Source of the DNA: an uncultured Gemmatimonadota bacterium
GTDB lineage: Bacteria; Gemmatimonadota; Gemmatimonadetes; Gemmatimonadales; Gemmatimonadaceae
Direction: 5' to 3'
Assembly: GCA_903910555.1 (NCBI GenBank)
Contig: CAIVZZ010000023.1
Coordinates: forward strand, 1-54,583
Length of the DNA: 54,583 nt
Part shown: positions 1-54,583 of the stretch, piece by piece
Layout: each line of letters starts with the position of its first letter
How positions within the stretch are numbered: position 1 is the first letter of the stretch
Notes under the pieces: model-generated
The model's input: only the letters and a program-made list of their open reading frames with translations
The model's database searches: none
Told to the model about the DNA's origin: nothing
Made by a program: the position numbers and the translations under genes

Positions 1-42
1 CTGAAAATCCGCGTGTCGGGGGTTCAATTCCCTCCCTGGCCA
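1..42 (+). tRNA. tRNA-Phe(GAA), 3' part only
   Basis: The window opens inside the anticodon loop. The first seven bases form a CTGAAAA loop with anticodon GAA, followed by the 3' anticodon stem, a five-base variable loop, a T arm (GGGGG, TTCAATT, CCCTC), the 3' acceptor strand CCTGGCC and discriminator A at 42. The 5' half lies left of the window. No CCA is encoded, because ACTTCG follows, so a CCA-adding enzyme is needed. The identity rests on the anticodon position and on close similarity to bacterial tRNA-Phe from the anticodon to the variable loop. Confidence 0.88.
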
Positions 43-82
43 CTTCGATAAACAGTTGACGCGTCACCAGTTGGAAAAAGCG

Positions 83-107
83 ACGGCCACCTTTGCGGTG
101 GCCGTTT
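83..107 (+). terminator. Intrinsic terminator after tRNA-Phe
   Basis: A perfect 9-bp stem, ACGGCCACC paired with GGTGGCCGT around a TTTGC loop, is followed by a short T run. It lies about 40 bases after the tRNA end and before the first protein gene. It fits a rho-independent terminator for the tRNA, although the T tract is short. Confidence 0.65.
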
Positions 108-232
108 CTATTGAGATGCCCACGCAACCGTTCCCGCGCCCGCCACGAGTCCTATTGACATTCTATACGAGCAAGGCAACCATCTTCACATATCGAATGT
201 CTATAGGAAATCACAACCGACCCGAGGTTTGC

Positions 233-850
233 ATGATGCGGATACAACGGATTGTTGCGGTACTGATCGCGCTGACAGCAGTGTCGATCCCTGCGGCCGC
301 CCAGCGGATGACCGGTGCGCATCCGACTGGAGCCATTCCCAGCCCCGAGCTCCTGGACACCACGAGTCTCTTCAACTCCCGTTTCGCCAAAGTCGGCGAC
401 GATCTGTTCATCGCCGGACAGCCCACGGAGCGCGGGCTGCGTGAGGCGAAGGCGCGCGGCGTCACGACGATCGTCAACCTGCGCACCCCGCCGGAGATGG
501 CGCGCGTCGGCTTCGACGAGGCGGCGCTCGCCGCGCAGCTTGGAATGACCTACGTCTACCTCCCGGTGCGCGGCGACAGCGCGATGCCGTACGCGCCGGC
601 GACGGTCGCGCGTTTCGCCAACACGATGGAACACGCGAACGGAAAAGTCCTGCTGCATTGCACGGTGGCGTGGAGAGCGAGCCACCTCTGGGCGGCGTAT
701 CTCATCACGAACCGCGGCGTTGATGTCCCTGCGGCGCTGGCGAACGCGCGCGCGATCAACCTGGGTGACGCCGACCCGCGCATGTCCGGCCGGCAGCCCG
801 TCGAGCAGTTTCTCGACCGGGATCTGCCGCAGCTGAAGCGCGCTCCGTAA
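233..850 (+). CDS. Secreted DSP-like (DUF442/BLH-type) phosphatase family protein
   Basis: The product is about 205 residues. It starts with a signal peptide ending near IPAAAQ, so it is probably periplasmic. The remainder resembles the dual-specificity-phosphatase fold of the DUF442/beta-lactamase-hydrolase-like group: a FIAGQPTERGLREAKARG segment, then IVNLR, then the putative P-loop HCTVAWRAS near two thirds of the length. The Cys-to-Arg spacing is CX4R, as in the HCxSGxR loops of that group, but the usual Gly is Ala. Activity is therefore uncertain. ATG at 233 is chosen because GAGG sits just upstream and the signal peptide begins there; an open frame extending to 56 would cover the terminator. 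It is a single gene closed by a strong hairpin. Confidence 0.75.
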   Translation: MMRIQRIVAVLIALTAVSIPAAAQRMTGAHPTGAIPSPELLDTTSLFNSRFAKVGDDLFIAGQPTERGLREAKARGVTTIVNLRTPPEMARVGFDEAALAAQLGMTYVYLPVRGDSAMPYAPATVARFANTMEHANGKVLLHCTVAWRASHLWAAYLITNRGVDVPAALANARAINLGDADPRMSGRQPVEQFLDRDLPQLKRAP

Positions 851-873
851 ACCGCGCGGCGCGACGCACGGCG

Positions 874-911
874 ACAAAACGCCCGCCCACACGATGGCGC
901 GGGCGTTTTGT
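874..911. terminator. Strong bidirectional hairpin terminator
   Basis: ACAAAACGCCCGC at 874-886 pairs perfectly with GCGGGCGTTTTGT at 899-911. The stem is 13 bp with A and T tracts on opposite sides. It follows the phosphatase gene by 24 bases. Confidence 0.85.
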
Positions 912-956
912 TATTCTTCGGTCCGCGCAAAACGCTTTTCTTTTACCGAGATTCGC

Positions 957-1250
957 ATGGCCACGAAACTCAAGTCGGAACGTCCGGATCCCAAGCGCCC
1001 CGGTGTCATGCTGCCGGCGCAGCAAGTTGTTCGCGACATTCATGGCTATCTCGTCCGGGTCACGCAGCTCGGCCTCTACATACGGAAGAGCGGGACGCGC
1101 CTCGAAGTCGGGCCGTTTGATTTTGGCGCCCTCTATCAGGACGGTGTGCAGCGCGCGGCCGGACTCGCTCCGGTGAAGCCCCGGAAGCCGGTGCGAAAGG
1201 GTGCGACCACGGTAAGCCGCGGGCTCCTGCAGACGGGACGCGGACGCTAA
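957..1250 (+). CDS. Small conserved-looking hypothetical protein
   Basis: A 97-residue basic protein that I do not recognise. The start is set at ATG 957 (MATKLKSERP). The frame is open further upstream, but that part covers the preceding terminator and has no coding look. The middle (VVRDIHGYLVRVTQLGLYIR) looks like a small folded domain. The C-terminal third is rich in Lys and Arg (PVKPRKPVRKG). There is no signal peptide or membrane segment. It stops 14 bases from the convergent AsmA-like gene. Confidence 0.6.
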   Translation: MATKLKSERPDPKRPGVMLPAQQVVRDIHGYLVRVTQLGLYIRKSGTRLEVGPFDFGALYQDGVQRAAGLAPVKPRKPVRKGATTVSRGLLQTGRGR

Positions 1251-1264
1251 CGTCGGGCCGCCCG

Positions 1265-2002
1265 CTACTTCTTCCCGCCGAACAAACCTTTCACGGCATC
1301 GCCGGCTTTCTTCACGCCTTCCGCCGCCGCGGCACCGGCGGTGCCGCCAGCTTTCAGCGCCGCCTGAGTGGATGCGCGAACAATGTCGCTGGTCACGGCT
1401 TTCATCATCACGGTTGCGAGCTGATCAGGCGTCACACCGTTCTCGCGGGTGCCGATGTCGCTCAACTCAATTGGCGGCAAAGGAATCTTCAGCGCCGCGA
1501 CTCCCGCACCAAGACGCACCACGCCGTTGGTCACGCGGAAGTGCTTCAGTTCGATCTTGATCGGCTTGCCATTCTTCGCGACGGCCTGCGGTGCCGCCGA
1601 CCCACCGCCTGCCTTCTCGATATTGGCAAGCAGGTCGCTGACGTTGCTGGAAACAAACTTGGTTTCGTAGTCGAACTCCGGCGCCTCGATATCGACGTCG
1701 TTGATGACGATATGATCGCCGTAGAGGGATTTCGGCACGATCGACACGTGCACTTTCCGAACGGCCACGAGGTCTGCGTCGCTCCAACCCGCCGGGTTGC
1801 CGAGCACAAAACCGTGCAGCGTGCCGCTGCCGCTGAACGGCGAAATGTCCGCGCTCGACAGTGCGACTTTCGTGTTCGTAAGCTTAGGCGCGAAATTATT
1901 CACGCCGCGCGTGACGATCGAACCGACAAAGAATGACGCGACCACCAGGGCGATGACGCACGCACCGAGAATGCTGCCACCGGCAACAAGAAGCTTTTTC
2001 AT
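1265..2002 (-). CDS. AsmA-like membrane-anchored protein
   Basis: A 245-residue protein with one N-terminal membrane helix (residues about 4-27) and a periplasmic remainder. The segments KVALSSADISPFSGSGTLHGFVLGNP and VHVSIVPKSLYGDHIVINDVDIEAPEF follow the beta-strand pattern of the AsmA/DUF748 group, which is associated with the cell envelope and lipid transport. It is much shorter than true AsmA (about 600 residues), so the family call is by resemblance only. The C-terminus is Ala/Gly/Lys rich and could be a flexible tail. It is transcribed alone, and the leader before the ATG is short with no clear Shine-Dalgarno sequence. Confidence 0.65.
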   Translation of the reverse strand: MKKLLVAGGSILGACVIALVVASFFVGSIVTRGVNNFAPKLTNTKVALSSADISPFSGSGTLHGFVLGNPAGWSDADLVAVRKVHVSIVPKSLYGDHIVINDVDIEAPEFDYETKFVSSNVSDLLANIEKAGGGSAAPQAVAKNGKPIKIELKHFRVTNGVVRLGAGVAALKIPLPPIELSDIGTRENGVTPDQLATVMMKAVTSDIVRASTQAALKAGGTAGAAAAEGVKKAGDAVKGLFGGKK

Positions 2003-2033
2003 GGCACAATATTAAATGCCTGCACGACGCAAA

Positions 2034-2060
2034 ACAGGGCCGTGCTCAGCGCGGCCCTGT
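2034..2060 (-). terminator. Terminator for the minus-strand GGDEF locus
   Basis: ACAGGGCCG pairs with CGGCCCTGT around a 9-base loop. Read on the minus strand it is followed by TTTTG. It lies 28 bases past the end of the broken diguanylate cyclase gene and resembles the terminator at 3073-3103. Confidence 0.8.
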
Positions 2061-2088
2061 CTTGTAATCGGCTGCGTGTATTTTTACA

Positions 2089-2925
2089 TCACGCGAACGC
2101 GTATCCGGATCCGTCGCGCTTCGCCCGGTACATCGCGGCATCTGCGCTCTTGGTCAGCGCGTCGGCCGTTGTTCCATCCTTCGGGAACATCGCTATTCCA
2201 AGACTTGCCTGGACGTTTACGCTGATCGCACTGTGCGGGTCACCCACATCGCACGGCACTTGAATCGCTTTGATGATCTTTTCAGCGACGACCGTGATGT
2301 CAGCGTCGGTTTTCGGATCCATCACGAGACAAAGGAATTCGTCGCCGCCCTAGCGGCTGACGGTGTCGTCGGCGCGAGTCGCTTCCGTGAGCCGTTCTGC
2401 AATCGCTCGCAGAACGGCGTCGCCGGCCGTGTGGCCGTGCAAATCATTGATTCCCTTGAAACAGTTCACGTCGATGAACACGACCGCCAGTTTCCAGTCG
2501 TGCCGCGTGGCCAGCGCCAATCCATGTTCGAGACGGTCGCTGAACAGCGTACGATTCGGCAGACCGGTAAGCGGATCGTGGAGCGCGGCGTGATGATCCG
2601 CCTTCCCACGTTCGGTGGCCGCAGCCAGCTGATCTTCCAATACGTGCCGCTCTTTCACCTCACCCTTCAGCGCGACATTCACAACGGCGAGTTTCTCCGA
2701 CGCATCCTGAACCTTGGTCTCGACCGCCTCGCTCTTCTGCAACGCAGCCTCAACGGCCGGTTGCGCACTATGAACCGCGATTTCGTGCTTGAGCGCCGTG
2801 TTGACCGATGAAAGCTCCTCTGCGGATTCTTCCACGAGAACCTTCACGTGCTCGCTTTGTCCGAGCGCGTTCGTCAGCGCATGCGCAGGACGCCTTGGAG
2901 AATCGAGTTGTTGTTCGGACTTCAT
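2089..2925 (-). pseudogene. Diguanylate cyclase (GGDEF) interrupted by an in-frame amber stop
   Basis: One reading frame encodes an N-terminal coiled-coil-like region (residues about 20-105, Glu/Ala/Lys rich) and a GGDEF domain with LHDPLTGLPNRTLF, FIDVNCFKGIND and GHTAGDAVLR. The codon immediately before GGDEF is TAG (2350-2352 on the plus strand), so the order is RADDTVSR, stop, GGDEF. The frame is unchanged on both sides, and the C-terminal half continues normally to YRAKRDGSGYAFA. The RxxD inhibitory site is kept five residues before GGDEF. Many cyclases have Tyr or Leu at the stopped position, one base change from TAG. Without readthrough the 191-residue product lacks the active site. 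A sequencing error is also possible. Confidence 0.85.
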
Positions 2926-3072
2926 TTACCCTTCCACGATTTTCACGAGTGATCGAGCTCGCTGCTGAGCCTCATGAAGAGTGCAGTTCGACGCATCTTT
3001 AGGCCATCACACGAATGGGCGACGAATCGACCTAATCGGTCTAATCCGTCGGGATGTTCACTGCTCAAAGCA

Positions 3073-3103
3073 AAACGGGGCCGTGCTTAGCACGGCCCCG
3101 TTT
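3073..3103 (-). terminator. Terminator of the metzincin gene
   Basis: AAACGGGGCCGTGC pairs perfectly with GCACGGCCCCGTTT around a TTA loop. The stem is 14 bp, and a T run follows on the minus strand. It lies 22 bases downstream of the metalloprotease stop. The 200 bases between 2926 and 3125 hold this hairpin and otherwise only the upstream region of the broken GGDEF gene. Confidence 0.85.
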
Positions 3104-3125
3104 CAGCTACATAAAACAGTCGCGT

Positions 3126-5720
3126 TTATTTCTTCGGCTCGAGCGCCTCGCCAATCCGGTGCTCCGCATTTTCCAAATGCATGCGCGTCTCACGATCGGC
3201 GGCCTTCCCGGCGGCTGCGTGAAGCTCGGCCTTCAGCGTGACCAACTGACCGCGCACCTGCGATCTCGCATCTTCTGACAGCGCCCCACCGGCCGCATTG
3301 CCGCGACCACCGCCACCAGCCGGTGCTGCGGCTGCTGCCGCAGGTGGATTCACCATACGATCCATCGTCGTGATGTAGCTCATCTGCAGATCGCGGCGAT
3401 ATGGATCGATCTTCGCGTTTGAAGCGAGTTCTGACCACACGCCCTTCCGCACATCGTCGAGCATTTCCGTGAGCGAATACACGTCGCCGGCGTTCTTCGC
3501 GGCCGCCTCGCCGTCGAGCAGGCGGTTCAGACGCGCTTCCTGCAGCAACGCGTTCAGTGTGCGGCTCTGCGCGTTTCCGATGCGTGCGAGCATTCCACCA
3601 ACTTCAACGCGCGCCGAAATCTCCGGACGAATGAGATACGTCGGCGTCTTGAAAACCTTCTCATTCAGGAACTTCACCGCTTCGGCCTGACGCGCCTTTG
3701 AAAGCGCCTCGTACACCGGGCCCGGCTGGCTCCCCGACTTGTAGTGCGCCGTTCCGCCGCCAACGACGGTCACGACATGGCCGGCCTCGGTCGCCCACTG
3801 ACCAATCACGCGATCGTACAGATCCTTCGTGAGCTCGTTGTCTTCCATCGGCCGCGTACCCGCCGCGGAGACGTAACCCAGCACGCGCTCGATGTTCTTG
3901 AAGCCGAGTCCGGTCGACTTCACCGGATCCGCATCGCCGACTGCTTCGCTCTGCGTGCCGTACTGGCCGAACGCGTTACCGGCCGAGAAGCGATACCACG
4001 GCACCGTGTCCTGCACGCGCGTCCACTGCTCGAGGACTGCCTTGTCGTTGGCGAGCGAATGCGGGCCGGGGATTTCCTTGTAGCCCCATGCGATCGTGTA
4101 CTTGTCCCATGGACCGATGCGCGGAACGATATCGGCAACAGCGAGATGATCTTCGGGCTGCGCGACGTAGTTCATGCGCGAGTAATCCATGATGCTCGGC
4201 GAGTGGCCCATCTTGTGCTCCCACGTCGCGCTGCGTGCGCTGTCCGCGGGATAGAGTGAGCTGCCGATCTGATCGTGCTGCAGCCCAATTGTATGACCGA
4301 TCTCGTGTGCGACGCCGAACTCGATCAACCGGCCCATCAGCGAATCCGGGAACGGAATCGCGCGGGCACGCGGGTCGACCTGTGCCGCTTGCGAGAAGTA
4401 CCAGTACTGCATGAGCTCGAGCAGGTTGTGAAAGATTCGCGACGAGCCGTTCAGGATTTCTCCCGTGCGCGGATCCGAAACGTGCGGGCCAACCGAGTTC
4501 TCGACCGTAGATGCGAGCCAGCGCACCATCGTGTGGCGAACATCTTCCGGCGACCAATCCGGATCGTTTGCCGGCGGATCGGCGGCGATGATGCCGTCTT
4601 TGAATCCGGCTGCTTCGAACGCGACCTGCCAATCGGTGATCGCTTTGCGGATGTACGGCTTCCACTGCTCGGGCGTCGCCGGATCGACATAGTAAACGAT
4701 CGGCTTCTTCGGATAGCAGAGGTTTCCTTCTTTGCGATCCGAGCATTCCAGGCGCCAGCGCGTGATGTACACGTGCGTCTCTGCGCGCTGCTGGTCTGAA
4801 CCAAAGTCGACCGTGCGATTCGAGAAGAATCCGATGCGCTCGTCGGCTTTGCGCGTCTGCATCGGGTGTTCCGGCAGACGAACCAAACTCCAATGTGCGA
4901 CGACGCTCTCTGCGAGCGGCGGTCCGCCAGCAGCGGCGGCACCACCACGTCCACCGCCTGCCGCAGCACCATTGCCGGCCGGAACGCCGGTCTGCGTCGC
5001 TTCGATCTCGACGTTCTCCGGGAACGCGGCCACGTGCTCGATGTATGAGCGCGTCGCGTCGATCGTTCCGCGAATCGCGGCGATCTCGGGAACGGCCGTC
5101 GTGAAGAGCCGGGTGACATCAATGACGGCCGAGCTATCCGGGCCGTAGGCTTCGATGTTGAAGACCGCGATGACCGGGCCGTTGTTGGCGCCCTGCACGG
5201 CCTTGTAAACCGAGAGCGTGGTGTCCGCAGAAATCGCGAATGAAATCGAACGGAGAATGACACGGTTCCCGTTGCGCTCCCAATGCAGCGCGCGCTCGCC
5301 GAACTCATCGCCGGCGTAATCGCCGAATCCACCGCCGGTCGGCGTCGGGTTCTGCGCCGCGGCGCGGGCGAAGCGTCCGACGATCAGCATGTCCTTGCCG
5401 AACTCGCGCGCCGGAATCTCGAAGTAGGTGAGGTCGTTGAGCTGGTGCACCGCAAAGAGACCGCGCTTGGTCTTCGCCTCTGCCGTGATTACACGGTTGT
5501 ACGGACGCGGACGGGCTGGCGCCGCTGCACCACGACCACCACCACCGCCTCCGGTGGAATCAGCCGCGGCACCGCCGCGACCACCACCCTGTGGTGCCTG
5601 GGCAACTGGCTGAGCGGCCGGTACGGGCGCTGGAGTCGGAGTGGGTGCGGGCACGGGCGCCGCAGGTGTGCAGCTGGCGACAAGTGCCGCGGCAACGAGT
5701 AAGCCGATTCGACGTGGCAT
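3126..5720 (-). CDS. Lipoprotein zinc metalloprotease, DUF5117/DUF4953 metzincin type
   Basis: An 864-residue exported protein. The N-terminus has a lipobox-like VASC after a short hydrophobic segment (residues about 5-16), then a Pro/Ala/Gly-rich linker to about residue 75. A DUF5118/DUF5117-like region follows. The zinc site [11 protein letters not shown] starts at residue 472 and fits HExxHxxGxxH. The Met-turn [10 protein letters not shown] comes about 40 residues later, as expected for metzincins. The remainder matches the DUF4953 style. It probably degrades proteins or peptides at the cell surface or in the periplasm; the substrate is unknown. It is a single gene, divergent from the isochorismatase-like gene. 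The glycine-rich stretches are low complexity. Confidence 0.88.
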
Positions 5721-5828
5721 AATCTGGAATGAGAGAACGGTAAATGTGTTGCGCGATTCGTCTCCGCGGGTGCGGAGCCCGAGGATAACATGTGTGAAAA
5801 TGAGCGGTTGTGATAGTAGAGTTCAGGT

Positions 5829-6404
5829 ATGCCAGAACTCTCGATCGACCCCAAAACCGCCGCGCTCGTCCTGATCGATCTGCAAAACGGGATCACGCGC
5901 ATGTCGACGGCTCCGCACAGCTCGGCCGACGTGATCTCGAGAGCGGTACGGCTCGCCGATGCATTTCGTTCGCGCGGCTCGACCGTCGTGCTCGTCCGTG
6001 TCGCGTTCGCCGCCGACGGCAGCGATCGCGTGAAGACGCCCATCGACGCCCAGCAGCCCCCCATGACGCCGACCGCCGACTGGTCGGATATCGTCGTGGA
6101 CCTTGGGCCCAAGCCAGGGGACGTCATCGTCACGAAGCATCAATGGGGTGCGTTCTATGGCACCGAACTCGATCTCCATCTCCGGCGCCGCGGAGTCAAG
6201 ACGATCGTGATCGGCGGCATCTCGACGAACTTCGGCGTGGAATCCACGGCTCGCGATGCCTACGAACGCGCCTTCGCGCTGGTATTTGTCGAAGACGCCA
6301 TGGCCGGCAGGAACGGCGACGAGCACGTGTTCGCAACGAAGAACATCTTCCCGAGGCTGGGGCTTGTCCGTTCGACGGAAGACGTACTCGGAGCGCTCGG
6401 CTAG
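5829..6404 (+). CDS. Isochorismatase-fold protein, YecD-like, without catalytic Cys
   Basis: The 191 residues resemble E. coli YecD along the whole length, including LVLIDLQNGI, KHQWGAFYGTEL and GGISTNFGVESTARDAYER. In the cysteine-hydrolase family the triad is Asp, Lys and Cys. Asp (in LIDLQ) and Lys (before HQWGAFYGT) are present, but the Cys position is Gly (TNFGVEST), as I recall it is in YecD. Cysteine-based hydrolysis is therefore unlikely and the reaction is unknown. The protein is cytoplasmic, with no signal peptide. It is transcribed divergently from the metzincin across about 108 bases. Confidence 0.85.
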   Translation: MPELSIDPKTAALVLIDLQNGITRMSTAPHSSADVISRAVRLADAFRSRGSTVVLVRVAFAADGSDRVKTPIDAQQPPMTPTADWSDIVVDLGPKPGDVIVTKHQWGAFYGTELDLHLRRRGVKTIVIGGISTNFGVESTARDAYERAFALVFVEDAMAGRNGDEHVFATKNIFPRLGLVRSTEDVLGALG

Positions 6405-6496
6405 CCGCAGGCTGCGAGCGGAACGCCTGTGACACCTCCGAGTAAGAAAGAGGTATTCGAGGGTGAAGGCGCGAACGTCAGCAGACGACTACACTC

Positions 6497-7897
6497 ATGC
6501 AAATGAACGGAATAGCCATTTCACATCGACGCGTACGAGCCATCGTCTCGACGGGCTTGGTGGCACTCGCGCCCGCTGTGACCGCAGCCGTTCCGGCACA
6601 TGCGTTCGCCGGCTCCCCCACAGCGCACACTGCGGGCGACACGATTCAGGGAATCGTGTTCGACAGTCTGCTTCACCAGCCGATCCCGAACGCCACCGTT
6701 CAGGCAGATGCCGGTGCAGTCACGACGATGACCGACCGCGAAGGCCGCTTCACGCTGATCTCGCCGACGCCCATCCACCGCGTCACGGTTTTTCACGATT
6801 TTCTGGATCGCAGCGGGCTGGGAAGTCTCCAAGCCGACGTGACGGAGAAAACCTCGCGATCGATGATGATTCTGTCGACGCCGTCAATCGCCACAATCTG
6901 GGCGCGACTGTGCCCCGGCAAGGATCTCGTAAAAGGACGCGGCGGAATCGTGTACGGAACGGTCCGCGCGGCCGACGGAAAAACGCGGCTCTCCGGCGCA
7001 CAGGTCCGCATCAGCTGGGATTTCAACGCGATCGGCGCAACGGGCGCTGCCGCGCGCACGTCGGATTCGAAATCTGATTCGACGGGCACTTACTACGCGT
7101 GCGGGACGCCTCCGAACGTCAACGTTTACGTGCTCGGCTACTCCTCGACGCTCCGCTCAGGCGCACTCACCGTGCCCGGCGACACACTGCCGATGCGCCG
7201 CGTCGATCTGGTGCTCGGCGAGTTCGGAAAAACGGCAACGATCCACGGCGTGGTGCGCGGGCCGACGCAGAATCCGATTTCCGGAGCAAGTGTCGATTTG
7301 ATCGGAACCGACGCGACGGCAAAAACGGACGCGAACGGCCGCTTCACGCTGACGCTCGCGCCCACGGGATCGCGCACGATCGAGGTCAGGACGATCGGAT
7401 TCGCACCGCTCTTTCAGCCGATCGCCGTCCTCGAGAACCAGAACGACGAGGTCCCGGTCACGATGCTTGCGACGGCGCTCCCCGGCGTGAACGTCACGGG
7501 GAAGCAGAACGTGTCGCTGCTTCAGCTCGACTTCGAACAGCGCAAACGCGAAGGATTCGGCACGTTCAAAGACTCGACGGAGATCGTGAAACACACATCG
7601 ATCCGTTCGGTCTTTCAGGGAATTCCGTCGCTCGTCATCACGGGTATCGACGCGACGTCGTTCGCGCTGTTCACGCCGACGATGTCGATCACGAACAATC
7701 CCGTGGGCGGCTGCCCGGCGAACATTTACATCGACGGTAAGCCTTCAGACACCGGCGTACTCATCTCGCTGGCGAAAGAACAGATCGCCGCGATCGAGGT
7801 GTACATCCGCCAGGAGTTTGCGCCCGCGCAGTATCTGATGCTCGGCAACAATTGCGGCGTGGTGCTCGTCTGGACGAAGCTGCAGTTCAAGCGCTGA
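6497..7897 (+). CDS. Secreted protein with carboxypeptidase-regulatory-like domains and a plug-like C-terminus
   Basis: A 466-residue exported protein with an N-terminal signal peptide (residues about 10-35; the start may be ATG 6497 or 6503). It carries two clear beta-sandwich modules and one weaker one of the CarboxypepD_reg type: IQGIVFDSLLHQPIPNATV...DREGRFTL, VYGTVRAADGKTRLSGAQV...STGTYYACG and IHGVVRGPTQNPISGASV...DANGRFTL. The C-terminal 100 residues (GCPANIYIDGKP, then AAIEVYIRQEFAPAQY) resemble the plug segment seen in TonB-dependent receptors, but no beta-barrel follows. It may be a surface or outer-membrane-associated adaptor; the ligand is unknown. Confidence 0.8.
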   Translation: MQMNGIAISHRRVRAIVSTGLVALAPAVTAAVPAHAFAGSPTAHTAGDTIQGIVFDSLLHQPIPNATVQADAGAVTTMTDREGRFTLISPTPIHRVTVFHDFLDRSGLGSLQADVTEKTSRSMMILSTPSIATIWARLCPGKDLVKGRGGIVYGTVRAADGKTRLSGAQVRISWDFNAIGATGAAARTSDSKSDSTGTYYACGTPPNVNVYVLGYSSTLRSGALTVPGDTLPMRRVDLVLGEFGKTATIHGVVRGPTQNPISGASVDLIGTDATAKTDANGRFTLTLAPTGSRTIEVRTIGFAPLFQPIAVLENQNDEVPVTMLATALPGVNVTGKQNVSLLQLDFEQRKREGFGTFKDSTEIVKHTSIRSVFQGIPSLVITGIDATSFALFTPTMSITNNPVGGCPANIYIDGKPSDTGVLISLAKEQIAAIEVYIRQEFAPAQYLMLGNNCGVVLVWTKLQFKR

Positions 7898-7918
7898 CAC
7901 GCGCGGGCCGCTGCGCGC

Positions 7919-8935
7919 CTACTCCACGCGCCGCTGGCGAAGTCCGAGATTGATGATGCGCTGCAGCAGTTCCGGATACGCCACGCCACCGGCTTTTGCC
8001 GCCGATGCGAATTCTTCGCGCTGCGCGATTTCCGGATTGGGATTGGCCTCGAGGAAATAAAAGTTTCCGTCGCCGCCGAGCCGGAAATCGATGCGCGCGT
8101 AGCCGCTTAGTTCGAGAATCTTGTAGATACGCTTGCTGACGTGCTCAAGAAACACCTTCTGTTCCGGTGTGAGCTCGGCTGCGCGAATGTCGATGCCGTG
8201 CCGCGCTTGATACTCGATATCGTGCTTCACTTTCGCCGTCGCGATCAGCGGCGCGTTGTCGGCGAGTTTCTCCGCGACAAGTTCCCATGCGGGGAACGCC
8301 ACGAGCCGCTCGTTGCCCATCACGCTCACGTAGAGTTCGCGCCCTTCGATGAATTGTTCGGCGATCGCGTCGGTGCCAACGCGCTCGTGAATGAAACGCA
8401 CCCGCTCGGCGAGTTTCTCATCGGAATCCACCACGGACGCCTGCGCGATTCCCACCGACGCGTGCTCGATGAGCGATTTCACGATCAGCGGAAAGGCGAG
8501 ACGCGGCGGCCGCTTCACCTTGCGGCCCATTGGAAACACCGCGAAATCCGGAACGCGAATGCGGTGGTACAGCAGCAGCTTCTTTGACAGCGCCTTGCCG
8601 CGCGAGATGATCATGCCGCGCGGATTGCATCCGGTGTACGGCACCTTGAGCAGCTCGAGAAAGCTCACGACGTTCTGGTCGAACAGCACCTCACCATGAA
8701 ATTCTTCGAGCAGGTTGAACACCGTGTGCGGCTTCCAGTCCTCGACGGCGTCGCGGATCGGGAGCAGTTCATACTGCACGCCGAGTACGCGCACCTCGTG
8801 GCCAATCGCGCGAAGGTGACTGACGACGTCGTATTCGGTTTTCCATACGTTGATCTCTTCTTCCGTGTGCCCTTCGAGCGAGTCGGGCGGCACGAGCTGC
8901 GGATGCATCAACGCGAGGATTCGAAGTTTCTTCAT
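7919..8935 (-). CDS. ATP-grasp ligase, D-alanine-D-alanine ligase-like
   Basis: 338 residues. The N-terminal half has a pre-ATP-grasp fold with HTVFNLLEEFHGE. The ATP-grasp core includes SKKLLLYHRIRVP, FPLIVKSLIEHASVGI, IAEQFIEGRELYVSVMG, YARIDFRLGGDGNFYFLEANPNPEI. The last holds the acidic metal ligands. D-Ala-D-Ala ligases have this arrangement, but the segments that fix D-Ala specificity are not evident and the protein is not near murein genes. It probably joins a carboxylate to an amine using ATP. Its start overlaps the upstream metallopeptidase stop by four bases (ATGA), so the two are translationally coupled. Confidence 0.82.
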   Translation of the reverse strand: MKKLRILALMHPQLVPPDSLEGHTEEEINVWKTEYDVVSHLRAIGHEVRVLGVQYELLPIRDAVEDWKPHTVFNLLEEFHGEVLFDQNVVSFLELLKVPYTGCNPRGMIISRGKALSKKLLLYHRIRVPDFAVFPMGRKVKRPPRLAFPLIVKSLIEHASVGIAQASVVDSDEKLAERVRFIHERVGTDAIAEQFIEGRELYVSVMGNERLVAFPAWELVAEKLADNAPLIATAKVKHDIEYQARHGIDIRAAELTPEQKVFLEHVSKRIYKILELSGYARIDFRLGGDGNFYFLEANPNPEIAQREEFASAAKAGGVAYPELLQRIINLGLRQRRVE

Positions 8936-9969
8936 ACGGCGATCCAGTCACGGCGCCCGTGCTGCGCGATGAACTCCATTGTGCGCGCGGTGAGGAGGAC
9001 CATAAAGTCGGTGAGCAGCTGACGTTCGCTGCCGCCGACGCGAAGCTTGAGTTCGCGGCAGCGACCAATCATGTCACCGAGCACCGTGTCGAGCGTGAAC
9101 TGGTATTCGCCCGTCCATTTCGAGACGACGCGGCGGATATCGGTGCGATGACGGCGAAGAAAGCTGGCCGCAGATTCGTGCGTGCGATGGCGTTTCGCGA
9201 GCGAAAAGAGTCGAAGCAAATCTTCATCGTACGTGTCGGGATACTCCACGGAATACAGTGCGCGCCGATAGGTATAGTGCTCGAACAGCGTGCGCGACAC
9301 AGTGCGCAGCGGGTCCATGCGAACCTTGCTGCGAACGACGGGCGAGGTACCGGCAAGCTCCTTCATGAGCTTGTCTACGTACTGCAGCTTTTTTAGCGCG
9401 GGCCAGCCAGCGTAGCGCCGCCGCCAATCCGAGCGCGGCCGCAGCCAGACGGCGAAGGTCTCCGCGAAATCTTCATCCGGATGGCTCTGTGCGTACCAGC
9501 GCCGGAGATGCTGGACGTATTTCTTGCTCGCCGGATTCGGACGATACGACTCGGGATATTTCGTCGACGATTTTCCGAAGAGCTTCTGCCATTCGCGACG
9601 GCGATGGAGCTGGTAGCCATGCTGCACGGCATGCCCGCACTCGTGCCGCATGATCTGCATGCACTCGGCGTGCGTACCGCCCTCCACCTCGAGCAGCTGA
9701 CTGCGCTCGAGACGCATAAGGCGCGGATGCGCGAGATAAAACGGAATTGCAAACCCGGGCACGTTGCCGGGTGAGAACCACTCGTCGGAGAGCCAGATGT
9801 GCGGACGAAGCCGAATGTGCTTCTGCTCGAGCTCCGTATAGAGCTCGATCACGCAGTCCTCAAGCCACGTGCCTTCGATGGTCACGCCGAGATCGCGCAG
9901 ACGGAGCTGCATCAATCGTTCGGCGGACCAGCTGGACCAGGGAAGACGGCGAAAGCGCGTAGGCGGCAT
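8932..9969 (-). CDS. Putative zinc-binding metallopeptidase (HExxH)
   Basis: 345 residues, with no signal peptide. The zinc motif HECGHAVQHG lies near residue 107, and a downstream glutamate-bearing helix DEDFAETFAVWL near residue 160 fits the third ligand of gluzincin-like families. The C-terminal half is Arg-rich and helical. It is the first gene of a two-gene operon with the ATP-grasp gene. A peptidase coupled to a peptide-forming enzyme suggests joint modification or turnover of one peptide-like substrate, but the sequence does not name it. Confidence 0.78.
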   Translation of the reverse strand: MPPTRFRRLPWSSWSAERLMQLRLRDLGVTIEGTWLEDCVIELYTELEQKHIRLRPHIWLSDEWFSPGNVPGFAIPFYLAHPRLMRLERSQLLEVEGGTHAECMQIMRHECGHAVQHGYQLHRRREWQKLFGKSSTKYPESYRPNPASKKYVQHLRRWYAQSHPDEDFAETFAVWLRPRSDWRRRYAGWPALKKLQYVDKLMKELAGTSPVVRSKVRMDPLRTVSRTLFEHYTYRRALYSVEYPDTYDEDLLRLFSLAKRHRTHESAASFLRRHRTDIRRVVSKWTGEYQFTLDTVLGDMIGRCRELKLRVGGSERQLLTDFMVLLTARTMEFIAQHGRRDWIAV

Positions 9970-10017
9970 CCTGATAGAGAACTGCGGCGGCCGGCGGAGG
10001 CCGAAAGGAAAAGGAGC

Positions 10018-11325
10018 ATGGTGTCCGCGCCGCGCCGTGGCAAGAGGGGCGCCCCGCCGCTACGATTCAGAGTGCCGGAGACCTCTGCAGATCCGTACGC
10101 GTCGCTCCGCCTTCCCAGCTTCCGTCTCTATATCATCGGTCTGTTCGCCTACACCATGGCGATCCAGATCCAGGGTACGGTCGTGGGCTGGCAGATTTAC
10201 GAGCTTACCCATGACAAGCTCGCGCTCGGCCTGATCGGGCTGGCCGAGGCGTTCCCGTTTATCGGTGCCGCCCTGTATGCGGGGCATGTGGCCGACACGC
10301 ACGACCGGCGCCGGATCATGCTCATCGCGCTCGGGGTGCTTTTCGCCTGCGCGGTGTCGCTGCTGGTGCTGCCGTTTCTCCTGCCGTCGGCGCCGCAGCT
10401 GGTGGTTCGCGCCATTTATGGAGTGATCGTTCTCAGCGGGCTCGCGCGAAGCTTTCTCCAGCCTGCCCGCCAGGCGCTGGCGGCGGAGATGGTTCCGCGG
10501 TCGATGTTCGGAAACGCCATCGCGTGGCGCAGCGGATCGTGGCAGCTCGCAGCCGTCATGGGGCCGGCGATCGGAGGGTTTCTGTTCGCGCTCGGCGGCT
10601 CGAAGCTCGCCTATTCGGTCGATGCCACTCTGATGCTCGTTGGAGTTGCCGCGATCGTGATGATCGCGCACGAGTCGACGATCAAGCGGGAGCAGGCCGA
10701 GGCGATGGCAAAGAGCCTCGCGACGGGCATCTGGTTCGTGTTCAACGAGCCCGTGATTCTCGGCGCACTCTCGCTTGATCTCTTTTCAGTGCTGTTCGGC
10801 GGGGCGACGGCACTTCTGCCGGTGTACGCCGACGAGATTCTTCACGTCGGTGCGTCGGGCCTCGGCGTGCTGCGCGCCGCACCGGCAATCGGCGCCGTGG
10901 TCATGAGCGCGGTGATCGCGTGGATGCCGCCGTTCAAACGCACGGGACGCGCGTTGTTCAGCGCGGTCGCGACGTTCGGCATTTGCATCATCGTATTCGG
11001 ACTATCGACGAGCATGATCCTGTCCGTCGCGGTGCTCGTGATCAGCGGTGCGGCTGACATGGTGAGCGTGTTCACCCGCTCCTCGTTGCTGCAACACCGG
11101 ACGCCGACGCACATGTTCGGCCGCGTGTCGAGCGTCAACTCGATGTTCATCGGGTCGTCGAACGAGATCGGCGCGTTCGAGTCAGGCGTCACCGCGAAGA
11201 TTTTCGGCACGGTGCCGAGCGTCGTGCTCGGCGGAGTGCTGACACTGGTGGTCGTCGCGGTGACGGCGTGGAGAATTCCCGCGCTTCGAAAGCTCGGGAA
11301 GATGGAGACGACGACGAGCGCTTAA
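10018..11325 (+). CDS. MFS transporter, EntS/MFS_3-like exporter
   Basis: About 435 residues with around 12 hydrophobic helices, starting at [20 protein letters not shown]. The motif A-like loop is [13 protein letters not shown] between helices 2 and 3. The layout resembles the enterobactin exporter-type branch of the major facilitator superfamily; the substrate is unknown. AAGGAG ends one base before ATG 10018, which is tight, so GTG 10021 may be the real start. The gene is divergent from the metallopeptidase by 48 bases. Its TAA shares the tetranucleotide TTAA with the convergent transketolase stop. Confidence 0.85.
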
Positions 11326-13355
11326 ACCGCCGCGATCATGTTGCGAACACTTTCCGCGAGATGCGCCGCGGTGAGTCCGAACTCCTCGTAGAGCTTCTGA
11401 TACGGCGCCGAAGCACCGAAGTGATCGAGCCCGACGATCACACCGTCCGTACCCACCCAGCGGTACCACGACATCGGATGCGCGGCTTCGATCGCGGCAC
11501 GCCGGATATTTTTCGGCAGCACGCTCTCCCGATATTCCGCAGTCTGCTGCGCAAACAATTCATGACACGGCATGCTGACCACGCGGACGCCGACGCGTTC
11601 CTCCGCGAGCAGATCCCGTGCCTTGAGCGCGATCTCAACTTCGGAACCCGACGCCATGATGACGGCGCGCGGAGGACCGCTCGCAGAATCCACGACGATA
11701 TAGGCGCCGCGGGCAACGCCGCTCGCCGCGCCGGATTTCGTGCGATCGATCAGCGACAACTTCTGGCGGGTGAGCACGAGGGCGGTCGGTCCGGTCCGGT
11801 GCTTGAGCGCGACCTTCCACGCCTCGGCCGTTTCGTTCGCGTCGGCAGGTCGAATCACGAGCAGATTCGGAATGCAGCGCAGCGCCGACAGCTGCTCGAT
11901 CGGCTGGTGCGTCGGACCGTCTTCTCCGAGTCCGATGGAATCGTGCGTGAAGACGTAGATCGCCTGCTGCTTCATAAGCGCCGCAAGGCGAATCGCGGGG
12001 CGCATGTAATCAGAGAAGACGAGGAAGGTGCCGCCGTACGGAATCACGCCGCCGTGAAGCGCCATGCCGTTCATCATCGAGCCCATTGCGTGCTCGCGAA
12101 TCCCGAAGTGCACATTGCGGCCGCCCGGAGTTGCCACCGCGGCGAACGGTGCGCCCTTCACGGTCGTGAGCGTTGAACCCGCGAGATCGGCTGACCCGCC
12201 GATGAACTCCGGAATCTTCGCCGCGAACGCGCCGATCACGGCGCCTGATGCGGCCCGGCTCGCAACGTTGCCGTTGGTTGCATCAAACACCGGAATCAAG
12301 CTCTCCCAACCCGCGGGGAGATCACCATGGAGCCGGCGTCCAAGTTCTTTGGCGTCGTCGGGGAACGCCTGCGCATAAGCAATGAGATCGCGGCGCCAGG
12401 CTTCCTGTGCGGCCGCGCCCGTTTCGCGCACTTCGCGCCAGTGCGCGAGTGCTGCGTCCGGCACGAAGAACGCATCCTGGCTCGGCCAGCCGAGTTCTTT
12501 CTTGGTCAGCACGATTTCATCTTTGCCGAGCGCTTCGCCGTGTGCCTTGGGCGTGTCGACTTTGTTCGGGCTGCCGTATCCGATGTGCGTGCGCGTCACG
12601 ATGAGCGACGGGCGGTCCTTTTCGGATTTGGCGAGATCGATCGCGCGATCGATGGCGTTGAGATCGTTCACATCGGCGATGTGCTGCACGTGCCAGCCGT
12701 ACGCTTCAAAACGCTCCGCGGCGTCGTCGCTGCAGGAGACTTCAGTGGTGCCGTCGATCGTGATGTGGTTGCTGTCGAAGAAGCCGATGAGTTTGCCGAG
12801 CTTCTGATGTCCCGCGAACGAGGCGGCCTCGTGCGAGATCCCTTCCATCAGGTCGCCGTCGCTCGCGATGAACCAAGTGTAGTGATCCACGATCGCGTGG
12901 CCGTCGCGATTGAACGTGGCAGCCAGATGGCGCTCGGCGAATGCCATGCCGATCGCATTGGAGATGCCTTGTCCGAGCGGGCCGGTGGTGGTCTCGACGC
13001 CGGCGGTGTGGCCGACTTCGGGATGTCCCGGGGTCTTGCTGCCCCACTGACGGAAGTGCTTGATGTCGTCGAGCGAGAGATCGTAGCCCGTGAGATACAG
13101 GGCTGAGTACAGCAGCATCGACGCGTGCCCGCAGGAGAGCACGAACCGGTCGCGATTCGGCCAGTGCGGGTCGGCGGGGTTATGTCGCAGATGCTTGTGA
13201 TACAGCGCGTACGCCAGCGGAGCGAGCGCCATCGGAGTGCCCGGGTGTCCTGATTCCGCCTGCTGCACCGCGTCCATCGAGAGGGTGCGAACGGTGTTGA
13301 TGGCGAGCAGCTGCAATGCGGCGTCGGCGGATTCGGCCACGTCGGTCTTCCTCAA
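11322..13355 (-). CDS. tkt: Transketolase
   Basis: The 677 residues match full-length bacterial transketolase. The thiamine diphosphate domain has [38 protein letters not shown] and [12 protein letters not shown] with the Mg-binding region through [11 protein letters not shown]. The pyrimidine domain has [14 protein letters not shown] and [19 protein letters not shown]. The C-terminal domain ends in IAAV. It transfers two-carbon ketol units in the pentose phosphate pathway in the cytoplasm. It is transcribed alone and is divergent from the HEAT/HD-GYP cassette across about 80 bases that must hold both promoters. Confidence 0.97.
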
Positions 13356-13438
13356 AGTGCCTTAAGGGCGATGGTGCTACACGTGCTGTAGCGGTAAGAA
13401 AGCTAGCCCAGTGCGCTGCTCCCGACCATATTGCCGAT

Positions 13439-15525
13439 ATGAGCCGCCTTACGACGGTTGGGGAATCCTCCGCGGCGCTATCGAAGGAACTTTCGGATTT
13501 CCTGATCGAGCTTTCGATCGGCCTGCACAAGAACGCGATCTATCCGCCGGGACATCCTTTGCTCGAGGGTGCCACCGCGGGTATCGCGCGGCGCGTCGAA
13601 TCGCTGCTGCAGGACCGTGCCTCGCTGTCGCTGGGCGTAGCCCGGCAGCAGTTGATCATCGAGGGCGTGGCGACGGACGAGAACAACCCGGTTCTGCGCG
13701 ACCTCGCCCAGCGCCTCCATCGGCACCACTTGGGGGCGGTGAAGTTCACGCAGGGTGTCCGTCGGAAATTGCAGACGCGCTCGCGACTGTTGCCGTCGAC
13801 GCCGGGCGCCGTGCAAAGCCGCTGGGCCTTGAAGGCCCCGAGGTTCTCCAGCAATGGCCGCATGTCCGTCTTTTTCCGCTGACGTTCGAGCAGCTTCAGT
13901 TGCTCGACGAAGAGCCTGAAGACACCGAGCAGGACGCAGAGAAGGCCGAAATGCGCGGCGGCGGCAGCCGTGCAGCGCAGCTCTGGATCGGCCTTGCACG
14001 GGCGGCGCTCGCCGCCGAGGCGACCGATGAAAAACTGGACGATGCGCAGTCGACTGATCCTGTGGTCGTCGCAAAGGCCATCGACGAACACAAGAAAGAC
14101 GCCGCGTACGATCAGGTCGTCGTCGGCTACCTGTTGCAGATCGCCGAGGAACTGAAGACCAAGGGCGGCAAAGAAGCCGCGGCACTGCAGAAGCGCATCT
14201 CGCGTCTGGTGGGAACGCTGCAGCCGCAAACGCTCGCGCGGCTGCTCGAAATGGGCGGCGATTCGCGGCAGCGCAAAAAATTCGTGATTGATGCTGCGCA
14301 GGGGATGGCGGTTGATGCCGTCGTCGAACTCGTGCAGGCGGCGGCGAGCACGTCCGGCCAGAACATCTCGCACTCGCTCGTGCGCATGCTGTCGAAGCTG
14401 GCGGTGCATGCTGACGAAGGCAGCGTGATGACGCGCACCAACGCTGATGGCGCGCTGCGTGACCAGGTGCAGCAGCTGATCAGCGGCTGGCAGCTCGACG
14501 ATCCGAACCCCGACGGCTATCGACTCGCGCTCGAGAAGATGTCGCGCGCGGCGCCGGTGTTCCGTCAGTCGGACGATGCCCTGCCGTGCGAGCCCGAGCG
14601 CCTGCTGCAGATGGGAATCGAAATTCAGATTCTTGGCGAGCCGGTGTGGCGGTCCGTCGATGCGCTTGCATCACGCACGGATCTCGTGCCGCTGCTCGAC
14701 GTGCTTGATGCCGCGCCGGAAGGCTGGATGCGCGATGCGCTCTGGAGGCACATCGCGACATCTGACAGGCTGCACCAGCAGCTGGCCCGTGAACCGGTGA
14801 ACACGGCGGTCGTGCAACGGCTCGTTGGACGTATGGAACTGTCGGCGGCGGAACCGCTCCTTGACGCGCTGGAAACCGCCGACGATCGCATGGCCTCGGC
14901 GTATGTCGACATGCTTTCGGCGCTCGGCACGGATGTCGGACCGCTCGTTGCGTCGCGAATCGCCGGTGCGCGCTGGGGCGTGCAGCGGCTGCTGCTGGTG
15001 ATTCTGGGCAAGCTCTCGGAACTCCCCGCGGGATTTGCACCGCGCGAATTCGTCAGGCACCCCGATAGCACCGTGCGCCGTGAGGCGCTTCGCATACTGA
15101 TCAAGGTTCCGGCGACGCGCGGCATGGCGATCGCGGCGGCCCTCGCCGACGTCGACGAACGTATCGTGCGCCTCGCGCTCGGCGCGGCGATGATGAACTG
15201 CCCTGCCGACGCTGCGAAAATTTTGATGGCGCGCGCCAACGATCCGCTGCTCTCGCCCGATCTGCGCGCGCTCGGAATTCGCGCGCTCTCGTCCTACCGT
15301 TCCCCCAATACGATCTCTTTTCTGATGGGGCGGACCCTCGGAAAGAAAAAATTTCTGCGCGCGCGGTCGCTGGCGACGAAGACCCCCGAAATGCTGGCGT
15401 CGCTCGCCGGAATCGTGACGCACTGGCGCGACGATGTGAACGCGAACACCGTGCTCGCACTCGCCGCGGCGAGCACCGATCCCGAAATCGTCGATATCAT
15501 GGCGCGCCGGGTAGGAACGCCTTGA
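13439..15525 (+). pseudogene. HEAT-repeat-like protein with N-terminal GHP domain; apparent -1 frameshift near 13760
   Basis: Coding sense begins at ATG 13439 (MSRLTTVGESSAAL) and runs to KFTQGV near 13760. The protein then continues in the frame one base back (SEIADALATVAVDAGRR) to 15525, giving about 695 residues in total. The original frame soon stops at 13882. I see no slippery heptamer, so a one-base deletion or a read error is likelier than programmed frameshifting. The C-terminal part is all-helical and HEAT-like (RREALRILIKVPATRG, LRALGIRALSSYRSPNT). The N-terminal 110 residues resemble those of the next gene. It lies 19 bases before the HD-GYP gene, as first gene of the cassette. If intact, it is probably a scaffold. 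Confidence 0.75.
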
Positions 15526-15544
15526 GCAAAAGACTGAGAACCGC

Positions 15545-16825
15545 ATGAGTGCCGACGCCGCAAAATTTCTGAACGGGTTCGCGCAGGCCATCTCGACGAT
15601 GGGCCTGTACGCCGACGGCCATCCAGCCCGCGAGCGTGTGGTCGATGCGTCGTACGGCCTGCTGCGCCGGCTCCAGGAAAAGGATCCGACGCCGATGTTT
15701 TCGTTTCTCGGGCTCGACGTGATCTACGGACAGGTCGCGCTGCGCGAGCTGAAAGAGTGGGACTGGGGATTGCGGCTCGCTGAGGCGGGCGTGCAGCGGC
15801 TTGAGTTTGCGGCCGACACCGGTCGCGAAGAGTATGAGTCGTTTCTCTCTGAAGTGCTCGCGCGGTTGATTCCGCAGGCGATTGACTCGTCGACGCGCAG
15901 CCCGGAGCGCCGCTCGACGATCAAGTTCGGCGCTATCGGTGTGAAAGGTTCCGAAGGCGTCATGCGTCCGGAGGAAATGCTCCCGACGGCAACGATCCAA
16001 TATTCGCTTGGCGAAGAAGCCGACACGATTCGCTGGCTTCACGAAGAAGTGCAGATCAGCGGAGAGTTGCCGCTGATCGAAGCAGAGAGCGTGGTTCGCT
16101 CGCTCTCTGTCGCCATGCACGGCGACCGCGATATCGTGATTCCGCTTTTGCAGCTGAAAGAGTTCGACCAATACACGACGACGCACTCGCTCAACGTGAG
16201 CGTGCTCGCGATGGCGCTTGCGGAGTTCATCGGACTCGGGCCGAAGGACGTGCGCGGATTCGGCGTCGCGGGACTGCTGCACGATCTGGGCAAGGTGCGC
16301 ATTCCGCTCGAAGTGCTGACGAAACCCGGCAAACTGACGGATGAAGAGTGGGCGATCATGCGCCGCCATCCGAGCGATGGCGCGCGCATCATTTATGAGA
16401 GCGACCGTCAGCTCGATCTCGCGTCGGCCGTTGCCTACGAACACCACATCATGATCAACGGCGGTGGCTATCCCGCCCGCCACTTCCGCCGCGAGTGCCA
16501 CAAGGCGAGCCGTCTCGTGCACATCTGCGACGTGTACGACGCACTGCGCACGCGGCGCCCGTATCGCGAAGCGTGGGATTCCGAGCGCGTGCTCGCGAAC
16601 ATCCAATCGGGCGCGGGCCCGGATTTCGACCACGAGCTCGCGACGGCGTTCATCCAGATGATGCGTCAGTGGGAACGGCGCGTTGCCGTCGTGGACGACA
16701 AGGAGCCGCTGCCGCACATGACACCGGGCGGCGCGCAGCCCGCCGGTTTGCCGGAAGTGGTGCTGCTGCCGCCCGAAGATCCTGCGCCGGGTGCCGCACC
16801 CGCCGCCGCGCCGCCCGCGCCATGA
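15545..16825 (+). CDS. HD-GYP domain protein (putative c-di-GMP phosphodiesterase)
   Basis: 426 residues. Residues 1-125 form a domain with YADGHP, resembling the start of the preceding HEAT gene. Residues about 190-375 are an HD-GYP domain with THSLNVSVLAMALAE, LLHDLGKVRIP (HD near 245), RRHPSDGARI and EHHIMINGGGYP (GYP near 307). The usual HHExxDG is HHIMING, so one position differs, while the metal-binding His and Asp residues appear kept. The tail is Pro/Ala rich. HD-GYP enzymes open c-di-GMP to pGpG or GMP. It is followed within eight bases by a diguanylate cyclase gene, so the cassette can make and break the same messenger. Confidence 0.88.
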   Translation: MSADAAKFLNGFAQAISTMGLYADGHPARERVVDASYGLLRRLQEKDPTPMFSFLGLDVIYGQVALRELKEWDWGLRLAEAGVQRLEFAADTGREEYESFLSEVLARLIPQAIDSSTRSPERRSTIKFGAIGVKGSEGVMRPEEMLPTATIQYSLGEEADTIRWLHEEVQISGELPLIEAESVVRSLSVAMHGDRDIVIPLLQLKEFDQYTTTHSLNVSVLAMALAEFIGLGPKDVRGFGVAGLLHDLGKVRIPLEVLTKPGKLTDEEWAIMRRHPSDGARIIYESDRQLDLASAVAYEHHIMINGGGYPARHFRRECHKASRLVHICDVYDALRTRRPYREAWDSERVLANIQSGAGPDFDHELATAFIQMMRQWERRVAVVDDKEPLPHMTPGGAQPAGLPEVVLLPPEDPAPGAAPAAAPPAP

Positions 16826-16832
16826 GCGCTTC

Positions 16833-17738
16833 GTGAACCGTCGGCGCGAGTCGGTACCCGTGCGGCGTCCCCCGCCGGCTGGATTTTCCTCACTGAATGA
16901 CGCCGAAAGTTTGCGCACGCTCGTGCGGAATCTGCGCGAAGGGATCTACATCACGAATGAGCGCGGTGAGATTCTCGATGCAAATCCTGCATTCCTCGAA
17001 ATGCTCGGCGTGTCGCAGCTGGATGACCTCGCGTCGTATGGATTGAGCGATATGATCGTCGATCCGGCGCGCCGCATGCAGGAGCTCGAGCTGCTCGACC
17101 GCGACGGCGCCGTCCGTGAGTTCGAACTTCAGGTGCTGCGTCCCGATGGCGCGATTCGCACGGTGCTCGACACGACGTACACCTGCCGCGATCCCGACAG
17201 CGGCGAACTGTTTTACCATGGAATCCTTGTCGATATCTCGGCGCGCAAGGAGCAGGAAGACGTGCTGCGCGAACAGAGCATTCGCGATCCGCTCACCGGC
17301 TGCTACAACCGGCGCTATCTGTCGGACATCGACAGGCGGCTTCCCGTTCCTGATGCGATGTGGTCGTGCATTTTTATCGACATCGATCACTTCAAGCAGT
17401 ACAACGACACGCATGGGCATCAGATGGGCGATCACACGCTCATTCGCATGAGTCGCTTTCTCATGCGCCAGGTTCGTGCGGAAGAAGCCGTCGTGCGAAT
17501 TGGCGGCGACGAGTTCCTCATCGTGCTCGAAGGCGCCGCTGACACACAGGCCGAAATGGTTGCGCGCCGCCTGCAGCAGGCCGCACTGCGCACCGCGCCG
17601 GTACCGTTTTCGCTCGGATGGGCATCGCGCAAACCGGGCGAATCGTTCCAGCAGACGATGCATCGCGCTGACCAGAACCTTCTTGCCGTGCGGGTGATCG
17701 AGCGCAGCGCAGAACGGGGCAGGCTGGAGGAGGCGTAG
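16833..17738 (+). CDS. PAS-GGDEF diguanylate cyclase
   Basis: About 301 residues from GTG 16833. The frame is open back to ATG 16791, inside the previous gene, but the GTG eight bases after its stop is more natural. A PAS domain (residues about 28-140: REGIYITNERGEILDANPAF, then YHGILVDIS) precedes a GGDEF domain with IRDPLTGCYNRRYL, FIDIDHFKQYNDTHGH and RIGGDEFLIVL near residue 224. The catalytic motif is intact. The RxxD inhibitory site is degenerate (RAEE), so product feedback may be weak. It converts two GTP to c-di-GMP in the cytoplasm under control of an unknown PAS signal. Confidence 0.9.
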   Translation: MNRRRESVPVRRPPPAGFSSLNDAESLRTLVRNLREGIYITNERGEILDANPAFLEMLGVSQLDDLASYGLSDMIVDPARRMQELELLDRDGAVREFELQVLRPDGAIRTVLDTTYTCRDPDSGELFYHGILVDISARKEQEDVLREQSIRDPLTGCYNRRYLSDIDRRLPVPDAMWSCIFIDIDHFKQYNDTHGHQMGDHTLIRMSRFLMRQVRAEEAVVRIGGDEFLIVLEGAADTQAEMVARRLQQAALRTAPVPFSLGWASRKPGESFQQTMHRADQNLLAVRVIERSAERGRLEEA

Positions 17739-17834
17739 AGCGCCCGGCAGCCCCTCCAAGTGGGCATTCGCAGCCCGTGTGCAAGTTTTTTGGGTACCGG
17801 CGTCTCCCTGGCAACACTGCCACCGGGAGATCCC

Positions 17835-20054
17835 ATGTTTCGCAAATACATCAAGTACCTCGCCGCCGTTGCCGTTCCTCTTCTTGCGGCGGGTTCCTTG
17901 CACGCGCAGATCGACCCCGGCGTTCATCCGTGCACGCCATGCGGCCCCGACAGCAACTGTCGCGCAACCACTGAATGCCGCCAGCCGATGCTCGCGCAGG
18001 TCGTCCGGACTTCGAGCCGGGTACGTGCCGATCTTGACGGCCGTGTCGTGCGCTACGAAGTGACCGAGACCTACACGAACCGCGGCGGACGGGTTGGTGA
18101 GGCTGACTACCTGTTACCGCTTCCGAAAGGCGCCGCGTTCGAAGACCTCGCGCTCTCGATCAACGGTGAGATGGTGACGGGCGAAACGATGAACGCCGAT
18201 CGCGCCCGCGGTGTGTACGAAGAAATCGTCCGCAAAATGCGCGATCCCGCGCTCGTCGAATGTATGGGTCACGGATTGTTGCGCGCGCGAATCTTTCCGA
18301 TTCAGCCGGGTGAGGAGAAGCGCGTGGTCGTTCGCTTCCGCGCGATTGCCGAACGCGAGGGCGACGCACTGCGACTCGACTGGCTCGGCGATCGACGCGC
18401 AGGCGACTTGGCGGACAACAGTTCGTTCACGCTGAGCTATCCGAACGACGCCACGCTCGGCGAGGCGTATTCACCGACTCATTCGCTTTCAGCGACACAC
18501 GAACAGAACCGCCGCGTCGCCCGCATCGATGATGCGCGCGGGCCGGTAACCATGCTCGTACCGGTTCGCTCGCACAGCTCGGCGGCGATTTCGCTGATGG
18601 CGAACGCACCGAACGGCGAAGATGGCTTTGCATTGATCACGCTTTCGCCGCCTTCGCATGCGGTGCGTGTCACGCCGCGCGATATCGTGCTCGTGATCGA
18701 CGTGTCGGGGTCGATGTCGGGGCGAAAAATCGAACAGGCTCGTGCGGCGGGGCGACAGCTTCTCCAGACGCTCACACCGTCGGACCGGTTTCGGCTCATC
18801 GATTTTTCGAGCGATGTGCGCTCGTTCCATGATGGATGGAGTGTCGCGACCGCAGGTAACGTGCGTTCCGCGCTCGAGTATCTCGACGCACTTCGCGCGA
18901 ACGGTGGTACGAACATTCAGGGCGCACTTGAAGAAGCGCTCGCATCCGACACACCCGACGGACGGCTGCCGCTCGTACTATTCCTCACAGATGGCGCACC
19001 AACAGTCGGCGAGACGCGCCCTGACGCGATCGTTCAGCGCGCCGCAGATTTGCGCCGCCAGCGGCGTCTCTTCACCTTCGGCATAGGCGCCGATGTCAAT
19101 GCGGCACTTCTCGAACAACTCGCGCTCCAGGGGCGGGGAACGGCCACATTTGTCCGTCCCGAGGAATCTGTTGAACGTGCAGTCGGCATCGTGACAGATC
19201 GTCTCACGAGCCCGGTCGCAACTGAAGTGCACATTCATGCCGACGGTGTACGGCTGTATGGTTTGCAGCCGCAGGGCGCGATCGATTTGTTCGCGGGACA
19301 GGATCTCGTGGTGCTCGCACGCTATTCCGGAAACAGGGAGGACGCGACGCTGGTGATCGAAGGCAGGAGCAGCGATGGACCGGTTCGGTGGACGGGTCAT
19401 GTTTCGTTTCCCGCGCACAGCACCGAGAACTCTTTCGTCTCCCGGCTCTGGGCGGCACAGCGCGTCGGTTATCTCAGCGCCGAACGCCGGCGGAGCGGTG
19501 CCAACGCCGAACTCGATGCAGAGCTGCGCCAGCTTGGCGAACGTTATGGCATCCCGACAGAACTCACGTCGTACTTGGTGACCGAACATGGCATGCTCGG
19601 GAATGGAGTTGGCGGTGGCATACGGAAGCAGGCGCAGCCGACGCCGCAGGATGTGAACTTCTCAGGCGGGAACGCTCCGGCGGCGGCGGCGATGAGCTTC
19701 GAACAGGCCAAGACCGCGTCGGAGCGCCGTGCCGCAACATCGCTCGGCGATCTCGACAAAGATTCGATGCGCGACAAAAAGGAAACCGTGCGCATGGCCG
19801 GGAACAGAACCTTCACGCTGCAGGACAGCGTATGGACTGAGACACGTTCCGGCGCCGGCATGCCCGTCATCAAGGTGAAAGCATTCTCGCCGGCCTACTT
19901 TGCGCTCGTGCAGAATGTGCCGGAACTCGCGCCACTGTTTGCGATCGGTGAACGCGTTCGCGTGTACGGCAGACACGTCGCAATCGAAATCTCGCCCGAC
20001 GGACTCACGCAACTCGACGCGGCGGCGATTGCCGACGCAGCGAAGAACTGGTAG
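17835..20054 (+). CDS. Secreted VIT and von Willebrand A domain protein
   Basis: About 739 residues from ATG 17835, with GGGAG upstream. A signal peptide ends near SLHAQ. A VIT (inter-alpha-trypsin) domain covers about residues 50-185 (YEVTETYTNRGGRVGEADYLLPLPKGAAF). A VWA domain follows at about 280-460 with a full MIDAS motif DVSGSMSG near 289, TNIQGALEEAL and FLTDGAPTVGE. The C-terminal 200 residues are unassigned. Such proteins usually bind partners through a divalent metal at the cell surface. The ECF sigma gene starts only 15 bases after the stop, so they probably share a transcript. Confidence 0.88.
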   Translation: MFRKYIKYLAAVAVPLLAAGSLHAQIDPGVHPCTPCGPDSNCRATTECRQPMLAQVVRTSSRVRADLDGRVVRYEVTETYTNRGGRVGEADYLLPLPKGAAFEDLALSINGEMVTGETMNADRARGVYEEIVRKMRDPALVECMGHGLLRARIFPIQPGEEKRVVVRFRAIAEREGDALRLDWLGDRRAGDLADNSSFTLSYPNDATLGEAYSPTHSLSATHEQNRRVARIDDARGPVTMLVPVRSHSSAAISLMANAPNGEDGFALITLSPPSHAVRVTPRDIVLVIDVSGSMSGRKIEQARAAGRQLLQTLTPSDRFRLIDFSSDVRSFHDGWSVATAGNVRSALEYLDALRANGGTNIQGALEEALASDTPDGRLPLVLFLTDGAPTVGETRPDAIVQRAADLRRQRRLFTFGIGADVNAALLEQLALQGRGTATFVRPEESVERAVGIVTDRLTSPVATEVHIHADGVRLYGLQPQGAIDLFAGQDLVVLARYSGNREDATLVIEGRSSDGPVRWTGHVSFPAHSTENSFVSRLWAAQRVGYLSAERRRSGANAELDAELRQLGERYGIPTELTSYLVTEHGMLGNGVGGGIRKQAQPTPQDVNFSGGNAPAAAAMSFEQAKTASERRAATSLGDLDKDSMRDKKETVRMAGNRTFTLQDSVWTETRSGAGMPVIKVKAFSPAYFALVQNVPELAPLFAIGERVRVYGRHVAIEISPDGLTQLDAAAIADAAKNW

Positions 20055-20068
20055 TACAAAAACCACCT

Positions 20069-20599
20069 GTGCACGACACCGAACGTCTCTTCCGTGAGTA
20101 TCACGCGACGCTGGTGCGGTACCTCACGCGCCGGCTCGGCGACCGCGATTGGGCCGAAGAGGTCGCGCAGGAGACGTTCGTGCGTGCGCTGCGTCAGGAG
20201 TCGATCGTGAACGAGCGTTCGTGGTTATTCGCGGTCGCGAACAATCTGGTGCGCGATGATGCGCGAAAGGCGTCGCGTCAGCGTAAGCATCTTGAGTTGA
20301 TGGCGGCGGAAGTGCGTGAACAGGAGCAGGAACCCGCCGACGAGCTGCGGGAAATCACACCGGAGATGGCGCAGGAATCGGCGGATGCCAGGCGCGCGCT
20401 CGAAACGCTGGCCGAACGCGATCGCCACGCGTTGCTGATGAAGGAGGAAGGTTTGGACTACGGAGAGATCGCCGACGTGCTAGGAATAGAGAAAAGTTCA
20501 GTGGGAACGACGCTGTCGCGTGCGCGGCGGCGGCTGGCGGAGACTTACGAGGCGCTGCAGGGCGAGCGGCGCCGGAGGGAGCAGCATGTCGCATCCTGA
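20069..20599 (+). CDS. ECF RNA polymerase sigma factor
   Basis: 176 residues from GTG 20069. Region 2 is LFREYHATLVRYLTRRLGDRDWAEEVAQETFVRAL and region 4 is ALLMKEEGLDYGEIADVLGIEKSSVGTTLSRARRRL, a normal sigma-70 family ECF layout with no extra domains. It directs RNA polymerase to a small regulon that may include its own operon. Its last 14 bases overlap the anti-sigma gene. The upstream neighbour is the VIT-VWA gene. Confidence 0.92.
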   Translation: MHDTERLFREYHATLVRYLTRRLGDRDWAEEVAQETFVRALRQESIVNERSWLFAVANNLVRDDARKASRQRKHLELMAAEVREQEQEPADELREITPEMAQESADARRALETLAERDRHALLMKEEGLDYGEIADVLGIEKSSVGTTLSRARRRLAETYEALQGERRRREQHVAS

Positions 20600-21428
20600 T
20601 GAAGGGCTGATTCATGCGTGGCTCGATGGCGAGCTCGACGCAGACGAATCCGCGCGGGTCGAGGCGCTGGTCGCATCGGATTCTGCGTGGGCGGCGGCGG
20701 CAGCCGAAGCGCGCGGTCTCATGGCGGCGAGTGCGCGAATTGTCGGAGCGCTCGATCGCGTGCCGGCGAATGTGATTCCGAAGATTGCAGCGCCGCCGCG
20801 GCGTGCGACGCGTCAGTGGATGCTGCGCGCCGCGGCGGTGGTGGTGCTGCTTGGAGGGTCTGCTGTGGTGCTGCAGCGGACGGCGCTGGACTCCGTCGGC
20901 ATCGCGCATGTCGATGTTCCGGTGAACGCACCGGTTGCCGCGCCGGTGAACGCACCCGTGAACGCACCAGTCGCCGCACCTGCTGCTATGCCGGTGACCC
21001 CACAAATCGCAAAGGCAAAAAGTAGTGTTTCTAAGAAAGAACTTGTTGCTGAAAAGCAAGACAGCGCTCTGCGCGATAAAGACGTTGCGACGCGGCTCGC
21101 CGAAGCGCGACCGAGTGCGGCAGCGAGCGTGGCGACCGGCGGCGTAGAGCGCCGTGCCGACGCTGCGGCCAACGCAGCTGCCAGGCCCGCGGCGGCGCCT
21201 GCCGCAATGAATTTCTCACAGGCAGAGAAAACCACTCGACTGTCGCTCTCATGCTTCGAGCAGCGAGTGCCGCCCGCGCGCGGCGATTCGGCAAACCGGA
21301 TTATTCGCCTCGCCGCCGCCGCACTCGACGACAGCATTCGATTTGAGAAGCTGACGCTGCGCGGCGATACGCTCGCCGCGGTGAACGGACCGCTTATCGC
21401 GGTTCGGGTTCGATGCCCGGCGCAGTGA
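20586..21428 (+). CDS. Anti-sigma factor-like membrane protein
   Basis: About 280 residues from ATG 20586, overlapping the sigma gene. The cytoplasmic N-terminus (EGLIHAWLDGELDADESARV) has the helical anti-sigma look, but without the zinc HxxxCxxC residues. One membrane helix (about residues 78-98) follows, then a periplasmic part with a repeated NAP/VAAP stretch and a C-terminal module containing two Cys. It should hold the ECF factor inactive until an envelope signal arrives. Its end overlaps the convergent flippase-like gene by 35 bases. Confidence 0.82.
   Translation: MSHPDEGLIHAWLDGELDADESARVEALVASDSAWAAAAAEARGLMAASARIVGALDRVPANVIPKIAAPPRRATRQWMLRAAAVVVLLGGSAVVLQRTALDSVGIAHVDVPVNAPVAAPVNAPVNAPVAAPAAMPVTPQIAKAKSSVSKKELVAEKQDSALRDKDVATRLAEARPSAAASVATGGVERRADAAANAAARPAAAPAAMNFSQAEKTTRLSLSCFEQRVPPARGDSANRIIRLAAAALDDSIRFEKLTLRGDTLAAVNGPLIAVRVRCPAQ
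20922..20990 (+). repeat. Four-residue tandem repeat inside the anti-sigma factor
   Basis: GTGAACGCACC occurs three times, interleaved with variants, encoding V-N-A-P and V-A-A-P units. The coded stretch is a Pro/Ala-rich periplasmic linker just after the membrane helix. Confidence 0.8.
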
Positions 21429-22470
21429 GCGCGCCGGGCCGGGCGCCGCTGTCTGCGATCGTCGCTTTCTTCTTCTCGTCGCGCACCGCGCGCAAAACGG
21501 TGCTGCCCGCTGCGAGCGCTCCGAGGACGACGTACAGATAAAACGTATAAAAGCGCCACCAAATCAGTGCGCCGCCGAGCACTGATGGCGTCATCACGCC
21601 GCTGAATGCGAACTTGAAACCGAATTCCACCGCGCCGCCACCGCCCGGTGCGGGTGCGACCGCACCGCCATACAGAAATACGAGCGGCCAGAGCACGAGC
21701 TTTGCGAGCGGGAGCGACGGGTTCATCGCGAGGGCGACAATCGGCAGCACGGCAAGCCGCAACGATACATGCAACATCGAGGCGAAGAACGCGCCGGCCA
21801 TCGGTACCATCCGCGCGTGCTTCAGCGCGGCAATGCCGGACCGGAGTGATCGCAGCGCGCGCTGAATCACCCGCCATCTTCCGGAATTCAGCCCAATTGA
21901 CTTCGCCCACTCAGGCGGCGGGCCATGCGCATTCCGGTGGGCGAGGAAATAGCCGAACGCGCCGATCGCGACGACTATTGCCGCGTAGCCACCGATCATC
22001 GCCGTCATGAGCGACACCACCTGACCGGAGCCGCTGAACGCCGCTGCGAGAATCGCGCAGAGCAGGCAGAGCGACGTCATCTCGAGAAAAAGTTCGGTAA
22101 AGAGAATCAAGAGCGTGCCCGCCGGCGGCACGCCAGCTTCTGCGAGCACCAGAAAACGCGCCGGCTCTGCGCCCGTGCGTGACGGTGTAATCGACGCGCC
22201 AAAATCGCCGCCCAGGCATACGCGCAGCGCCGTCGCGAAGCGAAGCGGGATGCGGAGAGCGGAACCGCTCCACTGAATTTTGATCGTCCTCGTAAGGATC
22301 TCGGCGAATACGGCAGCGAGCGCGAGCGCGTGCGCGGCGAGCGGAATCGTCGGCGGCGCGCCGGACTTCGCCCACCCGGACCAGAGGATGTATGCGGAGA
22401 TTCCCAGCGTCGCCGCGAACGATGCCGCCACGAGCAACCATCGCCGCATGTCGCGCTTGATCATCCCCAA
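21394..22470 (-). CDS. LPG synthase TM-like (UPF0104/flippase-like) membrane protein
   Basis: 358 residues with about eight hydrophobic helices. The motif GGDFGASITPSRTGAEPARFLVL and a late PAPGGGGAVEFGF segment are typical of the lysylphosphatidylglycerol synthase transmembrane/UPF0104 family. The soluble synthase domain of MprF is absent. Family members are linked to lipid transfer or flipping in the inner membrane; the substrate here is unknown. The C-terminal 25 residues are soluble and charged. It is transcribed alone on the minus strand. Confidence 0.83.
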   Translation of the reverse strand: MGMIKRDMRRWLLVAASFAATLGISAYILWSGWAKSGAPPTIPLAAHALALAAVFAEILTRTIKIQWSGSALRIPLRFATALRVCLGGDFGASITPSRTGAEPARFLVLAEAGVPPAGTLLILFTELFLEMTSLCLLCAILAAAFSGSGQVVSLMTAMIGGYAAIVVAIGAFGYFLAHRNAHGPPPEWAKSIGLNSGRWRVIQRALRSLRSGIAALKHARMVPMAGAFFASMLHVSLRLAVLPIVALAMNPSLPLAKLVLWPLVFLYGGAVAPAPGGGGAVEFGFKFAFSGVMTPSVLGGALIWWRFYTFYLYVVLGALAAGSTVLRAVRDEKKKATIADSGARPGALTAPGIEPEPR

Positions 22471-22517
22471 ATGTACGTTCGACTGCAGCGGAGGGTGATT
22501 CTATCAGCGTTGTCAAA

Positions 22518-23036
22518 GTGCGCGATGCGATCGCGCCCGATCATGCGGCGGTGCTCGCGCTCAACAACGGCGCCACGCCGCATGTTAACGCGCTTTCTGA
22601 GCGCGACTTTTCCTGGATCATCTCGCACGCCGACTATTTCCGTGTCGCTGAAGCTGATTCGGAATTGGTGGGATTTGTAATTGCACTCAAGGCGGGGCTC
22701 GAATATTGGAGCCTCAACTATCGATGGTTCACCGAGCGCGGCGGTGATTTTTTGTATCTCGATCGCGTGGTGGTCGCCGAGCAGGCGCGCGGCATTGGCG
22801 TCGGGCGCGCGTTGTACGACGATATCGACAGATTCGCGAGCGGAAGGTGGCCGCGTATCACGCTCGAAGTGAATCTGCTTCCGCCAAACCCCGGGTCGCT
22901 CGCGTTTCACGAGCGACTGGGATTTGGGAAAGTCGGGGTGCGCGAAGAGGAAAATGGAACGAAAGCCGTCGTGCTGATGGAGCGGGCTACTTCGTCGCCT
23001 TCTTCTTTGCCGGATACAGATGGTCCTTCGTCATGA
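22518..23036 (+). CDS. GNAT family N-acetyltransferase
   Basis: 172 residues from GTG 22518. The GNAT core shows FLYLDRVVVAEQARGIGVGRALYDDI, where RGIGVG fits the acetyl-CoA pyrophosphate-binding loop. It is followed by ITLEVNLLPPNPGSLAFHERLGF. It probably transfers an acyl group from CoA to an amine; the substrate is unknown. The C-terminus (about 50 bases) overlaps the convergent lipoprotein gene, and its last 12 residues look unstructured. Confidence 0.85.
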   Translation: MRDAIAPDHAAVLALNNGATPHVNALSERDFSWIISHADYFRVAEADSELVGFVIALKAGLEYWSLNYRWFTERGGDFLYLDRVVVAEQARGIGVGRALYDDIDRFASGRWPRITLEVNLLPPNPGSLAFHERLGFGKVGVREEENGTKAVVLMERATSSPSSLPDTDGPSS

Positions 23037-23571
23037 CCCACTCCATCGGCGGCGCGTGGATGCGCCACTCTGCCGCGTAAGCACCCTGCTCCGTGATCGC
23101 GGCGGCTTTCGCGCGCTGCCGCACGACCAAGTAGGCGCCTGAGTCGACGACGGTGGAGTCGACGATGGTTCGCTTGGCGGACTGGCGCTGGAAGTCTTTC
23201 ACAGAGCCATCCATGCCGAAACTCTGATATTCTTTGAGGATTGCCTGCGTGCCAGTGAACGTGCCGTTCGGCGTCGTCAACTGCGCCGTCGGAGCGTACG
23301 CCGCGGAGATGAGCTTTGGGTCGACGAACGAAAGCCCGGCACCCGCGAGCGCGTAAAGCTTGCTGAGCTGTGTACGGAGCTCACCGTCTTCGATCAGCGG
23401 CGGGACTTCCTTCTTGGCCGTGTCACTCGCAAGAATCGGCGGCGGAGCTTTTATCACGGCCGGTGCGTTCGGATCGGCGGCATTTGCGCGCGCGTCCGGC
23501 TTGCTGCACGCAGTGATTACAAGACACAGGATGGGAAGAGCCATCCCGCGCCAACGGGCGGATTGCATCAT
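22987..23571 (-). CDS. Lipoprotein with SnoaL/NTF2-like domain (tentative)
   Basis: 194 residues with a lipobox VITAC ending at Cys 22. A linker follows, then a domain starting near residue 60 with RTQLSKLYALAGAGLSFVDPKLISAAYAPTAQLTTPNG and a later DSGAYLVVRQRA strand. This resembles the DUF4440/SnoaL (NTF2-fold) group, common in small secreted proteins. No catalytic residues can be assigned. It lies 84 bases downstream of fabI on the same strand and may be co-transcribed. Confidence 0.7.
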   Translation of the reverse strand: MMQSARWRGMALPILCLVITACSKPDARANAADPNAPAVIKAPPPILASDTAKKEVPPLIEDGELRTQLSKLYALAGAGLSFVDPKLISAAYAPTAQLTTPNGTFTGTQAILKEYQSFGMDGSVKDFQRQSAKRTIVDSTVVDSGAYLVVRQRAKAAAITEQGAYAAEWRIHAPPMEWVMTKDHLYPAKKKATK

Positions 23572-23655
23572 GACTCGACTCAGGTTGAGTTGTTGTGATG
23601 GTGTCGCGCGGACAACACCAAAAAAATAGCTTATCGGCCCGCGGCGATGCAGTCC

Positions 23656-24564
23656 TCAAACGGTACCGGGCGTCCCCCGATCCACCGCCATTCCCATGGC
23701 GTGGTAACCCTTGTCGACGTAGATCGTTGTTCCGGTGATGCCGCTCGCGAGCGGCGAAGATAGAAACGCCGCGGTGGTGCCGACTTCGGTCGCGGTCAGT
23801 ACTTCGGGGATCGGAGTGTTCGCCGCGCAATAGCTGACCATCGCATCGATGATCCCGATCGCACTCGCCGCTCGAGACGCGAACGGGCCCGCACTGATCG
23901 TGTTCACGCGCAGCCCGTGCCGCCGTCCCGCCTCATACGCGAGGGTCCGCGTGTCGCTCTCGAGCGCAGCCTTGGCCGACGACATTCCGCCGCCGTAGCC
24001 GGGAATTACCCGCTCGCCGGCCATGTACGACAGCGAAAGGAACGAACCCTTGGGCCGCATCAGCGGCGCGAGCTGGCGCACCATGCTCACGAGCGAATAC
24101 GCGCTGACACCGATTGCCGAGAGGTATCCCGAACGACTCGTGTCCATCAGCGCCTTCTTCACTTCCGGACCGTTCGCAAGCGAGTGCACGACGATATCGA
24201 CCGACGGTGCGCCGAAATCCGTTGTCAGCCGCTGCACGAGTCCCTCGATCGAAAAGTCGCCGAGTTCTTTGTAGCGTTTGTTCGTTTTGATGTCGTCGGG
24301 TGCGTCGGCGAGCGTGTCGAACGCGGCATCGAGCGGATAAATCTTCTCGAAGGTCAGCAGCGACCCGTCCGGCATCCTGCGCGACTCGTCCATCTTCCCG
24401 CGCTCGAGCAGGTTGTGAAAAATGTTCAGCGCGGGCGGCCAGGTGGCCACACATACGGAGGCGCCGGCTTCGGCGAGTGACTTGGCGATCGCGAACCCGA
24501 AACCGCCGTCGTCGGCCACGCCGGCGACCAGCGCGCGACGGCCTGTGAGATCGATGTTGAGCAT
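23656..24564 (-). CDS. fabI: Enoyl-[acyl-carrier-protein] reductase, FabI type
   Basis: 302 residues. It begins with the Rossmann segment [25 protein letters not shown] and carries the longer insert ([20 protein letters not shown]) typical of plant/chlamydial-type enoyl-ACP reductases. The active-site region is [26 protein letters not shown], with the lysine of the SDR motif. [17 protein letters not shown] follows. It carries out the last reduction in the fatty acid elongation cycle, using NAD(P)H, in the cytoplasm. It starts near the divergent phospholipase D-like gene. Confidence 0.93.
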
Positions 24565-24664
24565 ACCGTGATATGTCCGCGCGCCGCTGACGAATCAAGT
24601 GGCGCACGCCGTGCATTTGGCCGTCGCCCTTTCGCGAGCCGCGCCCGTTGGGCAATGTCCGTTG

Positions 24665-25882
24665 ATGAGCGGACGCCCCACGCGCACAAAATCCCACCCT
24701 ATCACAGCCGCACCGGCGCCTCCGCCGCCGCCCGCGCTGCCGCCGGGCGGTGGCCCGTCGTTCTCGCGCGCGCTGTGGCGGATGACTTCGGCCGATGTCT
24801 CCGAGGGCAATCACGTCACGCTCTTTTCTGACGGCGCCACGACGTTCGATGCGATGATCGAACTCATCGACAATGCGAAGGAAACGGTCGCGCTCGAGAG
24901 TTACATCTTGAAGTCGGATACCGTCGGTTCGCGGTTCGCCGACGCCATGACGCGCGCCGCGAAGCGCGGTGTGCACGTGCAGCTCATTGCCGACTGGTTC
25001 GGCATGCGCGGAATTAAATCCGCCTATCTCCGCGACCTGCGCCGCGACGGTGTGGACGTTCGCGTTTTCAATCCGGTGGGATTCCATCCGTGGTTCGGCG
25101 GCTTTCCGCGCGACCATCGCAAACTGCTTGTTGCAGATTCCGCCGCCGGGATCACCGGCGGCATCGGCATCGGCGATGAATGGCAGGGCGGAATTCTCCG
25201 CAAGCGGCGGCTCGCGTGGCGCGACACCTGCGTCCGTATTGCGGGACCTGCGGCGAAGGATCTCATGGACGCGTTCGGCCGCATGTGGCAGCGTGCCGGC
25301 GGCGAGCGACCGCCGCGATCCGAGCGGAAGCTCACGCGCGCATCGCGCGGAGCCGATATCGACCCGGCCATATGCGCTCCGTCAGTCGTCGGCGTCGTGG
25401 AAGGCGATCCGTGGCGCGTCCGCGTCGGCCGCGCGCTGCACTTGCAAGCGGCCGCGGCGCAGCGCTCCATCTGGGTCGCGAGCGCGTACTTCGTTCCGTC
25501 GTTCGCCGAGGTCGAATCGCTGAATGGCGCGGCACGCGACGGTGTTGACGTGCGTCTCCTGGTGCCGGCGAAGTACGATCACCCGTGGGTACACTGGCTC
25601 ACGATGCGGTCGTACAAAAAACTGCTGCGGAACGGCGTGCGAATCTGGGAATGGCGCGGCGAGATGATGCACGCCAAGACCGCCGTTGTCGACGGGCGGT
25701 GGACCCGCGTCGGTTCAACCGACTTCAATCCGCTCGGCATCGCAATCAACTACGAACTCGACGCGATTATCGAAGATCCAACAATCGGCGCCGAAGCCGA
25801 AGCGATGTTTGAGAACGACCTTAAACGCTCGAAGGAGATCCGGCTACGCGGGCGCACTGCGCGAGCACCGAAGCGCCGATGA
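24665..25882 (+). CDS. Phospholipase D family protein, cardiolipin synthase-like
   Basis: About 405 residues from ATG 24665; a GTG at 24599 is an alternative. A Pro-rich N-terminus leads into two HKD domains. The first motif is DHRKLLVAD near residue 150, followed by AGITGGIGIGDEW. The second is MMHAKTAVVDGRWTRVGSTDFNPLG near 335. The ESYILKSDTVG entry strand is typical of the cardiolipin synthase/PLD branch. No transmembrane pair is seen at the N-terminus, unlike E. coli ClsA. It probably forms or cleaves phosphodiesters of phospholipids. Its 3' end overlaps the convergent M20 gene by 62 bases. Confidence 0.88.
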   Translation: MSGRPTRTKSHPITAAPAPPPPPALPPGGGPSFSRALWRMTSADVSEGNHVTLFSDGATTFDAMIELIDNAKETVALESYILKSDTVGSRFADAMTRAAKRGVHVQLIADWFGMRGIKSAYLRDLRRDGVDVRVFNPVGFHPWFGGFPRDHRKLLVADSAAGITGGIGIGDEWQGGILRKRRLAWRDTCVRIAGPAAKDLMDAFGRMWQRAGGERPPRSERKLTRASRGADIDPAICAPSVVGVVEGDPWRVRVGRALHLQAAAAQRSIWVASAYFVPSFAEVESLNGAARDGVDVRLLVPAKYDHPWVHWLTMRSYKKLLRNGVRIWEWRGEMMHAKTAVVDGRWTRVGSTDFNPLGIAINYELDAIIEDPTIGAEAEAMFENDLKRSKEIRLRGRTARAPKRR

Positions 25883-26996
25883 ACAGCGCGTCTTCAGCCG
25901 GATAAAACCGCGGCGTGTGCGCGGCGCGGTGCTCGCCGCCTGCTTCCCGTGCGCCGACGCGCAGAAAGCACCCCGGGATTTTCTCCAGATAAAACGCGAA
26001 ATCCTCGCCGCCCATGTTGGTCGTTCCCAGCGGCACCAGCGCGCGCTCACCAAGCACATCACGCACGGCCTGCGCCGCCCACGCGGCGCCATCAGGAGAG
26101 TTCACGACCGCCGGCGTGCCGTCGGAGATGAGCACTTCGGCGGTGAGCCCGTGCGTGCCGGCAACGGCGTGTGTTATTCGCTGCAACTCGCCCACCAGCA
26201 GCGCGCGCGACACCGCGGTCGTCGCGCGAATCGTGCCCATCAGTTCCGCACTCTCGGGAATGATGTTCGACGCGCTTCCGGCGTGTATGACGCCGACCGT
26301 CACCACTCCCGGCAGCGCCGGGTCGAGGCGGCGCGAGACGATCGTTTGCAGCGAGCCGATCAGCTCCGCCGCGCCGACGATGGGATCCCGCGCCTCCTGA
26401 GGACGCGCACCGTGCGCACCCTCACCGGTGAGCACGATGTGAAACGTGTCGACCGACGCGGCAACGGGGCCAGCCTGCGCGACGACTTCACCAACGGCAA
26501 ATCTGCGGTCCACGTGCGCGCCGAATATCGCGCGCACACCATCGAGCACGCCGCTCGCAAGAACTTCGCGCGCGCCCTCGCCGACTTCTTCTGCAGGCTG
26601 CAGCACGACGAGTACATCACCGGCCGCGGGTGCGCGCGAGAGCAGAAGCGCCGCGCCAACCGCCCACGACGCGTGCACGTCGTGGCCGCACGCATGCATG
26701 ACTCCGTCAGTCGCCGAAGAAAAGTCGAGACCGGTCGCCTCGGTGATTGGGAGCGCGTCTATATCTCCGCGCAGCGCAATCACCGGTGCACCCGCGTCGC
26801 GTCCGCGTATCCGCGCGACGAGTCCCGTACGCGCGATGCGGCGAACATCAATAATTCCCGAGTAGCGCAAGACACGTTCGAGCCGCTCTTGCGTGCGCGT
26901 TTCATTCCACGAAAGCTCCGGATGGCGGTGCAAATCGCGCCGCAGCTCCGTGAGCAAACGATGATCGTCGGCGGTGAACCCGAGCGGCGCCGTCAT
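25821..26996 (-). CDS. M20 family amidohydrolase (candidate N-succinyl-L-amino-acid hydrolase)
   Basis: 391 residues from ATG 26996, which overlaps the racemase stop as ATGA. Motifs are RRDLHRHPELSWNE, GDIDALPI, MHACGHDVHASW (metal-binding His/Asp, near residue 100) and QPAEEVGEGA, with NMGGEDFAFYL near the C-terminus. This is the two-domain M20D type that removes acyl groups from N-acyl amino acids. A frame open beyond 26996 runs into the racemase gene and is not used. As third gene of the GNAT-racemase-hydrolase operon it is the natural candidate to release the free L-amino acid from its N-succinyl form. Confidence 0.88.
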   Translation of the reverse strand: MTAPLGFTADDHRLLTELRRDLHRHPELSWNETRTQERLERVLRYSGIIDVRRIARTGLVARIRGRDAGAPVIALRGDIDALPITEATGLDFSSATDGVMHACGHDVHASWAVGAALLLSRAPAAGDVLVVLQPAEEVGEGAREVLASGVLDGVRAIFGAHVDRRFAVGEVVAQAGPVAASVDTFHIVLTGEGAHGARPQEARDPIVGAAELIGSLQTIVSRRLDPALPGVVTVGVIHAGSASNIIPESAELMGTIRATTAVSRALLVGELQRITHAVAGTHGLTAEVLISDGTPAVVNSPDGAAWAAQAVRDVLGERALVPLGTTNMGGEDFAFYLEKIPGCFLRVGAREAGGEHRAAHTPRFYPAEDALFIGASVLAQCARVAGSPSSV

Positions 26997-28111
26997 GGTT
27001 TCAGTTCCACGCTTCGCACCGTGATCGCTGCGATGCGGTCGATGTCGATTTCCACGCCGATCCCCGGCCTGTCCAGCGGCACTTTCACCATGCCGCGGTC
27101 CATCGTCCACTCCGGCGAAACGATGTCGCGCGCCCAGTAGCGTGCGCTCGGGCTTACATCGCCAGGGAGCGTGAAGTTCGGCAGCGAAGCGATCGCCACA
27201 TTGTATGCGCGGCCGATCCCACTCTCCAGCATTCCGCCGCACCATACCGGAACGCTGTGCTGCTGACAGAAATCGTGGATCGCGATCGATGGAGTGAACC
27301 CGCCGACCCGCCCCGCTTTGATATTGATGATCCGGCCGCTGCCGAGCGCGACCATGTCCTGCGCCTGATCGAGGCCGGTGATCGATTCGTCGAGGCAGAT
27401 CGGCGTCTTAAGCCGCTTCTGCAGTGTGGCGTGTCGCACGATGTCATCGTGTGCGAGCGGCTGTTCGATCATCATCAGTCCAAAATCGTCGAGCGCGACG
27501 AGCCGGTCGATATCGTCGAGCGTGTACGCGTTGTTCGCATCGGCCATGAGGTGCGCGCCGGGGCCGAGCGCCTCGCGGACCGCCCGGATCCACTCGACGT
27601 CATGTCCCGGGCCGATCTTAATTTTCACTTTGCGATAGCCGGCGTCGAGTGCGGCACGCGCTTTCTCGATCAACACCGCCGGACTCGCCTGAATTCCGAG
27701 CGAGATTCCTGTCGCGATCTCCTTTCGCGTTCCGCCTATGAATCGCGCGAGGGGCTCGCCGGCGAGGGTCGCGCCGAGCGCCCACATTCCCATCTCAACT
27801 GACGCCTTTGCCATGTTGTGCCCGCGAACATCGCGATCGAGCACCGCATGTATCTCGCCGGGGTGCGCGAATGTTTTGCCGAGCACCCGTGGAGCGACGT
27901 ACTGCGTCACCGCGATCCACGCCGTGTCGATCGTTTCGCTCGAATAGTTCGGCGCCTCGCTGGCGACGCACTCGCTCCAGACGCTCGCACCCGATGCGTC
28001 GTGCAGTTCGAGGAGCATGATCCGGCGCTGGAACATTTCACCAGACGAAATGCGAAACGGCTCCTTAAGCGCCAGTCCAACTTCGCGAAGGACAATCCGG
28101 TCGACGCGCAT
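26993..28111 (-). CDS. Enolase-superfamily N-succinylamino-acid racemase / o-succinylbenzoate synthase
   Basis: 372 residues of the muconate-lactonizing-enzyme type. The catalytic KxK is in YRKVKIKIG near residue 164. Metal ligands are in LMADANNAY, MMIEQPL and ICLDESI, and the second catalytic Lys is in INIKAGRVGG. It ends with SPEWTMDRGMVKVPLDRPGIGVEID. The family contains both MenC (menaquinone synthesis) and N-succinylamino-acid racemase. No other men gene is in view, while a GNAT lies upstream and an M20 hydrolase downstream, which favours racemase. The ATG directly abuts the GNAT stop, and the stop overlaps the M20 start. Confidence 0.9.
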   Translation of the reverse strand: MRVDRIVLREVGLALKEPFRISSGEMFQRRIMLLELHDASGASVWSECVASEAPNYSSETIDTAWIAVTQYVAPRVLGKTFAHPGEIHAVLDRDVRGHNMAKASVEMGMWALGATLAGEPLARFIGGTRKEIATGISLGIQASPAVLIEKARAALDAGYRKVKIKIGPGHDVEWIRAVREALGPGAHLMADANNAYTLDDIDRLVALDDFGLMMIEQPLAHDDIVRHATLQKRLKTPICLDESITGLDQAQDMVALGSGRIINIKAGRVGGFTPSIAIHDFCQQHSVPVWCGGMLESGIGRAYNVAIASLPNFTLPGDVSPSARYWARDIVSPEWTMDRGMVKVPLDRPGIGVEIDIDRIAAITVRSVELKP

Positions 28112-28933
28112 CTATTTGCTCGTGTGCTTCCGGGTGAGAACGTACGCGGCGTCACCGGTGCCGTCGAAGACGAAATCGGTCACGCGATATCCGAGCGGGA
28201 AATAATGCAGAAACGCGCGGCGCGCCGACATCCGCCACGAGCGCGCGAGCGCGATGTCTTCGTCGAGCAGCGCGCGATAGTCCCCGGGAATGTGCACCAC
28301 CACCGTTGAGTCATCCGGAAGCGTCACGTCTGGCGGCGCACCGTGCGACGCCCGTCCGGCGACAACCAGTGCATGCGCGGGCGCCTTCGAGTCGTCGGGC
28401 ATTACCGCCGGTTTGGTGCTCACGGGCCACGAAACGATAAATCGATCGGTTCCGAGCGCATGCTCGGGGCTCTTTGTGTCCGCGCCGTACATGTTGGGTA
28501 CGAACTCTTCGACCGCCGCGCCGAGCCGGCAGAAGTTGAGCCGCGCATTACGGGCGACGAACGGATCGAACGTCCAGAACATCGTCTCTACGCCGAGCTC
28601 AACACAGCGGTCGCGCTGGTACGTTTTCAGCGCGCGCCCGATCTGCCGTCGCTGAGCGTCGGCGCGCACCGCGAGCATGTCCGACCAGTGAACAATGCTT
28701 CCATCGCGAAACCCAGTGAGGCCGAACACGAAGCCGAGCAACTGCCCGTCTGGCGAGAATGCACCGGCTGAGACGCCACCTATTTCACTGCCTACCAACA
28801 GAATCGCCGACGGAACGCGCTCCGTGAATCCGGCGCCCCAGGTGTCGTCTTGAAGACGCACCGCCGCGACGCGCTCGTCATGAGAGGCGAGCTCGCGGAT
28901 GACGATTCCGTCGGCGAGGGTTACGTTCTTCAT
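28112..28933 (-). CDS. GNAT-like acyltransferase (COG3375-type; candidate N-succinyltransferase)
   Basis: 273 residues. The N-terminal GNAT core has VIRELASHDERVAAVRLQDDTWG, GVSAGAFSPDGQLLGFVFGLTG, VHWSDMLAVRADAQRRQIGRAL and FWTFDPFVARNARLNFCRLGA. The last is distinctive of the predicted acyltransferases found beside N-succinylamino-acid racemases. It likely moves a succinyl (or similar) group from CoA to a D-amino acid. It is the first gene of the three-gene operon. Its ATG is only one base from that of the divergent PAP2 gene, so the true start may be slightly downstream. Confidence 0.8.
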   Translation of the reverse strand: MKNVTLADGIVIRELASHDERVAAVRLQDDTWGAGFTERVPSAILLVGSEIGGVSAGAFSPDGQLLGFVFGLTGFRDGSIVHWSDMLAVRADAQRRQIGRALKTYQRDRCVELGVETMFWTFDPFVARNARLNFCRLGAAVEEFVPNMYGADTKSPEHALGTDRFIVSWPVSTKPAVMPDDSKAPAHALVVAGRASHGAPPDVTLPDDSTVVVHIPGDYRALLDEDIALARSWRMSARRAFLHYFPLGYRVTDFVFDGTGDAAYVLTRKHTSK

Positions 28934-28934
28934 T

Positions 28935-29555
28935 ATGAGTTCAATTTACGACGTCGACCGTGCGATTGCGTCGGCGCTGCAAAGTCTCCCGTTCCAGCAG
29001 GATCACACGCTGCACTCGATCAGCGTGGTGTTCAATTGGTGGGGCGGCCCCGGCGTCATCTGGTTCGCCGCAGCTCTCTGGCTCGGCGGACGCGCGCTCA
29101 AACATGCACCGCTCGCACAGCTTGGCTTGCGCGGCCTCGAAGCGATCGCGGTCGCGAGCGCGATCAGCGGGATTGTGAAAGGATTCGCCGGCCGCGCACG
29201 TCCCTTCGTCGCGCCCGACGAGCCGGGAAACTGGAATTTTCTGCATGGCTGGACTGACGCGCGCTATTTCTCGATGCCGTCCGGTCACACGACCGCGACC
29301 GTCGCGTTCGCCGCGGCAATCAGCGTTGCGTCCGTTCGCTGGGCTCCGTCGCAACGTATCGCGATGATCGTCGGGGGATTCGCCGCCGCGTTTCTCGTCG
29401 CTTTTGCGCGCCTCTACAGCAATCAGCACTGGTTCAGCGACGTCATCACCGGTGTGTTGCTCGGCCTCATCACAGGACTGCTGCTCACGCGCTGGCATGT
29501 GAGTCATCCGCGCACGGCATTCGATCGCGCACTGCTCGGCGCACCGGCAGAATGA
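28935..29555 (+). CDS. PAP2 family membrane phosphatase (first of two)
   Basis: 206 residues from ATG 28935, with about five membrane helices. The three PAP2 catalytic motifs are KGFAGRARP, MPSGHTTATV and RLYSNQHWFSDV. They fit lipid or polyprenyl phosphate phosphatases such as undecaprenyl-pyrophosphate phosphatase PgpB. The frame is open upstream into the GNAT gene, but that part is antisense to coding DNA. Its stop overlaps the next PAP2 start as ATGA. Confidence 0.87.
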   Translation: MSSIYDVDRAIASALQSLPFQQDHTLHSISVVFNWWGGPGVIWFAAALWLGGRALKHAPLAQLGLRGLEAIAVASAISGIVKGFAGRARPFVAPDEPGNWNFLHGWTDARYFSMPSGHTTATVAFAAAISVASVRWAPSQRIAMIVGGFAAAFLVAFARLYSNQHWFSDVITGVLLGLITGLLLTRWHVSHPRTAFDRALLGAPAE

Positions 29556-30295
29556 GAAAGCGCGTGAGCGTTCGCGCGTTGCTCGTGTTGAGACTGGCAG
29601 CTTCAGCCGCTGTCGTCGCGGCTCCCGCGCTGGCGCAATCGGCGCCGGAGAGCCCGTCTCAACCAATCGTGCGCGCAGCTGATGCCGGAATCCTCGGCGT
29701 CGCGCTCGCCGGTTCGCTCTTGCTGATGCCGTACGACGTGCAGATCACGGCGTGGAAAGGAGTGCCGGCGTTGCGCAACAGCTCGCGTGTTCGCGCCACG
29801 CTCGATGCGACCGCGTTCATCGGCGGCCCCGGATCCCTTGCGATCGATGCGGTGATGTTCGGCGCCGGCCGAATCGCCAAGAACAAAGACTTCGCGACAG
29901 ACGGCGAAGCGGCGTTCGAGGCAGCAGCCGTCGGCGGCGCGGTGACGTTTGTGCTCAAACGGGTGATTGGGCGCGCGCGACCCGGGCTCGATTCAACCCG
30001 CGCAGACGATTTCGGATTCGGCCGTGGATTCTTGGGCGGCAGCGACTACCAATCATTTCCGTCTGGTCACACGACCGCGGCGTTCGCCTTCGCGACGGCG
30101 ATCACGACCCGCCTCGGACAGCGGAACTCATCTGCGGTGAATTGGGCGGCGCCCGTCTTGTTCAGCGTCGCAACACTCACCGGTATTCAGCGCGTCTACC
30201 GACACGCGCATTGGGCGAGTGATTGCCTCATGGGCGCCGCGATCGGAACCGTAAGCGGATTCGCGGCAGCGCGCTGGCACCAGCAGCATCCATGA
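29552..30295 (+). CDS. PAP2 family phosphatase with signal peptide (second of two)
   Basis: 247 residues with an N-terminal signal-like segment (ALLVLRLAASAAVVAAPALAQ). Motifs are KRVIGRARPGLD, FPSGHTTAAFAFA and RVYRHAHWASDCLMG, the complete KX6RP, PSGH and RX5HX3D set. Compared with the upstream paralogue, its transmembrane content is lower and a periplasmic or outer-membrane-facing position is possible. It is coupled to both neighbours by ATGA overlaps, and the gene order suggests a joint role in phospholipid or lipid-carrier dephosphorylation. Confidence 0.86.
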   Translation: MRKRVSVRALLVLRLAASAAVVAAPALAQSAPESPSQPIVRAADAGILGVALAGSLLLMPYDVQITAWKGVPALRNSSRVRATLDATAFIGGPGSLAIDAVMFGAGRIAKNKDFATDGEAAFEAAAVGGAVTFVLKRVIGRARPGLDSTRADDFGFGRGFLGGSDYQSFPSGHTTAAFAFATAITTRLGQRNSSAVNWAAPVLFSVATLTGIQRVYRHAHWASDCLMGAAIGTVSGFAAARWHQQHP

Positions 30296-30813
30296 GCGGA
30301 ATCTTTATCATTGCCGAGCTCGATGGATCGATCGGCGAGCGCGTGCATGCGCTGCAAGAGCGATTTGATCCAAAGCTCGCCGCCGAATCACCGCCGCACG
30401 TCACGTTGATCGGGTCATCCGGCGCGGGGCCGATTCCGGCGGATACGTCTGTGGCATCGCTGCGCGCCGCGATCGAGAGCGTCACATCGACCACGCCGCC
30501 GCTCACACTTCGTTTCGGCCTGCCAATGCGATTCCTTCAGCGCGAAATCGTCGTGCTCCCGCTCGATCCGCATGGCCCGCTGCGCACATTGCATCAACGG
30601 CTGAAAGAGTCGGGGATTCCCTACGCACCTGCGCGGTGGCCATTCACACCGCATTGCACGCTGAGCTTTTATCCGACGCTCACGCAGGAGTCACTGCGTC
30701 CGCTGCTGGCGCTACGCGAGAAAGAACTCTGGACGCTCCGCACGCTGCGCGTGTATCACACCCGCACGCCGCAGCCGCCGACCTTGCTGTTCGACGCGCC
30801 GCTTTTGGGGTGA
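30292..30813 (+). CDS. 2H phosphoesterase (2'-5' RNA ligase-like)
   Basis: 173 residues from ATG 30292, overlapping the PAP2 stop. Two HxT motifs occur, PHVTLIGSSG near residue 37 and PHCTLSFYPT near 122, as in the 2H phosphoesterase superfamily (ThpR, cyclic nucleotide phosphodiesterases). It is cytoplasmic, with no signal. The in vivo substrate of such proteins is often unknown: RNA ends, cyclic phosphates or small nucleotides. It is last in the three-gene operon. Confidence 0.85.
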   Translation: MSGIFIIAELDGSIGERVHALQERFDPKLAAESPPHVTLIGSSGAGPIPADTSVASLRAAIESVTSTTPPLTLRFGLPMRFLQREIVVLPLDPHGPLRTLHQRLKESGIPYAPARWPFTPHCTLSFYPTLTQESLRPLLALREKELWTLRTLRVYHTRTPQPPTLLFDAPLLG

Positions 30814-30827
30814 TCCGGGGCGGTTCG

Positions 30828-31355
30828 CTACAGTGCTTTGCGTATCGCCGCGTCGAGATCCTGCGTGCCGCCGAGTCCGGTGTAGACGACCTTGCCGGCC
30901 TTGTTGATGACGACGACGAAGCTTGTTGCAGGGACATCGTACGCGTCGATCGCAGTGCCTTTGCGATCGTAGAACTGCACACCGGCCAGTCCATGCTTCT
31001 CGACATACCGCCGCACGAGCTCAGGGGACTCGTTCACGCTGACTGCAACGCCGACGAACTGCACTTTGCCGGCGTATTTCTTCTGAACTGCAAGCATTGC
31101 GGGCTCGAGCTCTTTGCAGTTCGGGCACCACGTGGCCCAGAACTCCATCACGACCGGGCCCTTCCCGATGTACTGGGAGAGTTCCGCAGTTTTTCCATCG
31201 AGCGTCTCGAGCTTCGCGCCGGGCGCGGCGGCTCCAGTGGCGATTCCGCTCTCCTGCGCGCGCAATGGCATCGCGAGCAAGCAGATCGCACTCACGAATC
31301 CGAGAATCGCGCGCAACCGCCGTCCACCGTCCGCCATCTGCATTCTGCTGCTCAT
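30828..31355 (-). CDS. TlpA-like thioredoxin-fold protein
   Basis: 175 residues with an N-terminal signal peptide ending near PLRAQ, then a TlpA/ResA-type domain: VVMEFWATWCPNCKELEP holds the redox pair WCPNC at 76-80, with the cis-Pro segment VPATSFVV later. It acts in the periplasm, reducing or carrying thiol electrons. Its start overlaps the CcdA-like stop as ATGA. That gene encodes a likely electron supplier across the membrane, a well-known pairing. Confidence 0.9.
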   Translation of the reverse strand: MSSRMQMADGGRRLRAILGFVSAICLLAMPLRAQESGIATGAAAPGAKLETLDGKTAELSQYIGKGPVVMEFWATWCPNCKELEPAMLAVQKKYAGKVQFVGVAVSVNESPELVRRYVEKHGLAGVQFYDRKGTAIDAYDVPATSFVVVINKAGKVVYTGLGGTQDLDAAIRKAL

Positions 31356-32065
31356 ATCCAAGCTTGCCCCGCTTTCGTGAGATAGTACTCGGCCACCCCG
31401 ATCATGATGATCGCGAAGGCCCGCTTGACCCACACCATCCATATACCCGCACGCGGCAGCTTTGCCACCGCGCCGCTGGAAACTCCGACGATCACGAGGA
31501 TCGCAGACATTCCCAGTGAAAACGAAAATAGATATGCGAAGCCCAGCGTGGCCGACTTCGTGCGGCTGACCCAGGTGAGTACTGCCGCCATCACCGGTGC
31601 AGAGCAGGGCGCGGCAACGAGCCCGCTCATCGCGCCCATCACGAAGACACCCGCGAGGCGGCCGCCGCCGCCGGCTGTTGCCGCGCGCTGCAGAATCCAT
31701 GACGGCAGTTCGACCGGAATCACATCGAGCATCCCGAGCGCTGCGATGATCAGCAGGTTCGCCATCGCGAAGTACAGCCAGGGATTGCTGCTGACGGTTC
31801 CGAAGATCGTGCCGCTTAACCCAGCGAAGAGCCCCAGGGTCGAATAGACGAGCGCGAGGCCGAGCACATAGGTGAGCGTGAGCGCGAGTGCGCGCCAACG
31901 CGTCGGAGTTCCGCCCGTCGTGCTCCCACCGACGATCGCCGCCGTAATCGGAATCATCGGGTAGATGCAGGGCGTGAAGCTCGTGAGAACGCCTGCTATA
32001 AACAGCAGCGGCAGCGCGGTGGCCGGGCTGCCGGAAAAACGGTCGGCGAGGTGTGTGAAATCCAC
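31352..32065 (-). CDS. CcdA/DsbD-type thiol electron transporter
   Basis: 237 residues with six hydrophobic helices. The two redox cysteines lie in SFTPCIYPMIPI and AAPCSAPVMAAV, in the positions typical of the CcdA/DsbD-beta membrane domain. It carries electrons from cytoplasmic thioredoxin to periplasmic partners, here most simply the TlpA-like protein encoded downstream and translationally coupled. The frame of the downstream gene is also open upstream across this gene, but that is a shadow. Confidence 0.9.
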   Translation of the reverse strand: MDFTHLADRFSGSPATALPLLFIAGVLTSFTPCIYPMIPITAAIVGGSTTGGTPTRWRALALTLTYVLGLALVYSTLGLFAGLSGTIFGTVSSNPWLYFAMANLLIIAALGMLDVIPVELPSWILQRAATAGGGGRLAGVFVMGAMSGLVAAPCSAPVMAAVLTWVSRTKSATLGFAYLFSFSLGMSAILVIVGVSSGAVAKLPRAGIWMVWVKRAFAIIMIGVAEYYLTKAGQAWI

Positions 32066-32139
32066 AGCCGTAATTATATAGGGGTGTTAGCTTTCTCGGT
32101 TCTAGAGCCCCCATCCATCGACAAACAGGTCATTCGATC

Positions 32140-33816
32140 GTGGCACCGCAATTCATCTATGTAATGAAAGCGCTGCGCAAGGTGATTCCGCCTTCGCGCA
32201 TCATTCTCGACGACATCTGGCTGTCGTTCTATCCCGGCGCCAAGATCGGCGTGCTCGGACCGAACGGCGCCGGCAAATCATCGCTGCTGCGCATTATGGC
32301 CGGTGTCGACACCGAATTTCAGGGTGAGGCATGGGCGCATAAGGGCACGCGCATCGGGTTTCTTCCGCAGGAGCCGGTGCTCGATCCAAAGAAAGATGTA
32401 AAAGGAAACGTTGACGAAGCGGTGAAAGAGCAGCGCGCCAAACTCGATCGCTTCAACGAAGTGTCGATGAAGTTCGCGGATCCGATGAGCGATGACGAGA
32501 TGAACAAACTCCTGGAGGAGCAGGGAAAGCTTCAGGAGTACATCGACGCGCACAACCTTTGGGAGCTGGATCGTAAAGTTGAAATAGCCATGGACGCGCT
32601 GCGCCTGCCGCCTGGCGACGCCGACGTCACGAAACTCTCCGGCGGCGAGAAGCGCCGCGTGGCGCTCTGTAAAGTTCTGCTCGAAGAGCCGGACATGCTG
32701 CTCCTCGACGAACCGACGAACCATCTCGACGCTGAAAGCGTTGCATGGCTCGAGCGGTTCCTCGCCGACTTTCCCGGGACCGTCGTCGCGATCACGCACG
32801 ATCGCTATTTCCTCGACAACGTCGCCAAGTGGATTCTCGAGCTCGACCGCGGCAAGGGAATTCCGTGGGAAGGGAACTACACGAGCTGGCTCGAGCAGAA
32901 AGCGAACCGCATGGCGCTCGAAGAGAAAACGGCGAGCGCGCGACAGAAGACGCTTTCGCGCGAACTCGAGTGGGTGAAGATGGCGCCGCGTGCGCGGCAG
33001 GCGAAGAGCAAGGCGCGCATCCAGGCCTTTGAAGATCTGCAGAGTGAGGAACAGCAGGCCAAGGTGGCGACCAACGAAATCGTCATTCCGCCGCCGGCCC
33101 GACTCGGCAACGATGTCGTCATCGCGAAGAACCTGAAGAAAGCGTTCGGCGAGCGGCTGCTGTTCGACAACATGAACTTCTCGTTGCCGCGCGGCGGCAT
33201 CGTCGGTATCATCGGCCCGAACGGCGCGGGCAAGACGACGCTGTTCAAGATGATCACCGGAAAAGAAAAATCCGATGGCGGCGAATTGAAAATCGGCGAA
33301 ACCGTACAGCTCGCGTACGTCGATCAAACGCGCACGCTGAACAACGAGAACAATGCGTGGCAGGAAATCAGCGGCGGCAACGAGATCGTGCTCGTCGGCA
33401 AGAAGGAGATCAACAGCCGCGCGTATCTCTCGAGCTTCAACTTCCGCGGCGCGGATCAGCAGAAGAAAGTCGGCAACTTGTCCGGCGGAGAGCGCAACCG
33501 GCTCCATCTCGCGAAGACGCTGATGGAAGGCGGCAACTTGCTTATGCTCGACGAACCAACGAACGACCTCGACGTCGACACGCTGCGCGCGCTTGAAGAA
33601 GCTCTGCTGGACTTTGCCGGCTGCGCGGTGGTCATCACGCACGATCGCTGGTTTCTCGATCGCATCGCAACGCACATCCTCGCGTTCGAGGGCGATTCGG
33701 AGGCGGTGTGGTTCGAGGGGAACTACGGCAGCTACATCGAGGATCTCAAGAAGCGAAAGGGCCCCGATGCCGACCAGCCGCACCGCATCAAGTTCAAGCC
33801 GCTGACGCGAGGGTAA
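32140..33816 (+). CDS. ettA: Energy-dependent translational throttle protein EttA (ABC-F)
   Basis: 558 residues from GTG 32140. They align with E. coli EttA from [14 protein letters not shown] onward. Two ABC modules are present: Walker [10 protein letters not shown] near 40 and GPNGAGKTT near 359; signatures [11 protein letters not shown] near 165 and [11 protein letters not shown] near 447. The linker has [20 protein letters not shown] and there is no membrane domain. It binds the ribosomal E site and gates entry into elongation according to ATP/ADP. It is transcribed alone, with no good Shine-Dalgarno sequence. Confidence 0.96.
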
Positions 33817-33824
33817 CACAGCTA

Positions 33825-33872
33825 GCCGCGGGTCAACGCTGATACCCGCGGGTATCTGCGTTGACCCGTGGC
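33825..33872. terminator. Near-perfect 48-base inverted repeat between convergent genes
   Basis: The core GATACCCGCGGGTATC (33841-33856) is a perfect 16-bp palindrome. It is flanked by GGGTCAACGC (33830-33839) and GCGTTGACCC (33858-33867), with one T/T mismatch between them. The symmetry extends to 33825/33872 with one G/T position. It sits between ettA and the DUF885 gene. The arms suit a bidirectional terminator, but no T tract follows on either strand, so another role is possible. Confidence 0.7.
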
Positions 33873-33885
33873 CGAGTCTTATCGT

Positions 33886-35640
33886 TTACAAAACAGACCC
33901 CTTATCGCCGGGCAGCATGATCCGTCGCATCAGTTTGAGCGGCAGGCTCCCCTGTTTCACAAATTCGTTGTGAAACTCACGCAGTGAGTACGCGCTCCCT
34001 TTTGCCTTCTGGTAATCCGCGCGAAGCTTGTAAATCTCGAGCTTGCCGAGCGTGTAATAGAGGTACGTAGGGTTGTACGCACCGCGGCGCGCTTCCTCGA
34101 AACCATTCGACGGTTCCTGGAAGCATTTCTTCGCGAAGTACTCCTTGCCGCCGTCTTCAACCGAAAGACCCTGCGTGTGCTCCTTCATGCCGACGACCCA
34201 CCGGCAGTCGCGGAGCAGCGCGTCGCCGAGCTGTGCGAGATGGATTTTCGGATCGTGGTTGCCGAATCCTTCTTCGACCATCATCTGCTCGCCGTAGTGC
34301 GCCCATCCTTCGGCGTTTGAACTCGCGGCGAGCAGCTTCCGCGTCTTGGTCGGGAACTGGTGCACGTACAGGAACTGCAGATAGTGTCCCGGATACGTCT
34401 CGTGCACCGTCGTAATGTCCATCTCGCTGCGATTGAATGACCGCAGGTGCTCTTCGATGTGTTTCGCGTCCCAGTTCTTCTCGGGCGGCGTGACGTAGTA
34501 GAACGCCTCGGTCGCCTTGGTCTCGTACGCGCCGGGCGAATCCATCGACGCGAACGATCCGTTGCGCGCGTACGGCGGCGTCTCGGTCACGATCGGCAGC
34601 ACCTCCGACGGGACATCCACGATTTTCTTGTCGATCAAGAACTGCCGCGCACCCTCGACCGTCGCGCGGGCACGCTCAATCAGATTCGCCGCGGTTGGGT
34701 GATCACTTTCGATCGACGCCATCGCTTCCTGCGGCGTCTTGCCGGGCGCGACGACTTTCGCAGTCGCGATGAAATCGTCGACGTCTTTCTGCAGATTCGC
34801 TTCGCCGAGCGCGAGCAAGCGGTCGAGCGGGATGTCGACCATCTCGTCGTACATGAGTTTGTCGGCGAACGCCTTCGCGCCGATCGCATACGAACCTTTC
34901 GATCTTGGCTTCAAATCGGTTTTCAGCCACACCGCCGCCGATTGCATTGCGGCAACGACGGAATCGTTTACCAGCGTGAACGCCTGCAGCGCGGCCGTGT
35001 CAGCGCCCGCCGATTCTTTCGCCCATTTGGCGACGTCGCCTTTGAAGAATCCAACAGACCCCTCGGCGATCTGAATCGAGAGATCTGTGAACTCTTTCGG
35101 CGGGTTCTCGATGTTCGCGCGCATTGCCGCGAGCACGGCCGGTATCCCGCGCAGTCGCGATGTTACCGCTTTGAGGCGTTCCACGGGCGATGAGAAGTTG
35201 CGCTTCATCAGCAGATCAACGGCGTTTCCTGCCAGGCCGGCGTATCCCATCGGATTCGTTTTCCACGATCGAATTACTTCGAGATCCTGGAGCTCCGAGC
35301 GGATCGCTCCGTCGATCATCGCGGCGTCGATCGAATCGTCGACAGCGAGTTTTCCTCCGCGCAGTGAGTCGAGGTGCGCGAGCTGCGTCTTGAGTGTCGC
35401 GATCCGGTGCTGTTCAGCCGGCGCCGAGAAGTCCTCAATTTTGGAATCGTACTGATGGAACCCGGCCGCCGTGCCCTGAGATGGCGCAAAAGTGTACAGC
35501 GAGTCGAAGTAGCTGTCCGCGAACGAGGCGAACGCCGTCGGACCGGCACTCGATTCCGTGCCACCGCACGCGGCGGCGAGCGTTGCCGTGCCAAGCAGCG
35601 TAGCAAATACAACGAGGCGACGGAGCGGTGTGAGTTGCAT
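33886..35640 (-). CDS. DUF885 family lipoprotein (putative metallopeptidase-like)
   Basis: 584 residues from ATG 35640; ATG 35649 is also possible. The signal ends with a lipobox TLAAACGG. The body fits DUF885: ADSYFDSLYTFAPSQGTAAGFHQYD near the start and ITTVHETYPGHYLQF near residue 408, where HExxxGH is the proposed metal-binding site. EGWAHYGEQMM follows. It is probably anchored to the outer or inner membrane and may act on peptides. It is a single gene with a 150-base upstream region shared with the divergent outer-membrane protein. Confidence 0.87.
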   Translation of the reverse strand: MQLTPLRRLVVFATLLGTATLAAACGGTESSAGPTAFASFADSYFDSLYTFAPSQGTAAGFHQYDSKIEDFSAPAEQHRIATLKTQLAHLDSLRGGKLAVDDSIDAAMIDGAIRSELQDLEVIRSWKTNPMGYAGLAGNAVDLLMKRNFSSPVERLKAVTSRLRGIPAVLAAMRANIENPPKEFTDLSIQIAEGSVGFFKGDVAKWAKESAGADTAALQAFTLVNDSVVAAMQSAAVWLKTDLKPRSKGSYAIGAKAFADKLMYDEMVDIPLDRLLALGEANLQKDVDDFIATAKVVAPGKTPQEAMASIESDHPTAANLIERARATVEGARQFLIDKKIVDVPSEVLPIVTETPPYARNGSFASMDSPGAYETKATEAFYYVTPPEKNWDAKHIEEHLRSFNRSEMDITTVHETYPGHYLQFLYVHQFPTKTRKLLAASSNAEGWAHYGEQMMVEEGFGNHDPKIHLAQLGDALLRDCRWVVGMKEHTQGLSVEDGGKEYFAKKCFQEPSNGFEEARRGAYNPTYLYYTLGKLEIYKLRADYQKAKGSAYSLREFHNEFVKQGSLPLKLMRRIMLPGDKGSVL

Positions 35641-35711
35641 CGGTGGCACCGGTTAGGGACGAGGTTTGGTGCGGACAGATTTACGGTGATACGTGCGTCC
35701 GGGCAATCGAC

Positions 35712-35774
35712 CGCGGTACCGACTCGCGGTACCGACAGACCGGAACGCATCGTCTTAGAATAGTGTAGTATAAA
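35712..35774 (+). promoter_or_regulatory. Tandem 12-mer and TATAAA box before the outer-membrane protein
   Basis: CGCGGTACCGAC occurs at 35712-35723 and again at 35725-35736, a 13-base period. A TATAAA hexamer lies at 35769-35774, and GGAGG (35791-35795) precedes ATG 35801. The repeat lies upstream of the probable -10 box and could be a regulator site serving one or both divergent genes. Confidence 0.45.
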
Positions 35775-35800
35775 GAGCACCTCTTGAGGCGGAGGCCCCC

Positions 35801-36556
35801 ATGAAGATCACCACGCGTGCCGCGCTCATCGCGTTCGTTGCGTTGGCGCAGTTTGCCGCAGTGCCCGCCGCCAGGGCGCAGGACTCGGGAGATGGATTCC
35901 TCTTCTTCCCTCCATCAGGAAGCTGGACGCTGCGCGGCGGCTATGCGATGCCGAACGCTGGCAGCGACATCTTCTCGTTCACGAGAAACAACTTCACGAT
36001 CAACCGCGGCGACTTCAGCACCTTTGACGTCGGTGGCGATCTGGCCTTCACGCTGTCGCCGAGATTCGATCTGGTGTTCGACATTTCATACTCGGGGATG
36101 AGCAAGGGCTCGGAGTACCGGAATTTCGTCGACAACAACCAGCAGCCGATCCAGCAAACCACGAGTTTCCAGCGCACGCCGATCACGGTGAACGCGCGCT
36201 ACTATCTCACCGAGCGCGGACGTCAGATCGGGCACTACGCGTGGGTGCCGAACCGCATCGTCCCGTACGTCGGCGCCGGTGTTGGAGTGATGTATTACGA
36301 CTTCGAACAAAAGGGCGACTTCATTGCCGCTGACAGCACGATGTCGGTGTACAGCGACGCGTTTCGCTCCCGCGGCTGGACTCCGACGGCACAGGTCCTC
36401 GCCGGTGCGGAGTGGGAGCTGGGTCCGCGCTGGTCACTCAGGACCGAAGCGCGGTATCTTGCAGGGAGCGCAGCGCTAAGCAGCGACTTCGTCGGCTTTC
36501 ATCGAATCGACTTGTCCGGGATGACAAGCAGTGTTGGTTTCTTCCTCAGATTCTGA
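35801..36556 (+). CDS. Outer-membrane beta-barrel protein
   Basis: 251 residues with a signal peptide ending near PAARAQ. The rest alternates polar and hydrophobic residues in strand-length blocks (SWTLRGGYAMP, FDVGGDLAFTLSPRFDLVFDISYSG, VPYVGAGVGVMYYDFEQKG, WSLRTEARYLAGSAAL). It ends in SVGFFLRF with a terminal Phe, the usual outer-membrane assembly signal. It resembles OmpW/OmpA-type eight-strand barrels of unknown cargo. Good GGAGG ribosome site. Confidence 0.83.
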   Translation: MKITTRAALIAFVALAQFAAVPAARAQDSGDGFLFFPPSGSWTLRGGYAMPNAGSDIFSFTRNNFTINRGDFSTFDVGGDLAFTLSPRFDLVFDISYSGMSKGSEYRNFVDNNQQPIQQTTSFQRTPITVNARYYLTERGRQIGHYAWVPNRIVPYVGAGVGVMYYDFEQKGDFIAADSTMSVYSDAFRSRGWTPTAQVLAGAEWELGPRWSLRTEARYLAGSAALSSDFVGFHRIDLSGMTSSVGFFLRF

Positions 36557-36569
36557 TAGGACGGACACC

Positions 36570-37937
36570 ATGCTTGCTCGACTAAACACACTCGCGCGTT
36601 CCGGGTTGATCGCAGCGCTCGCAGGGCTTCTAGCGACGGTCGCGATTTCCGCATCCGCGCAGACAGTCCAACCCGACGGACGCTGGCAGGCCTGGCTCGG
36701 CTGCTGGACTCCCGCGGGAACGCTGATTCGCGTCATCGGCAGACCGGCCACTTCCGCCGTTTGCGTGGTGCCGACATCAACCGCATCTGCTGTCGACGTC
36801 GTCACCGTATCCGAAGGCAAAATCGTCGATCGTACGCACGTCGATACCGACGGCCAGCCGCACGCGCTTTCGAAAGACGGCTGCACCGGCTGGCAGAGTG
36901 CGAAGTGGTCTCCGTCCGCGCGACGCGTGTATCTCAAGTCTGAATATGCGTGCTCCGGCGCGCCCACGACGCGCTTGAGTGCCGTATACGCGATGGCCGG
37001 ATCCGGCGAGTGGCTCGACGTGCAGGGCATGCGCGTCGACAAGAACAATGGCGTTCATGTGGTTCGCTATCGCCAGACCACCGACGCCAATTCGCTTCCC
37101 GAAGAAATCACACGGACGCTGCGCGGCCCGTCACTCACGAAGAGTGCGGCGATGCTAGCGGCGACGACTCCGCTCTCGATTGCAGACGTCGAAGAAGCGT
37201 CGCGCGAACTCGACGCACCGGTGGTTTCGACCTGGCTGATCGAAGCCGACAAGCTCACCATCGAGCGGCCGGCGCGGCTCACCTCGAAGGAACTCGTGCA
37301 GCTCGCGGACAACGGTGTGCCGTCGAGCGTGATCGATGTAATGCTCGGGCTTTCGTATCCCGAGGTACTCGCGGTGAACCCCGTGAGCCGCGGAGCATCG
37401 CGACAGGGTAGCGACAGTGCCTATGCACTGTACGGAATGAACGGCATGATGACGGCCGGAAATCCGATGATCGGTTTCGACCGGTTTGGTCTGCCGATTT
37501 ACGCTGCGGACGTCGCGATGTATGGCGGCTGTTCACCGTGGCTGTATGGTCCGTACGATGCGGGCTACAACCTCTATAATTCGCAGTTCGCCTGCGGCGC
37601 GTTCTACAACGGCTATGGCTACGGATATGGCGGGTATGGCGGATATGGCCCTGGGATCTATGGCGGCTATGGCGGCTATGGTGGCTATGGTGGCTACCTC
37701 GGCGGCGGGCCCGTTGTGGTGCGAAACCCCGGGACGACTCCGACATCAACGTCGACATACAGCCACGGCCACGTCGTAAACGGAAAGGGCTACGTGCCGG
37801 GCGGAAGTGGATCGGGCGGGACTGCGAGCCCGTCGTCAGGCGGCGGGTCATCCGGGAGCACCTCGGCGTCAACAGCGCCGTCATCGCCCCCGCCACCCCC
37901 GCCGCCGCCACGTACGGCGGAGCCGAAAAAGCCCTAA
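36570..37937 (+). CDS. Secreted Gly/Tyr-rich protein of unknown function
   Basis: About 455 residues from ATG 36570. A signal peptide (ending ISASAQ) leads to an N-terminal domain with WQAWLGCWTPAG and several Cys, then an AxELVQLADNGVPSSVIDVML segment that looks like a helical hairpin. Residues about 340-390 are almost entirely GYG and YGG repeats. The C-terminus is Gly/Ser then poly-Pro. The layout suggests an extracellular or surface protein with a sticky or elastic stretch; I do not recognise the family. It starts 13 bases after the barrel gene and is probably co-transcribed with it. Confidence 0.75.
   Translation: MLARLNTLARSGLIAALAGLLATVAISASAQTVQPDGRWQAWLGCWTPAGTLIRVIGRPATSAVCVVPTSTASAVDVVTVSEGKIVDRTHVDTDGQPHALSKDGCTGWQSAKWSPSARRVYLKSEYACSGAPTTRLSAVYAMAGSGEWLDVQGMRVDKNNGVHVVRYRQTTDANSLPEEITRTLRGPSLTKSAAMLAATTPLSIADVEEASRELDAPVVSTWLIEADKLTIERPARLTSKELVQLADNGVPSSVIDVMLGLSYPEVLAVNPVSRGASRQGSDSAYALYGMNGMMTAGNPMIGFDRFGLPIYAADVAMYGGCSPWLYGPYDAGYNLYNSQFACGAFYNGYGYGYGGYGGYGPGIYGGYGGYGGYGGYLGGGPVVVRNPGTTPTSTSTYSHGHVVNGKGYVPGGSGSGGTASPSSGGGSSGSTSASTAPSSPPPPPPPPRTAEPKKP
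37612..37705 (+). repeat. Tandem TATGGCGG-type repeat coding for Gly-Tyr
   Basis: Short repeats of the type GGCTATGGC/GGATATGGC encode a run of Gly-Tyr-Gly units inside the secreted protein. Such tracts are prone to slippage and to length differences between strains. Confidence 0.8.
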
Positions 37938-37997
37938 GTTTCCCAGCGGGAAACGCCTGACCCCACCAGCAAAACAAGCCCAACCCGCAGGGAGACA

Positions 37998-40721
37998 ATG
38001 ATGCACCGCCGCATCCGCGCGCACGCGATCACCGCGTGCGCGGCTCTTTTCGTCATGTCCGTCGCGCCGCGCTTCGTTGCCGCGCAGCAGAGCGTTCCCA
38101 CGCCGGAATCCGTTCTCGGCTTTACCGTCGGCGCGGATTACAAACTCGCGACGTACGACGAATCGATCCGCTATTTCGAGAAACTCGCGACGGCGACGAA
38201 TCGCATGAAGCTGATCGACGTCGGCAAGACGTCAACGGGTCATGCCTGGACGCTCGCGATCATCAGTTCGCCGGAAAATCTCGCGAAGCTCGAACACTAT
38301 CGCGACATCGCGCAGAGGCTCGCACATCCGGAAGGACTCACCGACGATCAAGCCCGTGCGCTCGCGCGCGAAGGACGCGCGTTCGTCGATATCAGCGGCG
38401 GCTTGCATGCGTCGGAAATTGCGGGATCGCAGCACACCATCCAGCTCGCATACGACATCCTCGCGCATCCGGACGATCCGAAGATCAAGGCGATTCTCGA
38501 CAACACGATTCTTCTTTTGTGGCCGTCGATTAATCCAGACGGACAAAACATCGTCGTGAACTGGTATCGCGAGAACGTCGGCACACCGTACGAAATTTCT
38601 CCGCTGCACGAGCTCTACCAGAAATATCTCGGCCACGACAACAACCGCGACGCGTACATGCTGAACGTCGTTGAGTCCCGCGTCGTCGCGCGCACATGGC
38701 GTCAGTGGGAACCGAACATCATCTACGTGCAGCACCAGACAGCGCCATTTCCAACGCGCATCTGGCTTCCGCCGTTCGCCGAGCCAATTGCGAATCACGT
38801 GAACGCGCTGATGTCGCGCGAAGTGAACACGATCGGTATGACGATCGCGCAGGAACTCGAGACGAACGGACAGCCTGGCGCCACGCACATGGGCACAGGG
38901 TTCGACGCGTGGTATCCCGGCTACATCGACTACATGCCGATGCTGCAGAACATCGCTTCGTTCTGGACTGAGACCGCACTCTATCAATACGCGACGCCGC
39001 ACTTCTACACGATTCGCGATTTTCCGCGCGAGTATCAGGATTTGCGTCCACAGTCGCTCTACCCGAGTCCGTGGGCCGGCGGTTGGTGGCGCCTGAAAGA
39101 CGCGGTCGACTACATGCGCACCGCGTCGATGGCCGTACTCGACTATGCGACGAAGTACCGTGAAGAACTTCTCTGGAATCGTTATCAGGCCGGCCGCAAC
39201 GCGATCGCGAAATACCGGCACGATCCTCCATACGCCTATTTCGTTCCGCAGCAACAGCGCGATCCGGGCACGGCGGCCGAGATGCTGCGCCGCCTCGCTT
39301 TCAATGGCGTACGCGTGAGCCAGCTCGAAAAAGACGCAACGCACGATGGTGTGAAATATTCCGCCGGCACCTGGGTCATTCCGATGGACCAGGAATACGC
39401 GGAACTCGTGCGCCAGCTGTTCGAGCCGCAGGAATATCCCGATCTGCGCGAGTATCCCGACGGTCCGCCCGATCAGCCGTACGATGCGGCGGGGTGGACG
39501 CTGCCCTATCAGATGGATGTGAAGGTCGTCGAAGCACGCACGCCACTGTCCGCCGACTTCCGCGCTGCACTTAAGCTCGTTCAGGGAAAAGCAGTCGACT
39601 GGCACAACGCGCCCGACGCGCCGTTCAACACGAGTGCGGCGGCCGCGGGAATTGTCGCGCCGCCGGGACGCATCAGCGGCGCCGGCGATTTGCTGAGCGT
39701 GGATCCCGCGCAGAACGACGCGTTCAAGCTGCTCAATCGCGCGATCGCCGATGGCGGCGCGGTGCAGTATGAAGACGGCGGTGCACGCGGCGGCCGCTAC
39801 GTTGTCTCGGGAGTCTCCGCGGCAAAGGCCGACGGCTGGGTGAGCGAACTCTCACTGCGCGCCGAGCGAAAACTTGCCGCGGGCACCACGGCGACTCCGG
39901 TGCGGTCACGCATCGCCGTCTACAAACCGTGGACCGCGAGCATGGACGAAGGGTGGATCGAATGGCTGCTCGATCAATATCAGTTCCACTACACGGTCGT
40001 CACCAACGCCGATATGCAGGCCGGCGATCTCGCCTCGCGTTTCGACGTCGTGCTGATCGCATCGGATCGCACGCGGTCGATCGTCGAAGGATTCACGAAG
40101 GGTACTGTGCCGCCGCGCTATGAAGGCGGGATCGGCGACGCCGGCGTGCGTGCGCTCGACACGTTCGTGCGCGGTGGCGGCACCATCGTCTGTCTCAACT
40201 CGAGTTCGGACTTTGCAATCGAAGCGCTGCACCTGCCGGTGAAGAACGTCGTCGCGGGACTGCCGCGCAAAGACTATTTCGCGAGTGGATCGATTCTCGA
40301 GATCATCACCGATCCGTCGCATCCCGTGATGGCGGGCATGCCCGACCGCGCACGTGTGTTCGCCGACGGCAGCCCGGTGTTCACCACGCTCGAAGGATTC
40401 GAGGGCTCAGTGCTCGCGAAATATCAGAAGGAAGGATCACCGCGCGTTTCCGGCTATCTCCTCGGCGAGAAGTACGTGCAGGGCTATGCCGCCGCAGTAG
40501 ACGTGAAACATGGACGCGGCCACGCGATTCTCATCGGTTTTCGGCCGCAGTGGCGCGGTCAGCCATTTGGAACGTTCCGCGTGATTTTCAATTCGACGAT
40601 GTACGCCCGCGATCTTGCTGATCACGCAAAGGGTGCTGCCGGGTTCTGGACCGCACCGAAGCGCGATGACAAACCAGTGGACGCGGTGCCAGCGGGCGGC
40701 GGCCGTCGACCGCCGGGCTGA
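37998..40721 (+). CDS. Secreted M14 zinc carboxypeptidase family protein
   Basis: 907 residues; ATG 37998 or 38001. A signal peptide ends near RFVAAQQ. The M14 domain has DISGGLHASEIAGSQ (HxxE zinc ligands near residue 136), LLLWPSINPDGQ and a later catalytic region with FWTETALYQYATPHF. The C-terminal half has a domain with VAVYKPWTASMDEGW, VRALDTFVRGGGTIVCLNSSSDFAI and HGRGHAILIGFRPQWRGQPFGTF, resembling a glutamine-amidotransferase-like fold seen after such peptidases. It probably trims peptides in the periplasm or outside the cell. Confidence 0.9.
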   Translation: MMHRRIRAHAITACAALFVMSVAPRFVAAQQSVPTPESVLGFTVGADYKLATYDESIRYFEKLATATNRMKLIDVGKTSTGHAWTLAIISSPENLAKLEHYRDIAQRLAHPEGLTDDQARALAREGRAFVDISGGLHASEIAGSQHTIQLAYDILAHPDDPKIKAILDNTILLLWPSINPDGQNIVVNWYRENVGTPYEISPLHELYQKYLGHDNNRDAYMLNVVESRVVARTWRQWEPNIIYVQHQTAPFPTRIWLPPFAEPIANHVNALMSREVNTIGMTIAQELETNGQPGATHMGTGFDAWYPGYIDYMPMLQNIASFWTETALYQYATPHFYTIRDFPREYQDLRPQSLYPSPWAGGWWRLKDAVDYMRTASMAVLDYATKYREELLWNRYQAGRNAIAKYRHDPPYAYFVPQQQRDPGTAAEMLRRLAFNGVRVSQLEKDATHDGVKYSAGTWVIPMDQEYAELVRQLFEPQEYPDLREYPDGPPDQPYDAAGWTLPYQMDVKVVEARTPLSADFRAALKLVQGKAVDWHNAPDAPFNTSAAAAGIVAPPGRISGAGDLLSVDPAQNDAFKLLNRAIADGGAVQYEDGGARGGRYVVSGVSAAKADGWVSELSLRAERKLAAGTTATPVRSRIAVYKPWTASMDEGWIEWLLDQYQFHYTVVTNADMQAGDLASRFDVVLIASDRTRSIVEGFTKGTVPPRYEGGIGDAGVRALDTFVRGGGTIVCLNSSSDFAIEALHLPVKNVVAGLPRKDYFASGSILEIITDPSHPVMAGMPDRARVFADGSPVFTTLEGFEGSVLAKYQKEGSPRVSGYLLGEKYVQGYAAAVDVKHGRGHAILIGFRPQWRGQPFGTFRVIFNSTMYARDLADHAKGAAGFWTAPKRDDKPVDAVPAGGGRRPPG

Positions 40722-40727
40722 TCGAGT

Positions 40728-40747
40728 TAGCGCAGCCTAGCGCAGCT
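40728..40747. repeat. Tandem decamer in the gap between M14 and the Omp85-like gene
   Basis: TAGCGCAGCC is followed directly by TAGCGCAGCT. The 34-base gap between the convergent stops holds little else, and no clear hairpin terminator is visible. Confidence 0.5.
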
Positions 40748-40755
40748 TTGCTCGC

Positions 40756-42525
40756 TTACCGCGGCGACCAGCCGCCAAGATTTTGCAGCGCGGCTGATGA
40801 ATGTGCGACTGCGAGATCGTTCGGCTGGCGCCAGATGCTGTGCGTTTCGTCGGATGACGTAAAGCGGATTTCAAATTTCGCCCCGTCGGGATTTATGGGG
40901 ACCGCGAAATCGACGCGATACGTACGTTTGCCGCCGGCGGGATACGCGCTGAGCAATGAAACGCCGACGGAACTGCGCACGGGCGACGTCTGACCGAACG
41001 GAACGTCGCCGGCCCAAATTTTTCCTGCATCGGCAAAGAGTGCGACGGCCCAATCAGCGCGCTTCCCGAAAATAGGAACCATCGGAATCACGCGGCGTTC
41101 TTCCGCGCGCAGGATTGCGCGCTGCCCACCGACAGTCAGTGCATCCGGAAAGCCCGGCAACCCGCCCTCGTGATCCCAGAAGCTCAGCTGGAGCGGGAAA
41201 GTCAGATGCTGCACGCCCGACAGCTCGAGCGTGAGGAGACGGGTGATGGCATCTGAGGGCTTTACGTACCAGACAAACTTCGCGAAGCCGACGACGCCGT
41301 CCCAGCGCTGTGACTGGCGGTCGGCGCGGCCTTCGCCAAGCGTACGCATTTCGAAGAACGACTCCGGTGTGCCCATTCCCGCATACACGTCATACGAGAG
41401 GAAGTAGTCGCTGCGGTTCTGCGACGCCGAGATACTCGGCCCTGCGAAGACGCCAACTTGAATTCCCTTGGCAACGTCCTGGGCTCCGGTGACTGCGTCG
41501 AACCCTTTCACCGTCTGAAAGTGCATTGCGCGAAATCCAGCGAACAGACCAACGCGCACGACGTTGAACGCGGTGAAGCGGTTGTCGACTTCCGGGAGAC
41601 CCGGCGCCGGCTGAAGCCCGGCCGTGTCTGTCATGTATACCGCTTGCGATGCGGTGTTGACATTCTCACCCATCAGCATCGCCCCGATGACGCCGATCGC
41701 ACCGCTCTTACTCACTTTTGCGACGCGCGTGCCGACTGCGATATCCCAGCTCGAGCGGCGCACATTGAGAAAGACGTCGTCGCCGATCGGCCGGGTGAGA
41801 TCGTAATAATTATTGAGTTCATTCGCGCCAATGTGAAATCCATTCGGCTGCAAATCTGTGAGGAAAGGCTTTGAGAACTCGAATCGAAGTGCATCGCCCT
41901 GCGGATCGCGCTGCCCCCCGATGGCGAGCGTGAACGGCTCACCGAACGCGCCATACTGGATCACGTCGCCGCCGTAGCCGGTTCGATAGCCGAACCCCTT
42001 TGATTCGCTGAGTTCGACGGTCAGGCCGAGGCCGTTGAAATTTTCTGTGCCGAGGAGGCCTGACTGATAGCTCGCTCCCGCGAAGCTCGCGCCGACGATC
42101 ACCGGTATTTCGTCGACGGTCTCGACGACGATCTTCACTTTTCCCGGTCCATCGGGAACGGGACGGACGGTGGCCGACGCAATGAATTTCTGGGCGCGAA
42201 GCAGACGCTCCGACTCGCTGCGATCGAGCTCCGTGCACGGGAGTCCCGCTGTCACTCGCAGATACGCATTGACCACACGCGGGCGTGTCGGCGTATGGTG
42301 CATCCCGGCGAAGTTCCTCGCGGTCTTCCATGCATCCGCGACGAAACTGGAGCCCGGCGGATAGCTGTGAAACTCGATAGTGGTGATCGTCTCGCCATGG
42401 CACGCCGTCGGCGCAGCCACACGCTGCGCGAGCGCCGGCGCCAGGGGCGCCAAAACGAGGAGAAGAACAGCCGGAATCCGCACCCCGAAGGGTGCCTCCG
42501 GGCGGCCCAGAGCGGTACTAGCCAA
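40756..42525 (-). CDS. Omp85/BamA-like outer-membrane protein
   Basis: 589 residues. After a signal peptide (PAVLLLVLAPLAPALAQ) a POTRA-like segment follows (ETITTIEFHSYPPGSSF, LDRSESERLLRAQKFIASATVRP, VKIVVETVDEIPVIVGASF). The remaining 430 residues look like a beta-barrel (GVVGFAKFVWYVKP, WAVALFADAGKIWAGDVPFG, YRVDFAVPINPDGAKFEIRF). It lacks the five POTRA domains of BamA and is closer to TamA-like or surface-antigen proteins. The unusual C-terminal tail (WRQPNDLAVAHSSAALQNLGGWSPR) does not end in an aromatic. GTG codons downstream could also start it. Confidence 0.78.
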   Translation of the reverse strand: MASTALGRPEAPFGVRIPAVLLLVLAPLAPALAQRVAAPTACHGETITTIEFHSYPPGSSFVADAWKTARNFAGMHHTPTRPRVVNAYLRVTAGLPCTELDRSESERLLRAQKFIASATVRPVPDGPGKVKIVVETVDEIPVIVGASFAGASYQSGLLGTENFNGLGLTVELSESKGFGYRTGYGGDVIQYGAFGEPFTLAIGGQRDPQGDALRFEFSKPFLTDLQPNGFHIGANELNNYYDLTRPIGDDVFLNVRRSSWDIAVGTRVAKVSKSGAIGVIGAMLMGENVNTASQAVYMTDTAGLQPAPGLPEVDNRFTAFNVVRVGLFAGFRAMHFQTVKGFDAVTGAQDVAKGIQVGVFAGPSISASQNRSDYFLSYDVYAGMGTPESFFEMRTLGEGRADRQSQRWDGVVGFAKFVWYVKPSDAITRLLTLELSGVQHLTFPLQLSFWDHEGGLPGFPDALTVGGQRAILRAEERRVIPMVPIFGKRADWAVALFADAGKIWAGDVPFGQTSPVRSSVGVSLLSAYPAGGKRTYRVDFAVPINPDGAKFEIRFTSSDETHSIWRQPNDLAVAHSSAALQNLGGWSPR

Positions 42526-42602
42526 TCAGGGTAGTTTCCGGCGTTCGCCCAAGTGTTGCCTTTGGGGAGGGCCACCTACCCCCAACGCTTTCCGATGCTT
42601 TT

Positions 42603-43199
42603 GTGTCCAACCCTGCCGAGACGATGCTGAGAGCCGCGATCGCGACCTCGCCGGACGGTGCCGACGATGAACGTTCGCTGATCGCCCTCGCGGCGATCGG
42701 CGACCGTGCGGCATCGCGCGCGCTGTACGACAAGCACGCGGCCCGGGTGCATCGGCTCGCGTATCGGGTTTGCGGAGATCCGGATCTCGCAGAAGACCTG
42801 ACGCAGGAAGTGTTCGTCAAAGTGTTTCGGTCGCTGGGGCAGTTCAGGGGTGAGTCCGCGTTTTCGACATGGGTACACCGCATCGCGGTTACGGTTTCGC
42901 TCAATGCGATGCGGAAGGTCAAGCGGCTGAGGGAGCGGGAAGCGGATCTCGATGAAGCGCATCAGCATGAGTTCGAACCCGATGCGATTGATCCGGATCT
43001 GCGGGCACGGCTGGCGGCGGCCATTGAGGCGCTGCCGGACAGCGTCAGAATCGCATTGGTGATGCACGCAATCGAGGGATATACGCATGCCGAGATAGGC
43101 CAGGCGCTCGGTATCGCGGAAGGAACGAGCAAGGCAAAAGTGTTCGACGCGCGGGCACGCTTGAGAAAAGCGCTCGGCGATTTCCAAGAGGAGCAGTGA
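42603..43199 (+). CDS. ECF RNA polymerase sigma factor
   Basis: 198 residues from GTG 42603. Region 2 has ALYDKHAARVHRLAYRVCGDPDLAEDLTQEVFVKVFRSLGQF and FSTWVHRIAVTVSLNAMRK. Region 4 has VRIALVMHAIEGYTHAEIGQALGIAEGTSKAKVFDARARLRKAL. It is a standard small ECF factor. The stop overlaps the next gene (ATGA). It heads the four-gene operon sigma, anti-sigma, HEAT, HEAT. The 77 bases shared with the divergent Omp85-like gene do not show a clear -35/-10 pair to me. Confidence 0.92.
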   Translation: MSNPAETMLRAAIATSPDGADDERSLIALAAIGDRAASRALYDKHAARVHRLAYRVCGDPDLAEDLTQEVFVKVFRSLGQFRGESAFSTWVHRIAVTVSLNAMRKVKRLREREADLDEAHQHEFEPDAIDPDLRARLAAAIEALPDSVRIALVMHAIEGYTHAEIGQALGIAEGTSKAKVFDARARLRKALGDFQEEQ

Positions 43200-43828
43200 A
43201 GATGGACGACAAACGGCTCGACGAGATTCTTTCTGATGCAGTGCGCACGTACCGGTCACCACCGGACGCGCCGCTCGACGCGATCTGGTCGCGTGTCGAA
43301 GCGGAAGCGTTCGAAGTGCAACCGGCTAAACGCGCGCCGGGCTGGCGTGTGTTTGCCGGTGCGATTGCCGCGACGCTCCTATTCGGTGTGCTGATCGGAC
43401 GCGCGACTGCGGGGCACGATGTTGCATCGCCATTGGCGGCGACTGTCAGCCGCACTCCCGCACGTCTCGCTTCAAACTCGACCGGCGACGCGTATCAGCA
43501 GCAGACGCAGGAGTTTCTCGGGCGTACCGCGGTGCTGCTCGCAGCGCTTCCATCGAACGGACGCCCCGGCACGAACGACGAAAAACTCACGCAGCAGGCG
43601 CGGCAGTTGCTCGGCACCACGCGCCTCCTGCTCGACTCACCCGTTGGTCATGAGCAGCGCATGAGAGATCTGCTTGAAGATCTCGAACTCGTGCTCGCAC
43701 AGGTCGCGCGTCTGCAGCCGCAGCGCCCGGGCGAAGCACTCACGCTGATCAACGAAGCGCTCGAGGAGCGCGATGTGGTGCCGCGGATCCGGTCGGCAGT
43801 CGCCGACCTCTCAATCGGCGATCACTAG
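43196..43828 (+). CDS. Putative anti-sigma factor with one membrane helix
   Basis: 210 residues. A short cytoplasmic N-terminus (DKRLDEILSDAVRTYRSPP) is followed by a membrane helix GWRVFAGAIAATLLFGVLIG (about residues 49-68) and a periplasmic, largely helical C-terminal part (MRDLLEDLELVLAQVARLQP). Position and topology fit an anti-sigma factor for the overlapping ECF gene. No zinc motif is seen. Confidence 0.72.
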   Translation: MKMDDKRLDEILSDAVRTYRSPPDAPLDAIWSRVEAEAFEVQPAKRAPGWRVFAGAIAATLLFGVLIGRATAGHDVASPLAATVSRTPARLASNSTGDAYQQQTQEFLGRTAVLLAALPSNGRPGTNDEKLTQQARQLLGTTRLLLDSPVGHEQRMRDLLEDLELVLAQVARLQPQRPGEALTLINEALEERDVVPRIRSAVADLSIGDH

Positions 43829-43889
43829 AAATAAAAACAACGCAAACGAACGTCACGAAGACATACGCAGGCATCATCAAGGAGATTAT

Positions 43890-45521
43890 ATGTTCCGCTT
43901 CCGTCTTGCACTCGTTCTCGCAGCAGCGCCGCTGATGGCGCAACAGGCGCCGGCACGTCCGCCACTCCCGCCGGATCCTGCACCGTATCCGATGCCGGCG
44001 CTGGCCGCTGCCGCGCGCGCTGACGCCGCCGCCGCTCGCGCAGAAGCTCAGGCCGCGCGCGCGACTGACCGCGCTGAGGCACGTGCCGCGCAGATTGACA
44101 TGATGGGCTCCGCCCGCATGGTCGCTCCCGCTATTGCGCAGGCATACGGCGTGAACGTGAAGGGCGTGTTCCCGCCAATCGACGGAAAGTTCGAGACCTT
44201 TGGCCAGGGTGTTGGCGCCGGGTTTGGCGCCGCCCAGTTCAGCTACACCGCGAAAGCACCGGTCGGCTGGGCACCGCAGGACCCCGCTGATTCGCTCTAT
44301 CGCGCCGCACAGCAGGCGATGAATCGCGGCGACTATCGCCGCGCGGCAACGCTATTCAAAGATCTGCCGGTGAAGCAGCCGAACTCTGCGTATGCCTCCG
44401 ATGCCCTCTATTGGGAAGCGTTCTCGCTGTATCGCGTCGGCGGCACGACGGAACTGCAGGAAGCGCTCACCGTGCTCGACCAGCGCAAAAACAAATATCC
44501 CGCGGGTCGCATGCGCGGCGACGCGGATCCGGCACTCGCAACACGCATCGCCGGAGTGCTCTCCGCACGCGGACTCGGCGACAAAGACCTCGTCAAGCGC
44601 GCGCTGACCGAAGGAAGCGGCACGTGCGACAGCGAAGACCAGTCCGTCCGCGCCGAGGCGCTGAACGCGCTCCGTCAGACCGATCCTGAAGAAGCGCTCA
44701 CTCAGGCAAAGAAGATTCTCGGCCGCAAGGATGACTGCTCCGTGCAGCTGCGCCGCAGCGCGCTTTGGATGATCGCGAACAAGAAGGATGCGTCCGCCAC
44801 CGCAACGCTCATTGCCGTCGCAAAGACCGATCCATCGATGGATCTGCGCGCAGAGGCGACGGGCTTCCTCGGCAGCATGGGAAGCGACGAAGCGCTCTCC
44901 GCTCTCGAAGATTTGATGAAGGCGGACGACGAACGCGTTCAGCGCAATGCCATACGCGCGCTGACAACCTTCCCGAATCCGCGTGCGCGGACGGCGATGC
45001 ATGCGCTCATCGAGAACAACAGCGCCAGCGAACAGATGCGCATTTCGGCGCTGGATGCGTTCGACCGCGACCGGTCGACGTTGGACGACGCGTCATGGCT
45101 GCGCAGCATCTATCCAAAAGTTGAAGGCGCGCGCGTCAAGGCGCGCATCGTGTCCGCGGTTGCACGCATCGGCGGCGAGCAGAACGAACAGTGGCTGATG
45201 TCGCTCGCGAAAAATGAAGATGAGTCTGTCGATGTGCGGCAGAACGCGCTGCGCTTCGTCGCGCGCACAGCCGACATCGCAAGCCTCAACAAGTTCTACG
45301 ACGGCGTCTCTGCGCGGCCGCTTCGCGAAGAGATCATCAACGCGCTGGGCGACCGCAAAGAGCCGGAAGCAACAGACAAGCTGATCGAGATCGCGCGCAG
45401 CGGAACCGATCCGCAGGTCCGTCGCTCGGCGATCAACACGCTCACGCGCAAGAAAGATCCGCGCACAACCAAGCTGTTGCTCGAACTCATCTCCGGCGAC
45501 GCGACCGCCAAGAAGCCGTGA
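43890..45521 (+). CDS. Exported HEAT-repeat protein
   Basis: About 543 residues from ATG 43890. The signal peptide is LALVLAAAPLMAQ, followed by a Pro/Ala-rich coiled region (residues about 20-75). A segment with YRAAQQAMNRGDYRRAATLFKDL looks like a TPR, then many helical pairs of the HEAT type (SVQLRRSALWMIANKKDASATATL, DLRAEATGFLGSMGSDEALSAL, VRRSAINTLTRKKDPRTTKLL). HEAT arrays bind partner proteins, and this one should be periplasmic or surface-exposed. The next HEAT gene overlaps it by four bases. Co-transcription with sigma/anti-sigma suggests an envelope-signal sensor or a target. Confidence 0.83.
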   Translation: MFRFRLALVLAAAPLMAQQAPARPPLPPDPAPYPMPALAAAARADAAAARAEAQAARATDRAEARAAQIDMMGSARMVAPAIAQAYGVNVKGVFPPIDGKFETFGQGVGAGFGAAQFSYTAKAPVGWAPQDPADSLYRAAQQAMNRGDYRRAATLFKDLPVKQPNSAYASDALYWEAFSLYRVGGTTELQEALTVLDQRKNKYPAGRMRGDADPALATRIAGVLSARGLGDKDLVKRALTEGSGTCDSEDQSVRAEALNALRQTDPEEALTQAKKILGRKDDCSVQLRRSALWMIANKKDASATATLIAVAKTDPSMDLRAEATGFLGSMGSDEALSALEDLMKADDERVQRNAIRALTTFPNPRARTAMHALIENNSASEQMRISALDAFDRDRSTLDDASWLRSIYPKVEGARVKARIVSAVARIGGEQNEQWLMSLAKNEDESVDVRQNALRFVARTADIASLNKFYDGVSARPLREEIINALGDRKEPEATDKLIEIARSGTDPQVRRSAINTLTRKKDPRTTKLLLELISGDATAKKP

Positions 45522-46621
45522 AGCCGGCGGTGCGCATGACATCGCTCGTTGCGTTCGGCGCGCTTCTGCCGGCCGCTGCAGGCGCGCAATCACTCGAGCG
45601 CCGCATTGCCTCGGCCGGAGATTCGCCGGTGCAGTTCCACTTCGCCGCGCGTGAAGGCGTGTGCGGCAACGGGAAAACATATTTTCGTACAGAAGACGAC
45701 AACTGGTACGGCACGTTTTATGGCGGCGGCGACGGCAACAGGAATGATCCGTGCGTGAATGGCCCGGTGCGCGTCGTCATCACACGTGCGGGCAAGGATG
45801 TCGTCAGAGTTGAGACGTACATCGGCCCGATCCCGGCCGACGCCGCGCCCGCGCAGGAACTCGGCGCGGTACCCGTGAAAGAGGCCGTCGCGTATCTGCT
45901 GAATGTTGCTTCGACGAGCGATGGGCGGCCTGCGCGAGATGCGCTAACGCCGGCGATGGCGGCCGACAGCAGCGTCGTCACGCCAACGCTGCTCCAGATA
46001 GCGAAGGACCAGTCGCGCAGCCGCGACATTCGCCGCAGTGCGATCACCTGGCTCGCCCGCCGGCGGGATGAAAAGGGTGGCGTCGGTGCCTCCGGAATTG
46101 CGAAGGCGCTCGATCAACTCGTGCGCGATCGCGCGGAGAGTGAAACGATCCGCTCGCAGGCGCTTGGCAACATCTCGCGCTTCGATCGCGGTGAGGGAAT
46201 TCCAGTGTTGATGGGATTCGCCGGCGACAACGACAAATGGCTCGCACGCCAGGCGTTTCAGACGCTGTCGCGTTCAGGCGATCCGCGCGCGAGGCAGTTC
46301 GTACGCGAACAGGTGAAGCGCACTGATCTAGATGAAGACAGCAGGGTCGAAGCGATTCGCGGAATAGGCGACGACTACTCGACCGGTGCCGACATCAAAC
46401 TGCTGCGTGAGCTCTACCCGACGCTCGACAGCGACAAAGAGCGCGACGCCATCATTTCGACGGTTGCAAATGCAGGCGGCAGCGACAATGCGAATTGGCT
46501 GCTGGATATTGCGAAATCAAAAACCGAACCAGCCGGCCGCCGCCGCCGCGCGGTGTCGCTGCTGACGAAGTACGACGACGCGCGCGTGAAAGAGGCGCTG
46601 AAGGGACTCATCAACCCGTAG
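45518..46621 (+). CDS. Second exported HEAT-repeat protein
   Basis: 367 residues with a signal peptide (VAFGALLPAAAGAQ). The N-terminal part has paired Cys (EGVCGNGK, RNDPCVNGP). HEAT-like units follow (SRDIRRSAITWLARRRDEKG, WLARQAFQTLSRSGDPRAR, RRRRAVSLLTKYDDARVKEAL). It is coupled to the preceding HEAT gene by an ATGA overlap and closed by a long hairpin. Probably a partner of the upstream HEAT protein in the envelope. Confidence 0.82.
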   Translation: MKPAVRMTSLVAFGALLPAAAGAQSLERRIASAGDSPVQFHFAAREGVCGNGKTYFRTEDDNWYGTFYGGGDGNRNDPCVNGPVRVVITRAGKDVVRVETYIGPIPADAAPAQELGAVPVKEAVAYLLNVASTSDGRPARDALTPAMAADSSVVTPTLLQIAKDQSRSRDIRRSAITWLARRRDEKGGVGASGIAKALDQLVRDRAESETIRSQALGNISRFDRGEGIPVLMGFAGDNDKWLARQAFQTLSRSGDPRARQFVREQVKRTDLDEDSRVEAIRGIGDDYSTGADIKLLRELYPTLDSDKERDAIISTVANAGGSDNANWLLDIAKSKTEPAGRRRRAVSLLTKYDDARVKEALKGLINP

Positions 46622-46626
46622 CCGCA

Positions 46627-46665
46627 ACAACAGTCGCGCTGAACTTTGCTCAGCGCGACTGTTGT
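46627..46665. terminator. 16-bp-stem bidirectional hairpin terminator
   Basis: ACAACAGTCGCGCTGA pairs perfectly with TCAGCGCGACTGTTGT around a 7-base loop. The minus-strand gene from the right ends inside the right arm: its TGA stop occupies 46650-46652. No long T tract follows, so termination may rely on the stem strength. Confidence 0.8.
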
Positions 46666-47327
46666 CCTGCGGCCGCCGCGCAAAGACTCTGCTTGAGCGG
46701 CGGCAGCCATGCCGTCTCACGCCGAAGATCCACATGCGTCGAATCTTCGAGATGTACGGGAACGAGTTTGCCGTCGGGACCTGCGTGCAGCACGGTGCCG
46801 TAGATCTGTCCGCGTCCTGCGCGCACGCGTGTACGATCCTCGAGCATCGCGGTCTCGGTCTCGAATCCCTCGCCGAGTCCGGCTTCCATGAAGTGATGCA
46901 TGCCGCCGTTCTCGAGCGTGGAATCACTCAGCAGCAGCAGGAACGCGGCATGAGCGCCCGCTGCGCCGACCACCCCGCGCGTTGGAAATGCCGCGCCGCG
47001 CGCCATCATCGGTTTGAGAATCGCCGCAGCCGCCGGATCTGACTTCGCATCGAGCGTCGTCCATCCGAACTCGACTGGTGCAGCTTTCGAAGGATCGAGT
47101 CCTGCGGCCTTGATGATCTGCTGGCGCAGCGTGTCGTTCGTCCACTCGTGCTTGGAATCGTCGAGCCATGCGCGCTGATCTTTGAACCACTGCATGGTCG
47201 TGTCCGGCATCGTGCAGCTGGTGCCCTTGGCGGCGTTCGTCGTCTTCTTTGCCTGAGCTTGGAGCGAGACCGCAGAAAGTGCGATCGCGACGACCGCGGC
47301 GCCGACCTTCATCGTTGAGTATCTCAT
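46650..47327 (-). CDS. Small secreted protein, tentatively DUF6624-like
   Basis: 225 residues from ATG 47327, overlapping the upstream gene stop as ATGA. A signal peptide ends near SLQAQA. The body has WFKDQRAWLDDSKHEWTNDTLRQQI and FPTRGVVGAAGAHAAFLLLLS, then MLEDRTRVRAGRGQIYGT and C-terminal LRRETAWLPPLKQSLC. This pattern recalls the DUF6624 family, but the assignment is from memory of the layout only. Secreted; function unknown. Confidence 0.65.
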   Translation of the reverse strand: MRYSTMKVGAAVVAIALSAVSLQAQAKKTTNAAKGTSCTMPDTTMQWFKDQRAWLDDSKHEWTNDTLRQQIIKAAGLDPSKAAPVEFGWTTLDAKSDPAAAAILKPMMARGAAFPTRGVVGAAGAHAAFLLLLSDSTLENGGMHHFMEAGLGEGFETETAMLEDRTRVRAGRGQIYGTVLHAGPDGKLVPVHLEDSTHVDLRRETAWLPPLKQSLCAAAAGQQSR

Positions 47328-48058
47328 TTGGCCATCGGGGTCACGGTGAACATGTCGTACTCGGCCATCGTGTCCGTTTTCGCCCAGAGACCGACCTTTC
47401 CGTTGACCGGTTCCTTGAGATCGTACTCGATCAGAAGTTTTCCATCGAGAGCCGCGGTGAACTTGATTCCGTGGACGGCCATCTTGATCTCGTGCCAGGT
47501 GCCGAGCTCGAGTGGCACGTTCTCCGTGCCGCGCTTCGTGAAATTCCTTTTTCCGTTCGTGTACGTCCACAGCACGAGATTGTCTTCGGTGCCGTTGTAG
47601 CGCACGCAGAGCCAGTCGCCATTGGGTTTCAGATTGAACATGATCCCCTGTGCGCGATCGAGCGCGCCGCCGATCATCTTGAACTTCACGGAGATCTCAC
47701 CGTTCTCGAAGTTCGGAATGTCCTTCGCCACCGCGGTCGGGTAGTAGGCGAATGCGGCGACGTTGTCGATGAAATCTTCGTTGCGCGCGCCATAGATTTG
47801 CCGCGCTTTGTCGGCGAGTCCGCCGGCCGGCTGGCCGCGCTTCCATTTCCGCCCGTCGACCATGACGACTTTCTTGCCGTCGTCCTGCGTGATGACCCAG
47901 TCGCCGACGATCGGCACGAACGACTTCGGCTCGGCGCCGACTTTATCGGCCGCTTTCAGCGCGACGATGGTGGGTGCCTGCGCCATAACCGGCGCGGCAG
48001 CGACCGCGATCAAAAACGCGGACGCGGCGAGAGAGCGTAAACGGGCCATCAAAATCAT
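47324..48058 (-). CDS. Secreted DUF1080/concanavalin-like domain protein
   Basis: 244 residues, or 241 from ATG 48049. The signal peptide ends near PVMAQ. One beta-jelly-roll domain includes FENGEISVKFKMIGGALDRAQGIMFNL and LGTWHEIKMAVHGIKFTAALDGKLLIEYDL, then GKVGLWAKTDTMAEYDMFTV, as in DUF1080 and LamG-like carbohydrate-binding folds. It probably binds or hydrolyses a sugar polymer outside the cell; catalytic residues cannot be named. It is coupled to the downstream gene. Confidence 0.78.
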   Translation of the reverse strand: MILMARLRSLAASAFLIAVAAAPVMAQAPTIVALKAADKVGAEPKSFVPIVGDWVITQDDGKKVVMVDGRKWKRGQPAGGLADKARQIYGARNEDFIDNVAAFAYYPTAVAKDIPNFENGEISVKFKMIGGALDRAQGIMFNLKPNGDWLCVRYNGTEDNLVLWTYTNGKRNFTKRGTENVPLELGTWHEIKMAVHGIKFTAALDGKLLIEYDLKEPVNGKVGLWAKTDTMAEYDMFTVTPMAK

Positions 48059-48121
48059 CTCCGACAGGGGGGGCTGAATGAAAATGTATGCCGCCTGTCG
48101 GCCATTGTCATTCCCCTGACA

Positions 48122-49276
48122 TCAATATTTTGGCACGCTCGGATCGACTTCGTCACTCCAGCGGAGAATTCCGCCGGCAAGATTCCACACACGAGTGAAG
48201 CCAGCGGCCTGAAGCTGGCGCAGCACCTTACCGCTGCGCATTCCGCTTCGGCACTGCACGACAATATCCCGGTTGCGATCGAGTTCGGAGCTCGCCTCGG
48301 GGAACTCACCCATCGGGATCAAGCGCGCTCCCGGAATCCGCGCGAAATCCCACTCGTTCTGTTCACGCACGTCGATCAAATCGACATCGCCGGCTCGCAA
48401 ACGCTCTGCGAGTTCGATCGGGGTGATCTCGGGCATCTCGCCGGCCGCGCTCATGGCTGCGGCTGCCTGCGGAATTCCACAAAATTGGTCATAGTCGATG
48501 AGCTCCGTGATTTCGCGGGTACCGCACGCAGGGCATGCGGGATTCTTGCGGACGTTGACCGAGCGGAACTGCGCGGCGAGTGCGTCAACGAGCAACAGTC
48601 GTCCAACGAGCGGATCGCCGATTCCAATGATCAACTTGATCGCTTCGGTAGCCTGGATCGTGCCGATCAGTCCGGGGAGTACGCCGAGCACTCCACCTTC
48701 CGCGCAGCTCGGCACCGTTCCCGGCGGCGGCGGTTCCGGAAAGAGACAGCGATAGCACGGGCCGTCCTTTGCGGAGAATACCGACGCCTGACCTTCGAAG
48801 CGAAAAATAGATCCATAGACATTCGGCTTGCCGAGCAGCACGCACGCGTCGTTGACGAGATAGCGCGTGGGGAAGTTGTCGGTGCCGTCGACGACGAGAT
48901 CGTACTGGCGGATAATGTCGAGCGCGTTGTTCGACGTGAGCGCCGTTTCGTACGTCGTGAGCTCGACGTGCGGATTGATGTCGGCAATCGTGTCGCGCGC
49001 GGACTCGAGCTTGGAGCGGCCGATGTCCTTGGTGCCATGCAGAATCTGCCGCTGGAGATTCGTGACATCGACGACGTCGAAGTCCACCAGACCGATGTGG
49101 CCGACACCGGCAGCAGCGAGATAGAGCGCGACGGGGGATCCGAGCCCGCCCGCGCCCACAATCAAAACACGCGCGGCTTTGAGCTTCCGCTGTCCCTCGA
49201 CGCCGACGCTCGGAATGATCAGGTGTCGTGCGTACCTGCTGATTTCGTCGCGCGCGAGATCGGGGAGCATTTGCAA
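48122..49276 (-). CDS. moeB: MoeB/ThiF adenylyltransferase fused to rhodanese
   Basis: 384 residues. The adenylation domain (1-265) has VLIVGAGGLGSPVAL, RQILHGTKDIGRSK, VVDGTDNFPTRYLVND, zinc-binding pairs (CYRC and CPACG near 250) and the active-site Cys in PSCAEGGVLG. The C-terminal rhodanese domain (285-384) has VDLIDVREQNEWDF and active-site loop QCRSGMRSG near 340. It adenylates the C-terminus of a ubiquitin-like carrier (MoaD, ThiS or similar) and can supply sulfur through the rhodanese. No moa/thi partner is in view, so the carrier is open. Confidence 0.93.
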   Translation of the reverse strand: MQMLPDLARDEISRYARHLIIPSVGVEGQRKLKAARVLIVGAGGLGSPVALYLAAAGVGHIGLVDFDVVDVTNLQRQILHGTKDIGRSKLESARDTIADINPHVELTTYETALTSNNALDIIRQYDLVVDGTDNFPTRYLVNDACVLLGKPNVYGSIFRFEGQASVFSAKDGPCYRCLFPEPPPPGTVPSCAEGGVLGVLPGLIGTIQATEAIKLIIGIGDPLVGRLLLVDALAAQFRSVNVRKNPACPACGTREITELIDYDQFCGIPQAAAAMSAAGEMPEITPIELAERLRAGDVDLIDVREQNEWDFARIPGARLIPMGEFPEASSELDRNRDIVVQCRSGMRSGKVLRQLQAAGFTRVWNLAGGILRWSDEVDPSVPKY

Positions 49277-49311
49277 TACTTGTCGCGGTTGAGGCTTGGC
49301 GCTCCGCTCCG

Positions 49312-49842
49312 TCAGCGTGGCGACAAACGGAGCGGCGTGCCGGCGTTCACGACCGCGAGCATCATTTGATCGAAGAGGCTCGCGGCCGGTGTCCCGGCCT
49401 TGTACGGGTTGCTGCCGGCGAGCGAGAGCACGAACACGTCGTCTCCACGCTCTTTGATTTTCACGCCGATTGCAGGGCCCGGACGCGCCGCTGCCTTAAC
49501 CCAAGCGGCTTGGCTGAAAATCCGGATCGCGAGCAGGGTGCGTGGCTCGACTTTCCATGCCTTATCGGGCTTAAAGCGAAAGTCGATGGTCATGCGCGAC
49601 CCGAACGTCGTATCCGCGTGCGGAAATACGAGGTAGTTCCCCTTCCATACCGGCGGAAAATCGACGCCGACCTTGCCCTCGGCGCTCTCATAGTGATCGA
49701 GGCTCTCGGCGGATCCGGCGATGACATCGGCGGCGGTGACATCACCCTTTTTGGTCGCCGGGCGCTCGCCGCAGGCCGCCGTCGCCAGAACGAGCGCCAT
49801 CGCGCACAAAAGAGAGCCATTTAGGGGTCGTAACACGCTCAT
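49312..49842 (-). CDS. Unknown lipoprotein
   Basis: 176 residues from ATG 49842 (MSVLRPLNG); ATG 49854 is an alternative. The lipobox ATAACGE directs lipid attachment. The mature part has VGVDFPPVWKGNYLVFPHADTTFGSRMTIDFRFKPDKAWK and VVNAGTPLRLSPR, a beta-rich protein that I do not recognise. It ends 35 bases before the moeB start and may be in one operon with it. Confidence 0.68.
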   Translation of the reverse strand: MSVLRPLNGSLLCAMALVLATAACGERPATKKGDVTAADVIAGSAESLDHYESAEGKVGVDFPPVWKGNYLVFPHADTTFGSRMTIDFRFKPDKAWKVEPRTLLAIRIFSQAAWVKAAARPGPAIGVKIKERGDDVFVLSLAGSNPYKAGTPAASLFDQMMLAVVNAGTPLRLSPR

Positions 49843-49947
49843 TTTCTCCGCCACCTTGAGGGATAGCGGGAACCTATCGTGGGGCGGCAGGGGGCGCTAC
49901 GAGGCGGTTTGGGGCCGGGGCTCAAGACTCGGAGGCCGGTGACCGAT

Positions 49948-49994
49948 TATAATTGATAGACGAATCCCGGCCCAGAACGTGGCGCCGGGATTCG
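49948..49994 (+). promoter_or_regulatory. tRNA-Asn promoter -10 box and leader hairpin
   Basis: TATAAT at 49948-49953 is a consensus -10 box. A perfect 11-bp inverted repeat, CGAATCCCGGC (49961-49971) and GCCGGGATTCG (49984-49994), lies between it and the tRNA, inside the likely 5' leader. No -35 consensus is visible 17 bases upstream. Confidence 0.6.
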
Positions 49995-50000
49995 CGTCGA

Positions 50001-50065
50001 TGGGGTGTAGCTCAATTGGCAGAGCATCGCACTGTTAATGCGACGGTTGGTGGTTCGAGTCCACC
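50001..50065 (+). tRNA. tRNA-Asn(GTT), 3' acceptor strand missing
   Basis: The positions follow canonical tRNA numbering: acceptor TGGGGTG (50001-50007), D arm GCTC/GAGC, anticodon stem TCGCA/TGCGA with loop CTGTTAA (anticodon GTT), variable CGGTT, and T arm GGTGG/CCACC with TTCGAGT. The expected 3' strand CACCCCA plus discriminator is replaced by CGCAGTTA. Only the innermost three positions can pair, so the cloverleaf cannot close. The sequence switches to integrase-element DNA at the end of the T arm. It is the remains of an attachment site rather than a working tRNA as it stands. Confidence 0.85.
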
Positions 50066-51349
50066 CGCAGTTATGCGTAACGCTGTGCGACCCTTTGGGT
50101 TTGCACGGCGCTTTGCATTTCCATGAATGAGTGTGAGAACTGGCTTGGTAGCCAGAGTGGTAGCCACTTGTGCGGCATCCTCGACTTTTTTTGCCGCTTC
50201 AATTGCCTTCGCGTCATTCGCAGTGGCGATCTTTTCCCACTTTGCAACTTCTTCCCCATCCGGCACAAACCTACCGTAGACCTGTGTTACCATCGCGGTG
50301 TTGCAGTGGCCTAGTTGCCGTGCGACGATTTCGGCGGGTGTCCCTGCTCGCAGCGCACGAACGGCGTAGGTGTGGCGATGATCGCGCTGGGTATAGTTCT
50401 CGATGCCGAGGAGTTCGCACGCGGTTTCATGGCTCTTTCGAGCGCGCTCAACTGTCATCGCCGGAAAAAGAAGATCACTAGGCCCTAGAAGCAGGATGTC
50501 GGCCTCCATAATCTGCCATGCCCATTCTGCAACCGTGACTACCCTATCGCGGTTGTGATTCTTTGTGCCGGGAGCGCGAAACCGCTTGGTCTCTATGTCG
50601 AGATCCTTTCGCCTCAACGGAAACGCGCTCGATACGTCGATGCCCGTGCCCGCGAGTAACGCCGCAAAAGAACGGAACGGCTCGTCTTGGGCCTCAACCA
50701 ACTTGCGAAGCTCGACAATTTCGAGGTATTGAATCCTCGGCCGATTGGACGGCGGAGCCTTAAGATCGCGCAGCGGGTTGTGCGGCAGGATCTTATGGCG
50801 AACTAAGTGCGCGGCGAACTGCGACAACGCAGCATGAGCTTTTCGCTTGGTCGGAGACATGATGGCTTTTCGCTCCGACGAAGGCGATCCGGCCTTTTGC
50901 TTGATCGGTCGGCGTCCGTCGTAATTCGTGATGAACGAGTCGAGCGTTGATACCGTGAACAGCGAGCACGGAAACGGCTCGCCCTCGGGCATAAGCAGGC
51001 GAAGCTTATGCCTGTAGTTTTCAATCGTACTGGGCGAAACGTGGTCACTGTGCCGCTTCAAAAACAATTCGATGAATGGTTCGATGTCCACGTCGGCGAG
51101 TGAGGTGCGGAGTGCCGGGAGATTCTCCGCGTTCCAATAGTCATACAGCGTGCCTATTGAGAGGCTTCCGTCCGCCACGCGGTCGAGCAGGGAATCTCTC
51201 TTGCCCTTCGGGCCGAGATCCAGAATCATGCGCTCGAATCGCTTTGCCGTTGGTTCGTGAGTCGTGCCCGTCGAAATACGCTTCCGGAGGCCATTGCCTG
51301 TCGGAAGGGTAACCAGCCATGTCTTACGTTTTCCGTTTCTGTATGGCAT
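50012..51349 (-). CDS. Tyrosine-type site-specific integrase
   Basis: 445 residues. The core includes RNPLRDLKAPPSNRP-like linkers, then AALLAGTGIDVSSAFPLRRKDLD (first catalytic box), QRDHRHTYAVRALRAGTP (box II, near 322), ARQLGHCNTAMVTQVYGRF (GH and nucleophile Tyr near 356). The usual first Arg in TGLRxSE is Asp, and the box II His is Arg; both may be subfamily traits. The N-terminus (SPSTIENYRHKLRLLM) is the core-binding domain. The last 19 codons (TAGGLEPPTVALTVRCSAN) are the antisense of the tRNA-Asn gene, so the stop lies within it. This is the integration enzyme of the element. Its ATG follows the upstream gene stop by three bases. Confidence 0.9.
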   Translation of the reverse strand: MPYRNGKRKTWLVTLPTGNGLRKRISTGTTHEPTAKRFERMILDLGPKGKRDSLLDRVADGSLSIGTLYDYWNAENLPALRTSLADVDIEPFIELFLKRHSDHVSPSTIENYRHKLRLLMPEGEPFPCSLFTVSTLDSFITNYDGRRPIKQKAGSPSSERKAIMSPTKRKAHAALSQFAAHLVRHKILPHNPLRDLKAPPSNRPRIQYLEIVELRKLVEAQDEPFRSFAALLAGTGIDVSSAFPLRRKDLDIETKRFRAPGTKNHNRDRVVTVAEWAWQIMEADILLLGPSDLLFPAMTVERARKSHETACELLGIENYTQRDHRHTYAVRALRAGTPAEIVARQLGHCNTAMVTQVYGRFVPDGEEVAKWEKIATANDAKAIEAAKKVEDAAQVATTLATKPVLTLIHGNAKRRANPKGRTALRITAGGLEPPTVALTVRCSAN

Positions 51350-51352
51350 GGG

Positions 51353-51595
51353 TTAGTTCCTTCCTCGCTGGTTCATCGCCCAGCCCAGAACTTCGGACCG
51401 TACGTATCGAACTAGATGTCTGCCTTGGGGTCCGTTGCCCTGAAGTAGAAGCTTGGGGGCACCCGAATCTCGAAGATAACGACTGCTAACGCCCAAGAGT
51501 CTGGCCGCATCCTCCTGACATAGGATTTCGGATGGAACTGCGGGTCCTACGATGTCTGTCGGAGTTTCCTCCTGTGTAAATGTTTTGTCCGTCAT
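51353..51595 (-). CDS. Excisionase-like small HTH protein
   Basis: 80 residues. ILCQEDAARLLGVSSRYLRDSGAP is a winged helix-turn-helix of the excisionase/MerR-like (HTH_17) type, and RYVRSEVLGWAMN is the usual tail. Such proteins direct the integrase toward excision or regulate it. It is immediately upstream of the integrase with only three bases between stop and start, so it is almost certainly co-transcribed. Confidence 0.8.
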   Translation of the reverse strand: MTDKTFTQEETPTDIVGPAVPSEILCQEDAARLLGVSSRYLRDSGAPKLLLQGNGPQGRHLVRYVRSEVLGWAMNQRGRN

Positions 51596-52259
51596 AAAAA
51601 AGTACTCCTTTGGTTCTACGAAACTCTTGTTTTCATAGCGTCCGGTGATTGGTTCTCGTAGTGATCATTTGTCACTTAGCGAGGGTGAAACATTTCACGG
51701 CTGGATCGTGAAAAAAACAACGACGCCCGGTACCAGCAGTCCGAGCGATGATTTTGCCCAGAGTCATAACGTCTGCAAAAATCAACAAAAAATTTCCAAA
51801 ATCTTTTTTTCCCAAACACCGCTCAGAAAAAAATTCTGTCCTTCGAACACACAGGCATGCCCCCTTGTCGGGGATATGCCGATTGCTTGCGTCCGTAATC
51901 TCATATGCCCCTCTGGTGACTTCTTCGATGCGGTCGGTTTCTCCGGCATCGAGGCACAAAAAAAATGGCCCCGGTGTTGGAGGTCATTGGCCACGAACTA
52001 ATCGTTGGTCTTCGCCGCTTCACTTGCCGTTTTATCTTATCCTGAAGTATACGCAAATGGTAGGCGTTTGTCAAGTGCAAATAGCTGATTCATATGACGT
52101 TACAGGCTCTTATCTCATGAATTTTCTAGGGTTTAATATTTACCCCTTCTCAAGTGACTGTGTGCCAATGCATTGTCTCCTGAAATTCTCGCCGGTCACG
52201 AGACGCCGAGCGAATTCTGAGTGCGAGATTTCTCCTTCACCGCCCTGCGCGAACGGTGT
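51596..52259. other. 664-base stretch without a convincing gene
   Basis: The composition is more AT-rich than the chromosome, with A8-type runs at 51783-51835 and near 51960. A 27-base hairpin lies at 51854-51880 (GGCAT/ATGCC outer arms, CCCC/GGGG inner arms). Open frames exist on both strands (51672-51959 minus is the least bad, 95 codons), but none has a ribosome site or a recognisable fold. It may hold attachment-site arm sequences or the remains of lost genes. Confidence 0.5.
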
Positions 52260-52949
52260 CTAGAAGGCGCTTCGCCCTTCGGGTGATCGAGCCACTCGCA
52301 GAACTTGAGCAGCCGACCACACTCCGCCGCGTCTGGCTGGCAGAGATCGTTTGTTCAGCACATTCGCCGCCTCGGCCAGAGTTCGACCATCTGCGAGGAT
52401 CGTGCGGACGATAGGAGCCACGTCCTTCGTCCACTGGAGACTCAACTTCTTCCGGCTCGTTGCACTGGCGGTCGTGCCCATTAGTCGCGCACGGTTCGTC
52501 AAATTCTCAGGCTTCCCAAGCTTGGTGCCTCTGGCCTTCGCGGCGGCCAGCGCTGCCTTGGTGCGATTGGAGATCATGCGTGTCTCCTCCTCCGCAACGA
52601 CTGCCATGATTCCAATCGTGAATTTCGATGCGGAAGGCAAATCGCAGAAAATCAGATCGACACCACTTTCCGCGACTTCGAGAAGGAAGCGGGCGTTTCG
52701 GCTTAGGCGGTCGACTTTTGCAACTACCAGACTCGCGCCGCGTATTCTGCACTCCGCGAGGGCCTTGGCCAGTTCCGGTCGGTCGGAGCGCCGTCCTGAT
52801 TCCACCTCTAGGTGTTCGGCGATGAGTTTCCACCGGCCACCGTTGAGATATGCCTCCACGGCCTTACGCTGTGCTTCGAGGCCTAATCCCGACCGTCCTT
52901 GCTTTGCGGTCGAACAGCGCAGATAGCTCACGAATTTCCCTTCAGCCAT
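52260..52949 (-). CDS. Serine recombinase (resolvase/invertase family)
   Basis: 229 residues, ATG 52949 preceded by GGAGG. The catalytic Ser13 is in YLRCSTAKQGRSGLGLEAQ. The Arg pair and helix of LVVAKVDRLSRNARFLLEV follow, then the E-helix (GIMAVVAEEETRMISNRTKAALAAAKARG) and a C-terminal DNA-binding part (DGRTLAEAANVLNKRSLPARRGGVWS). It cuts and rejoins DNA through a phosphoserine link, for resolution or inversion. It sits inside the element, divergent from the RHH gene across the palindrome. Confidence 0.9.
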   Translation of the reverse strand: MAEGKFVSYLRCSTAKQGRSGLGLEAQRKAVEAYLNGGRWKLIAEHLEVESGRRSDRPELAKALAECRIRGASLVVAKVDRLSRNARFLLEVAESGVDLIFCDLPSASKFTIGIMAVVAEEETRMISNRTKAALAAAKARGTKLGKPENLTNRARLMGTTASATSRKKLSLQWTKDVAPIVRTILADGRTLAEAANVLNKRSLPARRGGVWSAAQVLRVARSPEGRSAF

Positions 52950-52961
52950 GTTCGCCTCCAG

Positions 52962-53001
52962 TATTTCATTTACAAGAACGAGCGGTCATGTCAATGAAAT
53001 A
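52962..53001. repeat. 9-bp inverted repeat upstream of the serine recombinase
   Basis: TATTTCATT (52962-52970) pairs with AATGAAATA (52993-53001), 22 bases apart, just upstream of the recombinase start. This spacing and position suit a resolvase binding site (res) or an operator. Confidence 0.6.
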
Positions 53002-53040
53002 TCCTGCATACGGGAAATCAAGTGGGCACATTGGAACTAC

Positions 53041-53103
53041 ATTGTAGCCACACGCTTCTAGGAAACCCTATCTATTGTGTGATTGTCCTAGTGTGGCTAC
53101 AAT
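53041..53103. promoter_or_regulatory. Long inverted repeat carrying a -10 box on each arm
   Basis: ATTGTAGCCACAC (53041-53053) is repeated inverted as GTGTGGCTACAAT (53091-53103). CTAGGA (53058-53063) and TCCTAG (53086-53091) give a second nested pair. The right arm ends in TACAAT (53098-53103), preceded 17 bases upstream by TTGTGT (53075-53080), a plausible promoter for the RHH gene. The left arm is the mirror image and could serve the recombinase side. It looks like an operator that shuts both directions. Confidence 0.65.
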
Positions 53104-53111
53104 AGGCCACC

Positions 53112-53321
53112 ATGAAAAAACAACGGAGACGCCCGAAGAGGGCAGAGAAGGCCATCAAAGCGCGGAAAGAGGAGATCGTCAGATTCCGAGTCACTGACGA
53201 GCAAAAGAAGTCTTTGGTGTCGGCGTCAGAGAAGGAGGGACTCGACGTGTCGGCATGGCTTCGACAACTCGCCCTACGAGCCGCTGGCGCGCTGGCACCG
53301 GGGAGGAAAAGGCCGTTCTAG
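53112..53321 (+). CDS. Ribbon-helix-helix-type DNA-binding protein
   Basis: 69 residues: a very basic N-terminus (KKQRRRPKRAEKAIKARK), then EIVRFRVTDEQKKSLVSASEKEGLDVSAWLRQLALRAAG, a normal RHH shape with beta strand and two helices as in CopG/MobC-like proteins. It is a likely repressor or relaxosome accessory protein. ATG 53112 is eight bases after the palindromic promoter, so the leader is nearly absent. Its last codons overlap a resolvase remnant in another frame. Confidence 0.75.
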   Translation: MKKQRRRPKRAEKAIKARKEEIVRFRVTDEQKKSLVSASEKEGLDVSAWLRQLALRAAGALAPGRKRPF

Positions 53322-53380
53322 CACGGACGTTCGGAATTTCGCGGGAAACGCTTTACACGTATCTTCGACGGGCGGCTTAG
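53288..53380 (+). pseudogene. 3' remnant of a serine resolvase gene
   Basis: In a different frame from the RHH gene, RAGTGEEKAVLARTFGISR followed by ETLYTYLRRAA and a TAG stop reproduces the C-terminal helix-turn-helix of Tn3-type resolvases. Only about 30 codons are left, with no start and no catalytic domain. The overlap with the RHH end suggests an illegitimate join at about 53282-53290. Confidence 0.75.
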
Positions 53381-53611
53381 GTCAGTATCTGTACTCGCGC
53401 CAGCGGCTGACCCCGGAGGTCTTCGGATCGTCCGTAGGTCAGCAACTCTCGAATCCAATTATGGCCTCCTCTCGCATCTCCAACATTTCGTGTCCCGAAA
53501 CTCGCGAATGGACGGGGCAATCTCCCCATCGACTGCCAATACAAGGGAATCGGGCGAATCAGGTGCTCTTCGGGCACGACGGACGAAGGCACTTATTTAG
53601 AAATACGCCAG
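53381..53611. other. 231-base spacer without a recognisable gene
   Basis: It lies between the resolvase remnant and the truncated recombinase. A 71-codon frame on the minus strand (53377-53592) has no homology features that I can see. Confidence 0.5.
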
Positions 53612-54445
53612 ATGATGGACGACTTATATAATGTCGGCAACTTCGACACTCTCAAGGCAATCCAAGCCAAGACAGTGTTGCCAATCGTCGTCCTCAGTCA
53701 GACCAAGAACAAAGGGATTAAGACGAGCATCACAGCAGACCTAAATAAGCCGATTCTCGAAACCATCTACCGATGGCTCGACACAACATCTGAAATCAAG
53801 GATTCCACGAAAAACTCATATCGGGGACAAATAAAGTCGTTCGAGCAAGTGGTATTGAAGTCAGATACAATGATGGTGCTTTTAGAGCGACTCAAGAAAT
53901 ATCGCAAAAGCAAACAACAGAAGTATCACGAGACATTCAACAAGACCAAGGCAGTACTGATGTCGTTTGTCAAAGATACTTACGGCAAGACATCACATCT
54001 GTATTTCGAAATACAAAATGTCGAGCACCTCAAAAGAATCCGACCGAAAATACAACACGGCCTTGAAGTATCTGACATTGTATCACTCACAAACGACGCA
54101 CCAGAACAGATTGCCGAAATGATTTGGAGTATGACTTATACGGGAATGCGGTCGTATGAATATTTGCAAACCAATGATGTCTTGTGGAAAGCCGAAAAGG
54201 TGAAAGACCCAATAAGCAAAACGAGCACCGATAGTATCTACATTCACAAACCAAACCCTGGAAAAGGCAACAAGGGCCAATCGCGGCGAACCTTGAATCC
54301 ATTTCCCGATGAAACAGCAACGGCGTCAGTTCAGTATCGTCAGTTCAACAGATACTTAAAAGCACTGGAGACGACGCTCGGCCAGCCAATCAATCAGACG
54401 ATATTCCGACACACATTCGTTCACTGGTGTCTATTGTCAGGATGA
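53612..54445 (+). pseudogene. Tyrosine recombinase truncated by an IS insertion
   Basis: 277 codons remain. The N-terminal part (KDSTKNSYRGQIKSFEQVVLK) is a core-binding domain. EMIWSMTYTGMRSYEYLQ carries catalytic Arg of box I, NPGKGNKGQSRRTLN the Lys/box-I2 region, and TIFRHTFVHWCLLSG box II. The frame ends there in a TGA that is the first three bases of the IS end, so the GH and nucleophile Tyr are lost. The AT-rich composition and codon use (Lys AAA, Ile ATA) differ strongly from the chromosome and mark separate origin. Confidence 0.85.
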
Positions 54446-54583
54446 GCCTCACCCGATTTCGTGGACGCCTTACTCGCTCTAAGTTCGGAGCGGAGGTGGC
54501 ACATGAAATCGAAAGGGAAAGCCGGACCAGCTGGGCGGCGTGAGCGCCGCGAGTTCAGTGCGGAGTTCAAAGCAGAAGCGGTC
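54443..54583 (+). mobile_element. Left end of an IS3-type insertion sequence
   Basis: The terminal sequence begins TGAGCCTCACCCGATTTC, starting with TG as IS3-family ends do. It is followed within 60 bases by a transposase orfA reading rightward. The right end and target duplication are beyond the window. Confidence 0.75.
54503..54583 (+). CDS. IS3-family transposase OrfA, 5' end only
   Basis: The 27 visible codons encode MKSKGKAGPAGRRERREFSA then EFKAEAV, the usual start of OrfA with its basic helix-turn-helix entry (FSAEFKAEAV). GGAGG at 54492-54496 sits six bases before the ATG. The gene runs off the right edge of the window. Confidence 0.85.
   Translation, partial: MKSKGKAGPAGRRERREFSAEFKAEAV

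Follow-up and report, generated by a model that had tools for sequence, protein, structure and literature searches.

Three tightly packed genes in a genome of the Gemmatimonadota, encoding a GNAT-type acyltransferase, an enolase-superfamily enzyme and an M20-family amidohydrolase, raise the question of whether they specify a route from D- to L-amino acids by way of N-succinyl intermediates, as the initial annotation of this DNA proposed, or whether the middle gene is menC, encoding the o-succinylbenzoate synthase of classical menaquinone synthesis. In the window, that is, the whole stretch of 54,583 nucleotides that was analysed, the three minus-strand ORFs are confirmed at the coordinates given in Table 1, and the window sequence bears out the earlier description of their packing, with junctions of 0 and 4 bases. 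For the M20 gene, the internal ATG at 26996 is preferred as the start over that of the longer, mechanically called ORF. Because of these junctions, the GNAT, racemase and M20 genes very probably form one transcription unit. A promoter scan returned a single site, positioned inside the middle gene and not above chance expectation.

Table 1. Features of the three-gene locus (window coordinates)
Feature	Coordinates	Strand	Length	Basis
GNAT-fold N-acyltransferase, putative succinyl-CoA (or acetyl-CoA):D-amino acid N-acyltransferase	28112..28933	-	273 aa	ORF, fold, motif, co-occurrence
GNAT core, acyltransferase residues 8-174	28412..28912	-		VIA-align and Foldseek matches
Acyltransferase C-terminal extension, residues 184-273	28115..28384	-		family-conserved in alignment
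N-succinylamino acid racemase (NSAR/OSBS-type enolase-superfamily enzyme)	26993..28111	-	372 aa	TIGR01928, PDB match, catalytic residues
M20 family amidohydrolase, putative N-succinyl-L-amino acid hydrolase	25821..26996	-	391 aa	TIGR01891, YxeP, conserved residues, co-gain/loss with the pair
Junction, GNAT stop TAG then NSAR ATG	28109..28114	-	0 bp	sequence
ATGA overlap, NSAR stop / M20 start	26993..26996	-	4 bp	sequence

The GNAT gene and a divergent PAP2 phosphatase gene (window 28899-28937) have start codons only one base apart, at 28933 on the minus strand and 28935 on the plus strand, and both promoters must therefore overlap coding sequence. At the other end, 62 bp (window 25821-25882) are shared between the M20 gene and the end of a convergent ORF for a PLD-domain, cardiolipin synthase-like protein. 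Elsewhere on the minus strand, a gene for a D-Ala-D-Ala ligase-like ATP-grasp protein shares a 4-bp overlap with one for a putative zinc metallopeptidase (Peptidase_Mx), at window 7919-9969.

The first protein scores 19.1 bits against Pfam Acetyltransf_1, just under the gathering score of 20.7, and no NCBIfam model matches it at E <= 0.1. Its AlphaFold2 model (pLDDT 92.8), however, has a clear GNAT fold: residues 8-174 match GNAT structures in Foldseek (E 6e-8) and in VIA-align (Z up to 16.6, rmsd 1.8 over 151 residues). The acyl-CoA motif R-x-x-G-x-A is present at residues 96-101, with G99 invariant. The C-terminal extension (184-273) is conserved across the family alignment; modelled separately (pLDDT 84), it has no Foldseek match at E <= 0.001, a result that does not indicate a new fold.

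Against TIGR01928, a model named o-succinylbenzoate synthase (cut-off 200.65), the middle protein reaches 324.6 bits, and it is far under the cut-offs of other enolase-superfamily models. The best PDB match is the Deinococcus N-acylamino acid racemase 2ggg (304.5 bits), with the Amycolatopsis NSAR/OSBS at 293.9 bits. The lysines of the KxK motif (K163, K165), the metal-binding acids (D191, E216, D241) and the second lysine (K265) are all present. In addition, R268 aligns with R266 of the Amycolatopsis enzyme, reportedly a second-shell arginine tied to NSAR/OSBS specificity (Truong 2021). The comparison of specificity residues that the initial annotation had put forward thus places the enzyme in the NSAR/OSBS class but goes no further; Arg268 does not discriminate NSAR from MenC, because every close relative has arginine at the same position, the MenC-like, Men-only relatives in genomes G016, G033 and G095 among them. 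Near residue 21, the GNAT-associated enzymes retain an ISSG motif (one has ISTG, and one has a residue unread) that all three Men-only enzymes have lost. Since the Deinococcus NSAR is also without it, the motif is a lead only.

A second group of TIGR01928 matches, scoring about 200-227 bits (loci L142, at 6881-8011, L143, L145 and L141), is found mainly in genomes of family f2, mostly Mqn genomes without the GNAT. Members carry the motif WNIKVHRVGG, and their closest solved relative is 3mwc. In the case of L142, the neighbouring genes resemble amidohydrolases and a DapA-like aldolase. A divergent relative (L144, 6929-8056, in the Men genome G050) has an arginine aligned at the second catalytic lysine, suggestive of either a misalignment or an altered function.

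The third protein is an M20 amidohydrolase by its score against TIGR01891 (337.4 bits, cut-off 153.75), and its nearest solved relative is YxeP (1ysj, 272.1 bits), presumably an N-acetyl hydrolase. Residues with a putative role in metal binding or the active site (C103, H105, E136/E137, H161 and H360) are conserved among the operon-linked M20 proteins. Identity as the succinyl-diaminopimelate desuccinylase DapE was considered and rejected (22.9 bits against TIGR01246, cut-off 361.8).

Whether the three genes belong together can be judged from their distribution across the phylum. In a tally of 121 Gemmatimonadota genomes made from hand-transcribed match lists, with the NSAR-type enzyme counted at 266 bits or more (a threshold set after a score gap, from 266 to 227, was seen), 71 genomes have both the GNAT and the enzyme and 46 have neither; the enzyme is unaccompanied in four, the GNAT in none. 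Three of the enzyme-only genomes (G016, G033 and G095) are classical-menaquinone genomes, and the enzyme of the fourth (G001) is distant, at 42% identity. No genome in this sample combines the Men and the Mqn pathway; among the 71 pair-carrying genomes, 36 are Mqn-only, 33 are Men-only and two show neither pathway. Fisher's test for co-occurrence gives a p of 4e-29, a value that is inflated as relatedness is ignored, and contrasts within genera are for this reason the better evidence. Within genera g1, g4, g7 and g19, some species carry the pair and others do not, and the M20 ortholog tracks the pair. Of the genomes sampled, 13 of the 14 with the pair have such an ortholog (60% identity or more) and none of the 16 without the pair does, and this holds even when the M20 gene lies some distance off (G019, G047) or is divergent (G054, G078); in the sole pair-positive genome without one (G111), the contig stops at the locus. 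The GNAT-NSAR-M20 arrangement recurs in most pair-carrying members of the host's family. Counting against the pathway reading, most genomes from outside the Gemmatimonadaceae-like family lack an adjacent M20 of this type.

The association extends beyond the phylum. A GNAT profile search of GTDB genomes recovered more than 580 relatives, and among the best 80 of these, from Gemmatimonadota, Acidobacteria, KSB1, Ignavibacteria and others, an NSAR-type gene adjoins or lies near the GNAT gene in 74, with 36 also having an M20 of this type. Several of the best-80 loci that lack an NSAR neighbour sit at contig ends. By the names of the organisms in which these matches occur, the window also falls within or close to the Gemmatimonadaceae. 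Geobacillus does not appear among the best 80 of the more than 580 matches. Given the 74 of 80 loci, together with the recurrence of the trio in the host's family, the clustering is not a matter of chance.

Genome content bears directly on the possibility that the middle gene is menC. In the 3.2-Mb host genome (G000, with a listed completeness of 100%), a search for men and mqn genes gave nothing over the cut-off for MenD (TIGR00173, best 51 of 244 bits), MenB (TIGR01929) or MenE (TIGR01923), although the best MenE score is close (300.3 of 330.15), unlike those for MenD and MenB. Two proteins of the MqnA/MqnD family (PF02621; 239.6 and 220.1 bits) are encoded on contigs C15 and C1, and MqnC and MqnE are over cut-off, their genes flanking the PF02621 gene on C15. 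The operon's NSAR-type gene is the one MLE-type enolase-superfamily gene in the genome. With no MenD, MenB or MenE over cut-off, o-succinylbenzoate synthesis would be left without a substrate or a sink. A MenC assignment could draw on the TIGR01928 match, since this equivalog is named for that activity, on relatives from the phylum's other families that co-occur with MenD and MenB, and on G016, of the host's own family, where the enzyme is encoded near genes for a menE-like AMP ligase and menB. In the host, however, the partners of the gene are the GNAT and M20 genes rather than men genes, and MqnA, C, D and E are present in place of the Men enzymes, so that a MenC role is contradicted and is most improbable. 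A complete menaquinone pathway short of only this menC, which the initial annotation had named as a refutation of the D- to L-amino acid reading, was looked for in the host and is not there. The initial annotation had also held that MenC could not be excluded from sequence; the content of the genome can settle the matter. Gemmatimonadales have been reported to prefer the futalosine pathway (PMC9426454), and a survey (PMC3914697, Table 1) lists one Gemmatimonadetes proteome with MenC and MqnA, C and D but without MenB. The host genome agrees with the former, and with the unexplained MenC beside Mqn genes in the latter. It represents a concrete case of a curated annotation, here o-succinylbenzoate synthase (MenC), that very probably does not hold for the organism concerned. 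An NSAR reading would explain at least a portion of the orphan 'MenC' entries that such surveys list for phyla using the futalosine pathway. The GNAT partner provides a practical marker to separate NSAR from MenC.

It is very likely that the trio carries out an irreversible conversion of D- to L-amino acids via N-succinyl intermediates, encoded as one transcription unit. This reading is based on gene order, protein families, catalytic residues, the GNAT fold, coupled presence and absence, and the missing MenC context; the route originally suggested for the acyltransferase, racemase and hydrolase is therefore supported by families, genome context and phylum-wide coupling. In the proposed scheme, the GNAT would acylate a D-amino acid with succinyl-CoA, and the enolase-superfamily enzyme would racemise the N-succinyl-amino acid by a two-lysine 1,1-proton transfer with a divalent metal, a mechanism reviewed in PMC8142540. 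The M20 hydrolase would then strip succinate from the L isomer only, and such L-only hydrolysis is proposed to pull the equilibrium towards the free L-amino acid. For the acyl group, the D-specificity of the GNAT, the L-specificity of the hydrolase and the amino acids used, we infer these features from the characterised Geobacillus pathway. PMC8762209 credits Sakai 2006 with a GNAT that makes N-succinyl- and N-acetyl-D-Phe, -Tyr and -Trp, taking acetyl-CoA as well as succinyl-CoA; these aromatic substrates give no pointer to D-Ala or D-Glu. The peptidoglycan source that the initial annotation put forward is neither backed nor contradicted.

The use of acetyl-CoA by that GNAT, as described there, also fits a version of the same chemistry based on acetyl groups, in which D-amino acid N-acetylation is followed by an N-acetylamino acid racemase and an M20 N-acetyl-L-amino acid deacetylase. 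The closest PDB relatives of the middle enzyme are named N-acylamino acid racemases, and YxeP is the closest solved structure to the M20 protein, both of which are in keeping with an acetyl route. Such a route is nonetheless unlikely, as the rate table of PMC8142540 gives several NSARs a far higher kcat/Km on N-succinyl substrates. For instance, the value for the Deinococcus NSAR on N-succinyl-phenylglycine is 371,429 per M per s, and those for N-acylamino acid racemases on N-acetyl-methionine are about 70 to 1,100 per M per s (PMC8142540). Dipeptide epimerases also belong to the enolase superfamily, and there are peptidases among the M20 enzymes, so that an L-Ala-D/L-Glu epimerase could be paired with a peptidase-like M20 in peptidoglycan recycling, with the GNAT unrelated. 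This arrangement is scarcely credible, since the middle protein is far under the cut-offs of the epimerase models (69.6 of 500 bits for NF041118 and 63.5 of 343 for NF011708) and well over that of TIGR01928, and the supposedly unrelated GNAT is found without the enzyme in 0 of 121 genomes. By its context and the genome comparisons, the trio is well supported as a new, probable occurrence of the pathway known from Geobacillus, with succinyl as the putative acyl group.

The presence of the same enzyme in Men and non-Men genomes of one phylum is the most useful by-product of the analysis. In the Men lineages examined (family f5), the genomes encode no MLE-type enolase-superfamily enzyme other than the NSAR/OSBS-type one; a second PF13378 match in these genomes has weak scores, consistent with enolase. 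The GNAT is also present in twelve of the f5 Men genomes, and one enzyme would therefore have to serve both pathways there. The Gemmatimonadota may accordingly represent a natural experiment in promiscuity, a proposal to which we give an even chance, with dual-duty enzymes in genomes that have Men and the GNAT, enzymes freed of menaquinone duty in those with Mqn and the GNAT, and MenC-only enzymes in the few Men genomes without the GNAT. If so, comparing the three groups could reveal residues constrained by bifunctionality. In a tree of the enzyme, built by a quick method and rooted on a very long branch, grouping is largely by lineage, and because of that branch and method no direction of change is drawn from it. 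At four loci of f5 Men genomes (L067, L068, L076 and L072), a gene whose product, about 410-450 aa long, is predicted by eye to be an FAD-type oxidoreductase lies between the GNAT and NSAR genes.

The system closest in logic is that of Geobacillus kaustophilus, in which, as reportedly described by Sakai et al. in 2006 (doi 10.1021/bi060230b), one operon encodes a GNAT / NSAR / L-desuccinylase pathway. The three protein classes and the proposed logic are the same here, the likeness being one of class, but the host is a futalosine-pathway member of the Gemmatimonadota, unlike the Geobacillus system. The N-acylamino acid racemase of Deinococcus radiodurans (2ggg, 1r0m) is the best solved relative of the middle enzyme, with which it shares the active-site lysines, the acids and the R266-equivalent, and Deinococcus-Thermus is likewise listed with MenC-like genes and Mqn, without MenB (PMC3914697). 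The Amycolatopsis NSAR/OSBS (1sja, 4a6g) falls in the same subfamily, and its PDB names span both activities; it is bifunctional by that naming, whereas an OSBS role of the host enzyme has no genomic context. In the case of the hydrolase, the closest solved relative is YxeP, and the substrates of the host M20 are likely to be N-succinyl-L-amino acids.
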